NCBI GenBank assembly: GCA_015066975.1
Contig: SVNI01000006.1
Coordinates: 10,949 to 58,107 of the forward strand
DNA from: Ruminococcus sp.
GTDB lineage: Bacteria > Bacillota > Clostridia > Oscillospirales > Ruminococcaceae
Direction: 5' to 3'
Length of the DNA stretch: 47,159 bases
In this document: positions 1-47,159 of the stretch, one piece after another
How the letters are laid out: every line of letters starts with the position of its first letter
How positions within the stretch are numbered: position 1 is the stretch's first letter
Notes under the pieces: model-generated
Told to the model about the DNA's origin: nothing
Seen by the model: only the letters and a program-made list of their open reading frames with translations
Databases searched by the model: none
Made by a program: the position numbers and the translations under genes

Positions 1-1437
1 GTTTTCGACGTTCATTATTACGCACAGGATGTTTCCACAGATGAGGGTATCTTACAGGCAGCAAGAAGCCTTTATGACCCTGAATATCAAGAAAACAGCT
101 GGTTACAGCCGTGGGCTGGCGGATACTTCCCGTTCCTGACCAGAATGCAGGAATCTATTGATAAATACTATCCGGGCACAAAGCTTGCCGTTTCTGAATA
201 TAATCTCGGCAATATCAGCAACGAGAAAAATACAGGAAAATCTGTTATCACCGGCATTGCAGAAGCCGAAGCTCTGGGCGCATTCGCTCTGAATGAAGTA
301 TATTTCGCCACTTACTGGGGTACACTTCCGGAATGCCCGTATGTAGAATCTGCTATTAATCTCTATACAAATTACGACGGAAAAGGTGCTTCCTTTGGTG
401 ATACACTGGTATCTGCCGAAACAGAAGACCTCTCCAAAGCAGCAGCATTTGCATCCATCAACGGCGAAGATGATTCCGTCATCACAATGACACTCTCCAA
501 TAAAGATGCCTCTTCTGAAGAAAATGCTGTTATCAACCTGACAGGTTCTGATAAGAACTATCAGAGTGCAGTTGTCTATGCCATCACACAGGATTCCAGC
601 GATATCAAGATTATCGACGTGCAGAACGATATCGAAAATAATACCCTGACTGTTACCCTTCCGGCTCTCTCGGTTGCACAGATTGTCATCAGCGACCAGA
701 AATCTGATGCAGAAATCACTGAAGAACCCGATATCACAGTTAAAGAAACTGTATATAACTATGCCGATTTGGAACTCTCTCAGAACGGCTTCCCCATGAT
801 TCCTCTTGGTGATAAAGCACATCTGAAAGAAATCGTTATCAATTCCACAGCCACATCCAGCGAAGGTTCTTCCTATGGCGGCGGCGGCGGCGGTCTCTGC
901 TTCAACAAGGTTGTCCCCGAAGGCGAAACCGCAGAAGTATGGGGCAGTAAAGCGACTTCCTACACACTCGGCACACAGGATACTATTATCAAATTCGATG
1001 ACAAGTTCACCATTGTGACCGATGCTGCAAACAACAAGAGCGAAACTGTATCCGCTTCTACAAACGATACGTTTGCAGAATTTCAGGGCGACTGGTGGAG
1101 ATATTCTGAAAAGGAAGCCGACGGTTCTGATATCCAGATTACTTACAACACCATCAAGCTTGTCTATGAATATGACAACAGCGAAGAACTCCCCACTGAA
1201 TCCGAAACAGAATCCACAACTGATGCACCTGTTTCCGGAAGGCTCGGTGATGCTGACGAAAATGGTGAAATTGACATTCTCGATGTCATCACCATCAATA
1301 AAGCCATTCTCGGAAAAGAACTTCTCTCCGAACAGGGTCTGAAAAATATCGATTTCAACCAGAACAGCAAGCCGGATTCCGACGAATCTCTTGTCATTAT
1401 GAAATACATTGTCGGACTGATTACAGACTTCTCTTAA
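1..1437 (+). CDS. GH44-type endoglucanase/xyloglucanase with C-terminal type I dockerin (5' end missing)
   Basis: The reading frame is open from base 1, so the N-terminus lies outside the window; 478 residues are visible. The motif VSEYNLG (Glu codon at 196-198) matches the region of the catalytic nucleophile in GH44 glycanases (beta-1,4-glucan/xyloglucan hydrolysis). A small beta-rich domain follows, then a module from about residue 250 to 395 with a Gly6 stretch, likely carbohydrate-binding; it could be CBM76, a family I recall from R. flavefaciens GH44 enzymes, but I cannot confirm this. After an acidic Ser/Thr linker comes a dockerin (about residues 414-478, bases 1240-1434) with two calcium-loop/helix repeats beginning GDADENGEIDILD and DFNQNSKPDSDES. 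The enzyme is presumably secreted and docked on a cellulosomal scaffoldin. The dockerin call is firm, GH44 likely. Confidence 0.85.
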   Translation, partial: VFDVHYYAQDVSTDEGILQAARSLYDPEYQENSWLQPWAGGYFPFLTRMQESIDKYYPGTKLAVSEYNLGNISNEKNTGKSVITGIAEAEALGAFALNEVYFATYWGTLPECPYVESAINLYTNYDGKGASFGDTLVSAETEDLSKAAAFASINGEDDSVITMTLSNKDASSEENAVINLTGSDKNYQSAVVYAITQDSSDIKIIDVQNDIENNTLTVTLPALSVAQIVISDQKSDAEITEEPDITVKETVYNYADLELSQNGFPMIPLGDKAHLKEIVINSTATSSEGSSYGGGGGGLCFNKVVPEGETAEVWGSKATSYTLGTQDTIIKFDDKFTIVTDAANNKSETVSASTNDTFAEFQGDWWRYSEKEADGSDIQITYNTIKLVYEYDNSEELPTESETESTTDAPVSGRLGDADENGEIDILDVITINKAILGKELLSEQGLKNIDFNQNSKPDSDESLVIMKYIVGLITDFS

Positions 1438-1465
1438 TTTCTCTTGATAAGAATAAAAAACGCAG

Positions 1466-1512
1466 ACAGTGCCCCGGAATCTCTCCGGGGCACTGTTCAC
1501 AAGTATTTTTTC
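1466..1512 (+). terminator. Rho-independent terminator of the dockerin glycanase gene
   Basis: A perfect 12-bp stem, 1466-1477 with 1485-1496 (core GTGCCCCGG/CCGGGGCAC), with a 7-nt loop, is followed by a T-rich tail at about 1504-1511. It begins 28 bp after the stop codon. Confidence 0.9.
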
Positions 1513-1557
1513 AAACTTCCTATAAATGAAAAAATTCGGTACTATAATAGTGATTAA

Positions 1558-1593
1558 AAACAGGCATTTCTGATTTCTCAAAAATGCCTGTTT
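1558..1593 (-). terminator. Terminator of the tRNA-Thr gene
   Basis: An inverted repeat (1558-1569 with 1582-1593, AAACAGGCATTT) lies just past the tRNA 3' end. On the minus strand it is followed by a T-rich tail. Confidence 0.8.
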
Positions 1594-1605
1594 CCCAATA
1601 TTAGT

Positions 1606-1681
1606 TGGAGCTGATGACCGGATTTGAACCGGTGACCTACGCCTTACCAAGGCGTTGCGCTACCACCTGTGCCACATCAGC
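1606..1681 (-). tRNA. tRNA-Thr(GGT), CCA encoded
   Basis: On the minus strand the sequence folds as a cloverleaf. The acceptor stem is GCTGATG/CATCAGC, the anticodon stem ACGCC/GGCGT with loop TTGGTAA (anticodon GGT), and the T arm ACCGG-TTCAAAT-CCGGT. The discriminator base is T, and CCA is encoded at 1606-1608. The gene is monocistronic, with its own consensus promoter about 16 bp upstream and a terminator immediately downstream. Confidence 0.97.
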
Positions 1682-1696
1682 CTCACAACAATAATT

Positions 1697-1725
1697 ATTA
1701 TAGCACACTATTGTGAATTTGTCAA
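1697..1725 (-). promoter_or_regulatory. Consensus sigma-A promoter of tRNA-Thr
   Basis: TTGACA (1720-1725), a 17-bp spacer and TATAAT (1697-1702), with an extended -10 (TGCTATAAT). This is a perfect match in both boxes, as expected for a stable RNA gene. Confidence 0.93.
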
Positions 1726-1754
1726 GTGTTTTTTCAAAAAAATCTGAAAAAATT

Positions 1755-1779
1755 TTCCGGACAGATTTTCCGTCCGGAA
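1755..1779 (-). terminator. Terminator after the 74-aa protein gene
   Basis: TTCCGGAC (1772-1779 read on the minus strand) pairs with GTCCGGAA (1755-1762). A run of T residues follows on the minus strand. Confidence 0.8.
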
Positions 1780-1805
1780 CAGGCACAATATCGCCGATAT
1801 TACGA

Positions 1806-2030
1806 TTATTTCACCAGCTCTTTCAGCTTGTCCGCAAGTTCCAAATCTTCCTCAGAAAGCCGGATATTCGTGATGGCTTTTCTTCCGTCGGGAGAAGTGA
1901 CGCTGATTTCAATCAGACTGCCTTCTGTGACGTTCTGTCCGGCATAGCCGAAAAACTGAATAAACTTCGGGTGTCGTTCCTGAAATTTTTCAAGCATAGG
2001 CTTAATATGCATAAGTGCCATAGGATTCAT
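1806..2030 (-). CDS. Small conserved hypothetical protein (74 aa)
   Basis: A soluble, mostly charged 74-residue protein. Its pattern (MNPMALMHIKP, then EGSLIEISVTSPDGR, ending in a Leu/Glu-rich helix) matches small uncharacterised proteins I recall from many Clostridia; the function is unknown. It stands alone, with its own promoter, a GAGGT ribosome binding site and a terminator, so it is a genuine gene. No signal peptide or membrane segment is visible. Confidence 0.8.
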   Translation of the reverse strand: MNPMALMHIKPMLEKFQERHPKFIQFFGYAGQNVTEGSLIEISVTSPDGRKAITNIRLSEEDLELADKLKELVK

Positions 2031-2077
2031 AAAAAATTACCTCATTTCGTAAATTTCCGGAAATTCCGGCTTTTTTT

Positions 2078-2106
2078 ATTATAGCATACTTTCCTGAAAA
2101 AAGCAA
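2078..2106 (-). promoter_or_regulatory. Promoter of the 74-aa protein gene
   Basis: TTGCTT (2101-2106), a 17-bp spacer and TATAAT (2078-2083), preceded by TG as TGCTATAAT. The leader contains a TTTCCGGAAA palindrome at about 2053-2062. Confidence 0.85.
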
Positions 2107-2206
2107 GCGGATTCAGGCAATTTATTGTTATTTTTATATCAATCTAAAGCTTTTTTGCACAAATCGCCGAAATTCAGAATTTTCACACAATTTTCAGAAA
2201 AATATC

Positions 2207-2235
2207 TTGCATCTGCATCATGCTTGTGCTAAAAT
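2207..2235 (+). promoter_or_regulatory. Promoter of pyk
   Basis: TTGCAT (2207-2212), a 17-bp spacer and TAAAAT (2230-2235) with an upstream TG. It lies about 50 bp before the pyk start and is divergent from the promoter of the 74-aa gene. Confidence 0.8.
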
Positions 2236-2288
2236 GATAATGGCAAAATTTTTAAATAATTACTTCCCAGATTGGAGCGTATTTTTTT

Positions 2289-3716
2289 ATGAGCAACAGA
2301 AAAACAAAAATTGTCTGCACAATAGGCCCTGCTACAGACAAGCCTGAAATTCTCAGAGATATGATGCTTTCCGGCATGAATGTCGCAAGATTCAATTTCT
2401 CTCACGGCGATTATGCCACCCATAAACAGAGATTCGATGCGATTGTCAAGCTTCGTGAAGAACTTGGCCTGCCGATTGCTACCATGCTTGATACCAAAGG
2501 CCCTGAAGTCCGCCTGAAAAAATTTGTGGATGACAAGCCTGTTGAAATCCATGATGGCGATACTTACACCCTCACGACAAATGATGTTCCCTGTACTGCC
2601 GAAACCGGAAGCATTACATTCAAAAATCTTCCGCAGGATGTAAGCGTTGGCACAAGAATCTTAATCAATGACGGCGTTATTGAACTCTTAGCTGAAAAAA
2701 TCACCAGAACAGACGTTATCTGCCGGGTTATCCACGGCGGTGTGCTCTCGAACAACAAGGGCATTAACGTGCCCGGTGTGCGCCTTTCCATGCCCTATCT
2801 GAGCGATGCGGATATGAATGACCTCGAATTTGGTGCGAAAATGGGATATGACTTTATCGCAGCAAGCTTTGTGCGTTCGGCAGCGGATATTAATTATCTG
2901 AGAAGATTCACAGAGAGCCTTGGCTGGTTCAATGTCCGGATTATCGCTAAGATTGAGAATCTCGACGGTGTGCATAATATTGATGAGATTCTGGAAGCGG
3001 CTGACGGCATCATGGTGGCAAGAGGCGATATGGGTGTAGAAATTCCATTCGAGCAGATTCCGGCCATTCAGAAGCAGTTGATTCAGAAAGGCTATAATGC
3101 CGGAAAACAGGTTATCACGGCGACACAGATGCTGGAATCCATGATTAACAATCCACGCCCGACCCGTGCTGAAATCACCGACGTTGCAAATGCTATTTAT
3201 GACGGCACAAGTGCAATCATGCTCTCCGGCGAAACGGCTGCCGGCCAGTTCCCGGTGGAAGTTGTCCGCACAATGGACTTAATCGCATCCACGACTGAGG
3301 GCAATATTGATTATAAGCATGAATTCTCTGTCAGAAAAGAAAATGATAATGTCTCGATTGATGAAGGCATTGCACATGCGGCTGTAACGACTGCACATGA
3401 CCTGAATGCACGTGCGATTATCGCTGTTACCAAGCGCGGAAAAACAGCAAGACTTATCTCAAAATTCCGGCCATCCGTGCCGATTCTCGGCTGTACCACT
3501 GACGAAGACAATCAGCGCAAGATGAACATGAGCTGGGGAGTCACACCGTTTGTGATTGATGAAGAAGACAATACAGATACGCTCTTTGCTAAAGCCGTTG
3601 CTGCTGCCAAATCACACGGCTATGTGCAGGAAGGTGACTTAGTTGTTATCACTGCCGGCGTACCGCTGGGCATTTCCGGCATGACCAACCTGATGAAAGT
3701 AGAAAGAATTTCCTGA
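2289..3716 (+). CDS. pyk: Pyruvate kinase
   Basis: Converts phosphoenolpyruvate and ADP to pyruvate and ATP, the last step of cytosolic glycolysis. The 475-residue protein carries the family landmarks: KIVCTIGPAT at the N-terminus, DTKGPEVR near residues 68-75, the metal/substrate segment around IENLDGVHNIDEI and GDMGVEIPFEQIP, and ATQMLESM. It ends after the alpha/beta C-terminal domain, so it lacks the extra PEP-utilizer domain that lengthens the Bacillus enzyme. It is monocistronic, with its own promoter (2207-2235), a modest GGAG site and a strong terminator. Confidence 0.97.
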   Translation: MSNRKTKIVCTIGPATDKPEILRDMMLSGMNVARFNFSHGDYATHKQRFDAIVKLREELGLPIATMLDTKGPEVRLKKFVDDKPVEIHDGDTYTLTTNDVPCTAETGSITFKNLPQDVSVGTRILINDGVIELLAEKITRTDVICRVIHGGVLSNNKGINVPGVRLSMPYLSDADMNDLEFGAKMGYDFIAASFVRSAADINYLRRFTESLGWFNVRIIAKIENLDGVHNIDEILEAADGIMVARGDMGVEIPFEQIPAIQKQLIQKGYNAGKQVITATQMLESMINNPRPTRAEITDVANAIYDGTSAIMLSGETAAGQFPVEVVRTMDLIASTTEGNIDYKHEFSVRKENDNVSIDEGIAHAAVTTAHDLNARAIIAVTKRGKTARLISKFRPSVPILGCTTDEDNQRKMNMSWGVTPFVIDEEDNTDTLFAKAVAAAKSHGYVQEGDLVVITAGVPLGISGMTNLMKVERIS

Positions 3717-3727
3717 AATAATTCCTC

Positions 3728-3754
3728 AAAAAGCCCCTGTTCCGGGGGCTTTTT
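3728..3754 (+). terminator. Terminator of pyk
   Basis: A 10-bp stem (3728-3737 with 3745-3754; AAAAAGCCCC/GGGGCTTTTT) with a 7-nt loop; the T run forms part of the stem and tail. It starts 12 bp after the pyk stop. Confidence 0.9.
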
Positions 3755-3766
3755 CATTTCCGGATA

Positions 3767-3793
3767 TGAAAAAGCCCGGCAGTTTCCTGCCGG
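3767..3793 (-). terminator. Terminator of the ispH-rpsA fusion gene
   Basis: On the minus strand CCGGCAG (3787-3793) pairs with CTGCCGG (3776-3782) around a GAAA tetraloop. GCTTTTTC follows. Confidence 0.9.
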
Positions 3794-3820
3794 ACTGATA
3801 ATACCTATGCTTCAGAAGAA

Positions 3821-5767
3821 TTATTCTTCTTCGTCATCAGATTCTACTTCTCTCATGGAAATAGAAATTCTCTTGCTGTCGAGGTCGATACCGATAATCT
3901 TCACCTGTACTTCGTCACCGACAGAAACAACGTCCTTGACGTTTTCTACACGGCGGTCAGCAAGCTGGGAAATGTGAATCAAACCATCCACACCGTCAAT
4001 AATCTGTGCAAATGCACCAAAAGAAGTGATAGACACAATCTTAGCAGTCACAACATCACCGATAGCATATTCTCTCTGGAATTTTTCCCACGGATTGTCT
4101 TCGGCTCTCTTGTAGCCGAGAGAAATTCTCTGCTTTTCGGGGTCGAGTTCCTTGATGTAGACTTTCAGGGTATCGCCTACAGAAACGACTTGACTCGGAT
4201 GCTTGATTCTGTTCCAGGACAGTTCAGAAATATGCACCATGCCGTCAATACCGCCGAGGTCTACAAATGCGCCGTAACTTGTCAGGGACTTTACTTCGCC
4301 TTCGTATTCCTTGCCGACTTCAGCAGTTTCCCAGAAAGCAGCCTTGGCAGCTTCTCTTTCCTGACGGGAAACAGCTCTGACAGAACCGACAGCACTCTTC
4401 TTGCGTTCCGGAGCTTCCAGTACAATAAACTTCACGGTCTGGCCTTTCAGTTCATCCAGGGAAGCTTCGCGGGGCAGTCCGGTCTGAGATGCCGGAATAA
4501 AGATGCGAACGCCTTCGTAGTATACATTCACACCGCCCTTGACAACATTGCTGACAACAGCTTCCAGCACAGTACCTTCTTCTTTTGCCTTGATGACTTT
4601 ATCCACGCCGGCCTGTTCGTCAACTTTTCTCTTGGAGAGAGTTGCAATGCCGTCCTGGTCACTGACTTTGATAACAATCAGGTCAATTTCGTCGCCTTCT
4701 TTTACGAGGTCAGAGGGCTTCTTTGTCGGGTCGCTGGTCAGTTCGCTTGCCGGAACAGTACCGGTCTGCTTTGCGCCGAGGTCAACGATAACTTCGCTGT
4801 TGTTGACAGACATGACGTAGCCTTTCACTCTATCTCCGTTTCTCAGCTTTTTGCTGAAATTTTCGCTCTCGATTGCCTGAGCAAAATCGATGTCTTCCTC
4901 CGTTTCCGGAATTTTGTTCAGATTTTCTTCCATGGTAAAAATTACCTCCTTAATAATATGTGCCGGTGTGGAAGCGCCGGCAGTAATGCCGATAAATTCG
5001 GCATCAGACAGGTCTAAAGTGTCAAGCTCGTCCGCATTTTCGATATGATAGCTTTTGCAGTGTCTTTTGCTGATGTCATAAAGCTTCACGGTATTGGAAC
5101 TATGTTTTCCGCCGATGACAATCATGCAGTCAGCTTCCGACGCGAGGGCAGCAGCATCAGACTGTCTCTGTTCGGTGGCACTGCAAATAGTTTCGTAAAC
5201 AACGATATTAAAATCTTTTTCAGGAAGGACTTTTAAACACTCTCCCCATATTATATTATTATACGTCGTTTGCGCAACAATTGCAAGCCTTTTTGAAAAG
5301 TTTTTTTCCAAATTATGAAAAAAGTCTTTCAGCACAATTTCATTCCGGAAAACAAAATAATTTTGTTCACAATGTCCAATAATACCCTGCACTTCGGGGT
5401 GGGTTTCATCTCCTGCGATAAGAATAAAACTTCCCTTTGCGGTTTCGTCAGCAACGATTTTATGAATGCGCCTGACAAAAGGGCAGGTGGCATCAATCAC
5501 GGGGTTACCGAGGGCATGAATCCGGTCATAAACAGCTTTCTCGACACCATGCGAGCGGATGACAACATATTCGTCCGGGCGGAGTTCGGAAACGTCCTGG
5601 ATGATTCTTGCACCGCGGGCTTTCATATCATTGACCACATCTGTATTATGAATAATAGGGCCTAACGTCGCAACTGGCTTGTGCTGTTCCAGTGCCTTGT
5701 AAACCATATCCACGGCACGATTGACACCGAAACAGAATCCGGCGGATTCCGCAACCTTGATTTTCAT
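3821..5767 (-). CDS. ispH: Fused IspH (HMB-PP reductase) and four-domain S1 RNA-binding protein
   Basis: 648 residues. Residues 1 to about 280 are IspH (LytB), the [4Fe-4S] reductase ending the MEP isoprenoid pathway. The three cluster cysteines are C12 (GFCFGV), C95 (DATCP) and C195 (YETICSATEQ), and THPE supplies catalytic E125. From about residue 300 follow four S1 domains, as in short Firmicutes ribosomal protein S1. This fusion is known in Clostridia. I chose the ATG at 5767: the longer frame would start at 5845 inside the -35 box of a consensus promoter, and AAGGCGGT precedes 5767. An internal ATG at 4933, right at the domain junction, has an excellent Shine-Dalgarno sequence, so a separate S1 protein of 370 residues may also be made. 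Confidence 0.95.
   Translation of the reverse strand: MKIKVAESAGFCFGVNRAVDMVYKALEQHKPVATLGPIIHNTDVVNDMKARGARIIQDVSELRPDEYVVIRSHGVEKAVYDRIHALGNPVIDATCPFVRRIHKIVADETAKGSFILIAGDETHPEVQGIIGHCEQNYFVFRNEIVLKDFFHNLEKNFSKRLAIVAQTTYNNIIWGECLKVLPEKDFNIVVYETICSATEQRQSDAAALASEADCMIVIGGKHSSNTVKLYDISKRHCKSYHIENADELDTLDLSDAEFIGITAGASTPAHIIKEVIFTMEENLNKIPETEEDIDFAQAIESENFSKKLRNGDRVKGYVMSVNNSEVIVDLGAKQTGTVPASELTSDPTKKPSDLVKEGDEIDLIVIKVSDQDGIATLSKRKVDEQAGVDKVIKAKEEGTVLEAVVSNVVKGGVNVYYEGVRIFIPASQTGLPREASLDELKGQTVKFIVLEAPERKKSAVGSVRAVSRQEREAAKAAFWETAEVGKEYEGEVKSLTSYGAFVDLGGIDGMVHISELSWNRIKHPSQVVSVGDTLKVYIKELDPEKQRISLGYKRAEDNPWEKFQREYAIGDVVTAKIVSITSFGAFAQIIDGVDGLIHISQLADRRVENVKDVVSVGDEVQVKIIGIDLDSKRISISMREVESDDEEE
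4931..4951 (-). promoter_or_regulatory. Internal Shine-Dalgarno and ATG at the IspH/S1 junction
   Basis: On the minus strand AAGGAGGT (4944-4951) is followed after 10 nt by ATG (4933-4931), in frame, at Met279 of the fusion. It lies exactly between the IspH domain and the S1 array. The bases also encode Lys-Glu-Val, so the match could be incidental. Confidence 0.5.
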
Positions 5768-5816
5768 GAAACCGCCTTCTTTCATTTCAGATTTAAAAAA
5801 TTTTAAAACATAATTT

Positions 5817-5845
5817 ATTATATCATATTTTTCAGGATTTGTCAA
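5817..5845 (-). promoter_or_regulatory. Consensus promoter of the ispH-rpsA fusion
   Basis: TTGACA (5840-5845), a 17-bp spacer and TATAAT (5817-5822), with TGATATAAT as an extended -10. It fixes the translation start at 5767 rather than 5845. Confidence 0.92.
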
Positions 5846-5882
5846 GCCTGAAACGGAATTAAAAATTTTTCTGTGAATGTTC

Positions 5883-5911
5883 TTGTTTTTCTGCGCAGAT
5901 TATGCTATAAT
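5883..5911 (+). promoter_or_regulatory. Promoter of the 95-aa lipoprotein gene
   Basis: TTGTTT (5883-5888), a 17-bp spacer and TATAAT (5906-5911), with TGCTATAAT as an extended -10. A purine-rich AGAGAGG site follows before the ATG at 5951. Confidence 0.82.
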
Positions 5912-5950
5912 AGACAGGAAAGCAAAAAAATCACAGAGAGGAATTTTGAT

Positions 5951-6238
5951 ATGAAAGCCAATACCATTCTGATGCTGATGCTGATTCCGGTGCTGGCCGG
6001 GATGCTGACTGCCTGTGGTGAGGAACAGGCGGAGTCTTCCTACATTCCGGAAACAGCCTCCACGGAACAGAAGCAGACCTATCCGGTACTGACTACCCCC
6101 GGAGGAAATGTAGAATTTGTAGATGCGCCGGAAACTGCACCTGTCATCATTGACGGTGATGAGCTTCCGACGGAAGAGCCTGTTTCCGAAATCTACCAGT
6201 CAGCACCGGACATTATGCCAGATGCCGGAACACCATAA
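5951..6238 (+). CDS. Small predicted lipoprotein (95 aa), function unknown
   Basis: Starts MKANTILMLML and has a lipobox LTAC near residue 22, so it should be lipid-anchored outside the membrane. The mature part is short, acidic and Pro/Thr/Glu-rich (for example ETAPVIIDGDELPTEEP), with no recognisable domain; it may be mainly an extended, disordered tail. The ATG at 5951 is preferred over the upstream in-frame ATG at 5873, which lies ahead of the promoter. The gene is a plus-strand island between plsC and ispH, genes that are normally adjacent and co-directional in Clostridia. Confidence 0.75.
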   Translation: MKANTILMLMLIPVLAGMLTACGEEQAESSYIPETASTEQKQTYPVLTTPGGNVEFVDAPETAPVIIDGDELPTEEPVSEIYQSAPDIMPDAGTP

Positions 6239-6247
6239 ACAAAACAC

Positions 6248-6282
6248 TGCCGTGCATGAATCTGCACGGCAAATATTTTTTT
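6248..6282. terminator. Bidirectional terminator between the lipoprotein gene and plsC
   Basis: TGCCGTGCA (6248-6256) pairs with TGCACGGCA (6263-6271) around a 6-nt loop. A strong T tract follows on the plus strand; on the minus strand the tail is GTGTTTTGTTT. It serves the two convergent genes. Confidence 0.87.
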
Positions 6283-6919
6283 ACTGCTTAGCTTCCGTGG
6301 GGAGTTCCGGTTCGTCCACCAGATTCCGGATGCCGTCCATAATAGGGGGCATAATCTCGGTTCTGATAGTTTTCAGAAGTTCCCGTTCAGTCAGATGTTC
6401 TGTATCCGGCAGAGTGGACGCCAGAATTGGTTCACCGATTCTGACTCTGATTTTACTGCGGAAATGGAGTTTTTCGCCCTCGAAATTAATCCCTATCGGG
6501 ATAATATCCGCATGGACTCTGGAGGCAACCAGCGCGACACCGGACTTTCCTTTTCCGATGCGTCCTGTTTTGCTTCTTGTGCCTTCCGGAAAAATAAGCA
6601 GATTCTTCCCGTTCCGGATATATTCGGCAGAAGTTTCAATCACCTGCATATCTCCCGAACCTCTTTCGACCGGAAATGCGCCGAGCCATCTAATCAGTGC
6701 GGAAAATGCCTTGTTTCCCTCGAATAATTCCTTTTTGGCCATGAAGCCAAATCTTCCATAGCCGGAGAGTGCCACCAGCACCGGGTCAAGATAGCTTCTG
6801 TGATTCGATACAAAAATATAGGGCTTTCCTTTTTCAATATTCTTTCTGCCCTCGAATTTCAGGTCATACCAGAGATGCAGAACCCCTCTGACAATCAGCA
6901 TAGCAATCGTATACAGCAT
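6281..6919 (-). CDS. plsC: 1-acyl-sn-glycerol-3-phosphate acyltransferase
   Basis: Transfers the second acyl chain to lysophosphatidic acid to give phosphatidic acid, at the inner face of the membrane. The 212 residues include the catalytic H-x4-D motif (NHRSYLDP), the phosphate-binding FPEGTRS motif, and a hydrophobic N-terminus (MLYTIAMLIVRGVL) for membrane association. It lies 12 bp after cmk in the same operon; cmk-plsC is a conserved pair in Clostridia. Its length is normal for the family. Confidence 0.95.
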   Translation of the reverse strand: MLYTIAMLIVRGVLHLWYDLKFEGRKNIEKGKPYIFVSNHRSYLDPVLVALSGYGRFGFMAKKELFEGNKAFSALIRWLGAFPVERGSGDMQVIETSAEYIRNGKNLLIFPEGTRSKTGRIGKGKSGVALVASRVHADIIPIGINFEGEKLHFRSKIRVRIGEPILASTLPDTEHLTERELLKTIRTEIMPPIMDGIRNLVDEPELPTEAKQ

Positions 6920-6931
6920 AGCAACTTTTCC

Positions 6932-7597
6932 TCAGTTCAGTTTTTCTTTAATCAGTGCTGTGATATGCTCCACGACTTCATGAAAGCCCATCTCAGAAGA
7001 ATCCACCAGAACGGCATCATCTGCCTGACATAACGGCGCAGTTTCCCGGTGCATGTCGTTATAGTCCCTCTGCTGAATGTCTTTCAGAATTTCCTCATAT
7101 GGCGGACAGCCGGGCTTTTCTCTCAGTTCCAGATACCGCCGGGAAGCTCTTTCTTCTGCGGATGCTGTCAGAAAAATTTTCAAATCCGCATGGGGAAGCA
7201 CAACTGTTCCGATATCCCGGCCGTCCATAATAATATCATTTTCCGAAGCGATTTTCTTCTGCAAATCCAGCAGATGTTTCCGGACTGCCGGCACTGCCGA
7301 CACTTTGGATGCCGTCATAGACACTTCCGGACTGCGGATATAATCAGACACATCCTCACCGCAGAGCAGAACTCTCTGCACACCGCCGATAAATTTCAGT
7401 TCAATATTGATATTTTCAAGCTGGTCTGCAATCTGTTCCGGTTCAGTGCAGTGATTCCGAAGCGCATACAGACCAATTGCCCGGTACATTGCTCCGGTAT
7501 CGACATGAATAAATCCCAATTCTTTTGCAATTGCTTTTGAGATACTGCTTTTCCCTGCACCGCTAGGGCCGTCAATTGCGATATTCACTGTTTTCAT
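6932..7597 (-). CDS. cmk: Cytidylate kinase
   Basis: Phosphorylates CMP and dCMP with ATP, feeding pyrimidine nucleotide and CDP-lipid pools. The 221-residue protein starts MKTVNIAIDGPSGAGKSS (P-loop) and has DTGAMYRA and DGRDIGTVVLP, all characteristic of Cmk. It lies between the HI0933-like gene and plsC in a minus-strand operon, with gaps of 35 and 12 bp. Confidence 0.97.
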   Translation of the reverse strand: MKTVNIAIDGPSGAGKSSISKAIAKELGFIHVDTGAMYRAIGLYALRNHCTEPEQIADQLENINIELKFIGGVQRVLLCGEDVSDYIRSPEVSMTASKVSAVPAVRKHLLDLQKKIASENDIIMDGRDIGTVVLPHADLKIFLTASAEERASRRYLELREKPGCPPYEEILKDIQQRDYNDMHRETAPLCQADDAVLVDSSEMGFHEVVEHITALIKEKLN

Positions 7598-7632
7598 AAC
7601 GATATAACTCCTTTAATAATTTAGCATAAAAA

Positions 7633-8841
7633 TCAGAAATGTACAGATGCGAGATACCCTGTCGAAAAGGCTATCTGCAAATTGAATCCGCCTGTATAAG
7701 CATCCACATCCAGAATCTCCCCGGCAAAGAACAAGTTCTGAATCCGTCTGGATTCCATTGTTTTCGGGTTGACTTCCTGACAGGAAACACCGCCCCTTGT
7801 GATGATGCCTTCCGCCATAGGGCGTGTACCTCTGACCGTGAACGCAAAATTCTTAAGTTCTTCACAGATGCGCATTCTCTGTGATTTCGTCAGGCTGTGA
7901 TTTTTCAGATACGGCGAAAGTCCGCATCTTCCGAGCAGTGGGGCAACCATATTTGCCGGAACAACTTTCCGGCACAGGCTGGATACCTGCTGATTCGGAA
8001 TTCCGGCGATTTCCCTTTGCAGACGTTTGTCGAGCTGTTCCGCTGTGAGTGCGGGTTTCAGGTCGATATGCACCATACAGCCCGAAACTTCCCCGATATG
8101 CGCCGAAGCACTCAGTACAAGAGGGCCTGACAATCCGAAATGTGTAAAGAGCATTTCGCCCTGTTCTTCATAGAGAACTTTATTTTTCTGCTTCAGAGTA
8201 AGCTTTACATTCTTGAGAGAAATGCCCATCATTTCAGCGCAGTCACGTTCGAGCGTTTCGAGCGGTACAAGTGATGGTCTTAATTGCGTGACGGTATGTC
8301 CGGCATTCTGTGCGATAGCATAGCCGTCACCCTCCGAACCTGTTCCCGGATAGGTCGCACCGCCAACGGCCAGCAGAACCCTGTCGCTGTAATAAGTATG
8401 CTTTTCGCACTTCACGCCCTGACAGACCTGATTTTCTATAATAAGTGCTTCAGCTCTGTCCTGAACGATTTTTACATGCTGATGCTTTAACTCCTGATAC
8501 AGAGCTTCTACAATTTCAGATGCCTGGTCACTGACCGGGAAAACCCTGTTTCCGCGTTCTGTTTTGAGCGCAACACCCAGCCCCTCGAAATAGTTCATCA
8601 CATCCTGCGGATTGCAGGAAGCAAAGGCACTGTACAGGAATCTGCTGTTCCGGGGGATATTATTCATGAGGGTTTCAATATCACAGTTATTTGTCAGATT
8701 GCATCTGCCTTTCCCTGTAATTCTTAATTTCTTCCCGATAGTCTTATTTTTTTCTATCAGAATGACTTCATGTCCCAGTGCTGCTGCGTGGACCGCACTG
8801 AAACACCCTGCTGCACCTCCGCCAATAATGATTACATTCAT
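7633..8841 (-). CDS. HI0933/BaiN-family FAD-dependent oxidoreductase
   Basis: A 402-residue flavoprotein with an N-terminal Rossmann dinucleotide-binding motif (IIIGGGAAGCFSA), the KKLRITGKGRCNLTN signature and a C-terminal FAD segment (ITRGGVSCQEVNP, then FAGEILDVDAYTGGFNLQ). The family is widespread and often annotated only as NAD(P)/FAD-dependent oxidoreductase; some members reduce bile-acid intermediates, but the in vivo substrate here is unknown. Its start overlaps the stop of the DUF3006 gene by 4 bp (ATGA), so the two are probably translationally coupled. HI0933-cmk-plsC is a familiar Clostridial gene order. Confidence 0.92.
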   Translation of the reverse strand: MNVIIIGGGAAGCFSAVHAAALGHEVILIEKNKTIGKKLRITGKGRCNLTNNCDIETLMNNIPRNSRFLYSAFASCNPQDVMNYFEGLGVALKTERGNRVFPVSDQASEIVEALYQELKHQHVKIVQDRAEALIIENQVCQGVKCEKHTYYSDRVLLAVGGATYPGTGSEGDGYAIAQNAGHTVTQLRPSLVPLETLERDCAEMMGISLKNVKLTLKQKNKVLYEEQGEMLFTHFGLSGPLVLSASAHIGEVSGCMVHIDLKPALTAEQLDKRLQREIAGIPNQQVSSLCRKVVPANMVAPLLGRCGLSPYLKNHSLTKSQRMRICEELKNFAFTVRGTRPMAEGIITRGGVSCQEVNPKTMESRRIQNLFFAGEILDVDAYTGGFNLQIAFSTGYLASVHF

Positions 8842-9059
8842 GAATGATTTCCCTCCAGCATCTGACGACGGCGTTCTGCAAGTGCCTGTCTTCGGGTATC
8901 CGTCTCGTCATGCAGAATCTGCCAGCCATTGTCCGACCATTCCAGCAAATCGCCTTCATGAGCATCTTCCGGAAGTTTTTTCCTGAGAAAATCTGTTAAT
9001 ATACCGTCATGTTCCAGAACGGCACATTCTCCCTCGAAACGGTCAATACTATAAATCAT
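8838..9059 (-). CDS. DUF3006 domain protein (73 aa)
   Basis: A small protein opening MIYSIDRFEGECAVLE, which fits the DUF3006 family: a compact beta domain with a conserved DRFEG-like start. Members commonly sit next to ComEC-like metallo-beta-lactamase genes, as here. It overlaps the upstream MBL stop and the downstream flavoprotein start by 4 bp each. The molecular role is unknown; it may be a partner of the MBL hydrolase. Confidence 0.85.
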   Translation of the reverse strand: MIYSIDRFEGECAVLEHDGILTDFLRKKLPEDAHEGDLLEWSDNGWQILHDETDTRRQALAERRRQMLEGNHS

Positions 9060-10030
9060 GAATTCTTCTGCTCCTTACCGCTTGTCAGCACGTTGCAGGA
9101 TTTTGTATCTTTATCATATAAAAATACAATATCGCCTTGCTGTGCCGTGATGTAAATCTTATCTGTATAATTTCTGAGATGTTCGAGCGTACTTTCTGCC
9201 GGATGACCGTATTTATTATCCACTCCGCAGGAAATCGCCACATATTCCGGCTGAACCTGTTCCAGAAACGCTTCTCCGGAAGAAGTATCACTCCCGTGAT
9301 GACCGGCTTTCAGGAACGTTGCTTTTAACTGGGAATTATCCACAGTTGAAAGAATTGTTTTTTCTTCTGGTGTTTCCATATCTCCGGTGAACAGGCAGAC
9401 AATATCATCATACTGCACTCTGAGCACCAGAGAAGAATTATTCAAAGAAGAAGCATGTTCCGAAACCGGCGCAAGCACTGTAATCTGTGCATTTCCGAGC
9501 GTGAAAGCATCGCCTGTTTTCAGGGCTTTGTACTCTGCGCCCGTGGATGCGACTGCATCCAGATATTTTTCATAAGTCTTTGTAGTCGGAATCAGGGAAT
9601 CCTGAAACACAGGTTCAATCATGGCTCTGGGTTTGACAGAAGCGAACACTTTCGGGAAACCTCCGATATGGTCAGCGTGCATATGCGTCGCGGCGGCACA
9701 GTCGAGCTCTGTAATGCCCTGCGCATTCAGATAACTGATTATTTTTCCGGATTCTCCGGATTCAGCGGCATCTATCAGAAGCGTCTGTCCGTCTGCCGAA
9801 ATCAGAATGCTGTCCCCCTGTCCGACATCCATCACATGTACCTGAAATTCCGCATCTGAAACAGTAATATTCTGATTCTGCGTATTTTCCTGATTCTGGG
9901 AATATTCTGTGTTATACTTTCCGCTGATGAGCGCGATAATCGTCAGAATCACGACAACAATGCTGTAAATCAGCTTGTTTCTGGAGTTATCCTGCGGTTC
10001 TTCGGGAAGTGTATGTTTTTTTCCGGCCAT
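9056..10030 (-). CDS. Membrane-anchored metallo-beta-lactamase-fold hydrolase (ComEC C-terminal-like)
   Basis: 324 residues from the ATG at 10030 (AGGAG site just upstream; a longer frame to 10114 runs inside ftsK). One transmembrane helix near residues 17-37 places the domain outside. The MBL fold shows VMDVGQGDSILI, THMHADHIGGF (metal-binding HxHxDH), FTGDME and KAGHHGSDTSS. It resembles the standalone hydrolase domain of the DNA-uptake protein ComEC, but without ComEC's channel. It is likely a metal-dependent nuclease or phosphodiesterase; the substrate is not deducible. It starts 4 bp after the ftsK stop. Confidence 0.88.
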   Translation of the reverse strand: MAGKKHTLPEEPQDNSRNKLIYSIVVVILTIIALISGKYNTEYSQNQENTQNQNITVSDAEFQVHVMDVGQGDSILISADGQTLLIDAAESGESGKIISYLNAQGITELDCAAATHMHADHIGGFPKVFASVKPRAMIEPVFQDSLIPTTKTYEKYLDAVASTGAEYKALKTGDAFTLGNAQITVLAPVSEHASSLNNSSLVLRVQYDDIVCLFTGDMETPEEKTILSTVDNSQLKATFLKAGHHGSDTSSGEAFLEQVQPEYVAISCGVDNKYGHPAESTLEHLRNYTDKIYITAQQGDIVFLYDKDTKSCNVLTSGKEQKNS

Positions 10031-10034
10031 TGGG

Positions 10035-12656
10035 TCACTCTCCTTTCTGATGCATTTTTCTTTGTTCCAGCTCCATGGGAGACAGGAGAACTTTCCGGGG
10101 TTTTGCGCCTTCATAAGGGCCTATAATACCTTTTTCTTCGAGTTCGTCCATGATTCTGGCGGCTCTGGCATAGCCTAATCTTAATCTTCTTTGTAAATTG
10201 CTGGTTGAAGCCTGTCCGGCGGCGACAACCACTTCTATGGCCTGTTCAATCAGGTCTTCATCTCCGGAAAGGGTAAGTTCTTCCGAACCGCCTTTTTTCT
10301 TGTCGCCGGAAACGGCCATCTGATTCACAGCCTGTTCGATAGCTTCGTCGTAGCCGATATTTTCGGACTGACTCTTGATAAATTCCACAACTTTTTCAAT
10401 CTCTTCTGTGGAGACATAACAGCCCTGTACTCTGACGGGTTTTGGCTGACCGCTCGGCAGATAGAGCATATCACCATGCCCCAATAACTTTTCTGCGCCC
10501 CCGGTATCTAGAATAATTCTGGAATCTATCTGCGACATAACAGAAAGTGCGATTCTGCTGGGAATGTTGGCTTTAATCAAACCGGTGATAATATCTGTTG
10601 TCGGTCTCTGTGTTGCGATAATCAGATGCATTCCGGCAGCACGGGCAAGCTGTGCCAGCCGACAGATAGCTTCTTCGACTTCTTTGGAAGCTGTCATCAT
10701 CAAATCGGCAAGCTCATCAATACAGATAACTATCTGTGGCATTTTTGCGAGTTCCAGCTCTGGCTTTTCGATACAAATTCTGTTATAATCCTCCAGATTT
10801 CTGACAGAATTCTTTGCAAATATATCATATCTCCGGAGCATTTCCTGCACTGCCCAGTTAAGCGCACCTGCGGCTTTTTTGGGGTCGGTGACGACGGGAA
10901 TCAGCAGATGCGGAATGCCGTCATAGACCCGGAATTCTACAATTTTAGGGTCAATCAGGATTAATTTCACCTCATCCGGGGCAGCATGATATAAAATACT
11001 CATGATAATCGAATTGGTGCAGACGGACTTACCAGAACCAGTCGCTCCGGCGATAATCATATGAGGCATTTTGGCAATATCGCCGATAATCACATTCCCG
11101 GCGATATCTTTTCCGACACCGAACGTTAATTTACTTTTTGCTTCCCGGAACTGCGGAGCTTCCAGCAGTTCCCGGAGTGATACAGTATCTTTATTTTGAT
11201 TTGGCACTTCGATTCCGACAGCAGGCTTGCCCGGTATTGGTGCTTCGATACGCACGCCTTCTGCGGCGAGGTTCAGGGCGATGTCATCTGAAAGGCTTGT
11301 AATTTTCGAGACTTTCACACCCGTTGCCGGCTTGACTTCATATCTTGTTACAGAAGGTCCTCTGGAAATTGCTTTAATTTCCACTTCTACGTTAAAGCTT
11401 TTCAGTACATCTCTGAGACGGTCAGCATTATCTTTCAGCTCCTGACCAAGATTCGGGTCATCTGCGTGAGAACTGCTCGGCTTCAGGAAATCCAGACGGG
11501 GCATATGATAAACGCTCTGTATCTTGTCAGAATGCTGTTCTATCTCGCTGTCGATTTCAAGCACAGCATCCAGTTTTTCTTCTTCTTTTTTCTTTTTTCT
11601 GGAAGAATCCACGACTTGATTAATCAGCTCATCCAGAGAGGGCACAAGTTCCATCTGATGATTTTCCTCTGCTTCTGTATCAGTGTCTGTTTTCTTAGTT
11701 TTCTTTCTGACCTTGACTTTTGTATCTTTGGAAGGAGCTTCAAAAAATTCGCTCATGCCTGTTTCTTCTTTCCGGGCAGGCATATCACTGACAGGAACAT
11801 CTAACAGAAATTCCTTTTCGTCCGGGAGCTGTTTGATATTTCCGCTCTGACAGGCGATAGCCAGAGCTTCCTGTTCGTTTTGTTCCTCGTGTTCGGATTC
11901 TTCCTGTTCGTAGCTGGAAATCAGCCGGAAGTCCCTTCTGTCATCCCGGATGAAATCCAAAAAGCTATGGAACGGTGAGCGAATCCACTGAAACAGCTCT
12001 GAAAGTGTTTTTTTTGATATCAGCATAGCACTCACAACCAGCGCAGCTATCATTATGATTTTCGCACCGACTTCACCAAAAACTGCCTGTATCGGATAGG
12101 CGAGTGCGCTCACCATGCCACAGCCACGCCATGCGATACCCTCTTCACGAAGCATTTTAAAACAGCCGAAAAATTCATAATCCAGCAGACGGCCTCCGAA
12201 AAAGAGTATCTCGATAAAACAACTGAGAAAGATAATTACAAGTATCATAAACTGAATCTGTTTTCCGAGCTTGTCTTTATCTTTCTTTTTATCAATCTGC
12301 ATTGCCGTCCAGCACAAGCCCGCAGGAATCAGCAGAGAAGTCAGGCCGAACAAGCCTTTTATCAGTTCGTGCATTGCCAGCCAGAGCGCACTTCCGCGGA
12401 TAAAAATCAACAGAAATGTCAGCACCCCGACAGCAAACAGGCAGACAGAATAAATTCTGGCTGGAACTTCCTTCTTTTCCTTTTCTTCTTTTTCTTCTTT
12501 GGAGAGAGGAACTTCAGGAATTTCTTCCAAAGCAGGCATTTTGGATTTGGATTTTTTGGCTGATTCTGTTTTCGGTTTTTCTGATTTGGATTTGGCTGAT
12601 TTATCAGATTTTTTCTCCGATGATTTTGCACCGGATTTTTTCTTAGATTCTGCCAC
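10035..12656 (-). CDS. ftsK: DNA translocase FtsK/SpoIIIE
   Basis: 873 residues. A Lys/Ser/Glu-rich N-terminal tail (about 1-65) is followed by transmembrane segments to about residue 215, an acidic linker, then the RecA-like motor with Walker A GATGSGKS, Walker B LILIDPKIVEF, the sensor segment ATQRPTTDIITG, and a C-terminal winged-helix gamma domain that reads KOPS/SRS sequences. It pumps chromosomal DNA through the division or sporulation septum. The spoIIA operon nearby suggests the SpoIIIE role may apply. Upstream are uppP and tepA; tepA also neighbours spoIIIE in Bacillus, so the context supports the call. Confidence 0.96.
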   Translation of the reverse strand: MAESKKKSGAKSSEKKSDKSAKSKSEKPKTESAKKSKSKMPALEEIPEVPLSKEEKEEKEKKEVPARIYSVCLFAVGVLTFLLIFIRGSALWLAMHELIKGLFGLTSLLIPAGLCWTAMQIDKKKDKDKLGKQIQFMILVIIFLSCFIEILFFGGRLLDYEFFGCFKMLREEGIAWRGCGMVSALAYPIQAVFGEVGAKIIMIAALVVSAMLISKKTLSELFQWIRSPFHSFLDFIRDDRRDFRLISSYEQEESEHEEQNEQEALAIACQSGNIKQLPDEKEFLLDVPVSDMPARKEETGMSEFFEAPSKDTKVKVRKKTKKTDTDTEAEENHQMELVPSLDELINQVVDSSRKKKKEEEKLDAVLEIDSEIEQHSDKIQSVYHMPRLDFLKPSSSHADDPNLGQELKDNADRLRDVLKSFNVEVEIKAISRGPSVTRYEVKPATGVKVSKITSLSDDIALNLAAEGVRIEAPIPGKPAVGIEVPNQNKDTVSLRELLEAPQFREAKSKLTFGVGKDIAGNVIIGDIAKMPHMIIAGATGSGKSVCTNSIIMSILYHAAPDEVKLILIDPKIVEFRVYDGIPHLLIPVVTDPKKAAGALNWAVQEMLRRYDIFAKNSVRNLEDYNRICIEKPELELAKMPQIVICIDELADLMMTASKEVEEAICRLAQLARAAGMHLIIATQRPTTDIITGLIKANIPSRIALSVMSQIDSRIILDTGGAEKLLGHGDMLYLPSGQPKPVRVQGCYVSTEEIEKVVEFIKSQSENIGYDEAIEQAVNQMAVSGDKKKGGSEELTLSGDEDLIEQAIEVVVAAGQASTSNLQRRLRLGYARAARIMDELEEKGIIGPYEGAKPRKVLLSPMELEQRKMHQKGE

Positions 12657-12675
12657 TTGTACCCCTTTCTGACAA

Positions 12676-13527
12676 TTATCTTACTGTTTCCCAGATACCA
12701 TAACCGGCGACGGTCAGTCCCAGCAGAAGTGTATAGACTGCAAAATATTTGAATTTATTATTCTTCACGAGCAAATCTACTAATTTGATAGCTCCGATAC
12801 CGACTGCACCCGCTACGACAAAGCCAATCAGATAGACCGGAATTTCATTCACAGGGAGGGCACTGGCATCTACAGCATCTTTGATTTCTACCAGACATCC
12901 GGCCAAAATGGTAGGAATGCCCAGCATGAAGGAATATTTCACGGCGGTATCTCTGTCAGTGCCGACAAACAGCGCACCGCAGATAGTTGAACCGCTTCTT
13001 GATACACCCGGCAGAAGTGCTATTGCCTGAAAAATACCGATAATCAGGGCTTCTTTCCAAGTCATTGTGGCTGGTGTCTTATTGCCCTGCTTGCATCTGT
13101 CCGACATGAACAGAATAAAACTGGTATACAGGAAGAAACATCCCAGTGCGATGATATATTTTTCCGCCACACCCTCAATAAAATCACGGATGAAATAAAA
13201 CGGCACAAGCACGACAAGCGAAAGCAGAAGCATATAAATCATTCTGCGCTCCGGACTGCCCAGCCCTTTTTTGATAAGCTTGCCGGAAAACAAATCTTTC
13301 AGCATAGCAAGACATTCTTTAAATAATGCGGATACAGTATCCTTAAAGGCGATGCAGGTTGCCAGAAGCGTCCCCAGATGCAGAAATGCCGAGAACAGAA
13401 AATTATTCTCGTTTCCGGCATTTCCTGAGATATGTGCATAAAGCATCAGATGTCCCGAACTCGATACCGGAAGAAATTCCGTTAATCCCTGAATAATCCC
13501 CTGCAAAATTGCGTCCAATACTGACAT
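12676..13527 (-). CDS. uppP: Undecaprenyl-diphosphate phosphatase
   Basis: Recycles the lipid carrier of peptidoglycan synthesis (C55-PP to C55-P); bacitracin targets this cycle. The 283-residue polytopic membrane protein has both BacA/UppP motifs: GLTEFLPVSSSGHL near the N-terminus and PGVSRSGSTI near residue 170. It lies 19 bp upstream of ftsK. The 86 bp before it are very AT-rich (TA repeats at about 13560-13575) and hold no convincing promoter, so read-through from tepA is likely. Confidence 0.96.
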   Translation of the reverse strand: MSVLDAILQGIIQGLTEFLPVSSSGHLMLYAHISGNAGNENNFLFSAFLHLGTLLATCIAFKDTVSALFKECLAMLKDLFSGKLIKKGLGSPERRMIYMLLLSLVVLVPFYFIRDFIEGVAEKYIIALGCFFLYTSFILFMSDRCKQGNKTPATMTWKEALIIGIFQAIALLPGVSRSGSTICGALFVGTDRDTAVKYSFMLGIPTILAGCLVEIKDAVDASALPVNEIPVYLIGFVVAGAVGIGAIKLVDLLVKNNKFKYFAVYTLLLGLTVAGYGIWETVR

Positions 13528-13613
13528 GATATGTAGTCTCCTTTTTCCTTATTATTTATATAATATATATATATATTTATATCTGTATGTAAAGGCACAG
13601 TGTGTGCCTCTTT

Positions 13614-14354
13614 TCAGTCCGGATAACGGACAGGCGTATTTTCTATTAATTCATATAATGCCGAAATGGCATCACTCAGGCTTCCGGTCTGGTCAATCAG
13701 TCCCATTTCGACAGCCTGTTCACCCGAAATCACCGTGCCAACATCCGTTGCGAGTTCTTTGGTATTAGTCATCAGCTCCCTGAACTTCTCCTCCGGAATC
13801 CGGCTGTTTCTGGTCACAAAGCTGATAATTCTGTCCTGAATTTTCGCGATATAGTCAAAACTCTGCGGAACTCCCAGCATCATGCCGTTCATCCGCACGG
13901 GATGAATCGTCATGGAGGCCGACGGCACAATATAAGACTTCTTCGCACTCACTGAAAGCGGTACGCCTATCGAATGCCCTCCGCCGACGACCAGAGAAAC
14001 CGTCGGGGTCTGCATTCCGGCGATAAGCTCCGCGATAGCAAGCCCGGCTTCAACGTCTCCGCCGACAGTATTCAGCAGAATCAGCAGTCCTTCTATGCTT
14101 CTGTCCTGCTCGACGGCGACCAGTGCCGGAATGATATGCTCATACTTCGTTGTTTTATTCTGCGACGAAAGCTCAAAATGCCCCTCTACCTGTCCGATAA
14201 CTGTCAGACAGTGAATCAGATGCTTTGCATTAGCCGGACGGATACTGCCGGTAGTCTCAATAATTTCGGCTTCGTCGAGCTGTTTTTCTTCTTCGGGCTT
14301 TTCTTCCGGAATTTCTTCCGGCGGATGATATTCACCCAAGTTGTTCTGATACAT
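13614..14354 (-). CDS. tepA: ClpP-fold serine protease TepA/YmfB-like
   Basis: 246 residues from the ATG at 14354, which has a GGGAG site; in-frame ATGs further upstream reach into the promoter region. The ClpP/crotonase fold shows LLILLNTVGGDVEAGLAIAE and the serine-nucleophile segment GGGHSIGVPL, close to Bacillus TepA, a cytosolic ClpP-like protease reported to affect protein export and spore-protein degradation. An acidic N-terminal tail precedes the fold. It is probably the first gene of the tepA-uppP-ftsK run. Confidence 0.9.
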   Translation of the reverse strand: MYQNNLGEYHPPEEIPEEKPEEEKQLDEAEIIETTGSIRPANAKHLIHCLTVIGQVEGHFELSSQNKTTKYEHIIPALVAVEQDRSIEGLLILLNTVGGDVEAGLAIAELIAGMQTPTVSLVVGGGHSIGVPLSVSAKKSYIVPSASMTIHPVRMNGMMLGVPQSFDYIAKIQDRIISFVTRNSRIPEEKFRELMTNTKELATDVGTVISGEQAVEMGLIDQTGSLSDAISALYELIENTPVRYPD

Positions 14355-14438
14355 GCACACACTCCCTTTCATGAAGAGTATGCCCTCAGTCATGAAAATT
14401 ATACCATCCTGCCGGATGGGATAACTCACAATGATTTC

Positions 14439-14467
14439 AGTATAGCACAATTTCTGGTATTTGTCAA
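14439..14467 (-). promoter_or_regulatory. Promoter of the tepA-uppP-ftsK operon
   Basis: TTGACA (14462-14467), a 17-bp spacer and TATACT (14439-14444), with TG of an extended -10. About 85 nt separate it from the tepA ATG. Confidence 0.88.
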
Positions 14468-14479
14468 GGAAAATGCTTT

Positions 14480-15232
14480 TTATAATTTCAATTTATCTGC
14501 CGGATTCTGAAAACCAAAATGCTGATATTTATAATCCGTCAGTATGAGCTGAATTTCATATTTCTCCTGTTCGATTGCATATTGAATCAGCCTGTCAATA
14601 TTTCGTTTGGTAACAAATAATTCAGTATCCAGAATTTTCTGAATCATTTCTATCTCTTCCATATCTGTCAGCGCATAAAACATCTTAAAGAACTGATTTT
14701 TGATATAGGCAAACGTTCTGTCTTCGTCAATTCCTGCCAGAAACATCTGAAAAATCAGATGATATTTCACAGCAGGATACATTTTTACAGAATATCTTTT
14801 TTCCAGGACAAGCCATCTTAATTCTTTGCATCTTATATGATTTTTCATCGGTTCATAGAGTAACTTTCCCTCAACACGCATTAAAGGTGCATGTTTTAAT
14901 TTTGCACAGCGGGAAAACGCATATGCTCCAATCTGTGTTACACTATCCGGAATTGTGACAGATGACAGGCTTTTACAGCCGGAAAATCCAAAATTTTCAA
15001 TATGTGTCACGCTGTCAGGAATTATAACAGAAACCAGATTTCTGCAATCGAAAAATGCTTTTTCTCCGATACGCTTCACCCCCTCCGGAATGATAACAGA
15101 AGTCACAGTATCACATTCTCGGAATGCTTCCATTCCAATATTTGTCACACCATCCGGAATTATCACCGCACCTCCCGAACCTATATATTTTTTTAACATT
15201 CCGTTTTCAATCTCAAAATCCTGCATACTCAT
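14480..15232 (-). CDS. BspA-type leucine-rich repeat protein, apparently cytosolic
   Basis: 250 residues with no signal peptide, lipobox or anchor. Residues about 20-115 hold four 23-residue LRR_5 repeats of the pattern V-x-IPDSVTxIGxxAFxxCxxL. The C-terminal 120 residues are a charged helical region with no recognised domain. The start at 15232 follows an AAAGGAGT site. LRR_5 proteins are usually secreted, so the lack of a signal is unusual; a protein-binding role is likely but the partner is unknown. Confidence 0.85.
   Translation of the reverse strand: MSMQDFEIENGMLKKYIGSGGAVIIPDGVTNIGMEAFRECDTVTSVIIPEGVKRIGEKAFFDCRNLVSVIIPDSVTHIENFGFSGCKSLSSVTIPDSVTQIGAYAFSRCAKLKHAPLMRVEGKLLYEPMKNHIRCKELRWLVLEKRYSVKMYPAVKYHLIFQMFLAGIDEDRTFAYIKNQFFKMFYALTDMEEIEMIQKILDTELFVTKRNIDRLIQYAIEQEKYEIQLILTDYKYQHFGFQNPADKLKL
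14934..15170 (-). repeat. Four 69-bp coding repeats of the LRR protein
   Basis: Degenerate 69-bp units, each with a copy of the TCCGGAATTAT-like segment, encode successive 23-residue leucine-rich repeats. The divergence between copies suggests old duplications rather than recent slippage. Confidence 0.7.
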
Positions 15233-15253
15233 AAAATACTCCTTTCTGATATA

Positions 15254-15268
15254 CCGGAAACTTTCCGG
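15254..15268. promoter_or_regulatory. 15-bp palindrome in the LRR/spoIIA divergent intergenic region
   Basis: CCGGAAA-C-TTTCCGG is a perfect dyad, 22 bp before the LRR start codon. It could be an operator, or simply reflect the abundance of TCCGGA in this genome. Confidence 0.4.
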
Positions 15269-15327
15269 AAATAAAATCTTGATAATTTTTTCAGTTCCTG
15301 TATTTCAGCAAAATCCGACACGCCTGT

Positions 15328-15338
15328 TATGCTATAAT
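15328..15338 (+). promoter_or_regulatory. Extended -10 promoter of the spoIIA operon
   Basis: TGCTATAAT (15330-15338) has no good -35 box at the usual spacing. Bacillus spoIIA uses sigma-H; I see no clear sigma-H consensus here. Confidence 0.6.
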
Positions 15339-15377
15339 ATAACCTACAGAGAGAAAACGAAAGAAAGGATTTTTGCC

Positions 15378-15713
15378 ATGCAAATTCATTATGACACAAG
15401 CAAGTCACAGCTTCTTGTTCTGCTCGACGGCGAAATTGACCATCATACCAGTGTCCTGCTCCGGGCTGAAATTGATGCCGCCGTCTATGCCCATATGCCC
15501 AGAACCCTGATTCTGGATTTTCATCAGGTCACATTCATGGACAGTTCCGGAATCGGCCTGATTATGGGGAGATATAAAATCCTCCAGCCCATGGGGGGAG
15601 AAATCATTCTCCAGAAACCTTCGCCATATATCAGCCGGGTGCTCCGGCTCGCAGGCATGGAACGCCTTGCACAGATTATCAATACCACAAGCCCTGAGGA
15701 GGTTGCATCATGA
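15378..15713 (+). CDS. spoIIAA: Anti-sigma-F factor antagonist SpoIIAA
   Basis: A 111-residue STAS-domain protein. The segment TLILDFHQVTFMDSSGIGLIMGRY contains the conserved DSSG, whose Ser is phosphorylated by SpoIIAB; dephosphorylated SpoIIAA frees sigma-F in the forespore. The start at 15378 follows AAAGGA. The stop overlaps the spoIIAB start (ATGA). Three-gene order and overlap match the classic spoIIA operon. Confidence 0.95.
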   Translation: MQIHYDTSKSQLLVLLDGEIDHHTSVLLRAEIDAAVYAHMPRTLILDFHQVTFMDSSGIGLIMGRYKILQPMGGEIILQKPSPYISRVLRLAGMERLAQIINTTSPEEVAS

Positions 15714-16162
15714 AGATAACAAATGAATTCAAGTGTACGTTTCCGGCAGTATCTACAAACGAATCCCTTGCAAGAGCAGCACTTTCGGCCTTTCTGATTC
15801 CGGCAGACCCCACTGCACAGGAACTTGCTGACCTGAGAACTGTCATTTCAGAAGCCGTTACCAATGCGATTGTTCACGGTTACCGGAACAGTTCAGGAGA
15901 AGTCGCCATTTGTCTGCGAATGCTCCCCGACAGAGTACTTTACATACGCGTCAGCGATAAAGGCTGCGGCATTCCGGATATCGAAAAAGCCATGACTCCC
16001 CTCTATACCACTGCCCCCGAAGAAGAACGCGCCGGATTAGGCTTTGCCATCATGCAGGAATTTACAGACTCTCTCCATGTCAGAAGCACCCCCGGAAACG
16101 GTACTTCTCTCACTATGCGCCGGAAACTTGGTCAGATTCATGCAGAAGAAGCAGAAGACTGA
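15710..16162 (+). CDS. spoIIAB: Anti-sigma-F factor and SpoIIAA kinase SpoIIAB
   Basis: A 150-residue GHKL (HATPase_c) protein with an N box ISEAVTNAIVHGY, a G1 box DKGCGIPDIEKA and a G2 box RAGLGFAIM. It binds sigma-F to inhibit it, or phosphorylates SpoIIAA. Translation is coupled to spoIIAA by a 4-bp overlap, and its 3' end overlaps the sigF start by 23 bp, favouring fixed stoichiometry. Confidence 0.96.
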   Translation: MKITNEFKCTFPAVSTNESLARAALSAFLIPADPTAQELADLRTVISEAVTNAIVHGYRNSSGEVAICLRMLPDRVLYIRVSDKGCGIPDIEKAMTPLYTTAPEEERAGLGFAIMQEFTDSLHVRSTPGNGTSLTMRRKLGQIHAEEAED

Positions 16163-16805
16163 CCGTCCCCGCCCGGAAGATAATCTTGGGCTGGTGCATC
16201 TGTGTGCAAACCGTTTCCGGAACAGGGGCATTCCCTATGAAGATTTATATTCTGCTGGATGTGAAGGCCTTGTCAAGGCATCCAATGCTTTTGATACAGA
16301 ACGGGGCGTACAGTTCTCGACTTATGCAGTTCCGGTAATTCTCGGTGAAATCAAGCGATTATTCCGGGAATCCGGAACGGTTCACGTTTCCAGAGGTCTG
16401 CGCGAACTTGCCATGAAAGTCCAGCAGATTCGGGAAGCTTTCCTGAAAGAATCCGGCATTGACCCGCCTTTGAGCGTTCTGGCTGAAAAAACAAATTCCA
16501 CTCCAGAAGAAGTCTCTATGGCATTATGCGCTGTCAGTCCGGCAGTTTCGCTGACTTCTTCCGACGAAGAAGAAAATCAGATTGATATTGCTGTCGAAGC
16601 ACCGGATGAAAAAATCAGCGACAGTCTCGCCCTGCATCAGGTCATGCATCAGCTTGACCCGAAAGACAGAATGCTTCTGGAGCTTCGTTATTATCACAAT
16701 CTGACACAGGTCAGAACCGCCGAAAAGCTAGGTATGACACAAGTACAGGTTTCGCGCCGGGAAAAGAAGCTATTATTATACCTCCGTCAGGAATTACTCC
16801 GATAA
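16140..16805 (+). CDS. spoIIAC: RNA polymerase sigma factor sigma-F
   Basis: 221 residues from the ATG at 16140; the frame is open further upstream inside spoIIAB but that part is not sigma-like. Region 2 is visible as GIPYEDLYSAGCEGLVKA and FSTYAVPVILGEIKRLFRE, region 3 around VSRGLRELAMKV, and region 4 with the helix-turn-helix LTQVRTAEKLGMTQVQVSRRE. It directs the first forespore programme. It is shorter than Bacillus sigma-F (about 255) mainly at the N-terminus. Its 3' end overlaps the convergent mutY gene by 12 bp, with no terminator between them. Confidence 0.94.
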   Translation: MQKKQKTDRPRPEDNLGLVHLCANRFRNRGIPYEDLYSAGCEGLVKASNAFDTERGVQFSTYAVPVILGEIKRLFRESGTVHVSRGLRELAMKVQQIREAFLKESGIDPPLSVLAEKTNSTPEEVSMALCAVSPAVSLTSSDEEENQIDIAVEAPDEKISDSLALHQVMHQLDPKDRMLLELRYYHNLTQVRTAEKLGMTQVQVSRREKKLLLYLRQELLR

Positions 16806-18395
16806 AATACACCGGAACGCGGTCGGCAGAGAATACACGCTCTCCAGTTCTCCGGGATTCGCCCACACAAAATCAGAATTCTGCTGACTGCATTTCAGGA
16901 AAACGCCCTGCATCTCCCATGTGATATGCGTGAACACATGCTTTCTCTGGTTCATTTTTATCAGTTCTCTGGGCTGGACACCCCATGCACTGCACGTCCG
17001 GATGCATTCTTCTGGTGTGAGAACTCCTTCAACATTGGGCAGTTCCCAGAGAGAAGCCAGCAAACCATTTGCAGGGCGTTTCCGGACAGCAATTTTATCT
17101 TCATATTGCAGAACGAAAACAGTTTTCTGTTCCGTTCTGCGTTTTTGTTTTTTCTCCCGGACGGGCAGAATATCTTGACTGTGATTCTGTTTTGACATGC
17201 AGATTTTCCTGACTGGACAGATATCACATTTCGGTGCACCGTTTGGAATGCAGACTGTCGCGCCGAGTTCCATCAGTGCCTGTGTAAGTGTTCCGGCATG
17301 TTCGGAATCATAGATTTTTTCAAGCTGTCCGGTAAAATCTTTCTTGACTTCATTATCCAGAATATTCCGGAAATCTTCTTCGAGCCTTGCCAGAACTCTC
17401 AGAACGTTTCCATCTACAGCAGGGGTCGGCAGATTCCAGCAGATAGAACAGACTGCTCCGGCGGTATAGTCGCCGATGCCGGACAGTGCCCTGATTTTAT
17501 CATAATCCGCCGGAAACTGCCCCTGATATTCCTGCATGACGGTCTGACTGGCTTTCTGCATGTTTCGGACGCGGTTGTAATAGCCTAAGCCTTCCCATAA
17601 TTTCAGAAGCTTATCTTCCGGGCAGTCCGCGAGAGCTTTCACATCCGGCAGAGTTTCCAGAAATCTTTGGTAATAATTCTTTACAGCTTCGACTCTTGTC
17701 TGCTGAAGCATAATTTCCGAAATCCACACATGATACGGCTCTTTATCCTGTCTCCACGGCAAATCCCGGTGATGTTCCGGATACCAGTCAAGCAGGGGCT
17801 GTTTCATGCGTTCCGGAATTTTTTTCTTTTCAACGGCGATATTCTGCATTCTTGTGATAATCTTCTGATAAATCGGAATCATATGCTGTTCTGTACACAA
17901 TTCCGGAATTTTATTGATTTCAATCCAGCGGACGTTTCTGTTTTCGTCCGGCTTGTCGGCGATATTCTGATTTTCCGGGGCGATAAAACCGTAAGTCACG
18001 TTATAATGCAGATGTTCCGGAACATGTTTTCCGTGCTTTTCATGTGCCGGAACGGGCAGAATATCAATTGAAAGAATTTTCTTGGATAAAAAATACACTT
18101 TCTGAACAGAAGTTTCTTCCTGTACTTCCCGAAACGCTACGCCGGATAAATCTTCCTCACCATCAGCATGACCGCCCAGCCAGCCCACTGACTGATATAT
18201 CAGATGATATGCCATAAGTGTTTTTTTCAAATCTGGAGAAAGCACCAAGCCGGAACATGTGATATGTCCGGCTTCGCACTCTCTTGATAGTATTTCTTTA
18301 TCATATTTTTGAACTAATTTTAATAATTCCTGTTTTGCTTCTGCTTCCTGTTCCGTGAGCGGAACAAAACTTTCAATCTCTGATAATAAATTCAT
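16794..18395 (-). CDS. mutY: Nudix hydrolase-MutY adenine DNA glycosylase fusion
   Basis: 533 residues. Residues 1 to about 180 form a Nudix domain with an intact box (residues 75-97, G-x5-E-x7-REVQEE). From about residue 195 is MutY: helix-hairpin-helix glycosylase with MLQQTRVEAV (catalytic Glu), LSGIGDYTAG and VDGNVLRVLAR (catalytic Asp), then a [4Fe-4S] loop of four Cys (CIPNGAPKCDICPVRKIC), and a C-terminal MutT-like 8-oxoG recognition domain including KHVFTHITWEM. MutY removes A mispaired with 8-oxoguanine; the extra Nudix domain might clean an oxidised or other nucleotide. Ordinary MutY is about 350 residues. Start site AGAGGTG. Confidence 0.93.
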   Translation of the reverse strand: MNLLSEIESFVPLTEQEAEAKQELLKLVQKYDKEILSRECEAGHITCSGLVLSPDLKKTLMAYHLIYQSVGWLGGHADGEEDLSGVAFREVQEETSVQKVYFLSKKILSIDILPVPAHEKHGKHVPEHLHYNVTYGFIAPENQNIADKPDENRNVRWIEINKIPELCTEQHMIPIYQKIITRMQNIAVEKKKIPERMKQPLLDWYPEHHRDLPWRQDKEPYHVWISEIMLQQTRVEAVKNYYQRFLETLPDVKALADCPEDKLLKLWEGLGYYNRVRNMQKASQTVMQEYQGQFPADYDKIRALSGIGDYTAGAVCSICWNLPTPAVDGNVLRVLARLEEDFRNILDNEVKKDFTGQLEKIYDSEHAGTLTQALMELGATVCIPNGAPKCDICPVRKICMSKQNHSQDILPVREKKQKRRTEQKTVFVLQYEDKIAVRKRPANGLLASLWELPNVEGVLTPEECIRTCSAWGVQPRELIKMNQRKHVFTHITWEMQGVFLKCSQQNSDFVWANPGELESVYSLPTAFRCILSE

Positions 18396-18413
18396 AAAGC
18401 ACCTCTGTGACTG

Positions 18414-18860
18414 CTATTCAAAATACATGATAAAAGCATGATAGATTCCTATCGTCATCACTGGAGAACAGAACATCAGAAACCGAAGTATCACATACAG
18501 ATTTGTTTTCATCTGATATCTGGAAAAATTCTCCTCTGCCAGAACAGCAAATACCATTCCGATGATGCCCGTTATCAATGGAAAAAAGCCCAGCGAATAC
18601 CTGTAAATGCCGTTCTCAACAGCTTCTGCCACAAGGCCTGCATATTTCACAACTGTTTCCCTTTCGGTGTTGTTATCATCTATGCTTTGGATACTTTCTT
18701 TTATTATTGTATCATGTGCAGAAGTGCCCATCAGGACAAAAATTCCGATAACTGTCATCAATCCGAATATAATCACGGAAATCCAGAAATGTTTCATGAC
18801 ACCGTCATAATCCGGGCTTCTGAAAACATGTTCTTTTTCCTCATCTGACATGGCTGTCAT
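18414..18860 (-). CDS. Polytopic membrane protein (148 aa), unknown
   Basis: About three to four hydrophobic segments (FWISVIIFGLMTVIGIFVLM, then two or three near the C-terminus) with an extracytosolic or cytosolic hydrophilic stretch around residues 50-75. I recognise no family. I take the start at 18860 (MTAMSDEE), 5 bp past the gpsA stop; an upstream frame extends inside gpsA. It lies between gpsA and mutY with very short gaps, so it is in the same transcript. Confidence 0.7.
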   Translation of the reverse strand: MTAMSDEEKEHVFRSPDYDGVMKHFWISVIIFGLMTVIGIFVLMGTSAHDTIIKESIQSIDDNNTERETVVKYAGLVAEAVENGIYRYSLGFFPLITGIIGMVFAVLAEENFSRYQMKTNLYVILRFLMFCSPVMTIGIYHAFIMYFE

Positions 18861-18865
18861 GCTTC

Positions 18866-19897
18866 TTACATCTGACCGAGCTTTGCAAGCTGTTCCGCAG
18901 TCATATAATGTTCGCATTCATGCTTGTTTGGTCTGCCCATGAGTTTTTTCATAGATTCGCGGACATCGCCGTTTTCAAACAGCAGATGATGCAGTTCTTC
19001 ATTGATAGGCATCGGAACGCCCATTTTCTTCGCCAGTCCATAAGCCGCTTCACAGCAGTAATATCCCTCTACCGTGCCGACCCGTCTGACGGCTTCTTCC
19101 GGAGATACCCCCTGCCCGATTAAGATACCTGCACGGCGGTTTCGGCTGTGCATACTGGTACAGGTGACAATTAAATCTCCCAGACCACTCAAACCGGCAA
19201 ATGTATCCATTTCCGCACCGCATTCCAGACCGAGACAAGTGATTTCGTGAATGCCTCTTGTCATGAGTGCAGCTTTTGTATTGTCCCCGAATCCTAAGCC
19301 GTCGCTGATTCCGGCTGCTAAAGCGATAATATTCTTCATAGAACCGCCCAGCTCACAGCCGATAACATCAACATTGACATAAAGCCGGAGCGTTCCGCAG
19401 GTGAATAAATCCTGAATATATTCTGCATACTTTACATCTTCGCTTGCGACAGTCACTGTTGTCGGAATGCCTCTGGAAAGTTCTTCGGCATGAGAAGGGC
19501 CTGTCAGGATGACAATCGGATTATTGGGAATTTCTTCACGGATAACCTGACTCATGCGCTTATACGTTCCGGCTTCCAGACCTTTGGAAGTATTGACAAG
19601 AATTGTATTTTCTGTCAGATAAGGGGCAGCTTCCTGCACGACACTTCTCAGAAAAGAAGTCGGAATGCCAATCAGAACGGCATCTTTTCCGGAAACAGTA
19701 GAAATATCCGTTGTCAGCAGAATATCCGAGGGAATTTTCACGCCGGGGAGCTTGCCGGAAAGTTCTCCGGTGGTTTTGATTTCGTTGATTTCTTCTTCAA
19801 ATTTTGACCATACAGTCACATCGTGACCGCAGTTACGGCACATGACTGCCAGAGCAAGCCCGAATGCGCCTGAACCTAATACTGTAATATCTGCCAT
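18866..19897 (-). CDS. gpsA: Glycerol-3-phosphate dehydrogenase [NAD(P)+]
   Basis: Reduces dihydroxyacetone phosphate to sn-glycerol 3-phosphate, the backbone of phospholipids, in the cytosol. 343 residues: N-terminal GSGAFGLALAVM Rossmann motif, LVNTSKGLE, GPSHAEEL, and the C-terminal catalytic Lys region (GSMKNIIALAAGISDGL). The start is the ATG at 19897; the apparent six-residue extension (TTG at 19915) is the ribosome binding site GAAAGGAGCG itself. Its length is normal. Confidence 0.97.
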   Translation of the reverse strand: MADITVLGSGAFGLALAVMCRNCGHDVTVWSKFEEEINEIKTTGELSGKLPGVKIPSDILLTTDISTVSGKDAVLIGIPTSFLRSVVQEAAPYLTENTILVNTSKGLEAGTYKRMSQVIREEIPNNPIVILTGPSHAEELSRGIPTTVTVASEDVKYAEYIQDLFTCGTLRLYVNVDVIGCELGGSMKNIIALAAGISDGLGFGDNTKAALMTRGIHEITCLGLECGAEMDTFAGLSGLGDLIVTCTSMHSRNRRAGILIGQGVSPEEAVRRVGTVEGYYCCEAAYGLAKKMGVPMPINEELHHLLFENGDVRESMKKLMGRPNKHECEHYMTAEQLAKLGQM

Positions 19898-19925
19898 GAT
19901 AAACGCTCCTTTCAAATATTAATTT

Positions 19926-20333
19926 TTATAATGTCGCCGATTCGTCAGTTATCATTTTTAAGTGCCGGCTATATCTGCTTGGAATTTTAATCTGAATAAG
20001 ATAACCAATTTCCTGTAAAAAATCTGAAATTGCCGCATAGCCGTCCTTATAAAACGCTTTGATTCTATAATCTTTAAACTGAATATTTTTATACTCAGAA
20101 GGACAAACAAAAGTCCAGTTTGCTTCTGTTCTGTCAAAAACAATTCTGAAAAATTTATCAATATCAAGTTGACTATATCCAGCTTGTGATAACATGATGT
20201 GATGTTCAAAACTATCTTCAACCTGTGAAATAATTGCCTTTTTCCCGTCAAATGAAATAGCGGCGAGCATCGGCTCATCCAGCCGGATGCCTTCATTGAC
20301 TCTTTCTTCTGACGGATATTTGATAATTTCCAT
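19926..20333 (-). CDS. Hypothetical protein (135 aa)
   Basis: A soluble protein beginning MEIIKYPSEERVNEG with no domain I recognise; it has an Asp/Glu-rich N-terminal half and a basic C-terminus. The ATG at 20333 follows a GAGGGGTG site; a GTG at 20342 would lie within that site. Same strand as gpsA, 28 bp upstream of it, so probably co-transcribed. The function cannot be inferred. Confidence 0.65.
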   Translation of the reverse strand: MEIIKYPSEERVNEGIRLDEPMLAAISFDGKKAIISQVEDSFEHHIMLSQAGYSQLDIDKFFRIVFDRTEANWTFVCPSEYKNIQFKDYRIKAFYKDGYAAISDFLQEIGYLIQIKIPSRYSRHLKMITDESATL

Positions 20334-20388
20334 ATTCTTCACCCCTCTGTGCGGATTTACTAAGTTAGTACCGGATTTGCCGGAAATG

Positions 20389-20849
20389 TTACAGATTTTT
20401 CTGGTTGATATAAGAAGTCAGTTTTTCCATATCCAGCGTATTGAGATATAAATCAAGGTCATCATGATAAATTATTTCAAACTGCTGTTCCTGAGTTTGA
20501 ATATATAATATATCATAAACATTCCGACTGCCTTTGATATATCTTTCTGTCTGCTTGGTATAGATTTCCTTGACAGCCGAAACCGGAAAACAGATTTCTT
20601 TCTGAATGCCTTTCTGATAAGAAAACATATCTGTACTGCTGTCATAAGAAAGTCTGTATCGCCAGAATATGACAACAACATAGCCGAACAGCAGACAGCA
20701 GGCTAAAAACATCACCCAGCAAAATATTTTTTCCGTCGTCCGGACAGTCAGCACAACAAATAAAATCATGCACAATAACAAAATATCGAAGACAAGATTT
20801 TAAATTTCGGCTGAAACCGGATTTCACCAGACTGTGGTTTTTCATTCAT
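20389..20849 (-). pseudogene. Frameshifted small membrane protein gene (2 TM plus PH-like tail)
   Basis: The start at 20849 (ATG AAT GAA) has a GGAAAGGGGT site, but the frame ends after 25 codons. The continuation lies in another frame, encoding two transmembrane helices (ILFVVLTV and VMFLACCLLFGYVVVIFW) and a beta-rich tail to 20389. Adding one base at the run of four A (20780-20783; T on the coding strand) joins both parts as ...KILSSIF-LLLCMILF. The repaired protein would be about 153 residues, resembling small membrane proteins with a PH-like C-terminal domain. This could be a true mutation, homopolymer phase variation or a sequencing error. Confidence 0.65.
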
Positions 20850-20869
20850 AGCATACCCCTTTCCGGATA

Positions 20870-20906
20870 ATAAAAACAGCGGAGAGAAGTATTTTCCTCT
20901 CTCCGC
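20870..20906 (-). terminator. Terminator of yceD-rpmF
   Basis: On the minus strand GCGGAGAG (20899-20906) pairs with CTCTCCGC (20879-20886). GTTTTTATT follows. Confidence 0.87.
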
Positions 20907-20926
20907 CGTGACTTTGCATGTAAAAA

Positions 20927-21112
20927 TTACATTACGTCGATTTTCAGAACTTCAACGCCCTTATAAAAACCGCAGTTCTTGCAAACCTTGTGAGGTGCTT
21001 TCAGTTCGCCGCAGTGGTCGCATCTGCACATTGCAGGAGCGTCCAGCTTCCAAACGGCACTGCGTCTTTTATTTTTTCTTGCTTTGGAAGTTTTTCTCTT
21101 CGGTACAGCCAT
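20927..21112 (-). CDS. rpmF: Ribosomal protein L32
   Basis: 61 residues starting [18 protein letters not shown], the L32 signature, with a zinc ribbon made of two CxxC pairs (CDHC and CKNC). It is a large-subunit protein near the exit tunnel and tRNA path. The four-cysteine form, rather than the Cys-free paralogue, indicates the zinc-dependent version. It lies 20 bp after yceD, the conserved partner, and ends at a terminator. Confidence 0.97.
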
Positions 21113-21132
21113 GATTCTTATCCCCTTTCTGA

Positions 21133-21600
21133 TTATTCAAATTCTATTTTGGTCATGCAATTGCATTCTGTCAGATTCCTGTCACAGCCACACACCGGGC
21201 ATAAGCCTTTGCAATCCTCTTTACAGAGCATTTTAGTGGGCAGTTCAAGAAGCAAATCAGCAACAGCAATTTCAGCAATATCAATGCTTTCCGCCTTAGC
21301 AACCACATAATTTTCTTCATTTTCCTCGTCATTCAAGAATCTGACAACCAGATGTTCTGTATCATAGGAAAATGCCTGCACAGTTTCTTTCAGACACCTG
21401 TCACAGGTGACAAGCAGAGAAAACGAAATATGCAGTTTCAGAACGACAGCACCTGCATGATTGACAATATCGCCTGTCACCTGTACGGGCGTATGGAATA
21501 CATAACCGCGGACAAGCTCTAATCTGTCATCCGGCACAGCGAAGTCAAACTTCTCTGAAGTCCCCGGAATATTCAGAATCTTCTTGATGTTCATCAGCAT
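21133..21600 (-). CDS. yceD: YceD/DUF177 family protein
   Basis: 155 residues. The conserved CDRCLKE motif and the C-terminal Cys-rich segment ([13 protein letters not shown]) mark the DUF177 family, encoded almost universally just upstream of rpmF and linked to 23S rRNA/50S maturation. I chose the ATG at 21600 with GGAGAA upstream; the ATG at 21630 is only about 11 nt from the predicted transcription start and lacks a ribosome binding site. The cysteines probably bind zinc. Confidence 0.92.
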
Positions 21601-21647
21601 AATACACGATTCTCCGTTCTTTGAAAGCATGAAGCACTACAAATTTT

Positions 21648-21676
21648 ATTATAGCAGATTCTTCCCTGCTTGTCAA
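21648..21676 (-). promoter_or_regulatory. Consensus promoter of yceD-rpmF
   Basis: TTGACA (21671-21676), a 17-bp spacer and TATAAT (21648-21653), with TGCTATAAT as an extended -10. A 14-bp perfect palindrome ATTTTCCGGAAAAT lies upstream at about 21691-21704. Confidence 0.92.
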
Positions 21677-21705
21677 GAGTTTTTCAGAAATTATTTTCCG
21701 GAAAA

Positions 21706-22110
21706 TTAAAGATATTTTGTAACAGATTCCGGCAGTTCAGAATTGTCGGCGGAAACTGTGAAAGTCACAGCAGTATCTTTGCCGGTAAGTGCGTCAATCT
21801 TAGCGAACATTGCACCGAGTGCATCAAAATCCGCACCGCCGATTTTCAGGATGCCGTCAACGAAGATTTCTTTAATATCATAGTTGCCTGCGAGCATACC
21901 TGCAATAAAGCCGTAGAAATTTTCATAGCCTGCAATATCGAACTGTTCCACGCCTACCCAGCGAACTTTGTAACTGATGGAGCGTCTGAGGGTTTCGCCT
22001 TTTTCGATGCAGACCAGACAGCCGTTTGTGTCTGCAACAGCAGTATTGATTTTGTCGATGAGGTTCTTGGTTTTGCCAGTACCTTTTCTGCCAGTAATAA
22101 TCTGAATCAT
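21706..22110 (-). CDS. Small P-loop ATPase-like protein (134 aa)
   Basis: Begins with a Walker A motif, MIQIITGRKGTGKTK, followed by an acidic strand (KEIFVDGILK) that could act as Walker B. At 134 residues it is too short for a complete classical ATPase. Similar proteins occur in Clostridia as unnamed ATP-binding proteins; the role is unknown. It lies 30 bp downstream of pgi with an AAAGGAG site, so co-expression with pgi is likely. Confidence 0.75.
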   Translation of the reverse strand: MIQIITGRKGTGKTKNLIDKINTAVADTNGCLVCIEKGETLRRSISYKVRWVGVEQFDIAGYENFYGFIAGMLAGNYDIKEIFVDGILKIGGADFDALGAMFAKIDALTGKDTAVTFTVSADNSELPESVTKYL

Positions 22111-22140
22111 GTGTAAAATCTCCTTTATAATAAATTTTTA

Positions 22141-23478
22141 TCAATAGCCGAGTTTTTTCTCTAACTCTGCTTTTGCGCCTTCATAGCCGGGCTTGCCGAG
22201 CAGTGCGAACATATTGGACTTGTAGCTTTCCACACCGGGCTGGTTGAACGGGTTTACGCCCAGCAGATAGCCGGAAACTGCACAAGCCTTCTCAAAGAAA
22301 TAAATCAGATAGCCAAGGCTGAATTCGCTGGTGTCTTCCAGTTCGAGAATCATGTTCGGCACACCGCCTTCGGTATGTGCTAAGATAGTACCCTCGAAAG
22401 CCTTTCTGTTGACAACGGACATATTCTGACCGCAGAGGAAGTTCAGACCGTCGAGATTTGCTTCATCCTTTTCAAGATAGAAATCCTGCTTAGGTGTTTT
22501 GATGTCAACAACAGTCTCGAACATCAGGCGAGAGCCTTCCTGAACGTACTGACCCATAGAGTGCAGGTCGGTGGAGAAGACTACAGATGCAGGGAAAATA
22601 CCCTTGTTGTCCTTGCCTTCGCTTTCGCCGAATAACTGCTTGTACCATTCGGACATCATAGCAAATGCAGGGTCATAAGATACCAGCATTTCTACGGACT
22701 TGCCTTTTCTGTAGAAAATATTTCTCAGAGCTGCATACTTGTAGCAGTCGTTGTTGTCGAAATCAGCAGTATAGTCATTCTGTGCCTGACGTGCGCCTTC
22801 CATAAGCTTATCAATATCGCATCCTGCAACAGCAATCGGGAGCAGGCCGACAGCAGTCAGAACAGAGAAACGTCCGCCAACATTATCCGGAACAACAAAA
22901 GTTTCATAGCCTTCTGTATCGGATAATTCTTTCAGTGTACCCTTAGCCTTGTCGGTCGTTGCGAAGATGTGATTTTTTGCTTCTTCCTTGCCGTACTTGT
23001 CTTCTACCAGCTTCTTGAATACTCTGAAAGCCAGTGCCGGTTCTGTTGTTGTGCCGGACTTGGAAATGACATTCACAGAAATGTCTCTGCCTTCGCAGAT
23101 AGCCAGCACTTCATTCAGATATGTCGGATTGATGTTATTGCCGACATAGTAGATATCCGGTGTGTTCTTCTTCATGTTGTTGTAGAACGGGGATTTCAGG
23201 AATTCGATTGCCGCTCTTGCACCCAGATAAGAACCGCCAATGCCGATAACAATCAGGACATCAGAATTCTTCTGAATCTTTTCAGCAGCCGCCTTGATGC
23301 GGGCGAATTCTTCCTTGTCGTAATCTGTCGGCAGATTTACCCAGCCAAGAAAATCATTGCCAAGACCAGATTTTTCGTGCAGTACTTTTGCAGCGGTTTC
23401 GGTCTGTGCCTTGATGCCGGCCAGTTCGTCCTTATTGACAAAACTGTCAATATAATTTGTGTTTAATTTCAAAGTCAT
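22141..23478 (-). CDS. pgi: Glucose-6-phosphate isomerase
   Basis: Interconverts glucose 6-phosphate and fructose 6-phosphate in cytosolic glycolysis. 445 residues, the short bacterial form, with [27 protein letters not shown] and [15 protein letters not shown]; the C-terminal Lys-containing motif [13 protein letters not shown] is also present. Start at 23478 with GGAGGGTT. Confidence 0.97.
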
Positions 23479-23514
23479 TTTGAATAACCCTCCAAAAAAT
23501 CAGAATTCATATAT

Positions 23515-23543
23515 ATCATACTATAAAATCAGAAATTTTGCAA
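23515..23543 (-). promoter_or_regulatory. Promoter of pgi
   Basis: TTGCAA (23538-23543), a 17-bp spacer and TATGAT (23515-23520). Confidence 0.8.
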
Positions 23544-23633
23544 GCATATCCGGGATTTTTCATTCAATATTGTGAAAACAGAACAAATTTGATACTCTTT
23601 TTTTGTTACTTATGCCAATGTTTTTTCATCAAA

Positions 23634-23663
23634 TTGATGATTGTACCCGGATTTGCATATGCT
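23634..23663 (+). promoter_or_regulatory. Likely promoter of the DacF-like gene, with adjoining dyad
   Basis: TTGATG (23634-23639), an 18-bp spacer and TATGCT (23658-23663). The -35 box overlaps a perfect dyad, CATCAA-A-TTGATG (23627-23639), which could be an operator. Confidence 0.5.
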
Positions 23664-23701
23664 TACAGAAACAGGATTTCTGACAAGGAGTATGATACTG
23701 T

Positions 23702-24823
23702 ATGCATATGAAACAAATCGCCGTCCTGCTCTGCCTGATGTGCTTCATGCAGATGCTTCCCCTGCCTGTCCGTGCCGAAGAATCAGAAACAGCTTATATC
23801 CTCATGGAAGCCAATACCGGATGCATTCTGGATTCTGCATATGCAGAGGAAATCCGTCCGGTCGGCTCACTCGCCAAGCTCATGACAGCCTATCTGACAG
23901 CAAAAGCTATTGAAAATCAGCAGATTTCGCTTGATACTGTCCTCACCGCCGGAGAAAGCGTTTCTGGCATGAAAGGGGCTGTGATATGGCTCAAGCCCGG
24001 AGATGCAATTACTGTCCGTGAACTGCTTCTCGGCCTGATAGCCGGCAACGCAAATGATGCTTCCGCCGTGCTTGCCGATAAGATTTCCGGAAATGCCGAA
24101 CAGTTCGTTATGGATATGAATGCTTCTGCTTTCGATTTGGGTATGAAATCTACCCGTTTCACGAATCCGCAGGGGTTTGATGACGGTCAGGCCTACTCTA
24201 CAGCACATGATATCGGCCTGCTGTGCTGTGCCGTTCTGCAATGTCCCGTCCTGAATGAATGTCTCACCACATGGCGGACATTCATCTTAAACGATACGGT
24301 CGAGCTGGTGAACGAAAACACCTTCACCAGAACGATGAACACCTGCCGGGGACTGAAAGCTTCTCATTCTGCGGAATCCGGCTATTGTCTGGCATCCGCT
24401 TCGGAAACTGACGGCATGATTTGTGTCGCTGTGGTGCTCAATGCGCCGGATGAAGATTCGCGCTTCTCGCTTGCGAAAAAACTTCTCAATACAGGTTTCA
24501 GCCAGTATCAGATTACACTTCCGGCATTTGCAGAAGAATTTCTCCAGCCACTGAAAATCCGGAACGGTACGGAATCTGCTGTTCTGCTGGAGTTATCCTC
24601 TCTGCCTGCGCTGGCCGTTCCTTCCGGCACACAGCTCAGTGCTGTGATGGTTCTGCCGGAATTTGTCCAAGCCCCGGTAAAATATCACCAGAGAGTCGGG
24701 AAAGTTTATTTTTATCAGGGGAAAACCCTGCTTTGTGAATGTTCCCTGCTTACTTCGGAAGCTGTTCCGGAGATGCTTTTTTCTTCTGCCTGCGGACGGG
24801 TTCTGCATTTTCTTTTCTCGTAA
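23702..24823 (+). CDS. DacF/PBP5-like secreted peptidase S11 homologue with altered active-site motifs
   Basis: 373 residues with a signal peptide ending at VRA (about residue 25), an S11 D-Ala-D-Ala carboxypeptidase fold, and a C-terminal beta domain like PBP5_C. The first catalytic motif is intact (SLAK). The usual SGN is replaced by NAN (in LIAGNANDAS) and the usual KTG by KAS (in GLKASHSAESGYCL). Canonical enzymes trim peptidoglycan pentapeptides; this one may be inactive, altered in specificity or a binder. Start at 23702 with AAGGAG 11 nt upstream. DacF is sporulation-linked in Bacillus, but here it is separated from spoIIA by 7 kb. Confidence 0.85.
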   Translation: MHMKQIAVLLCLMCFMQMLPLPVRAEESETAYILMEANTGCILDSAYAEEIRPVGSLAKLMTAYLTAKAIENQQISLDTVLTAGESVSGMKGAVIWLKPGDAITVRELLLGLIAGNANDASAVLADKISGNAEQFVMDMNASAFDLGMKSTRFTNPQGFDDGQAYSTAHDIGLLCCAVLQCPVLNECLTTWRTFILNDTVELVNENTFTRTMNTCRGLKASHSAESGYCLASASETDGMICVAVVLNAPDEDSRFSLAKKLLNTGFSQYQITLPAFAEEFLQPLKIRNGTESAVLLELSSLPALAVPSGTQLSAVMVLPEFVQAPVKYHQRVGKVYFYQGKTLLCECSLLTSEAVPEMLFSSACGRVLHFLFS

Positions 24824-24828
24824 ACACA

Positions 24829-24854
24829 AGAAGCGGACTGAACAGTCCGCTTCT
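24829..24854. terminator. Perfect hairpin between the DacF-like gene and the HPr-like gene
   Basis: An 11-bp stem AGAAGCGGACT/AGTCCGCTTCT with loop GAAC lies between convergent genes. Neither side has a good T tract, so it is a probable but imperfect bidirectional terminator. Confidence 0.55.
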
Positions 24855-24902
24855 CTGCAAAACATCCTTATTTAAAAAAATCTCTCTCTGGATACAAACG
24901 GT

Positions 24903-25133
24903 TTACTTTACAATGTACTTATCAATCTGAGCGAAAAGTTCTTCGGCATCATCAGTATGAGCGCGGAGTTCAATCGGATGATTTAAATCCAGGCTGTAGA
25001 TGCCCATGATGGACTTTGCGTCCACGATATAACGGCCGGAAACAAGGTCGATATCGAATGCAAATCTTGTGATAGTATTCACAAAATTCTGCACATCCGC
25101 AAAGTTGCTTAACTGAATATTAGTTGTTGTCAT
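24903..25133 (-). CDS. HPr-like protein without the phosphorylatable histidine (Crh-like)
   Basis: 76 residues from the ATG at 25133 (AGGAGGT site; the frame continues upstream through the promoter). The segment VDAKSIMGIYSL matches the Ser46 region of HPr, and the length and helix order fit. The active-site motif GLHARPA is absent, replaced by FADVQNFV, so PTS phosphotransfer through His15 is impossible. Bacillus Crh likewise keeps only Ser46 and works as a CcpA corepressor; a regulatory role is my inference. Similar proteins are common in Clostridia. Confidence 0.85.
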   Translation of the reverse strand: MTTTNIQLSNFADVQNFVNTITRFAFDIDLVSGRYIVDAKSIMGIYSLDLNHPIELRAHTDDAEELFAQIDKYIVK

Positions 25134-25216
25134 AATAATCCTACCTCCTAAAAAATGTTCTTGATGGTTTTCTTTCTCTTTTTTCCTTGTGTACAACTTT
25201 TTCAAGCTGTGACTAT

Positions 25217-25245
25217 AGCATAGCACGAAATCGTGCAAATGTCAA
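25217..25245 (-). promoter_or_regulatory. Promoter of the HPr-like gene with palindrome inside the spacer
   Basis: TTGACA (25240-25245), a 17-bp spacer and TATGCT (25217-25222). The spacer contains GCACGA-TT-TCGTGC (25223-25236), a perfect 6-2-6 dyad between the boxes, where a repressor would block polymerase. Confidence 0.75.
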
Positions 25246-25375
25246 GGGATTCCGGGAAAATTCAGCGTTTCGACACAAGACTTATGACTAACTGCGGAAA
25301 TTTTTATACATGTTTCATATTGCGGTGAGATTTTTTCAGAAACGGCGCAGTTTAGTGCTTTTTGGTATAAAGACT

Positions 25376-25612
25376 TCACACATCGTCATCCTTGAGGAAT
25401 TTATATGCCGGAACGTTGAGAGCTTTGGCAATATCGAGCAAAGTATCAAGAGAAAGCGTTCTGTCTACGTTCGGTGCTTCCACGGATGAGAGAAAAGAAG
25501 TATTTTTATCAATCTTTTCAGCAAGCTGTTCTTGCGTTAAACCTCTCAGTCTGCGGTAGTAGCCTATTTTCAGCCCCATAATGCGATAAGTTTCCAAATG
25601 TTCTGATTTCAT
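25376..25612 (-). CDS. XRE-family helix-turn-helix regulator (78 aa)
   Basis: A single HTH_3 domain: LKIGYYRRLRGLTQEQLAEKI, then a recognition helix around NTSFLSSVEA, ending shortly after LNVPAYKFLKDDD. The size fits a compact DNA-binding protein with no ligand domain. A GAAGGAG site precedes the start at 25612. It is divergent from the 78-aa gene at 25755, and the region between has a dyad on that gene's -10 box, so it may regulate its neighbour. I see no terminator after it. Confidence 0.9.
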   Translation of the reverse strand: MKSEHLETYRIMGLKIGYYRRLRGLTQEQLAEKIDKNTSFLSSVEAPNVDRTLSLDTLLDIAKALNVPAYKFLKDDDV

Positions 25613-25658
25613 AATGAAAAATTCTCCTTCTTTTTGTAATTCATTTTATCATTTTTTC

Positions 25659-25697
25659 TTGACATTATGAACTGAATGTGTTACAATAAACATTGTA
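25659..25697 (+). promoter_or_regulatory. Promoter of the 78-aa gene with operator-like dyad
   Basis: TTGACA (25659-25664), a 17-bp spacer and TACAAT (25682-25687). TACAAT-AAAC-ATTGTA (25682-25697) is a perfect dyad covering the -10 box and start point, a good candidate operator for the adjacent XRE protein. Confidence 0.75.
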
Positions 25698-25754
25698 TAG
25701 AAAACAAGAAAAAATGTTTTTAATGAAAAATATATTATACAAGGAGAAATCAAA

Positions 25755-25991
25755 ATGAAATCAAACCTATCCGGAAAATATAGAAAAGAATTCCAGAAAT
25801 GGCTGAAAGAATATCTTTATCTGTTTGAAGAAGCACAGGATATTCAATATCTCCCGTATCCCGAACAGCTTAAACTGCTCCGGAATCAGCATCCGTTTAT
25901 CCTTGACGAACTCGAAAAAAAAGGCATGTCCCCCTTTATGAGAGACATGCTCGACGGCTATATGCAAATTTTACTTAAGAATTGTGTATGA
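25755..25991 (+). CDS. Hypothetical small protein divergent from the XRE regulator (78 aa)
   Basis: A charged, aromatic-rich helical protein beginning MKSNLSGKYRKEFQKWLKEYL; no domain recognised. It has a good promoter and an AAGGAG site, so expression is likely. The last 17 bp overlap the 3' end of the convergent mtaB gene. The pairing with an XRE regulator recalls toxin-antitoxin or regulator-target modules, but nothing in the protein identifies a toxin. Confidence 0.75.
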   Translation: MKSNLSGKYRKEFQKWLKEYLYLFEEAQDIQYLPYPEQLKLLRNQHPFILDELEKKGMSPFMRDMLDGYMQILLKNCV

Positions 25992-27273
25992 TTTCGCCTG
26001 TCAGCTTTCCGTCCTGTATTCCCGTGATTCTGACATCATATATCTGATTGCGGAAATTCTCCCCCGGCTGTGCCGGAACTTGCACAACGGCATAATTCCC
26101 TGCATGACCGTTATGCCATTCAGGGGACTTCTGTCGCTCAAATAACACGCTGTGTACTCCCCCGATACATGTTTCGAGATATTCCCTCCGAAGCGTCTCT
26201 GCAAGCTCTGCAAGCCTGTCAGAACGCTCTTTTTTGATGCGCTCCGGAATCTGTTCCGGCGATTTGGAAGCCGGCGTTCCCGAACGCGGTGAGTACCGGA
26301 AAATATGAATCTCTGAAAATCTGATTTCTTTCACAAATTCGAGTGTCTGTGCGAAATCTTCTTCCGATTCGCCCGGAAAACCTGTCATAATATCCGTTGT
26401 GACGGCACATCCCGGAAACAGTTCCCGAATTTGGCTGATTAATTCTGCATATTCCGCACAGGTATAATGCCTGTGCATGGCTTTGAGCGTTTTATCACAT
26501 CCGCTCTGCACTGAAATATGAAAATGCGGACACAGTGCCGGAATCTCACTTAATTTTTTCAGCACTTCCGGTGTCAGGCCGTCCGGCTCAAGAGAACCCA
26601 GCCTTACATGTGATACTCCGGATTCTGCCGTTATCCTCACAGCATCTGCAATATCAAGCGAATTATCTTCATAACATGCCAGATTGATTCCGCACAGGAC
26701 AATTTCACGATAGTCCTGACGGATAAGCTTTTCAGCTTCCGTCCGGATTTCTTCCGGATTCCGGGAACGGCATCTGCCTCTTGCATACGGAATGATACAA
26801 TAAGAACAGAACCGGTTGCATCCGTCCTGAATCTTCAGGAATGCCCTTGTATGTCCTTCATCACTTCCCTGCGGAAGCGACTCGAAATCCTCTCCCGAAA
26901 CAAACTGTTCTACTGCGGAAATCCGGTGCGGATTCTGAAAATAGGCCTCCAGCAGAGCCGGAATCTGCAATCTGTTTTTCGTTCCTGTGATGATGTCTGC
27001 TTCGGGAATGCCGGAAGCTTCTTCGGGAAAAGCCTGCACATAGCATCCGGTCAGGAGCAGAACGGCATCCGGCGCGGATTTCCGTAATTTCCGGACGGCC
27101 TGCATCATGCGCCTGTCGCCGGAAGCTGTTACTGTACAGGAATTCACAAGCAGAACGTCGGCCTGTTCCGGAACGTCTGTGATTTCCCAGCCTTTCTGGA
27201 TAAGCAGGGCGGCGATACTGTCAGTTTCGGCGGCATTGACTTTACAGCCGAATGTTTTCAGAAACACTTTCAT
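25975..27273 (-). CDS. mtaB: tRNA t6A37 methylthiotransferase MtaB
   Basis: Converts t6A to ms2t6A at position 37 of ANN-decoding tRNAs. 432 residues: an N-terminal UPF0004 domain with cluster cysteines (TFGCKVN, NSCTVT, TGCYVQ), a radical-SAM core with CNRFCSYC, and a C-terminal TRAM-like RNA-binding domain. It follows the 27303-28175 gene by 29 bp. The 3' end overlaps the convergent 78-aa gene by 17 bp. Confidence 0.96.
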   Translation of the reverse strand: MKVFLKTFGCKVNAAETDSIAALLIQKGWEITDVPEQADVLLVNSCTVTASGDRRMMQAVRKLRKSAPDAVLLLTGCYVQAFPEEASGIPEADIITGTKNRLQIPALLEAYFQNPHRISAVEQFVSGEDFESLPQGSDEGHTRAFLKIQDGCNRFCSYCIIPYARGRCRSRNPEEIRTEAEKLIRQDYREIVLCGINLACYEDNSLDIADAVRITAESGVSHVRLGSLEPDGLTPEVLKKLSEIPALCPHFHISVQSGCDKTLKAMHRHYTCAEYAELISQIRELFPGCAVTTDIMTGFPGESEEDFAQTLEFVKEIRFSEIHIFRYSPRSGTPASKSPEQIPERIKKERSDRLAELAETLRREYLETCIGGVHSVLFERQKSPEWHNGHAGNYAVVQVPAQPGENFRNQIYDVRITGIQDGKLTGEIIHNS

Positions 27274-27302
27274 AAATCTAAACTACTGCCTTTCTGGAAC
27301 TC

Positions 27303-28175
27303 TCAATTTTTCAGATGTCCGAATTCCTGCACAAATTTTTCGAGTGCGGGAAGGGAAACATCATAGACTTCCTGCATTTTCTGTTCGGAATCCATAGTCT
27401 GCTTGACTTTCCGGATGCCAATATAAATATCATCATCAAAGGGCTCATCCCATTCGAGACGTTCTGCGAAATCGGTATCTTTGAGCATGAAGCGAACGCC
27501 TTTTGTTTCCTGATAGTTGCCGAAATACTGTTCCAAATCATCAAGATTATTATCCGGAACGATAAATTCATCTGCGCCGTTATCAGAAATCACGAGCACG
27601 GCTTCACCAATCTGGAATTCTGCGAACAGTTTTGTCTGGTCGCCGGTGTATCCGTCGCGTTCGGCAGTTTCGGCGGATGCCGGAATATAATACACATCCA
27701 CAGCGACTTCGCCGTCGCCGTTGACATCTTCGATATAGTTCTCGAACATTTCCTCAATTCCGGCAGAACAGGCAGCACTGAACAAATCGTTATCGGACAA
27801 TAATAAAATAATCATATCGGGCTTGACTGTCGTTACAACCTGCCATGTCAGAAATGCAAACATAAACAGGAAAAACAAGGCAAATCCGAGCCACCATTTA
27901 TTATGATAGATAAAATTAGAAACTTTCTCCCCGAATGTATAATTTCTTTCTTCTTCGTGCTGTTCATAGATAGTATTGCTTTTTTCGATAATGCCCTGTT
28001 TGAGTTTTAATAATTCTTTTTTATCTTCTTTGAGCTGTTCTTCATGTTCAAGACGTTCCTGTTCTTCCAGAATCCGTTCTTCTTCGAGACGTTTTTCTTC
28101 GAGTTCGCGCTGTTTCTGTTCCATTTCGCGGATGACTTCGAGTGTATTTTTTTCTTTCTTCTGATTATCTTCCAT
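27303..28175 (-). CDS. Coiled-coil, single-pass membrane protein (290 aa), unknown
   Basis: Residues 1 to about 75 are a highly charged Glu/Lys/Arg coiled coil (for example EKRLEEERILEEQERLEHEE). One transmembrane helix follows (about 94-113, WWLGFALFFLFMFAFLTW), then an acidic, presumably extracellular domain of about 175 residues. No family recognised. It lies between lysS and mtaB on the same strand; a lysS terminator precedes it, but no clear promoter was found. Confidence 0.75.
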   Translation of the reverse strand: MEDNQKKEKNTLEVIREMEQKQRELEEKRLEEERILEEQERLEHEEQLKEDKKELLKLKQGIIEKSNTIYEQHEEERNYTFGEKVSNFIYHNKWWLGFALFFLFMFAFLTWQVVTTVKPDMIILLLSDNDLFSAACSAGIEEMFENYIEDVNGDGEVAVDVYYIPASAETAERDGYTGDQTKLFAEFQIGEAVLVISDNGADEFIVPDNNLDDLEQYFGNYQETKGVRFMLKDTDFAERLEWDEPFDDDIYIGIRKVKQTMDSEQKMQEVYDVSLPALEKFVQEFGHLKN

Positions 28176-28203
28176 ACATCACACACCCTTATTTCATAAT
28201 GTC

Positions 28204-28237
28204 AAAAGGACGGATTTCCACGGAAAACCGTCCTTTT
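28204..28237 (-). terminator. Terminator of greA-lysS
   Basis: AAAAGGACGG (28228-28237 on the minus strand) pairs with CCGTCCTTTT (28204-28213). A modest TTTTG tail follows. Confidence 0.75.
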
Positions 28238-28242
28238 TTGAA

Positions 28243-29829
28243 TTATTCTTCTGTTTTGTTCTGAGTATCGGCGAGGGGCTTCATGGTCGGGAACAACAGT
28301 ACATCACGGATAGAGGGGCTGTCCGTCAGGAGCATGACAAGTCTGTCCACACCGAAGCCGAGACCGCCTGTCGGAGGCAAACCGTATTCCAGCGCGGTAA
28401 CATAGTCTTCATCTACCTGACAATTCATATTTCCCTGCGCTCTCTTAGCAGCCACCTGACGTTCAAAGCGTTCTTTCTGGTCGATAGGGTCATTCAGTTC
28501 CGAGAAAGCATTGCCCATTTCACGCGCATACATGAAATATTCAAATCTTTCTGTAAATGCCGGGTCAGAAGGCTTTCTCTTTGCAAGCGGAGAATTTTCC
28601 ACCGGATAATCATAGATAATCGTCGGCTGAATCAGCTTGTCTTCCACGAATGCTTCAAAGAATGCGATTAAGACATGACCTTTGGTTGCTGTCTTGCCTT
28701 CTTCGACTTCAACATGATGTGCTTCTGCACAGGCTCTTGCTTCTTCGTCAGACTTCCAGTCATTGTAATCGACTCCCGCATATTTCTTGACGGCTTCAAT
28801 CATCGTCAGACGTTCCCACGGCTTGCCGATGGCAATTTCTGTCCCCTGATAGGTAACAGTATCTGTTCCGCACACGTTGAGCGTGATGGTTCTGTACATA
28901 TTTTCGATTAAGTCCATCATGCCGATATAGTCTGTATAAGCCTGATACATCTCAACAGAAGTGAATTCCGGATTATGAGAAGGGTCCATGCCCTCATTAC
29001 GGAAAATTCTTCCCACTTCGTAAACTTTATCGAAACCGCCGACGATTAATCTTTTCAGATTCAGTTCTGTTTCGATTCTCAGATACATATCCATATTAAG
29101 CGTATTGTGATGGGTGACAAAAGGCTTTGCAGATGCGCCGATTTCGATAGGCAGAAGTACAGGGGTATCTACTTCGACATAGCCCAGATTATCCAGATAC
29201 GCTCTGATTTCACGCATAATCTGACTGCGCTTCACAAACGTATCCTTTACCTGCGGATTGCAGATTAAATCCAGATAACGCTGGCGGTATCTGGTATCCT
29301 GGTCTTTCAGGCCGTGCCATTTTTCCGGCAGAGGAAGCAGGGACTTCGATAACAAAGTCACTTTCTTTGCATGAACGGAAATTTCGCCCTTTTTAGTTCT
29401 GAACACAAAGCCCTCAATGCCGATAATATCACCGATATCCCACTTTTTGAATGCATCAAAAGCTTCTTTGCCTAAATCGTTCATGCTGACATAGACCTGC
29501 ATTCTGTCCGTATGGTCACGGATATCGAGAAAATGCGCCTTGCCCATTTTTCTCCAGCTCATGATACGTCCGGCAACATGAAGGATTTCTTCCTTGATTT
29601 TATCCAGTCCGGCCTGAATCTGTTCTTCATCACCGTTAGCAGAATCCAGAACAGCTTTTTCCTTCTGTTCATACTGCTGACGGAGTTCGGCATTCTTGAC
29701 TGATACCGGATAGCTGGTCAGAGTAAAGGGATCAAAGCCTTCTGCTTTCATAGCATTGAGCTTATCTAATCTGATTTGTCTGTAATCTGTCGTATCCACG
29801 ACTTCCTGAGAGTTGATTTCTTCCTGCAT
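28243..29829 (-). CDS. lysS: Lysyl-tRNA synthetase (class II)
   Basis: Charges tRNA-Lys. 528 residues: an OB-fold anticodon-binding domain (HVAGRIMSWRKMGKAHFLDI) and the class II catalytic core, with motif 2 around VYEVGRIFRNEGMDPSHNPEF and motif 3 GLGFGVDRLVMLL. I start at the ATG at 29829, 4 bp after the greA stop; the in-frame TTG at 29868 lies inside greA. The greA-lysS pair is conserved in Firmicutes. Confidence 0.96.
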   Translation of the reverse strand: MQEEINSQEVVDTTDYRQIRLDKLNAMKAEGFDPFTLTSYPVSVKNAELRQQYEQKEKAVLDSANGDEEQIQAGLDKIKEEILHVAGRIMSWRKMGKAHFLDIRDHTDRMQVYVSMNDLGKEAFDAFKKWDIGDIIGIEGFVFRTKKGEISVHAKKVTLLSKSLLPLPEKWHGLKDQDTRYRQRYLDLICNPQVKDTFVKRSQIMREIRAYLDNLGYVEVDTPVLLPIEIGASAKPFVTHHNTLNMDMYLRIETELNLKRLIVGGFDKVYEVGRIFRNEGMDPSHNPEFTSVEMYQAYTDYIGMMDLIENMYRTITLNVCGTDTVTYQGTEIAIGKPWERLTMIEAVKKYAGVDYNDWKSDEEARACAEAHHVEVEEGKTATKGHVLIAFFEAFVEDKLIQPTIIYDYPVENSPLAKRKPSDPAFTERFEYFMYAREMGNAFSELNDPIDQKERFERQVAAKRAQGNMNCQVDEDYVTALEYGLPPTGGLGFGVDRLVMLLTDSPSIRDVLLFPTMKPLADTQNKTEE

Positions 29830-29833
29830 TGGT

Positions 29834-30325
29834 TCACGCTTCTTTCTGAATTTCTCTTGCAATATCAAGCACTTCGTATTCGATTTCGCCTGCGGGGGCT
29901 TCTACGATAAAAATATCACCGATTTTCTTTTTCATGGCAGCTTTTCCGATAGGAGATTCATCGGAAATTTTATGTTCCAAGAAATTAGCTTCATTTGTGC
30001 CGACGATTTTAAGCTGTTCGGTTTTATCAGAACCGACTTTCCGGATGGTCATAACAACACCGATATCGATTTCTTCAAGTTCTTCGCCGTTATTCTCAAC
30101 AATTTCAGCATTATCGAGAATATACTGTGTTTCGGCGATTTTAGCTTCGAGCATAGCCTGTTCATTTTTGGCTTCGTCGTATTCGGCATTTTCGGACAAG
30201 TCACCATAGGAACGGGCTTCTTTCAGTTTCTGGGCGACATCCACACGCTCTACATTAATTAAATGGTCGAGCTGACGTTTCAAGTTTTCGTAACCCTCAC
30301 GGGACATTCTTCTTTTCTTTTCCAT
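29834..30325 (-). CDS. greA: Transcription elongation factor GreA
   Basis: Rescues backtracked RNA polymerase by stimulating transcript cleavage. 163 residues: an N-terminal antiparallel coiled coil with acidic tip (SYGDLSENAEYDEAKNEQ) and a C-terminal FKBP-like domain (ISDESPIGKAAMKKKIGD). Start at 30325 with AAAGGAG. It is first in the greA-lysS operon. Confidence 0.97.
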   Translation of the reverse strand: MEKKRRMSREGYENLKRQLDHLINVERVDVAQKLKEARSYGDLSENAEYDEAKNEQAMLEAKIAETQYILDNAEIVENNGEELEEIDIGVVMTIRKVGSDKTEQLKIVGTNEANFLEHKISDESPIGKAAMKKKIGDIFIVEAPAGEIEYEVLDIAREIQKEA

Positions 30326-30356
30326 TGAAAAAACTCCTTTCAGATTTCAGAATGAT

Positions 30357-30378
30357 GAAAAATCAGGGCAAAGCCCTG
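30357..30378 (-). promoter_or_regulatory. Small hairpin plus T run in the greA leader
   Basis: On the minus strand CAGGGC-TTT-GCCCTG is followed by ATTTTTC, between the promoter and the ribosome binding site. The stem is only 6 bp, so it is a weak attenuator candidate. Confidence 0.35.
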
Positions 30379-30399
30379 TTGAATTTCTGTATCTTTAAT

Positions 30400-30428
30400 A
30401 TTATATTATATTTTAAAAAAAAAGTCAA
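30400..30428 (-). promoter_or_regulatory. Promoter of greA-lysS
   Basis: TTGACT (30423-30428), a 17-bp A/T spacer and TATAAT (30400-30405). Confidence 0.85.
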
Positions 30429-30480
30429 GTCTATTTCAGGGAAAATGCCTAATATTTTCACAGTTTCCGGCAGTATGCAG

Positions 30481-30516
30481 AAAACAGCCGTTTTTCCGGA
30501 GACAGACGGCTGTTTT
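30481..30516. terminator. Terminator after the DUF4418-ABC operon
   Basis: AAAACAGCCGT (30481-30491) pairs with ACGGCTGTTTT (30506-30516). There is a T run on both sides. Confidence 0.8.
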
Positions 30517-30527
30517 TTCTTTGTATG

Positions 30528-31205
30528 TTATTCAGAAGTTTTCTGCAACAAGCCGGCATTCATGCGGAAGATGCTGTCTGCATACTGAACGGCATCATTT
30601 TCATGTGTCACAACAAGAACCGCAGAGCCATCCTGTGCGGACTGTTTCAGGAACGAAAAGACAATCCGGGTATTTTCGTCATCTAAATCGCTGGTTGGTT
30701 CATCTGCTAAAATAATATCCGGTTTCCGGAGAAAGGCTCTTGCAATCGCCATGCGCCGGAGTTCCCCTCCGGAAAGTTCCGAAGGCATTGCCGACTGCAA
30801 CGGCAGAATATCAAGCTTTTCCATCAGTTGCAGAGCGTCTTGCTGATGGGCATCTTCTCCGTAAAGCGTGTACGGCAGACAGACATTCTCCAGCACATTC
30901 AGACTGTGCAGAGCCGTCTGCCCCTGCGGAATTACTCCGATATGCTGATTCCGGAAGCGTGACAGTTCTTTGTCTGACAGTGCATACATATCCGTATCAT
31001 TCAGCAGAATTTTTCCGGAAGAAGGCATCATCAGGCCGGCAAGCATATTCAGGAACGTACTCTTTCCCGAACCGGAACGCCCCATTAAAACCGTCAGCGA
31101 ACCGGATTCAAGCACAAAATCTGTTTCCTGTACTGCCAGAAACCTGTTTGTATTTTTCATTTCCCGAATGAATTCTTTCGAGATTTTTTCAGCTTTGAGT
31201 AACAT
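30528..31205 (-). CDS. ABC transporter ATP-binding protein (MacB/LolD type)
   Basis: 225 residues with Walker A GRSGSGKST, Q-loop VIPQGQ, signature LSGGE, Walker B IILADEPTSDLD and His switch VVTHEND. It powers the FtsX-like permease encoded 2 bp upstream. Exporters and mechanotransmitters of this type use ATPase dimers with MacB-like permeases. With the DUF4418 protein it forms a three-gene operon ending at the 30481-30516 hairpin. The substrate is unknown. Confidence 0.9.
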   Translation of the reverse strand: MLLKAEKISKEFIREMKNTNRFLAVQETDFVLESGSLTVLMGRSGSGKSTFLNMLAGLMMPSSGKILLNDTDMYALSDKELSRFRNQHIGVIPQGQTALHSLNVLENVCLPYTLYGEDAHQQDALQLMEKLDILPLQSAMPSELSGGELRRMAIARAFLRKPDIILADEPTSDLDDENTRIVFSFLKQSAQDGSAVLVVTHENDAVQYADSIFRMNAGLLQKTSE

Positions 31206-31207
31206 GC

Positions 31208-32413
31208 TTAATTATCCCCTCTCAGAATCAGTGCGGTATCTATCCGGCTGATGCGGAATGCAGAAGCCATTGCAGAAATGCTTCCAGCAATCACAGAAGC
31301 CAGCACAGCAGAAATCATATAGCCGATAATTTTTCCAGCTTCCGGCAGAAGAAACGGCAAATTGAGCTGTTCTTCAATCAGTTGATTAAACGGGAAAATC
31401 ACAAGCATTCCGATTCCAATTCCGATAATACTGCCGAGCAGACAGGTCAGCAGAGCTTCCTGCATGACGATTCCGGCGAGACGTTTTCTGGAAGCTCCTA
31501 CTACGCGCAGAACAGCAAATTCTTTTTTTCGCTCATTCACGCTCATGGTGAATGCAAGAAGCAGAATCACCACACCCAGCACCCAGACAACTGCAATCAG
31601 AATCCCGATAATATCCGAAACTCCGGCCAGACTGTCCGAAATGCCGGAAATCATCTGTTTTGTCTGAATTGCTTTTACTTTCTTGACATGAATGTTAATA
31701 TCATTCACAACATCCTCGACAGTATAGCCTTCTGCAACGTTAATCATCACGCAGGAAACAACCTGTTCCGGGTCGATATTCTGGAATGTATTCATATTCA
31801 AATCCAGAGACGACTGAATCAGTGCTTTGATAGTTTCCTGATTTGTGAATACAGTTGTATCGAAGCTTGTTCCGGTTTTATCGAGTTTGGCAGCGACATG
31901 ACATTCTGTGCCGTAGAATGTCATAGTATCCCCGACGAAGATATTCAGATTATTTCCGACAACAACATCATATTTCTGGAGTTCTTTTCCGTAGCTTTTC
32001 TTAATCCACGGCGTAATAGTAAAATCTGTTTCGGGGTCGAAACCGATAATCTGCACAGCACTGGAACAGCATCCTGCACTTGTCGAGGCAAGAAAAAACT
32101 GTGCTGAAACTTCCCCGATGCCTTCCCGTTCCAGAATTTTATGATATTTATCATTATCCATATAGAAATAGCCTGTTGCACCTTGCAGGACGATATTTTC
32201 GAGATTGGATTTTGTTGTTGCTTCATAGGGGACAACCATGATATCCGCACCGAGCCGGGATTCCAGCGAATGCAGTCCGGTTTTCAGGCTGGTTATCATA
32301 AGCGTTCCGCCGAATACTGTCAAAGACAGCAGAACTGTCAGCAGGACGAGAATCACCGTCCGGACAGGCTTTCCGGCGAGATTCCGGAACGGCAGGGATT
32401 TGGAAAGCTTCAT
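31208..32413 (-). CDS. FtsX/MacB-like ABC transporter permease
   Basis: 401 residues from the ATG at 32413 (AGAGGAA site; overlaps the DUF4418 stop by 4 bp). An N-terminal TM helix (TVILVLLTVLLSLTVFGGTL), a large extracellular periplasmic-core-like domain, and three C-terminal helices with the FtsX motif (ERKKEFAVLRVVGASRKRL). The extracellular domain contains the unusual SAGCCSSAVQII pair of cysteines. It pairs with the ATPase at 30528. Confidence 0.87.
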   Translation of the reverse strand: MKLSKSLPFRNLAGKPVRTVILVLLTVLLSLTVFGGTLMITSLKTGLHSLESRLGADIMVVPYEATTKSNLENIVLQGATGYFYMDNDKYHKILEREGIGEVSAQFFLASTSAGCCSSAVQIIGFDPETDFTITPWIKKSYGKELQKYDVVVGNNLNIFVGDTMTFYGTECHVAAKLDKTGTSFDTTVFTNQETIKALIQSSLDLNMNTFQNIDPEQVVSCVMINVAEGYTVEDVVNDINIHVKKVKAIQTKQMISGISDSLAGVSDIIGILIAVVWVLGVVILLLAFTMSVNERKKEFAVLRVVGASRKRLAGIVMQEALLTCLLGSIIGIGIGMLVIFPFNQLIEEQLNLPFLLPEAGKIIGYMISAVLASVIAGSISAMASAFRISRIDTALILRGDN

Positions 32414-32820
32414 GATGCGGATTCCTCTTTTCTGTGCAGAATGCATGTTATGGCACTACAGATGATAATCAGAATGCTGATGATTATCACAACAGGTTTC
32501 ATAACAGAATGGCATCTCATATCGGGCATCATACAGAGTTTAATCAGATAATTCGGCACAAACAGCGTCAGTGCCGAAATAACCGCCGTACTGATTTGAA
32601 TTCCGGATTTTGTTTTTCCGTCCTTGAAACAGAATGTCATTATGCTGAGAATCAGCAGAACAATACCAAGTCCGAACACCGTCTGTTCAGCCCAGTGGCA
32701 GGTCATCCAGCCCCCATCCTCTTTTGGTGCGCAGGCATGAAACAGAAATTTCGTTCCGAAACAAAGCACAGCACTCAGCACACAGAGAACCACATCTAAA
32801 ATTAATCCTGTTTTTTTCAT
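32410..32820 (-). CDS. DUF4418 family membrane protein (136 aa)
   Basis: Four hydrophobic helices. Two external-looking loops are rich in Cys/His/Met: CAPKEDGGWMTCHWAEQ and LCMMPDMRCHSVMKP, which fit my recollection of DUF4418. Such proteins occur beside FtsX-like ABC transporters; the function is unknown. Cys/Met/His-rich loops could bind a metal or heme, which is inference. First gene of a three-gene operon with its own promoter, directly downstream of the iron/fumarate operon. Confidence 0.82.
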   Translation of the reverse strand: MKKTGLILDVVLCVLSAVLCFGTKFLFHACAPKEDGGWMTCHWAEQTVFGLGIVLLILSIMTFCFKDGKTKSGIQISTAVISALTLFVPNYLIKLCMMPDMRCHSVMKPVVIIISILIIICSAITCILHRKEESAS

Positions 32821-32839
32821 AAATACCTCTCCTTAAAAA

Positions 32840-32861
32840 TCTGCTTTTATTCTGCTTTTAT
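32840..32861. repeat. Tandem 11-bp direct repeat in the DUF4418 leader
   Basis: TCTGCTTTTAT occurs twice back to back (32840-32850 and 32851-32861), between the -10 box and the ribosome binding site. The unit length is not a multiple of three, but it lies in non-coding sequence. Confidence 0.7.
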
Positions 32862-32888
32862 TCTATCATATTTTGAAAAGCAAGTCAA
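32860..32888 (-). promoter_or_regulatory. Promoter of the DUF4418-ABC operon
   Basis: TTGACT (32883-32888), a 17-bp spacer and TAGAAT (32860-32865). An AAGGAGAGG ribosome binding site follows before 32820. Confidence 0.8.
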
Positions 32889-32913
32889 TCAATCGGATGA
32901 TACTAATTATTGA

Positions 32914-33807
32914 TTATTCCTTATCAGTATAATCTTTATCTGACATGGGATAGCTCTGATAAAAATCTTCAGAAACAAATATTTCATCCCGGATATGTGC
33001 AGAAAAATTCTCATCTGATTTCAGAAAATAATCTTCGGTCTGCATCTGCTTATCCCATGTGACATCCAGATTATAATAAACATCATCAATCCGGACGATA
33101 TTCCATGCATGGAGTTCGGTGCTTCCGTCAGGAAGTTCTGCCGTTCCGGTAATGATTCTGACATCTATGCCGGATTCTTTCAGAAGTCTGTACATCAGAA
33201 CGGCATAGCCCTGACAAACCGCCCTGTGATATATCAGAGCACCGTAAGCTGTCGATTTCAGATGATAATGTTCATTTTTTTTATGAATCAAATCATATTC
33301 GACCGTATCATAGACATAATCATAAATTTTTCTGATTTTTTCATATTCAGAAGTATTTCTTCTGAAATCCAGTTCTTTCAAAATCTCCTGAATCTTATCC
33401 GAAACTGCCTGTTCCTGTTTCAGCGTGGTGTAATAATCCGGTGTAATTTCTATCTGATAGCGATAATCAGAATTCTGTTTCTCATAGCTGTAATGCATTT
33501 CATAACCGCCGTATTGATAAAACAGATAATCCCCATCAGAGGGGGAGTCCGTTTCATCAAAAGCATACTGCATCAGTTCCCGGACAAGTATTCCGATATC
33601 CTGCATATTATCGTCATGAGATGTATAATTAATAATAATTTTGCTGGAATGTTTCCGGAGTGATTCCCTGACAGAAGCAATCACAGCATCTGCATTCGCA
33701 AAATAAACGCTCAAATCCTGCCGGACTTCGTAATGCTGATTCTGACTGCATCCTGTTATGAAAATACAGAATATCAGCATCAGGCTGATGATTTTTCTAT
33801 TTCTCAT
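32914..33807 (-). CDS. Transglutaminase-like lipoprotein
   Basis: 297 residues from the ATG at 33807, overlapping the frdB stop by 11 bp. The N-terminus MRNRKIISLMLIFCIFITGC is a lipoprotein signal with Cys lipobox. The C-terminal half has a transglutaminase-like triad: Cys in HRAVCQGYA, His in ELHAWNIV, Asp in NLDVTWD. Family members act as proteases, amidases or protein crosslinkers; the substrate is unknown. It is the last gene of the long iron/fumarate run, and the only clearly extracytoplasmic enzyme of this kind there. Confidence 0.85.
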   Translation of the reverse strand: MRNRKIISLMLIFCIFITGCSQNQHYEVRQDLSVYFANADAVIASVRESLRKHSSKIIINYTSHDDNMQDIGILVRELMQYAFDETDSPSDGDYLFYQYGGYEMHYSYEKQNSDYRYQIEITPDYYTTLKQEQAVSDKIQEILKELDFRRNTSEYEKIRKIYDYVYDTVEYDLIHKKNEHYHLKSTAYGALIYHRAVCQGYAVLMYRLLKESGIDVRIITGTAELPDGSTELHAWNIVRIDDVYYNLDVTWDKQMQTEDYFLKSDENFSAHIRDEIFVSEDFYQSYPMSDKDYTDKE

Positions 33808-34489
33808 GTTTCGGTTTCCGCTTCCAGACGGCGACAGCATTGGAATTGACTAATAACTTATCAATCTCGATTCCGGCCGGGCAGATATCCCGGCAGGCAA
33901 GAGATTTTCCGCATCCTTCGTAGATATGCTTTTTATAATTTTTGAACAGTTCTTTCTTCTGGGATTCCGGCAGAGCCGTCAGAAGCCTTGCTGTTGGTAT
34001 CATGGCTGACATACCGGAGAATTCTCCTCCTGCCCAGAAATTCGGACAGATTTCGAGACAGCATCCGCACTGTAAACATCTGGAAGCTTCATAAGCCGTC
34101 TGAGAACCGTTAGTTCTGGTTTCTTCCTCAAACCAGAGCTTCATGATTTTCAGATTCTCGAATAAAATACTTCTGTCAGCAATCAAATCCGCGATAACCG
34201 GAAACTTCCGGAGCGGTTCGATTCTGACTGTTCCGGCTTTGACGAATTCTTTCAGAGAGGTATCACAAGCGAGCCGGGGTCTGTTCTGAATCACCATAGC
34301 ACATGCACCGCATTTTTTCTGAAGACAACTGCATTCCCATCTGACAGGATTTTCAATCTTCTGATTGAGTTCTGTCAGAGCCACGGCGATATTTGCATTA
34401 TCATCCTCTGTCTGATAGTCATAGCTTTCCCAATGGGGCATTTCTTCCGGATGCTTCCGGCGGAGGATTTCTAATTTCAGAGTTATCAT
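33797..34489 (-). CDS. frdB: Fumarate reductase/succinate dehydrogenase iron-sulfur subunit
   Basis: 230 residues. The N-terminal ferredoxin domain binds [2Fe-2S] (CSCLQKKCGAC and a following C), the C-terminal domain has CLQCGCCLEICP and CGKSLACRDICP for [4Fe-4S] and [3Fe-4S]/[4Fe-4S] clusters. It relays electrons between the cytochrome b subunit and the flavoprotein. Start overlaps the frdA stop by 4 bp (ATGA). Confidence 0.93.
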   Translation of the reverse strand: MITLKLEILRRKHPEEMPHWESYDYQTEDDNANIAVALTELNQKIENPVRWECSCLQKKCGACAMVIQNRPRLACDTSLKEFVKAGTVRIEPLRKFPVIADLIADRSILFENLKIMKLWFEEETRTNGSQTAYEASRCLQCGCCLEICPNFWAGGEFSGMSAMIPTARLLTALPESQKKELFKNYKKHIYEGCGKSLACRDICPAGIEIDKLLVNSNAVAVWKRKPKHEK

Positions 34490-36063
34490 GTATCAGCCCT
34501 CTTTTCTGGAATTTCTCTGAATGAAATCTGTACTTGATTTTTATATTCTGCAATTGTTGTTTTCCGGAAGTTTTCATCTTTATCGGGATAGTCCTCCCGA
34601 TAGTGTGCGCCGCGGCTTTCTCTGCGCTCCAGAGCCGAACGAAGCATAGCTTCGGCTAACAGCAGACGATTCTGTTCATAAAAAGAATATTCTCTCTGAT
34701 TTTTCAGAACATCCAGCATATTCAGTGCATTCTGCAAAGTTTCCTGATTCCGGACGATTCCCAGACCGGAAAGCAAAATCTGACTGATTTCCTGAATCAG
34801 CACGGGAGATGCTTTTCCCGGAACAGATGCTGAAACTTCCTGATTTTCTTCTGTATCGAATTCAGCAGTTTCTATGATAGTTTCGGCAGATTTTCTTCCG
34901 CCGTAGAGCGCACCGAGCATGGAATTCCCTCCCAGACGGTTCGCCCCGTGATACTGACAAGTGCATTCACCAGAAGCATAGAGATTCTGAATATTAGTTC
35001 TGTGATATTCATCCGTATCGATACCGCCCATAAAATAATGAATCCCCTCTCTGACTGGAATCGGGTCAGATTTCGGGTCAAGTGACAGATAATGCATAAT
35101 CTCCTGACGCAAATCAGAAAGCTTTTTCTGCCATGTTTCGGATGATAATTCCGTCATATCAAGAAAAACTTCTCCGCCGAGTTCTCGCCGGATGAAATAC
35201 ATTTCACGGGCAACAACATCACGGGGCATGAGGTTTCCGAGTTCAGGATATTTTTCTTCCATGAAGTGATATTTCTGCCCGTTCCGCATGATGTAGAGCC
35301 GTCCGCCCTCACCTCTGGCGGCTTCGGTGACAAGACATCTCTTTCCGGAAATGCCGATTGTTGTCGGATGATACTGCAACATTTCAAGATTGCCGAGCTT
35401 CACGCCCTGCCGGAATACAGTTGCTGTCACATCGCCGGAATTCTGGGTCGTTCCGGTTGTCATTCCCGGAAAGATGCCGTTCATTCCGCCGGAGCATAAC
35501 AGCACAATTCCTTTGAAATCCGTTATCTTTCCGGTATAAGTATCCTGAATTCTGACTCCCTGACAGCCCTGATTTTCTATCAGCAGTCCGATAAATTCAT
35601 GATGCGGATATCTCTGCACCAGTCCGGACGCTTCATGCCTGCGGACTTCATCAATCAGAGCCGTCATGATAATCTTTCCGGTACTGCTTCGGGCATATGC
35701 CGTGCGTTTCTTCTTCTGACCGCCGAAGTTACGGAGCATAATATCAGAATCCGTCATATTGAACGGAACGCCTAATTTTTCCAGCCAGCGGACAATTTCC
35801 GGCGCATGGCCGGTAAGATTCTGCACAGCATTGGGGTCAGCCAGATACACACCGCCCCGGAGGGTATCTTCATAATGATTCTGAACGGTATCATTTTCGC
35901 CCATGGTATTGAGAGAAGCATTGATACCGCCCTCAGCAAGAACCGACTGTGCCCGTTCGGAATTCTGGAGAGAAATCAAAGCGCAGGAAATGCCGTGTTC
36001 TGCCAGCGCGACAGAAGCTGACATGCCTGCCAGCCCTGCTCCGATGATGATAACTTTCTGCAT
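34486..36063 (-). CDS. frdA: Fumarate reductase/succinate dehydrogenase-type flavoprotein subunit
   Basis: 525 residues. FAD-binding Rossmann motif VIIIGAGLAGMSASVAL, the substrate motif LQYHPTTIG, TEAARGEGGRL, and DMTELSS and the C-terminal HGANRLGGNSML. In the classical enzyme the FAD is covalently bound to a His; here that position appears to be Gln (RAQSVLAEGGINAS), so FAD is probably non-covalent, as in L-aspartate oxidase. Fumarate reduction to succinate fits Ruminococcus fermentation, but the direction is not proven. The size is shorter than enteric FrdA (about 600). Confidence 0.9.
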   Translation of the reverse strand: MQKVIIIGAGLAGMSASVALAEHGISCALISLQNSERAQSVLAEGGINASLNTMGENDTVQNHYEDTLRGGVYLADPNAVQNLTGHAPEIVRWLEKLGVPFNMTDSDIMLRNFGGQKKKRTAYARSSTGKIIMTALIDEVRRHEASGLVQRYPHHEFIGLLIENQGCQGVRIQDTYTGKITDFKGIVLLCSGGMNGIFPGMTTGTTQNSGDVTATVFRQGVKLGNLEMLQYHPTTIGISGKRCLVTEAARGEGGRLYIMRNGQKYHFMEEKYPELGNLMPRDVVAREMYFIRRELGGEVFLDMTELSSETWQKKLSDLRQEIMHYLSLDPKSDPIPVREGIHYFMGGIDTDEYHRTNIQNLYASGECTCQYHGANRLGGNSMLGALYGGRKSAETIIETAEFDTEENQEVSASVPGKASPVLIQEISQILLSGLGIVRNQETLQNALNMLDVLKNQREYSFYEQNRLLLAEAMLRSALERRESRGAHYREDYPDKDENFRKTTIAEYKNQVQISFREIPEKRADT

Positions 36064-36075
36064 ACAGCACTCCTT

Positions 36076-36627
36076 TCAGACCAGATTCCAGCGCAGATAA
36101 TAAATTACAAACGCAATTCCGGACAGAAGTAAAATAAACGACAGGATAAATAAAACATCCATCAGGATTTTAGCATAGCTTTTTGTTCCGACAGCAATCA
36201 TCAGAGGCTTGATATTCGACAGGACATGGACAGCCAGTGAAACCACAAGCAGAATCTGTGAAATCAACTGCAATATTCCGAAATAATTCAGTCTGTAGAC
36301 ACCGTTTTCGTCTTTGCCTAAGAAAATCAGCATATGGAACAGGATAAAAATCATGATAGCGAATCCGCTGGAACGTCTCAGCCAGAATAATTTATTATCT
36401 TTATAATAAGACGTTCCGGATTTCTTACAGGCTCTGAGCGTATCGGCTGTGAGCTTACAGCCGATTATCACATGAATGATGATGCATCCGAGCATTATCC
36501 ATGCGACTGTCTGCATCGCTCCTGAACCGCCCGGAATGATTCCGGCAAGCTGAAAGCTTCCGGCAATGGCATGAATCAGAAACAAGGCCAGAACGACCAT
36601 ACTCAATACAGCATTGAATTTTCTCAT
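36076..36627 (-). CDS. frdC: Cytochrome b-like membrane anchor of the fumarate reductase complex
   Basis: 183 residues with five hydrophobic helices. Candidate heme-ligand histidines are in FLIHAIAG, IIIHVIIG, LFHMLIF and LAVHVLSN. This fits a five-helix diheme b subunit (Wolinella FrdC-like). It would connect the FrdAB head to a quinone or other membrane electron donor. It starts 4 bp inside the preceding gene and is 12 bp from frdA. Confidence 0.85.
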   Translation of the reverse strand: MRKFNAVLSMVVLALFLIHAIAGSFQLAGIIPGGSGAMQTVAWIMLGCIIIHVIIGCKLTADTLRACKKSGTSYYKDNKLFWLRRSSGFAIMIFILFHMLIFLGKDENGVYRLNYFGILQLISQILLVVSLAVHVLSNIKPLMIAVGTKSYAKILMDVLFILSFILLLSGIAFVIYYLRWNLV

Positions 36628-37133
36628 GATTCTGCCCCCTGTACCTGAATGATTTCAATTTCCGGCATGTCAAAGAGCGTATCTGCATGATAGAAATCTG
36701 CAATTTCCTGTGACATCACCAGAATATCAAATTTCAGATGTTCTGCTTTGGAGAGTATCAGCGTAGCATCTTCGGTTTTGATTTCGCACTGGTGTTCCGG
36801 CAGACGTGACTGATAGTTTTCGGCAAGTGTTCCGGCATTGCTGTCGCTTGTCGCTACGGAACAGACGATATCTTCAAAAATCAGGTCAATTTCTTTTCCG
36901 GCAAAGAAATCACGCCAGATTTCAAGAGTTTCAGCATCTGTATGCCGTTCCAGATTGATGAAAACCAGATATGCACCGGACGGCTTATCGACAATCACGG
37001 ATGCACTCGAAACGGCATCCGGATTCCTGCTGATAAGTGCCTTACAGTAATCCGTCCGCAGAAACGGCACTCCCAGCACGAGAAACAAAACCAGAATGTC
37101 ACATACTATATGTCCGATAATTTTCATAAGCAT
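36624..37133 (-). CDS. Single-pass membrane-anchored protein (169 aa), unknown, in the iron/fumarate operon
   Basis: One N-terminal helix (MLMKIIGHIVCDILVLFLVLG), then a hydrophilic domain of about 140 residues with no match I recognise. It follows the FMN-lipoprotein stop (TAATG) and overlaps the frdC start by 4 bp, so it is translated with the complex. M1 or M3 (37127) may be the start. Possibly an accessory or electron-transfer factor, unproven. Confidence 0.75.
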   Translation of the reverse strand: MLMKIIGHIVCDILVLFLVLGVPFLRTDYCKALISRNPDAVSSASVIVDKPSGAYLVFINLERHTDAETLEIWRDFFAGKEIDLIFEDIVCSVATSDSNAGTLAENYQSRLPEHQCEIKTEDATLILSKAEHLKFDILVMSQEIADFYHADTLFDMPEIEIIQVQGAES

Positions 37134-37573
37134 TATTCTTCGGCCTGTTTGAGTGCTTCGCCCACAGCTTCTTTAAATTCATTATAATTGACTGTCGCAC
37201 CGCTGATAGCATCTACTTCTTTAAGGTTTCCCTTTTCAACGAGCTGGGCGGCATATTTATCACAGGCAGCAAGGGCTTTCTGCGCCTTGTTGTAGAAATC
37301 CTTATTGGCGATTTCGCCGTTTTCCTTGCCGTATTCCGCATCTTTCAGAGTGCCGTCAAGTTCAAATGTCTGGAATGTGCAGGCAGTAATTTCACCGCCG
37401 GAGATGGTTAATTCTACAACTCCATAACCGTTCCCGGCAGTGGAATCATCTTCATCATTAACATATTCCTGACTCTGTGCTTTATAAGTACCGTCGGCAT
37501 AGCTTTTGCTTCCGCAGGCAGTCAGGCAGACTGCCGAAAGTCCGCACAGCAAAATCAATAATTTCTTATTCAT
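37133..37573 (-). CDS. FMN-binding-domain lipoprotein
   Basis: 146 residues from the ATG at 37573 (GGAGG site inside the ATPase 3' end; the ATG at 37579 is too close to it). The lipobox is LTAC, Cys near residue 20. The FMN_bind domain runs from about residue 25 to the end, with VELTISGGEITA and the covalent flavinylation motif DAISGATVNY (Thr attachment by ApbE). It should hold FMN on the outer face. Extracellular flavoproteins of this type shuttle electrons. ApbE is not in the window. Confidence 0.9.
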   Translation of the reverse strand: MNKKLLILLCGLSAVCLTACGSKSYADGTYKAQSQEYVNDEDDSTAGNGYGVVELTISGGEITACTFQTFELDGTLKDAEYGKENGEIANKDFYNKAQKALAACDKYAAQLVEKGNLKEVDAISGATVNYNEFKEAVGEALKQAEE

Positions 37574-38330
37574 GAGCATTTTCCTCCGCCTGAATTTCTT
37601 CTTCTGATTTCAAATCCGTTTTAGTGACGTGAGTGCCTTCTTCATTGAAGTGAATCTTTCCGGTAAAGTTCTGATTCTGGACTTCCTTGACAACACGGCC
37701 GTTTCTCAGAACAATGGTTCTCTGGGCGACTTCGGCGACTTCGGGGTCATGGGTAACAACAATCAGAGTTGTTCCTTCGTCGTGAAGCTTGTGAAACAAA
37801 TCGACAACAATTTCTTCATTTGCTTCGTCGAGGTTTCCGGTCGGTTCATCAGCTAAGATAATTTCCGGATAGTTAATCAAAGCTCTTGCGACGCAGACTC
37901 TCTGCTGTTCACCGCCGGAAAGCTGGCTTGGCAGATGCTTGGCACGGTCAGCGAGCCCGACACGCTCCAAAGCTTCCATTGCTTCTTTCTCATCCGGAAT
38001 ACTGTGATAATACTGTGCCAGCATGACATTTTCAACTGCCGTCAGATAATTCACAAGATGGAACTGCTGAAAAATCAGGCCGATTTTATCTCTCCGGACA
38101 GTGGTCAGATTCTTTGCGCTTTCTTTGGCAATATCCACACCGTCGAGCAGAACTTCTCCTTTGCTGGGCTTATCCATACAGCCGATAATATTCATCATTG
38201 TGCTTTTGCCTGAACCGGAAGGCCCCATGATAGAAACCCATTCGCCCTTTTCGACCTTCATATTGACATTATCAAGGGCATGTAATTCACCGTAGATTTT
38301 ATAGACATTCTTCAATTCCAATAAGCTCAT
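37566..38330 (-). CDS. ABC transporter ATP-binding protein of the FTR1-P19 iron system
   Basis: 254 residues: Walker A GPSGSGKST, Q-loop, signature LSGGEQQR, Walker B IILADEPTGNLD, VVTHDPEVAEVA. It has an unusual C-terminal extension (from about residue 220) ending in a Glu-rich tail. It powers the two FtsX-like permeases just upstream, with 15-bp gaps. The same gene set is known from Campylobacter Cj1658-Cj1665 and related FetMP systems. Confidence 0.92.
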   Translation of the reverse strand: MSLLELKNVYKIYGELHALDNVNMKVEKGEWVSIMGPSGSGKSTMMNIIGCMDKPSKGEVLLDGVDIAKESAKNLTTVRRDKIGLIFQQFHLVNYLTAVENVMLAQYYHSIPDEKEAMEALERVGLADRAKHLPSQLSGGEQQRVCVARALINYPEIILADEPTGNLDEANEEIVVDLFHKLHDEGTTLIVVTHDPEVAEVAQRTIVLRNGRVVKEVQNQNFTGKIHFNEEGTHVTKTDLKSEEEIQAEENAHE

Positions 38331-38345
38331 GATAAAACACCTCTC

Positions 38346-39497
38346 TTATTCGCCTTTGAGTACTAAAGCCGGGTCGACTTCGGTCGCACTCCGGATAGGC
38401 ATCAGGCTGGACAGTCCCGTCACCAGCACCGAAACCAGAATTGTTATCGGCACAAGTGCAGGCATAAACGAAATCGAACTGCTGAACACATGGATGCTGA
38501 CTTGCTGTGCAAATACAAATCCCAGCACAGAGCCTAAAATTCCGCCCAGTCCGCCAAGCATCATGCTTTCGCCGAGGAATTCTTTCACAATGCTGGTATC
38601 TGATGCGCCGATAGCCTTTCTCAGGCCGATTTCTTTTCTGCGTTCGGTCACGACGGCAGTCATCGTCGTTGCGACACAAATCATAGTCAGTGCCAGCACG
38701 ACGACAGTGACCAGCAGTACAAGTGCCTGTAATTTGGTTAATACTGTCGTTTCCGATGCCGTCACTCTCTTGACAAGCCGGGCATTCACAGAAGAAACCA
38801 TACTGCTGATTTTTTCCGCATAGCCGGATAATTCATCAGAAGTTGCGGAAACACTGAGTTCTGCAACATCAATTGCGCCTGTTTCTCCTGTCAGTTCTTC
38901 CAAATCCGCAAGAGACATATAGAGATAATCTTCTTCCGAACCGCCTGTATCCAGAATGCCAGTAATTTCAAATTCAAGAATATTATCCTGAATGGTTTCA
39001 TCACCGGAAGCAGTTTCTGCCGGGGTATAGCTGACTTCCAGCATTTCGCCTGTTTTCAGCCGGAATGATTCCGCGATATTCGCACCTACGATAATCTGCC
39101 TGTCAGCGGAAGGCCATTCGCCGTCAATATGCCAGTACGGACTTGTCGCCTGTGCGCCTTTCATATCCGTACCGGCGGCGACAACCGGACTTTCATGCAC
39201 TCTGACATTTTCATAACGATACGGCGCAACACCGACTAATTTATCAGCTTCGATAAGAGCTGTTCCCTGCTGAACATCCGAGAGCGTGAAAGCATCATCA
39301 GAAGCAGTAAAAATCATATTTGCACCGTAATTACGGAACTGTGCGCCCATCTGCCGGGGCACATCATAATAGATAGTCACCAGACCAGAAAGCACAGTCG
39401 CGCCAATTGCGATAGAAAGCAAAGCTACCAGCATTCTGGAGCGTCTCCGCATCAGGGAAGCGGTAATCATGCGAAAATACATCTGTCTTTTTTTCAT
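38346..39497 (-). CDS. FtsX-like ABC permease, iron system (second of two)
   Basis: 383 residues with an N-terminal helix preceded by RMITASLMRRRSRMLVALLSI, a large extracellular domain and three C-terminal helices ending PIRSATEVDPALVLKGE, the FtsX family end motif, and RRKEIGLRKAIGAS. It is paralogous to the permease encoded just upstream, suggesting a heterodimer. The gap to the ATPase is 15 bp. Confidence 0.9.
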   Translation of the reverse strand: MKKRQMYFRMITASLMRRRSRMLVALLSIAIGATVLSGLVTIYYDVPRQMGAQFRNYGANMIFTASDDAFTLSDVQQGTALIEADKLVGVAPYRYENVRVHESPVVAAGTDMKGAQATSPYWHIDGEWPSADRQIIVGANIAESFRLKTGEMLEVSYTPAETASGDETIQDNILEFEITGILDTGGSEEDYLYMSLADLEELTGETGAIDVAELSVSATSDELSGYAEKISSMVSSVNARLVKRVTASETTVLTKLQALVLLVTVVVLALTMICVATTMTAVVTERRKEIGLRKAIGASDTSIVKEFLGESMMLGGLGGILGSVLGFVFAQQVSIHVFSSSISFMPALVPITILVSVLVTGLSSLMPIRSATEVDPALVLKGE

Positions 39498-39512
39498 GAT
39501 GATTCTCCTCTC

Positions 39513-40805
39513 TTAATGACCGCCGTGAAGCACTTCTGCCGGGCGCAGTCTCAGCAACATTCTGACCGCCGGGATACTTCCGGCAAGCGTGACAAGTACG
39601 ACCAGAATCGCCACAATCGGAATCACGACCGGCCGGAGCGAAATCGAAGAACCAAATACTGTATGCCCGATAATCTGTGCGAATCCGAATCCGGCAAAGA
39701 AACCGATAATTCCGCCAAGAATCGCCGTAATGAAGATTTCGGTCAGCACAAGTCCGGAAATTGCACCGTTCTGTGCGCCGATAGCTTTCATCAGGCCGAT
39801 TTCACTGCTTCGTTCCATAACACTTGCCGTTACCAGATTACAGATACCCAGTGCCGCGCCGATTAAGCTCAAAATCGTGATTAAAATCATCAGGAGCTGA
39901 GTCTTTTCGAGGATTGCGCCTTCGGAGTCGGCTACCTGCCGAACCGGAGAGGCTACAGAATCGGTGATAACTTCCTGAATCTGATAGCAGATAGAGCTTG
40001 CATAAGCTGTACAATACCAGATTTCATACTGTGAAACTGTCAGGGAGCTGGGGTCTTTGGCAGCTCTTTCAGCTAATTCGTTATCAGGAGTTGTCAGGGC
40101 ACTGACTTCGATACTGTCAATACAGCCGTCCAGATTGGCCATATCCTGCACAGTATTCAGAGGGGCGAAAATCTGGTCGTCTTCCTCACCGCCGGCATCA
40201 AAAATACCGACAATGCGGAAATTTTTTTCATGTTCAGAACCCTTGATATGCAAAGTATTTCCGACAGAAAGATTTAATTTCTTTGCTAATGCCGTACCAA
40301 TCATAGCGATTTCAGCATCTTCATTAGACTGTTCATCAAGCCATTCGCCGGATTCGATTTCCCACCAGCTTCGCAGGCTTGCAATACCAGCATCAAGCTG
40401 TTCACCTGTCGGGAGTTCCATATGATGATTGAACCAGCTTCCGATAACTTTCACATCCGAGCCGTCGTCGAGTGTTCCGCTGACCGTCACAAAAGGCGCA
40501 TAATCGACAATATTGAACGCCCAGAAGATAGTTTTAATCTTGCCTAGTTCGTCTTCACGGAGATAAGCTCCTGTGCCTTCGCCGTCCTCGACTTCATATA
40601 ATTCATTCAGGACAGAAGCCGCTTTGGGGACTACAGTGATATTTGCACCATAGGTTTTCAGTTCCTGATTGACTTTATCACCAACATCCAGCATAACACT
40701 GAGCATTGCTGCCGCAAGTGACGCACCCAGCGCGATAGTAAAAGCTATCATAAGCATTTTCTTCCACTGACGGAGCAGTGTACCTTTTATCATTCTCAAA
40801 AACAT
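39513..40805 (-). CDS. FtsX-like ABC permease, iron system (first of two)
   Basis: 430 residues, same topology as its neighbour: N-terminal helix (MLMIAFTIALGASLAAAML), an extracellular domain, and C-terminal helices with MERSSEIGLMKAIGAQNG and the end motif RMLLRLRPAEVLHGG. It lies 15 bp downstream of the DUF2318 gene. Permeases of this kind usually do not carry metal across directly; they may drive or regulate the extracytoplasmic step. Confidence 0.9.
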   Translation of the reverse strand: MFLRMIKGTLLRQWKKMLMIAFTIALGASLAAAMLSVMLDVGDKVNQELKTYGANITVVPKAASVLNELYEVEDGEGTGAYLREDELGKIKTIFWAFNIVDYAPFVTVSGTLDDGSDVKVIGSWFNHHMELPTGEQLDAGIASLRSWWEIESGEWLDEQSNEDAEIAMIGTALAKKLNLSVGNTLHIKGSEHEKNFRIVGIFDAGGEEDDQIFAPLNTVQDMANLDGCIDSIEVSALTTPDNELAERAAKDPSSLTVSQYEIWYCTAYASSICYQIQEVITDSVASPVRQVADSEGAILEKTQLLMILITILSLIGAALGICNLVTASVMERSSEIGLMKAIGAQNGAISGLVLTEIFITAILGGIIGFFAGFGFAQIIGHTVFGSSISLRPVVIPIVAILVVLVTLAGSIPAVRMLLRLRPAEVLHGGH

Positions 40806-40820
40806 AAAGTCTCTGCCCCC

Positions 40821-42092
40821 TTATTTGAATTCTTTCTCGAATTCGGAAAGCCCGTCTGTCGGAACGAGAATTTTTCCGTTTTCGATAGTGTAGGGAATAA
40901 CAATCGGGTTACAACCGCCCTTGAATCCAATCGTATTGATATTCATCACAACATCACAGAGATTGCAGACAACCTGACCGTCTTTTTCATAATATCCTGT
41001 TTCTCCGCAGATATCACAGGCATCCAGCCCGATTCCGTAAGAAGAAGAATTCGGCTTTTTAATTACAATAAATCTGACAGCAATATTATTTTCTGTTGTA
41101 TAGGCGAATCTGTGCAGATGACCGTCTTCGACCATCTCGAAACTGATTTCTACATTGCCGTCCACAACAGGAGCATCTTCCACAGGAGAAAGCTCTACTT
41201 CACGATTAGCGATAGCTTTCAGTTCGGTCAGATTGAGCAGGCTCAGTACAAGACAGGCCACAGCCAGCCCAGCCCATCTCTTGTTGACCAGCCATTTTTT
41301 AAGAATTTTGCGCTTTTCGGCAGGTGTTTTGTAAGGCTCATTCACATGCCGGCTTTTTATCCAAATCAGAACGGGGATGAATGCCGAAATTATCATGATT
41401 CCGAAAATAAACCAGTTATCATGATTGGAGGAAAACTGTGCAATCTTGAACAGCGAAACATCACCGAATAACTTATGATTCTGAATAATTTTCTTTGTCA
41501 GCATAATTCTCAGGCACATGGTGAGCTGACGAAGCCCGTTCATGCCAAGTACAAGACTGAGCATCAGCAACATGCTTCCGGAATCAAGGCGAATCAGACC
41601 TTTTCCGGCGGAAAGTCCTGCCAGAAATACCAGAATCACCCCGAACAGAATCCCGATAACTTTAAAAATAAACGCTGTCGATAATACTGATTTTTCAACT
41701 AACAGAATCGAATACGGATACACCAGCACATCCGGCAGGGCATAAGTTACCGTAATTATCATGATGATGCAAAGCGTGATGCATCCTATCCATTCAGATG
41801 CTTTCGGAATCGGTTTCCGGAGTGCCGAACCTATCCAGAACAGCACCAGCGCACCCAATGCGATAAAAAACAGAACCATGACAATTTCATTCCATTTGGA
41901 AGAAGTCAGCAGTTTTGTGCCGTTTTTGAGATAAGCGACTGTTCCTGCGCCGATAAGTCCGGCCAGCAGACCAATCAAGGCGAAAATTTTTCCTTTTCTG
42001 CCGAATTTTGCACCAGTATAAAAATACAGCATACCTGTCAGCAGACCTGCCGAAAGCAGAGCTTCGGTAGTATCTACAAAGTATTTTAGCAT
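40821..42092 (-). CDS. Membrane protein with C-terminal DUF2318 (predicted Fe-S) domain, iron system
   Basis: 423 residues. The first about 290 form seven or more transmembrane helices; the last about 130 are DUF2318, with cysteines in ACDICGETGYY, VCNLCDVVM and GGCNPIV. DUF2318 proteins accompany FTR1-P19 operons, and the cysteine set suggests a metal or Fe-S centre on the extracytoplasmic side. It could pass electrons or iron to P19/FTR1, which is inference. Start at 42092 with GGAGGT. Confidence 0.9.
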   Translation of the reverse strand: MLKYFVDTTEALLSAGLLTGMLYFYTGAKFGRKGKIFALIGLLAGLIGAGTVAYLKNGTKLLTSSKWNEIVMVLFFIALGALVLFWIGSALRKPIPKASEWIGCITLCIIMIITVTYALPDVLVYPYSILLVEKSVLSTAFIFKVIGILFGVILVFLAGLSAGKGLIRLDSGSMLLMLSLVLGMNGLRQLTMCLRIMLTKKIIQNHKLFGDVSLFKIAQFSSNHDNWFIFGIMIISAFIPVLIWIKSRHVNEPYKTPAEKRKILKKWLVNKRWAGLAVACLVLSLLNLTELKAIANREVELSPVEDAPVVDGNVEISFEMVEDGHLHRFAYTTENNIAVRFIVIKKPNSSSYGIGLDACDICGETGYYEKDGQVVCNLCDVVMNINTIGFKGGCNPIVIPYTIENGKILVPTDGLSEFEKEFK

Positions 42093-42133
42093 AGAAAACG
42101 ACCTCCTTTTTTATGCCGTCAGAAACACACAAG

Positions 42134-42156
42134 TGCGCCGTGCAGGACACGGCGCA
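42134..42156 (-). other. Intercistronic hairpin between the P19 and DUF2318 genes
   Basis: TGCGCCGTG pairs with CACGGCGCA around a 5-nt loop. There is no T tract, so it looks like an mRNA-stabilising or processing structure rather than a terminator. Confidence 0.65.
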
Positions 42157-42183
42157 TGATTTTGTGCAGATATATGGCGAAAA

Positions 42184-42894
42184 TTACCATTCCTGAGGCA
42201 GATATTCCCAGCCTTCATAAGTAACGGTCAGGTTGCCGTCTTTGAAGTAATCATCAAAGCTTCCGCCAGGGCCAGTTTCAGCATCTACATGGAGCAGATA
42301 GCCGTTTTCTTCCGGGCTGTGGAATGTGAATTCCAGAGTATAGGTATCGGCATCGGGCAGAGAGATATTTGCACCATAGTGAGGGCCGTCAGAAGCACTC
42401 ATTACCATGAAAGAGCCCTTTGCAGCATCAGAGCCGTCAGATGCGATTACTCTGTAATCTACTGTCATGTAAGGAACCCAGTCGCCGACACCAAAGCCGA
42501 GCTTGTTTTCCAGAGCAGAAACGTCAGCTTCCAGGTGCAGGTCAAAGCCTTCGATGCTTTCATTGCCGCCGGACATCGGAACAGGCTGGAAGTATACAGC
42601 GGATACGTTCAGGAAACCTGTTTCAATATCTTCAAAAATCGGAATTTCTGTGAAACCTGCTTCACCGCCCGGAACAGGAGCATCAGCAGCGGCTTCGCTG
42701 TTGACTTCGGCATCAACAGCTTCTGCGGAAGTTACATCAGCTTCGGAGCTGTTGTTATCAGCCTGTGCAGCAGTTTCTGCAACAGATGCTGTATTTTCGG
42801 CTGTTGTGGATTCAGATTCTGTATTGCCGCCGCAGGCTGTCAGGGACAGTGCCATAGAAGCGAGCAGTGCAATGCCAACTAATTTCTTTGTCAT
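42184..42894 (-). CDS. P19/Tp34-family iron-transport lipoprotein
   Basis: 236 residues: lipobox LTAC (Cys near residue 21), a low-complexity Ala/Glu/Ser linker to about residue 75, then the P19 domain. Candidate metal ligands are in VPMSGG, DLHLEADV, GPHYGAN and LHVDAE, matching the Met/His/Glu sites of Campylobacter P19, which binds copper and iron. It stands between FTR1 and the DUF2318 protein, flanked by a hairpin on each side. It delivers ferrous or ferric iron to FTR1 by analogy. Confidence 0.92.
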   Translation of the reverse strand: MTKKLVGIALLASMALSLTACGGNTESESTTAENTASVAETAAQADNNSSEADVTSAEAVDAEVNSEAAADAPVPGGEAGFTEIPIFEDIETGFLNVSAVYFQPVPMSGGNESIEGFDLHLEADVSALENKLGFGVGDWVPYMTVDYRVIASDGSDAAKGSFMVMSASDGPHYGANISLPDADTYTLEFTFHSPEENGYLLHVDAETGPGGSFDDYFKDGNLTVTYEGWEYLPQEW

Positions 42895-42946
42895 TGTTCA
42901 TTTCCTCCTAAATCAATTCTGACAAATTTTTCTTATTATATATCAG

Positions 42947-42962
42947 CCTGATTTTCATCAGG
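42947..42962 (-). other. Hairpin between FTR1 and P19 genes
   Basis: CCTGAT-GAAA-ATCAGG on the minus strand: a 6-bp stem with a GAAA tetraloop, 9 bp after the FTR1 stop. No T tract, so read-through is expected. Confidence 0.6.
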
Positions 42963-42970
42963 ATGAAAGC

Positions 42971-44614
42971 TTATTTTTTGGCCGGCTTTGTCTTTTTCGG
43001 CTTAGGTTTGAGTTCTTCTTGAAACTGTTCATCTGATTCGGTCAGGAAGTGAATTCCCTCACCGATACTAATCAGGAACGGAATCCCCGACCAGCATGTT
43101 GCCGCATAGATGAGGCCTTTTCCGTACTTGCCCAGATAGAACTTGTGAATGCCGAGTCCGCCGAGTACAATCGCCAGAATACCGGCTTCTTTTCTGTTTC
43201 TGGAGTTCCATTTCTGCATCACGAAAATCATGATAGTGATGAAAATCAGAATCAACTGCGGAATCAGTGTTTCCAGACAAGGATAAATTCCCAGTACATC
43301 GAATACGTTATTCGTCGGAATCAGGTTTGCTAAAATCGCCGGAGAAGTCATTGTCATGACATCACCTTCGATAAGTTCCTTGATGCCCGAACCTAAGAAC
43401 GAAATCGACATGACAAACATCAGAATGCTTGTTCCTAAGAAGAACGGACGAATCGGAAGCTTGACACTCAGGAATCTGATAGCTAAGAATACAAATACCA
43501 GTATCACACAGCCGACTGCAAAACCGCCCCAGACATATTTCGGGTCATCGCTCAAAAGAGGCTGATAGAACAGAATCACTTCCGCGCCTTCTCTGAATAC
43601 GGCTAAGAATGCGGTAAACGCAAGTGTGAACACATTTCCGGTTTCCGCAGAAACTTTAATCTGTTCGTCAATGTATTTTGTCCATGCTTCAGATTCGGCT
43701 TTTGATACCATCCAGTTGCTGACATAGAACAGCACCAGCACGGCAATCAGTGCCGTAATGCCTTCAATAATTTCCTGATTTGCGCTGTTGGCGAGTTTCA
43801 GGAGACTTAACAGCCATGCACACAGGAAACTTGCACCAATTGCCAGCACACATCCAGTATACACATATTTAAGTTTATCTTTATTACCGGACTTCACCAG
43901 ATAGGCGATAATCGCACCGACAACCAGAATTGCTTCAAGACCTTCACGGACAATAATTCCCAGACAAGCGATAAATGTCACCATTCCGCCGCCGCCACCG
44001 CCGACACTGACAGCACTTGCTGACGGTGTAACAGAAGTGGTTTCTGCCTTGGCTTCGGAGACAGCTTCTGCATCTGCGGAAGTTTCGGCTTCAGCAACAT
44101 CAGCAGATGTGGTATCTCCGCCTCTGGAAAGACCGCTTGTTCCGGTATCACCAATGCCGTCAAGCTTATTGGCATCCGTATGGAGCATTTCACTGAGCTT
44201 GCTCAACTCTGTAAAAAATTCATCTGTTGAACCGCCGTTTTTAGTGACCGTCTTACAGGAACTAAACTGTAATTCCACTTCTGTTTTACGGCTTCCGGCA
44301 ATATAGCCCATAGCGACACGTTCAAAGCCTGTTGTTTCGTAATAGCCATAATAAGCGGCATTCACCGCGCCGTGTGCGCCTGTTGCATCACCGCTCTGGT
44401 AGAGCACATCTGCGGCTTCAAGTACATCATCCATTGCATTGGCGACATCATTCCACGAGGAAGATGCTCCACCGGAATTTTTATACTCATCCCATGTTGC
44501 AATATATTCTCCTGCCGCGGATGCAGTCAGCCCTGAGAAACAGAACAGCAGGAACATTATCGTCAGCATGAGCGCACTGAATATACTGAACAGCCGTTTT
44601 TTTTGCACGGGCAT
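42971..44614 (-). CDS. FTR1-family iron permease with extracellular N-terminal domain and C-terminal TM2 domain
   Basis: 547 residues from the ATG at 44614. A signal peptide (to about residue 34) is followed by an extracellular helical domain (about 35-160), a disordered stretch with Gly6, then the FTR1 core. The iron-binding REGLE motif is at residues 223-227 and REGAE at 341-345. Residues about 475-524 form a TM2-like domain (ILAIVLGGLGIHKFYLG), followed by a Lys/Pro tail. It imports iron, presumably after oxidation or with the P19/DUF2318/ABC partners. It heads the operon and has a long structured leader. Confidence 0.93.
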   Translation of the reverse strand: MPVQKKRLFSIFSALMLTIMFLLFCFSGLTASAAGEYIATWDEYKNSGGASSSWNDVANAMDDVLEAADVLYQSGDATGAHGAVNAAYYGYYETTGFERVAMGYIAGSRKTEVELQFSSCKTVTKNGGSTDEFFTELSKLSEMLHTDANKLDGIGDTGTSGLSRGGDTTSADVAEAETSADAEAVSEAKAETTSVTPSASAVSVGGGGGGMVTFIACLGIIVREGLEAILVVGAIIAYLVKSGNKDKLKYVYTGCVLAIGASFLCAWLLSLLKLANSANQEIIEGITALIAVLVLFYVSNWMVSKAESEAWTKYIDEQIKVSAETGNVFTLAFTAFLAVFREGAEVILFYQPLLSDDPKYVWGGFAVGCVILVFVFLAIRFLSVKLPIRPFFLGTSILMFVMSISFLGSGIKELIEGDVMTMTSPAILANLIPTNNVFDVLGIYPCLETLIPQLILIFITIMIFVMQKWNSRNRKEAGILAIVLGGLGIHKFYLGKYGKGLIYAATCWSGIPFLISIGEGIHFLTESDEQFQEELKPKPKKTKPAKK

Positions 44615-44779
44615 TTTCAATCCCTCCTCCAGGATTTTATTTTATTTTTAAAGGAAAATCGCCAAAAAGTTAGAAAATGCTAACCCATATGGCAAGGAGG
44701 GACTGCCGCGTTTTTTCCGTCGGCAGTCTCAATTATCTGAAATTACTGAGCAAATATCACATCACAGATAAATCCTACA
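44615..44779 (-). promoter_or_regulatory. Structured leader of the iron/fumarate operon (candidate cis-regulatory RNA)
   Basis: This 302-bp gap holds the promoter and about 165 nt of leader. In order on the minus strand: TTATCTG (44765-44771 side) pairs with CAGATAA (44733-44739 side) over 25 nt; GACTGCCG/CGGCAGTC forms an 8-bp stem (44701-44708 and 44721-44728). TCCCTCCT (44695-44702) is perfectly complementary to AGGAGGGA of the ribosome binding site (44621-44628). Between them is GTTAG-CATTTT-CTAAC (44669-44684). Pairing TCCCTCCT with the ribosome binding site would block translation. It matches no riboswitch class I recognise. The dyad may instead be a DNA operator. Confidence 0.55.
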
Positions 44780-44785
44780 GTATTT

Positions 44786-44814
44786 ATTTTAGCATAATCT
44801 AACCGAAAAAGCAA
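44786..44814 (-). promoter_or_regulatory. Promoter of the FTR1-P19-frd operon with operator-like dyad
   Basis: TTGCTT (44809-44814), a 17-bp spacer and TAAAAT (44786-44791) with TG of an extended -10. A dyad (GTTAG-ATTATG-CTAAA, 44788-44803) covers the -10 and spacer, a near copy of the leader dyad at 44669-44684. A metal-responsive repressor (DtxR/MntR/Fur class) is a reasonable guess. Confidence 0.7.
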
Positions 44815-44820
44815 GCAAAA

Positions 44821-44835
44821 TCACAAGATTTGTGA
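44821..44835. promoter_or_regulatory. Perfect dyad TCACAA-GAT-TTGTGA upstream of the -35 box
   Basis: A 6-3-6 palindrome, 6 bp upstream of the iron operon's -35 box. It could bind an activator, or with the T-rich bases after it form a weak terminator for the ligase gene. Confidence 0.4.
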
Positions 44836-44916
44836 CCTGAAACAAAAATTTTCTATCCTGACGGAAGATATTGTTCACAAACGCTAGAAACATATCAGAA
44901 AAAAGTTAGCTAGGGT

Positions 44917-46383
44917 TTACACATAGGATTGTTTTTCCGGTTCGTACAGGCTGATGCAGATGCCTGCCAGCATCCAGAACAGCGGAGTGACTGTAATGCC
45001 GCCTGTACTGATAATCATCAGAAGCAGGTACAGGAGAACGGTACAGAAAATGCCTGTATGAATCCAGTTGTCTTCTTTTCTGACGGCGATTCCGCCGCGG
45101 ACGGCTGTCAGAACTGCCAGTGCAAGGAACAGCAGAAGCATTGGAATGCCCATTGACCCTGCTGTCTGAAGATAGTAACTTCCGCATCTGTCAAACGTAT
45201 TGGGATTTGCGGCAATCGTCAAACTCTGGTACAATTGCGGATAGACAAGATTATCAGGGCCACTTCCTGCCAGCGGATAGCTTTTGACAATTTTCAGTGT
45301 ATTGCTCCATAAATAGTGATACAATTCAGAAAGGCTTGTTGCATCAAAACTGCCGTTAGGATTTTCAGCACCGTTTTTAATATAATATCCGCTGGCTTCC
45401 AGACGATAAGAACTGTCTTTCCACATTACACTGCCGTCATAGAAGTAAATGCCGTCAGAAACGCTCACTTGTCCGTCTGCGGAAGGGGTATACATTCCAT
45501 TGATAGACGGCGAAAAATAATTCCACAGCATTCCCAGAAGAACCGCCCCGACAGCGACAGCAAGAATTCCGGCAGATTTTTTTCCGGATTTTTTTATCAG
45601 AATGCAAATCAAAGAAATCAGGACAGCAAGGACAGTTCCCATCACCCCGGTCAGGCACTGTGTCCGGACAGCCGTCAGCGCAAAACAGAAAACGCAGATA
45701 ATATCCAGAATTTTCTGCTTTGGATTCTCTGTGAAAACTGCTTCCAGAAGCGCAGGAATCAGCAGAACAGACAACATCAATCCCAGTGAAACAGGACTGC
45801 CTGTCAGACCTGACGGCAAGTATACATTGAATGTCAGTATTGGTTCAAGATTTTTGTAATAAGAAGGGAATCCCAGCGGAAGCATCTGCATCAGACTCCA
45901 GAGGCATTCCGCAAAGCCGAGCCAAAGCATTCCGTGTATCAGCTTCAGACGGTTGTCATCCGTGCCGAGTTGTGCTCCCAGCAGGAAAAATCCGCCGTAA
46001 AACAATATCGAAAGCCAGCCTTCGTTTCTGCCGTCTTCACCGAAGATGGAAACGCTGTAATTATAAGAATTATAAAAGCTTACCAGCCCCCATATCAGCA
46101 TAGCACCGAACAGGCAGGCCGGAAGAATTAATTTTTTCGGAGTTTCGGACTTCATGAATCCGATAAAGACAAACACAATTGCAAATACACCCACGATAGA
46201 AAGAGCCATTCCCGGCACGCTGTAGACTTTAAAAAATTCCAGAGGAATGCAGAACAAAGGCATCAGAATCAGGAAGCCCAGCAAAATCTTAAGATTATAG
46301 GCATAATAGCTTTCCGGTGTCATATTCAGGATAAAATTAGAATTTTCGGTTGTTCCGAAAATCGTTTTGGCCGTTTTCGGCAT
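44917..46383 (-). CDS. O-antigen-ligase/Wzy-like polytopic membrane protein
   Basis: 488 residues with about twelve hydrophobic helices. The segment GRNEGWLSILFYGGFFLLGA matches the O-antigen ligase pattern, and there is a large extracellular loop (about 300-390) as in WaaL/PglL-type glycan ligases or polymerases. In a Gram-positive, it probably attaches or polymerises a surface polysaccharide or glycosylates proteins. Start at 46383 with GGAGTGA. It stands alone downstream of rny, behind that gene's terminator, with no clear promoter found. Confidence 0.85.
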   Translation of the reverse strand: MPKTAKTIFGTTENSNFILNMTPESYYAYNLKILLGFLILMPLFCIPLEFFKVYSVPGMALSIVGVFAIVFVFIGFMKSETPKKLILPACLFGAMLIWGLVSFYNSYNYSVSIFGEDGRNEGWLSILFYGGFFLLGAQLGTDDNRLKLIHGMLWLGFAECLWSLMQMLPLGFPSYYKNLEPILTFNVYLPSGLTGSPVSLGLMLSVLLIPALLEAVFTENPKQKILDIICVFCFALTAVRTQCLTGVMGTVLAVLISLICILIKKSGKKSAGILAVAVGAVLLGMLWNYFSPSINGMYTPSADGQVSVSDGIYFYDGSVMWKDSSYRLEASGYYIKNGAENPNGSFDATSLSELYHYLWSNTLKIVKSYPLAGSGPDNLVYPQLYQSLTIAANPNTFDRCGSYYLQTAGSMGIPMLLLFLALAVLTAVRGGIAVRKEDNWIHTGIFCTVLLYLLLMIISTGGITVTPLFWMLAGICISLYEPEKQSYV

Positions 46384-46398
46384 TAGAAATCACTCCTT

Positions 46399-46425
46399 AA
46401 AAAATGGGACGGCAAATGCCGTCCC
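46399..46425 (-). terminator. Terminator of rny
   Basis: On the minus strand GGGACGGC (46418-46425) pairs with GCCGTCCC (46406-46413). ATTTTTT follows, just before the ligase ribosome binding site. Confidence 0.9.
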
Positions 46426-46439
46426 TGATGTAATCTGTT

Positions 46440-47159
46440 TTACTTTGCATAATCTGCAACCCGGCTTTCACGAATCAGATTGACTTTAATCTGACCGGGA
46501 TACTCCATTTCATTTTCAATCTGCTGTGCAATCTGACGGGCGACGAGCACCATTTTTTCGTCACTGATGACATCCGGCTGAATCATGACACGGATTTCAC
46601 GGCCGGCCTGTACTGCATAGCATTTTTCAACGCCCTTGTAAGACATACAGATTTCTTCCAGTTTTTCCAGACGCTTGATATAGCTGTCATAATTTTCGCT
46701 TCTTGCGCCGGGTCTTGCTGCGGAAATGGCATCAGCAGCCTGTACGATACATGCGATAGCCGTGCGCGGTTCGACATCATTGTGATGTGCCTCGATAGCA
46801 TGGAGCACTTCGGCATTTTCGTGACATTTACGGCAGACATCCACACCAAGCTGGACATGAGAGCCTTCCATTTCAGAAGTCAGTGCCTTGCCGATATCAT
46901 GCAGAAGTCCTGCACGTTTTGCAAGATTGACATCCACACCGAGTTCAGCAGCGAGTACACCAGAAAGCTGTGCGACTTCAATCGAATGGGTGAGGACATT
47001 CTGTCTGTAGCTGGTTCTGAATTTAAGACGGCCGAGCAGTTTAATCAGTTCGTGATTCAGGCCGTGAACGTTTGTTTCCAGAACAGCGCGTTCACCTTCC
47101 TGCTTGATTTTATGCTCGACTTCGCGCTTGGCTTTCTCGACCATTTCTTCGATACGGGT
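46440..47159 (-). CDS. rny: Ribonuclease Y, C-terminal part (5' end outside the window)
   Basis: 240 codons, open to the window edge. The HD phosphodiesterase domain shows [12 protein letters not shown] and [12 protein letters not shown], and the sequence [10 protein letters not shown] fits the linker after the KH domain. RNase Y is the membrane-anchored endonuclease that starts mRNA decay in Firmicutes; the N-terminal membrane anchor, coiled coil and KH domain lie beyond the right end. Terminator at 46399-46425. Confidence 0.96.

Follow-up and report, generated by a model that had tools for sequence, protein, structure and literature searches.

What controls the iron-uptake operon whose leader lies at 44615-44814 of this Ruminococcus sp. 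DNA: a repressor that acts on two operators, an RNA switch in the 5′ leader, or both? The window, that is, the whole stretch of 47,159 nucleotides analysed here, covers contig positions 10949-58107 of a genome of 2.61 Mb that is split into 179 contigs. The leader is on the minus strand, between an O-antigen-ligase-like gene (Wzy_C, Pfam) and a run of ten genes headed by an FTR1 iron permease with a C-terminal TM2 domain (42971-44614, minus strand; PF03239, E 1.7e-20; PF05154, E 2.4e-15). The rest of the presumed operon (34486-42894, minus strand) encodes, according to Pfam matches, the P19 Fe2+ transport protein, an FtrD-like protein, two MacB/FtsX permeases, an ABC ATPase, an FMN-binding protein and a fumarate-reductase-type flavoprotein, together with two proteins without a Pfam match. 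From the shared strand and gene order we infer that the ten genes are co-transcribed. By FTR1 identity, the nearest named relatives are metagenome-assembled genomes called Ruminococcus or Oscillospiraceae, several of them from ruminant stomachs. The window also holds a tRNA gene (1609-1681, minus strand).

The joint occurrence of FTR1, P19 and an FMN-binding gene is the mark of the P19-associated iron-assimilation cluster, as described in PMC8238504, and Pfam finds all three here. According to PMC8238504 and PMC6083913, this three-gene arrangement, which the Ruminococcus operon shares, is reported mostly for Gram-positive species, and the Campylobacter P19 cluster is placed behind a Fur box, whereas in the Ruminococcus operon the boxes are DtxR-like and the leader is structured. 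A further difference is that the Ruminococcus gene run is closed by the fumarate-reductase-type flavoprotein.

The promoter of the operon reads TTGCTT-17-TAAAAT, with the -35 hexamer at 44809-44814 and the -10 hexamer at 44786-44791 (both minus strand), the latter preceded by TGC in the manner of an extended -10 element. TTG-N20-TAAAAT, with its 17-bp spacer, is kept in 8/8 species. Upstream of the -35 hexamer, the stretch TTTTGTTTCAGGTCACAAATCTTG (44824-44847) is by eye mostly kept in the eight species; it could serve as an UP-type element or be bound by an activator. The first-pass annotation had reported GTTAG-N6-CTAAC twice, once on the promoter and once inside the leader. The leader copy, GTTAGCATTTTCTAAC (44669-44684, minus strand), is exact, but the promoter copy, GTTAGATTATGCTAAA (44788-44803, minus strand), departs by one mismatch, its right arm ending in CTAAA because the dyad is merged with the -10 hexamer. 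The promoter box reads GTTAGNNTATGCTAAA in 8/8 species and covers the spacer and the -10 hexamer; the arms of the leader box are likewise kept in 8/8 species, and its N6 varies. The distance between the two boxes, 119-156 bp across species, is not phased, a point against the reading favoured below. An intrinsic terminator made of the second box and a T run was considered and rejected, as relatives do not keep the T run and a terminator scan of the leader came out negative.

The plainest account of such repeats would be chance dyads in AT-rich sequence, and the number of exact boxes in the genome agrees with it: three in 2.61 Mb, against 2.9 expected from the base composition of the window. As the exact box is not rare, the weight rests on placement and conservation. 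Across 38 genomes of the genus, 78 exact sites were counted against 47 for the reversed control, so the counts alone say little and placement is the informative measure; 73 distinct sites were used for gene placement and 72 for the intergenic tally, in both cases among the matches listed. By a simple longest-frame rule 65/72 boxes (among the matches listed) are intergenic, and 41/73 exact boxes (likewise among the matches listed) precede FTR1, FeoA, FeoB, ZIP or FtrD genes that point away from them, 37 of those 41 at no more than 150 nt. This is the placement of an iron-uptake regulon, as for DtxR-type boxes. The figure of 41/73 is limited to FTR1, Feo, ZIP and FtrD, with Feo and ZIP queries that also came from box loci and families named by Pfam. 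A wider gene set raises the total to 62/73, a value that is biased because the query representatives (DUF3793, AraC, ABC, FMN-binding and Trep_Strep) were taken from box loci. Cross-species conservation and placement contradict a chance origin, to which we give next to no credence.

Within this genome, the expectation that other exact boxes would lie near metal genes was borne out for one, an intergenic box 34 nt before a ZIP gene, but not for the other, which lies within an NRPS-like frame (by eye). Eleven boxes differ from the exact form by one mismatch. Among them are the FTR1 promoter box and five boxes that precede a gene or touch its start, the genes being two of AraC type, two for ABC transporters and one methyltransferase-like; the remaining five, in or at coding frames with no evident link to iron, count against the box reading. 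Five genomes of the genus (G005, G008, G018, G029 and G033) hold no exact box, although DtxR is matched in four of them.

The upstream regions of FTR1 genes carry the argument further. Clear FTR1 matches were obtained at 28 loci, 16 of them in the genus and 12 outside it; 26 were taken for upstream reading, the two weakest (L232 and L233) being left out, and 25 were read, since no start was obtained for L061. TTAG-N6-CTAA occurs within 450 nt upstream of FTR1 in 23/25 loci, in up to four copies; the start codons are script-based guesses, and some boxes lie about 300 nt away from them. The arms are fixed and the spacer drifts, and this, with the repeated copies, is how a protein-binding site behaves, not an RNA stem. 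One leader, found at L223 and again at L026, has four GTTAG-N6-CTAAC boxes within ~170 nt upstream of FTR1. In another FTR1 leader (L028), a terminator-like hairpin followed by TTTTATTTTT is seen by eye before the leader box, perhaps an attenuation device. This cross-species comparison gives good support to the earlier proposal of a metalloregulator with two operators, its binding being putative, and on the same sequence evidence we hold two-operator repression by iron to be highly probable.

Which protein would bind the boxes is a separate matter. The DtxR consensus operator is given as TTAGGTTAGSCTAACCTAA in PMC1382209, and contains two TTAG-N6-CTAA units offset by 5 within a 19-bp operator. 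Both Ruminococcus boxes have the TTAG and CTAA arms with a 6-bp spacer, and the unit itself, the location in iron-uptake promoters and a DtxR encoded in the same genome are shared with the DtxR/IdeR iron box as PMC1382209 presents it. The DtxR/IdeR operator described there is an overlapped pair of 19 bp, whereas the boxes at 44669-44684 and 44788-44803 are single units; moreover, the transcribed leader here contains another box apart from the first, and the host is a member of the Clostridia.

The genome encodes one DtxR protein (PF02742, PF01325) and also Fur, so the presence of a DtxR gene is not decisive. Nor can co-occurrence decide between the two regulators, since the families are equally widespread, each matched in 33/38 genomes of the genus. 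Gene adjacency leans towards DtxR over Fur: DtxR-like genes that pass the Pfam cut-off adjoin a box in G009 (with feoB), G010 and G012, and a weaker DtxR match in G016 lies ~0.5 kb from a box preceding feoB. The Fur box is a 7-1-7 repeat resembling TGATAATnATTATCA, and the leader box does not fit that repeat when compared by eye. Fur is a possible regulator of the boxes; a putative binding protein of the DtxR type is, from the sequences, the likely one. Directly after the DtxR gene of this genome (L045:213-596) comes a frame that by eye resembles a 4'-phosphopantetheinyl transferase. Together with the near-exact boxes at an AraC-type and an ABC-transporter gene and the exact box in the NRPS-like frame (loci L001, L005 and L006), this arrangement hints at a siderophore system.

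The second half of the question concerns the leader RNA. Six nucleotides after the -10 hexamer begins a conserved core of 89 nt (44691-44779, minus strand) that folds into a three-way junction. Its closing stem, P1, pairs GTAGGA (44773-44778), invariant in 8 species, with TCCTTGC (44692-44698), a strand that overlaps the anti-Shine-Dalgarno discussed below. The two hairpin stems of the first-pass annotation are both present on the minus strand, the 7-bp TTATCTG/CAGATAA at 44765-44771 with 44733-44739 (P2) and the 8-bp GACTGCCG/CGGCAGTC at 44721-44728 with 44701-44708 (P3, consensus across species GACTGCYG/CRGCAGTC). Three extra pairs predicted in the P2 loop were not used, one of them being broken in 2/8 species. 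The 165-nt leader folds better than dinucleotide shuffles of itself (z -3.3; 2/200 as good), as does the 89-nt core (z -3.0; 1/200 as good). In the alignment 98.3% of pair cells are paired, a value equalled by 68/500 shuffles. Changes on both sides affect 2/22 pairs, both in P3, with 24/500 shuffles reaching the covariation score, and P1 and P2 show one-sided changes or none. The stems are kept in related genomes, as the first-pass annotation had required, but the covariation that it also asked for is thin, and the case for the RNA is carried by conservation, not by covariation.

That conservation is strong and local. Mean pairwise identity is 0.94 over the first 34 nt of the core (8 species), 0.90 in the promoter and 0.82 over the whole core; it is 0.69 in the 60 nt upstream of the promoter, 0.54 from the leader box to the start codon and 0.26 between core and box. 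Four-fold degenerate sites of FTR1 have an identity of 0.53, with 28/183 invariant (7 species). We are confident, to the degree that such comparison allows, that the leader contains a conserved functional RNA. The perfect inverted repeat TTATCTG-N25-CAGATAA and the high conservation of the DNA could instead mark a second DNA operator, for an activator or a repressor that acts just past the start site. The arms of P2 lie 24-27 nt apart across species, however, a variation that breaks helical phase and is easier to reconcile with an RNA hairpin than with a phased operator. The pairing of P3 is also kept through changes, and the constraint extends beyond the arms into the loop, so that an operator in place of the RNA is improbable.

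A conserved structured domain in the 5′ leader is what a riboswitch would present, and its distribution is narrow. The covariance model found the core, 89-92 nt long, in 8/38 genomes of the genus, this one included (E 2.8e-15 or better), and no second core locus in those 38 genomes, the 12 further places reaching only E 0.15-0.86. A search of 396 genomes of the family, less sensitive because the best 10 candidates per genome were scored under stricter filters, and thus liable to miss weak relatives, returned four matches besides the window (E 0.0025-0.036), which were rejected as chance. Two of these four (L093 and L094), when aligned, match mainly through a GC hairpin, and none of the frames beside the four resembles FTR1 by eye. 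Applied to 17 FTR1 loci outside the core group, model R1 gave one match (E 2.6), also rejected. One FTR1 leader, L062 in G002, shares with the core a TGTAG placed 6 nt past TAAAAT, but where P3 would be, before CCCTCCTTATATGG, it has an unrelated hairpin; it was not found by model R1 and could be a distant member. The leaders of L224, L222 and L025 contain stretches resembling CCTCCTT or TCCTTGC too, which is a lead rather than a result. No Rfam family matched the leader at the gathering threshold, in agreement with the first-pass statement that it fits no known riboswitch class; relaxing the search to E up to 10 gave six matches, all below gathering scores and none credible. A leader peptide was ruled out as well, the short frame of L016 and L017 (ATG ATA TTT GCT CAG TAA) having no start codon in L020 and L021.

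Control of transcription alone might account for the locus, the two boxes being sufficient and the leader RNA acting as a passive 5′ stability element or an effector-free shield of the Shine-Dalgarno. Two observations fit this account: the boxes persist at FTR1 genes without the core (boxes at 23/25, core at 7/25), and the covariation is weak. As the core is absent from 18/25 FTR1 upstream regions, it is dispensable. A passive element does not sit well with 34 nt, loop included, that are near-invariant and far more constrained than four-fold sites, a pattern which suggests base-specific recognition, or with the predicted masking of the Shine-Dalgarno in 6/7 leaders. We regard this account as rather unlikely.

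The masking depends on an 8-nt anti-Shine-Dalgarno, TCCCTCCT (44695-44702, minus strand), which is found as first described and forms eight Watson-Crick pairs with the FTR1 Shine-Dalgarno stretch AGGAGGGA (44621-44628, minus strand). A run this long with the Shine-Dalgarno region arises in 6/1000 letter shuffles of the window's core; in the six other leaders the longest run is matched in 13 to 86 of 1000 shuffles, which is weaker for each taken singly. Seven leaders entered this analysis, as the eighth (L077) ends at a contig edge before the Shine-Dalgarno. Whole-leader folds predict the site to be mostly paired in 6/7, with a mean unpaired probability of 0.004-0.22 and an opening cost of 5.3-8.4 kcal/mol in those six. 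Folded alone, the core is predicted to adopt P1 in its best fold in 6/7 species, window included. The exception to the masking is L018, in which the anti-Shine-Dalgarno is changed to ATCCCTTGC and the longest run lies elsewhere; there the Shine-Dalgarno is predicted to be 0.53 unpaired and masking to be lost, the consensus P1 can be drawn with one of its six pairs broken, and the core alone prefers another fold. Since the 3′ strand of P1 overlaps the anti-Shine-Dalgarno, P1 and masking are predicted to exclude each other. The idea of an undescribed RNA switch is thereby favoured in part, by a conserved structured leader absent from Rfam and by the masking predicted in 6/7 leaders, and a translational switch that sets P1 against the anti-Shine-Dalgarno is, on these folding models, plausible if not quite probable. 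As the favoured full-leader fold is closed in six leaders, opening it would cost an effector ~5 kcal/mol unless it acted during transcription.

The conserved loop ATATTTGCTCAG and the masking would also be compatible with an RNA thermometer or with the target of a small RNA. No exact complement of the loop was found in the genome (exact matching only), and a fully complementary trans-acting RNA partner was rejected on that ground. The sole other exact genomic copy of ATATTTGCTCAG lies in sense orientation and so offers no complementary partner; it lies within a frame without a Pfam match (L220:1472-1667), which is at least 65 codons long and truncated at the end of the locus. We judge either mechanism highly improbable.

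A small-molecule or metal riboswitch is a tentative reading. We know of no iron-uptake gene with a settled iron-responsive riboswitch, and our literature search, judged by titles or the beginnings of abstracts, returned none; nor did it return a paper on this leader, the box or an iron-box regulon in Ruminococcus, or one linking Ruminococcus, feoB and DtxR. The metal-sensing riboswitches described in PMC9294342 include yybP-ykoY (Mn2+) and czcD (Ni and Co, with iron debated), which resemble the present RNA in their location in the 5′ leader of a metal-transport gene, here with predicted control of the ribosome binding site. The Ruminococcus RNA differs in having no Rfam match, in serving an uptake rather than an efflux gene, and in its occurrence at one locus in eight species. 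The 89-nt core could be the first representative of an orphan riboswitch class, in which a P1 strand doubles as anti-Shine-Dalgarno, an iron-related ion or cofactor (e.g. Fe2+, Mn2+, heme or FMN) is sensed, and translation of a DtxR-controlled operon is gated, but we put this forward as doubtful.

The combined results suggest, with somewhat better than balanced confidence, that the region forms the promoter and leader of an iron-assimilation operon of the P19-associated kind, controlled at two stacked levels; the first-pass view that both an RNA switch and two operators could hold is the best-supported reading. An Fe2+-loaded repressor of the DtxR/IdeR type would bind the TTAG-N6-CTAA boxes at the -10 hexamer and again 119 bp downstream, and would thereby prevent initiation and probably elongation too, so that the operon would be read at low iron. 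The transcript would start at or beside the 89-nt three-way-junction RNA, which is under strong sequence constraint. With P1 formed, the ribosome binding site would be free, and with P1 lost it would be hidden by the anti-Shine-Dalgarno; an effector (a metal, cofactor, protein or small RNA) may tip the balance, the predicted sense being that the effector-bound state is ON. The repressor boxes look like a known kind of switch, and the leader RNA looks undescribed and was detected in a few sister species only. The locus is a compact test of such layered control, in which a single operon combines two boxes with one RNA and natural variants either have or lack the RNA, and the boxes outline a candidate iron-box regulon in a Ruminococcus group that comes mostly from the rumen.
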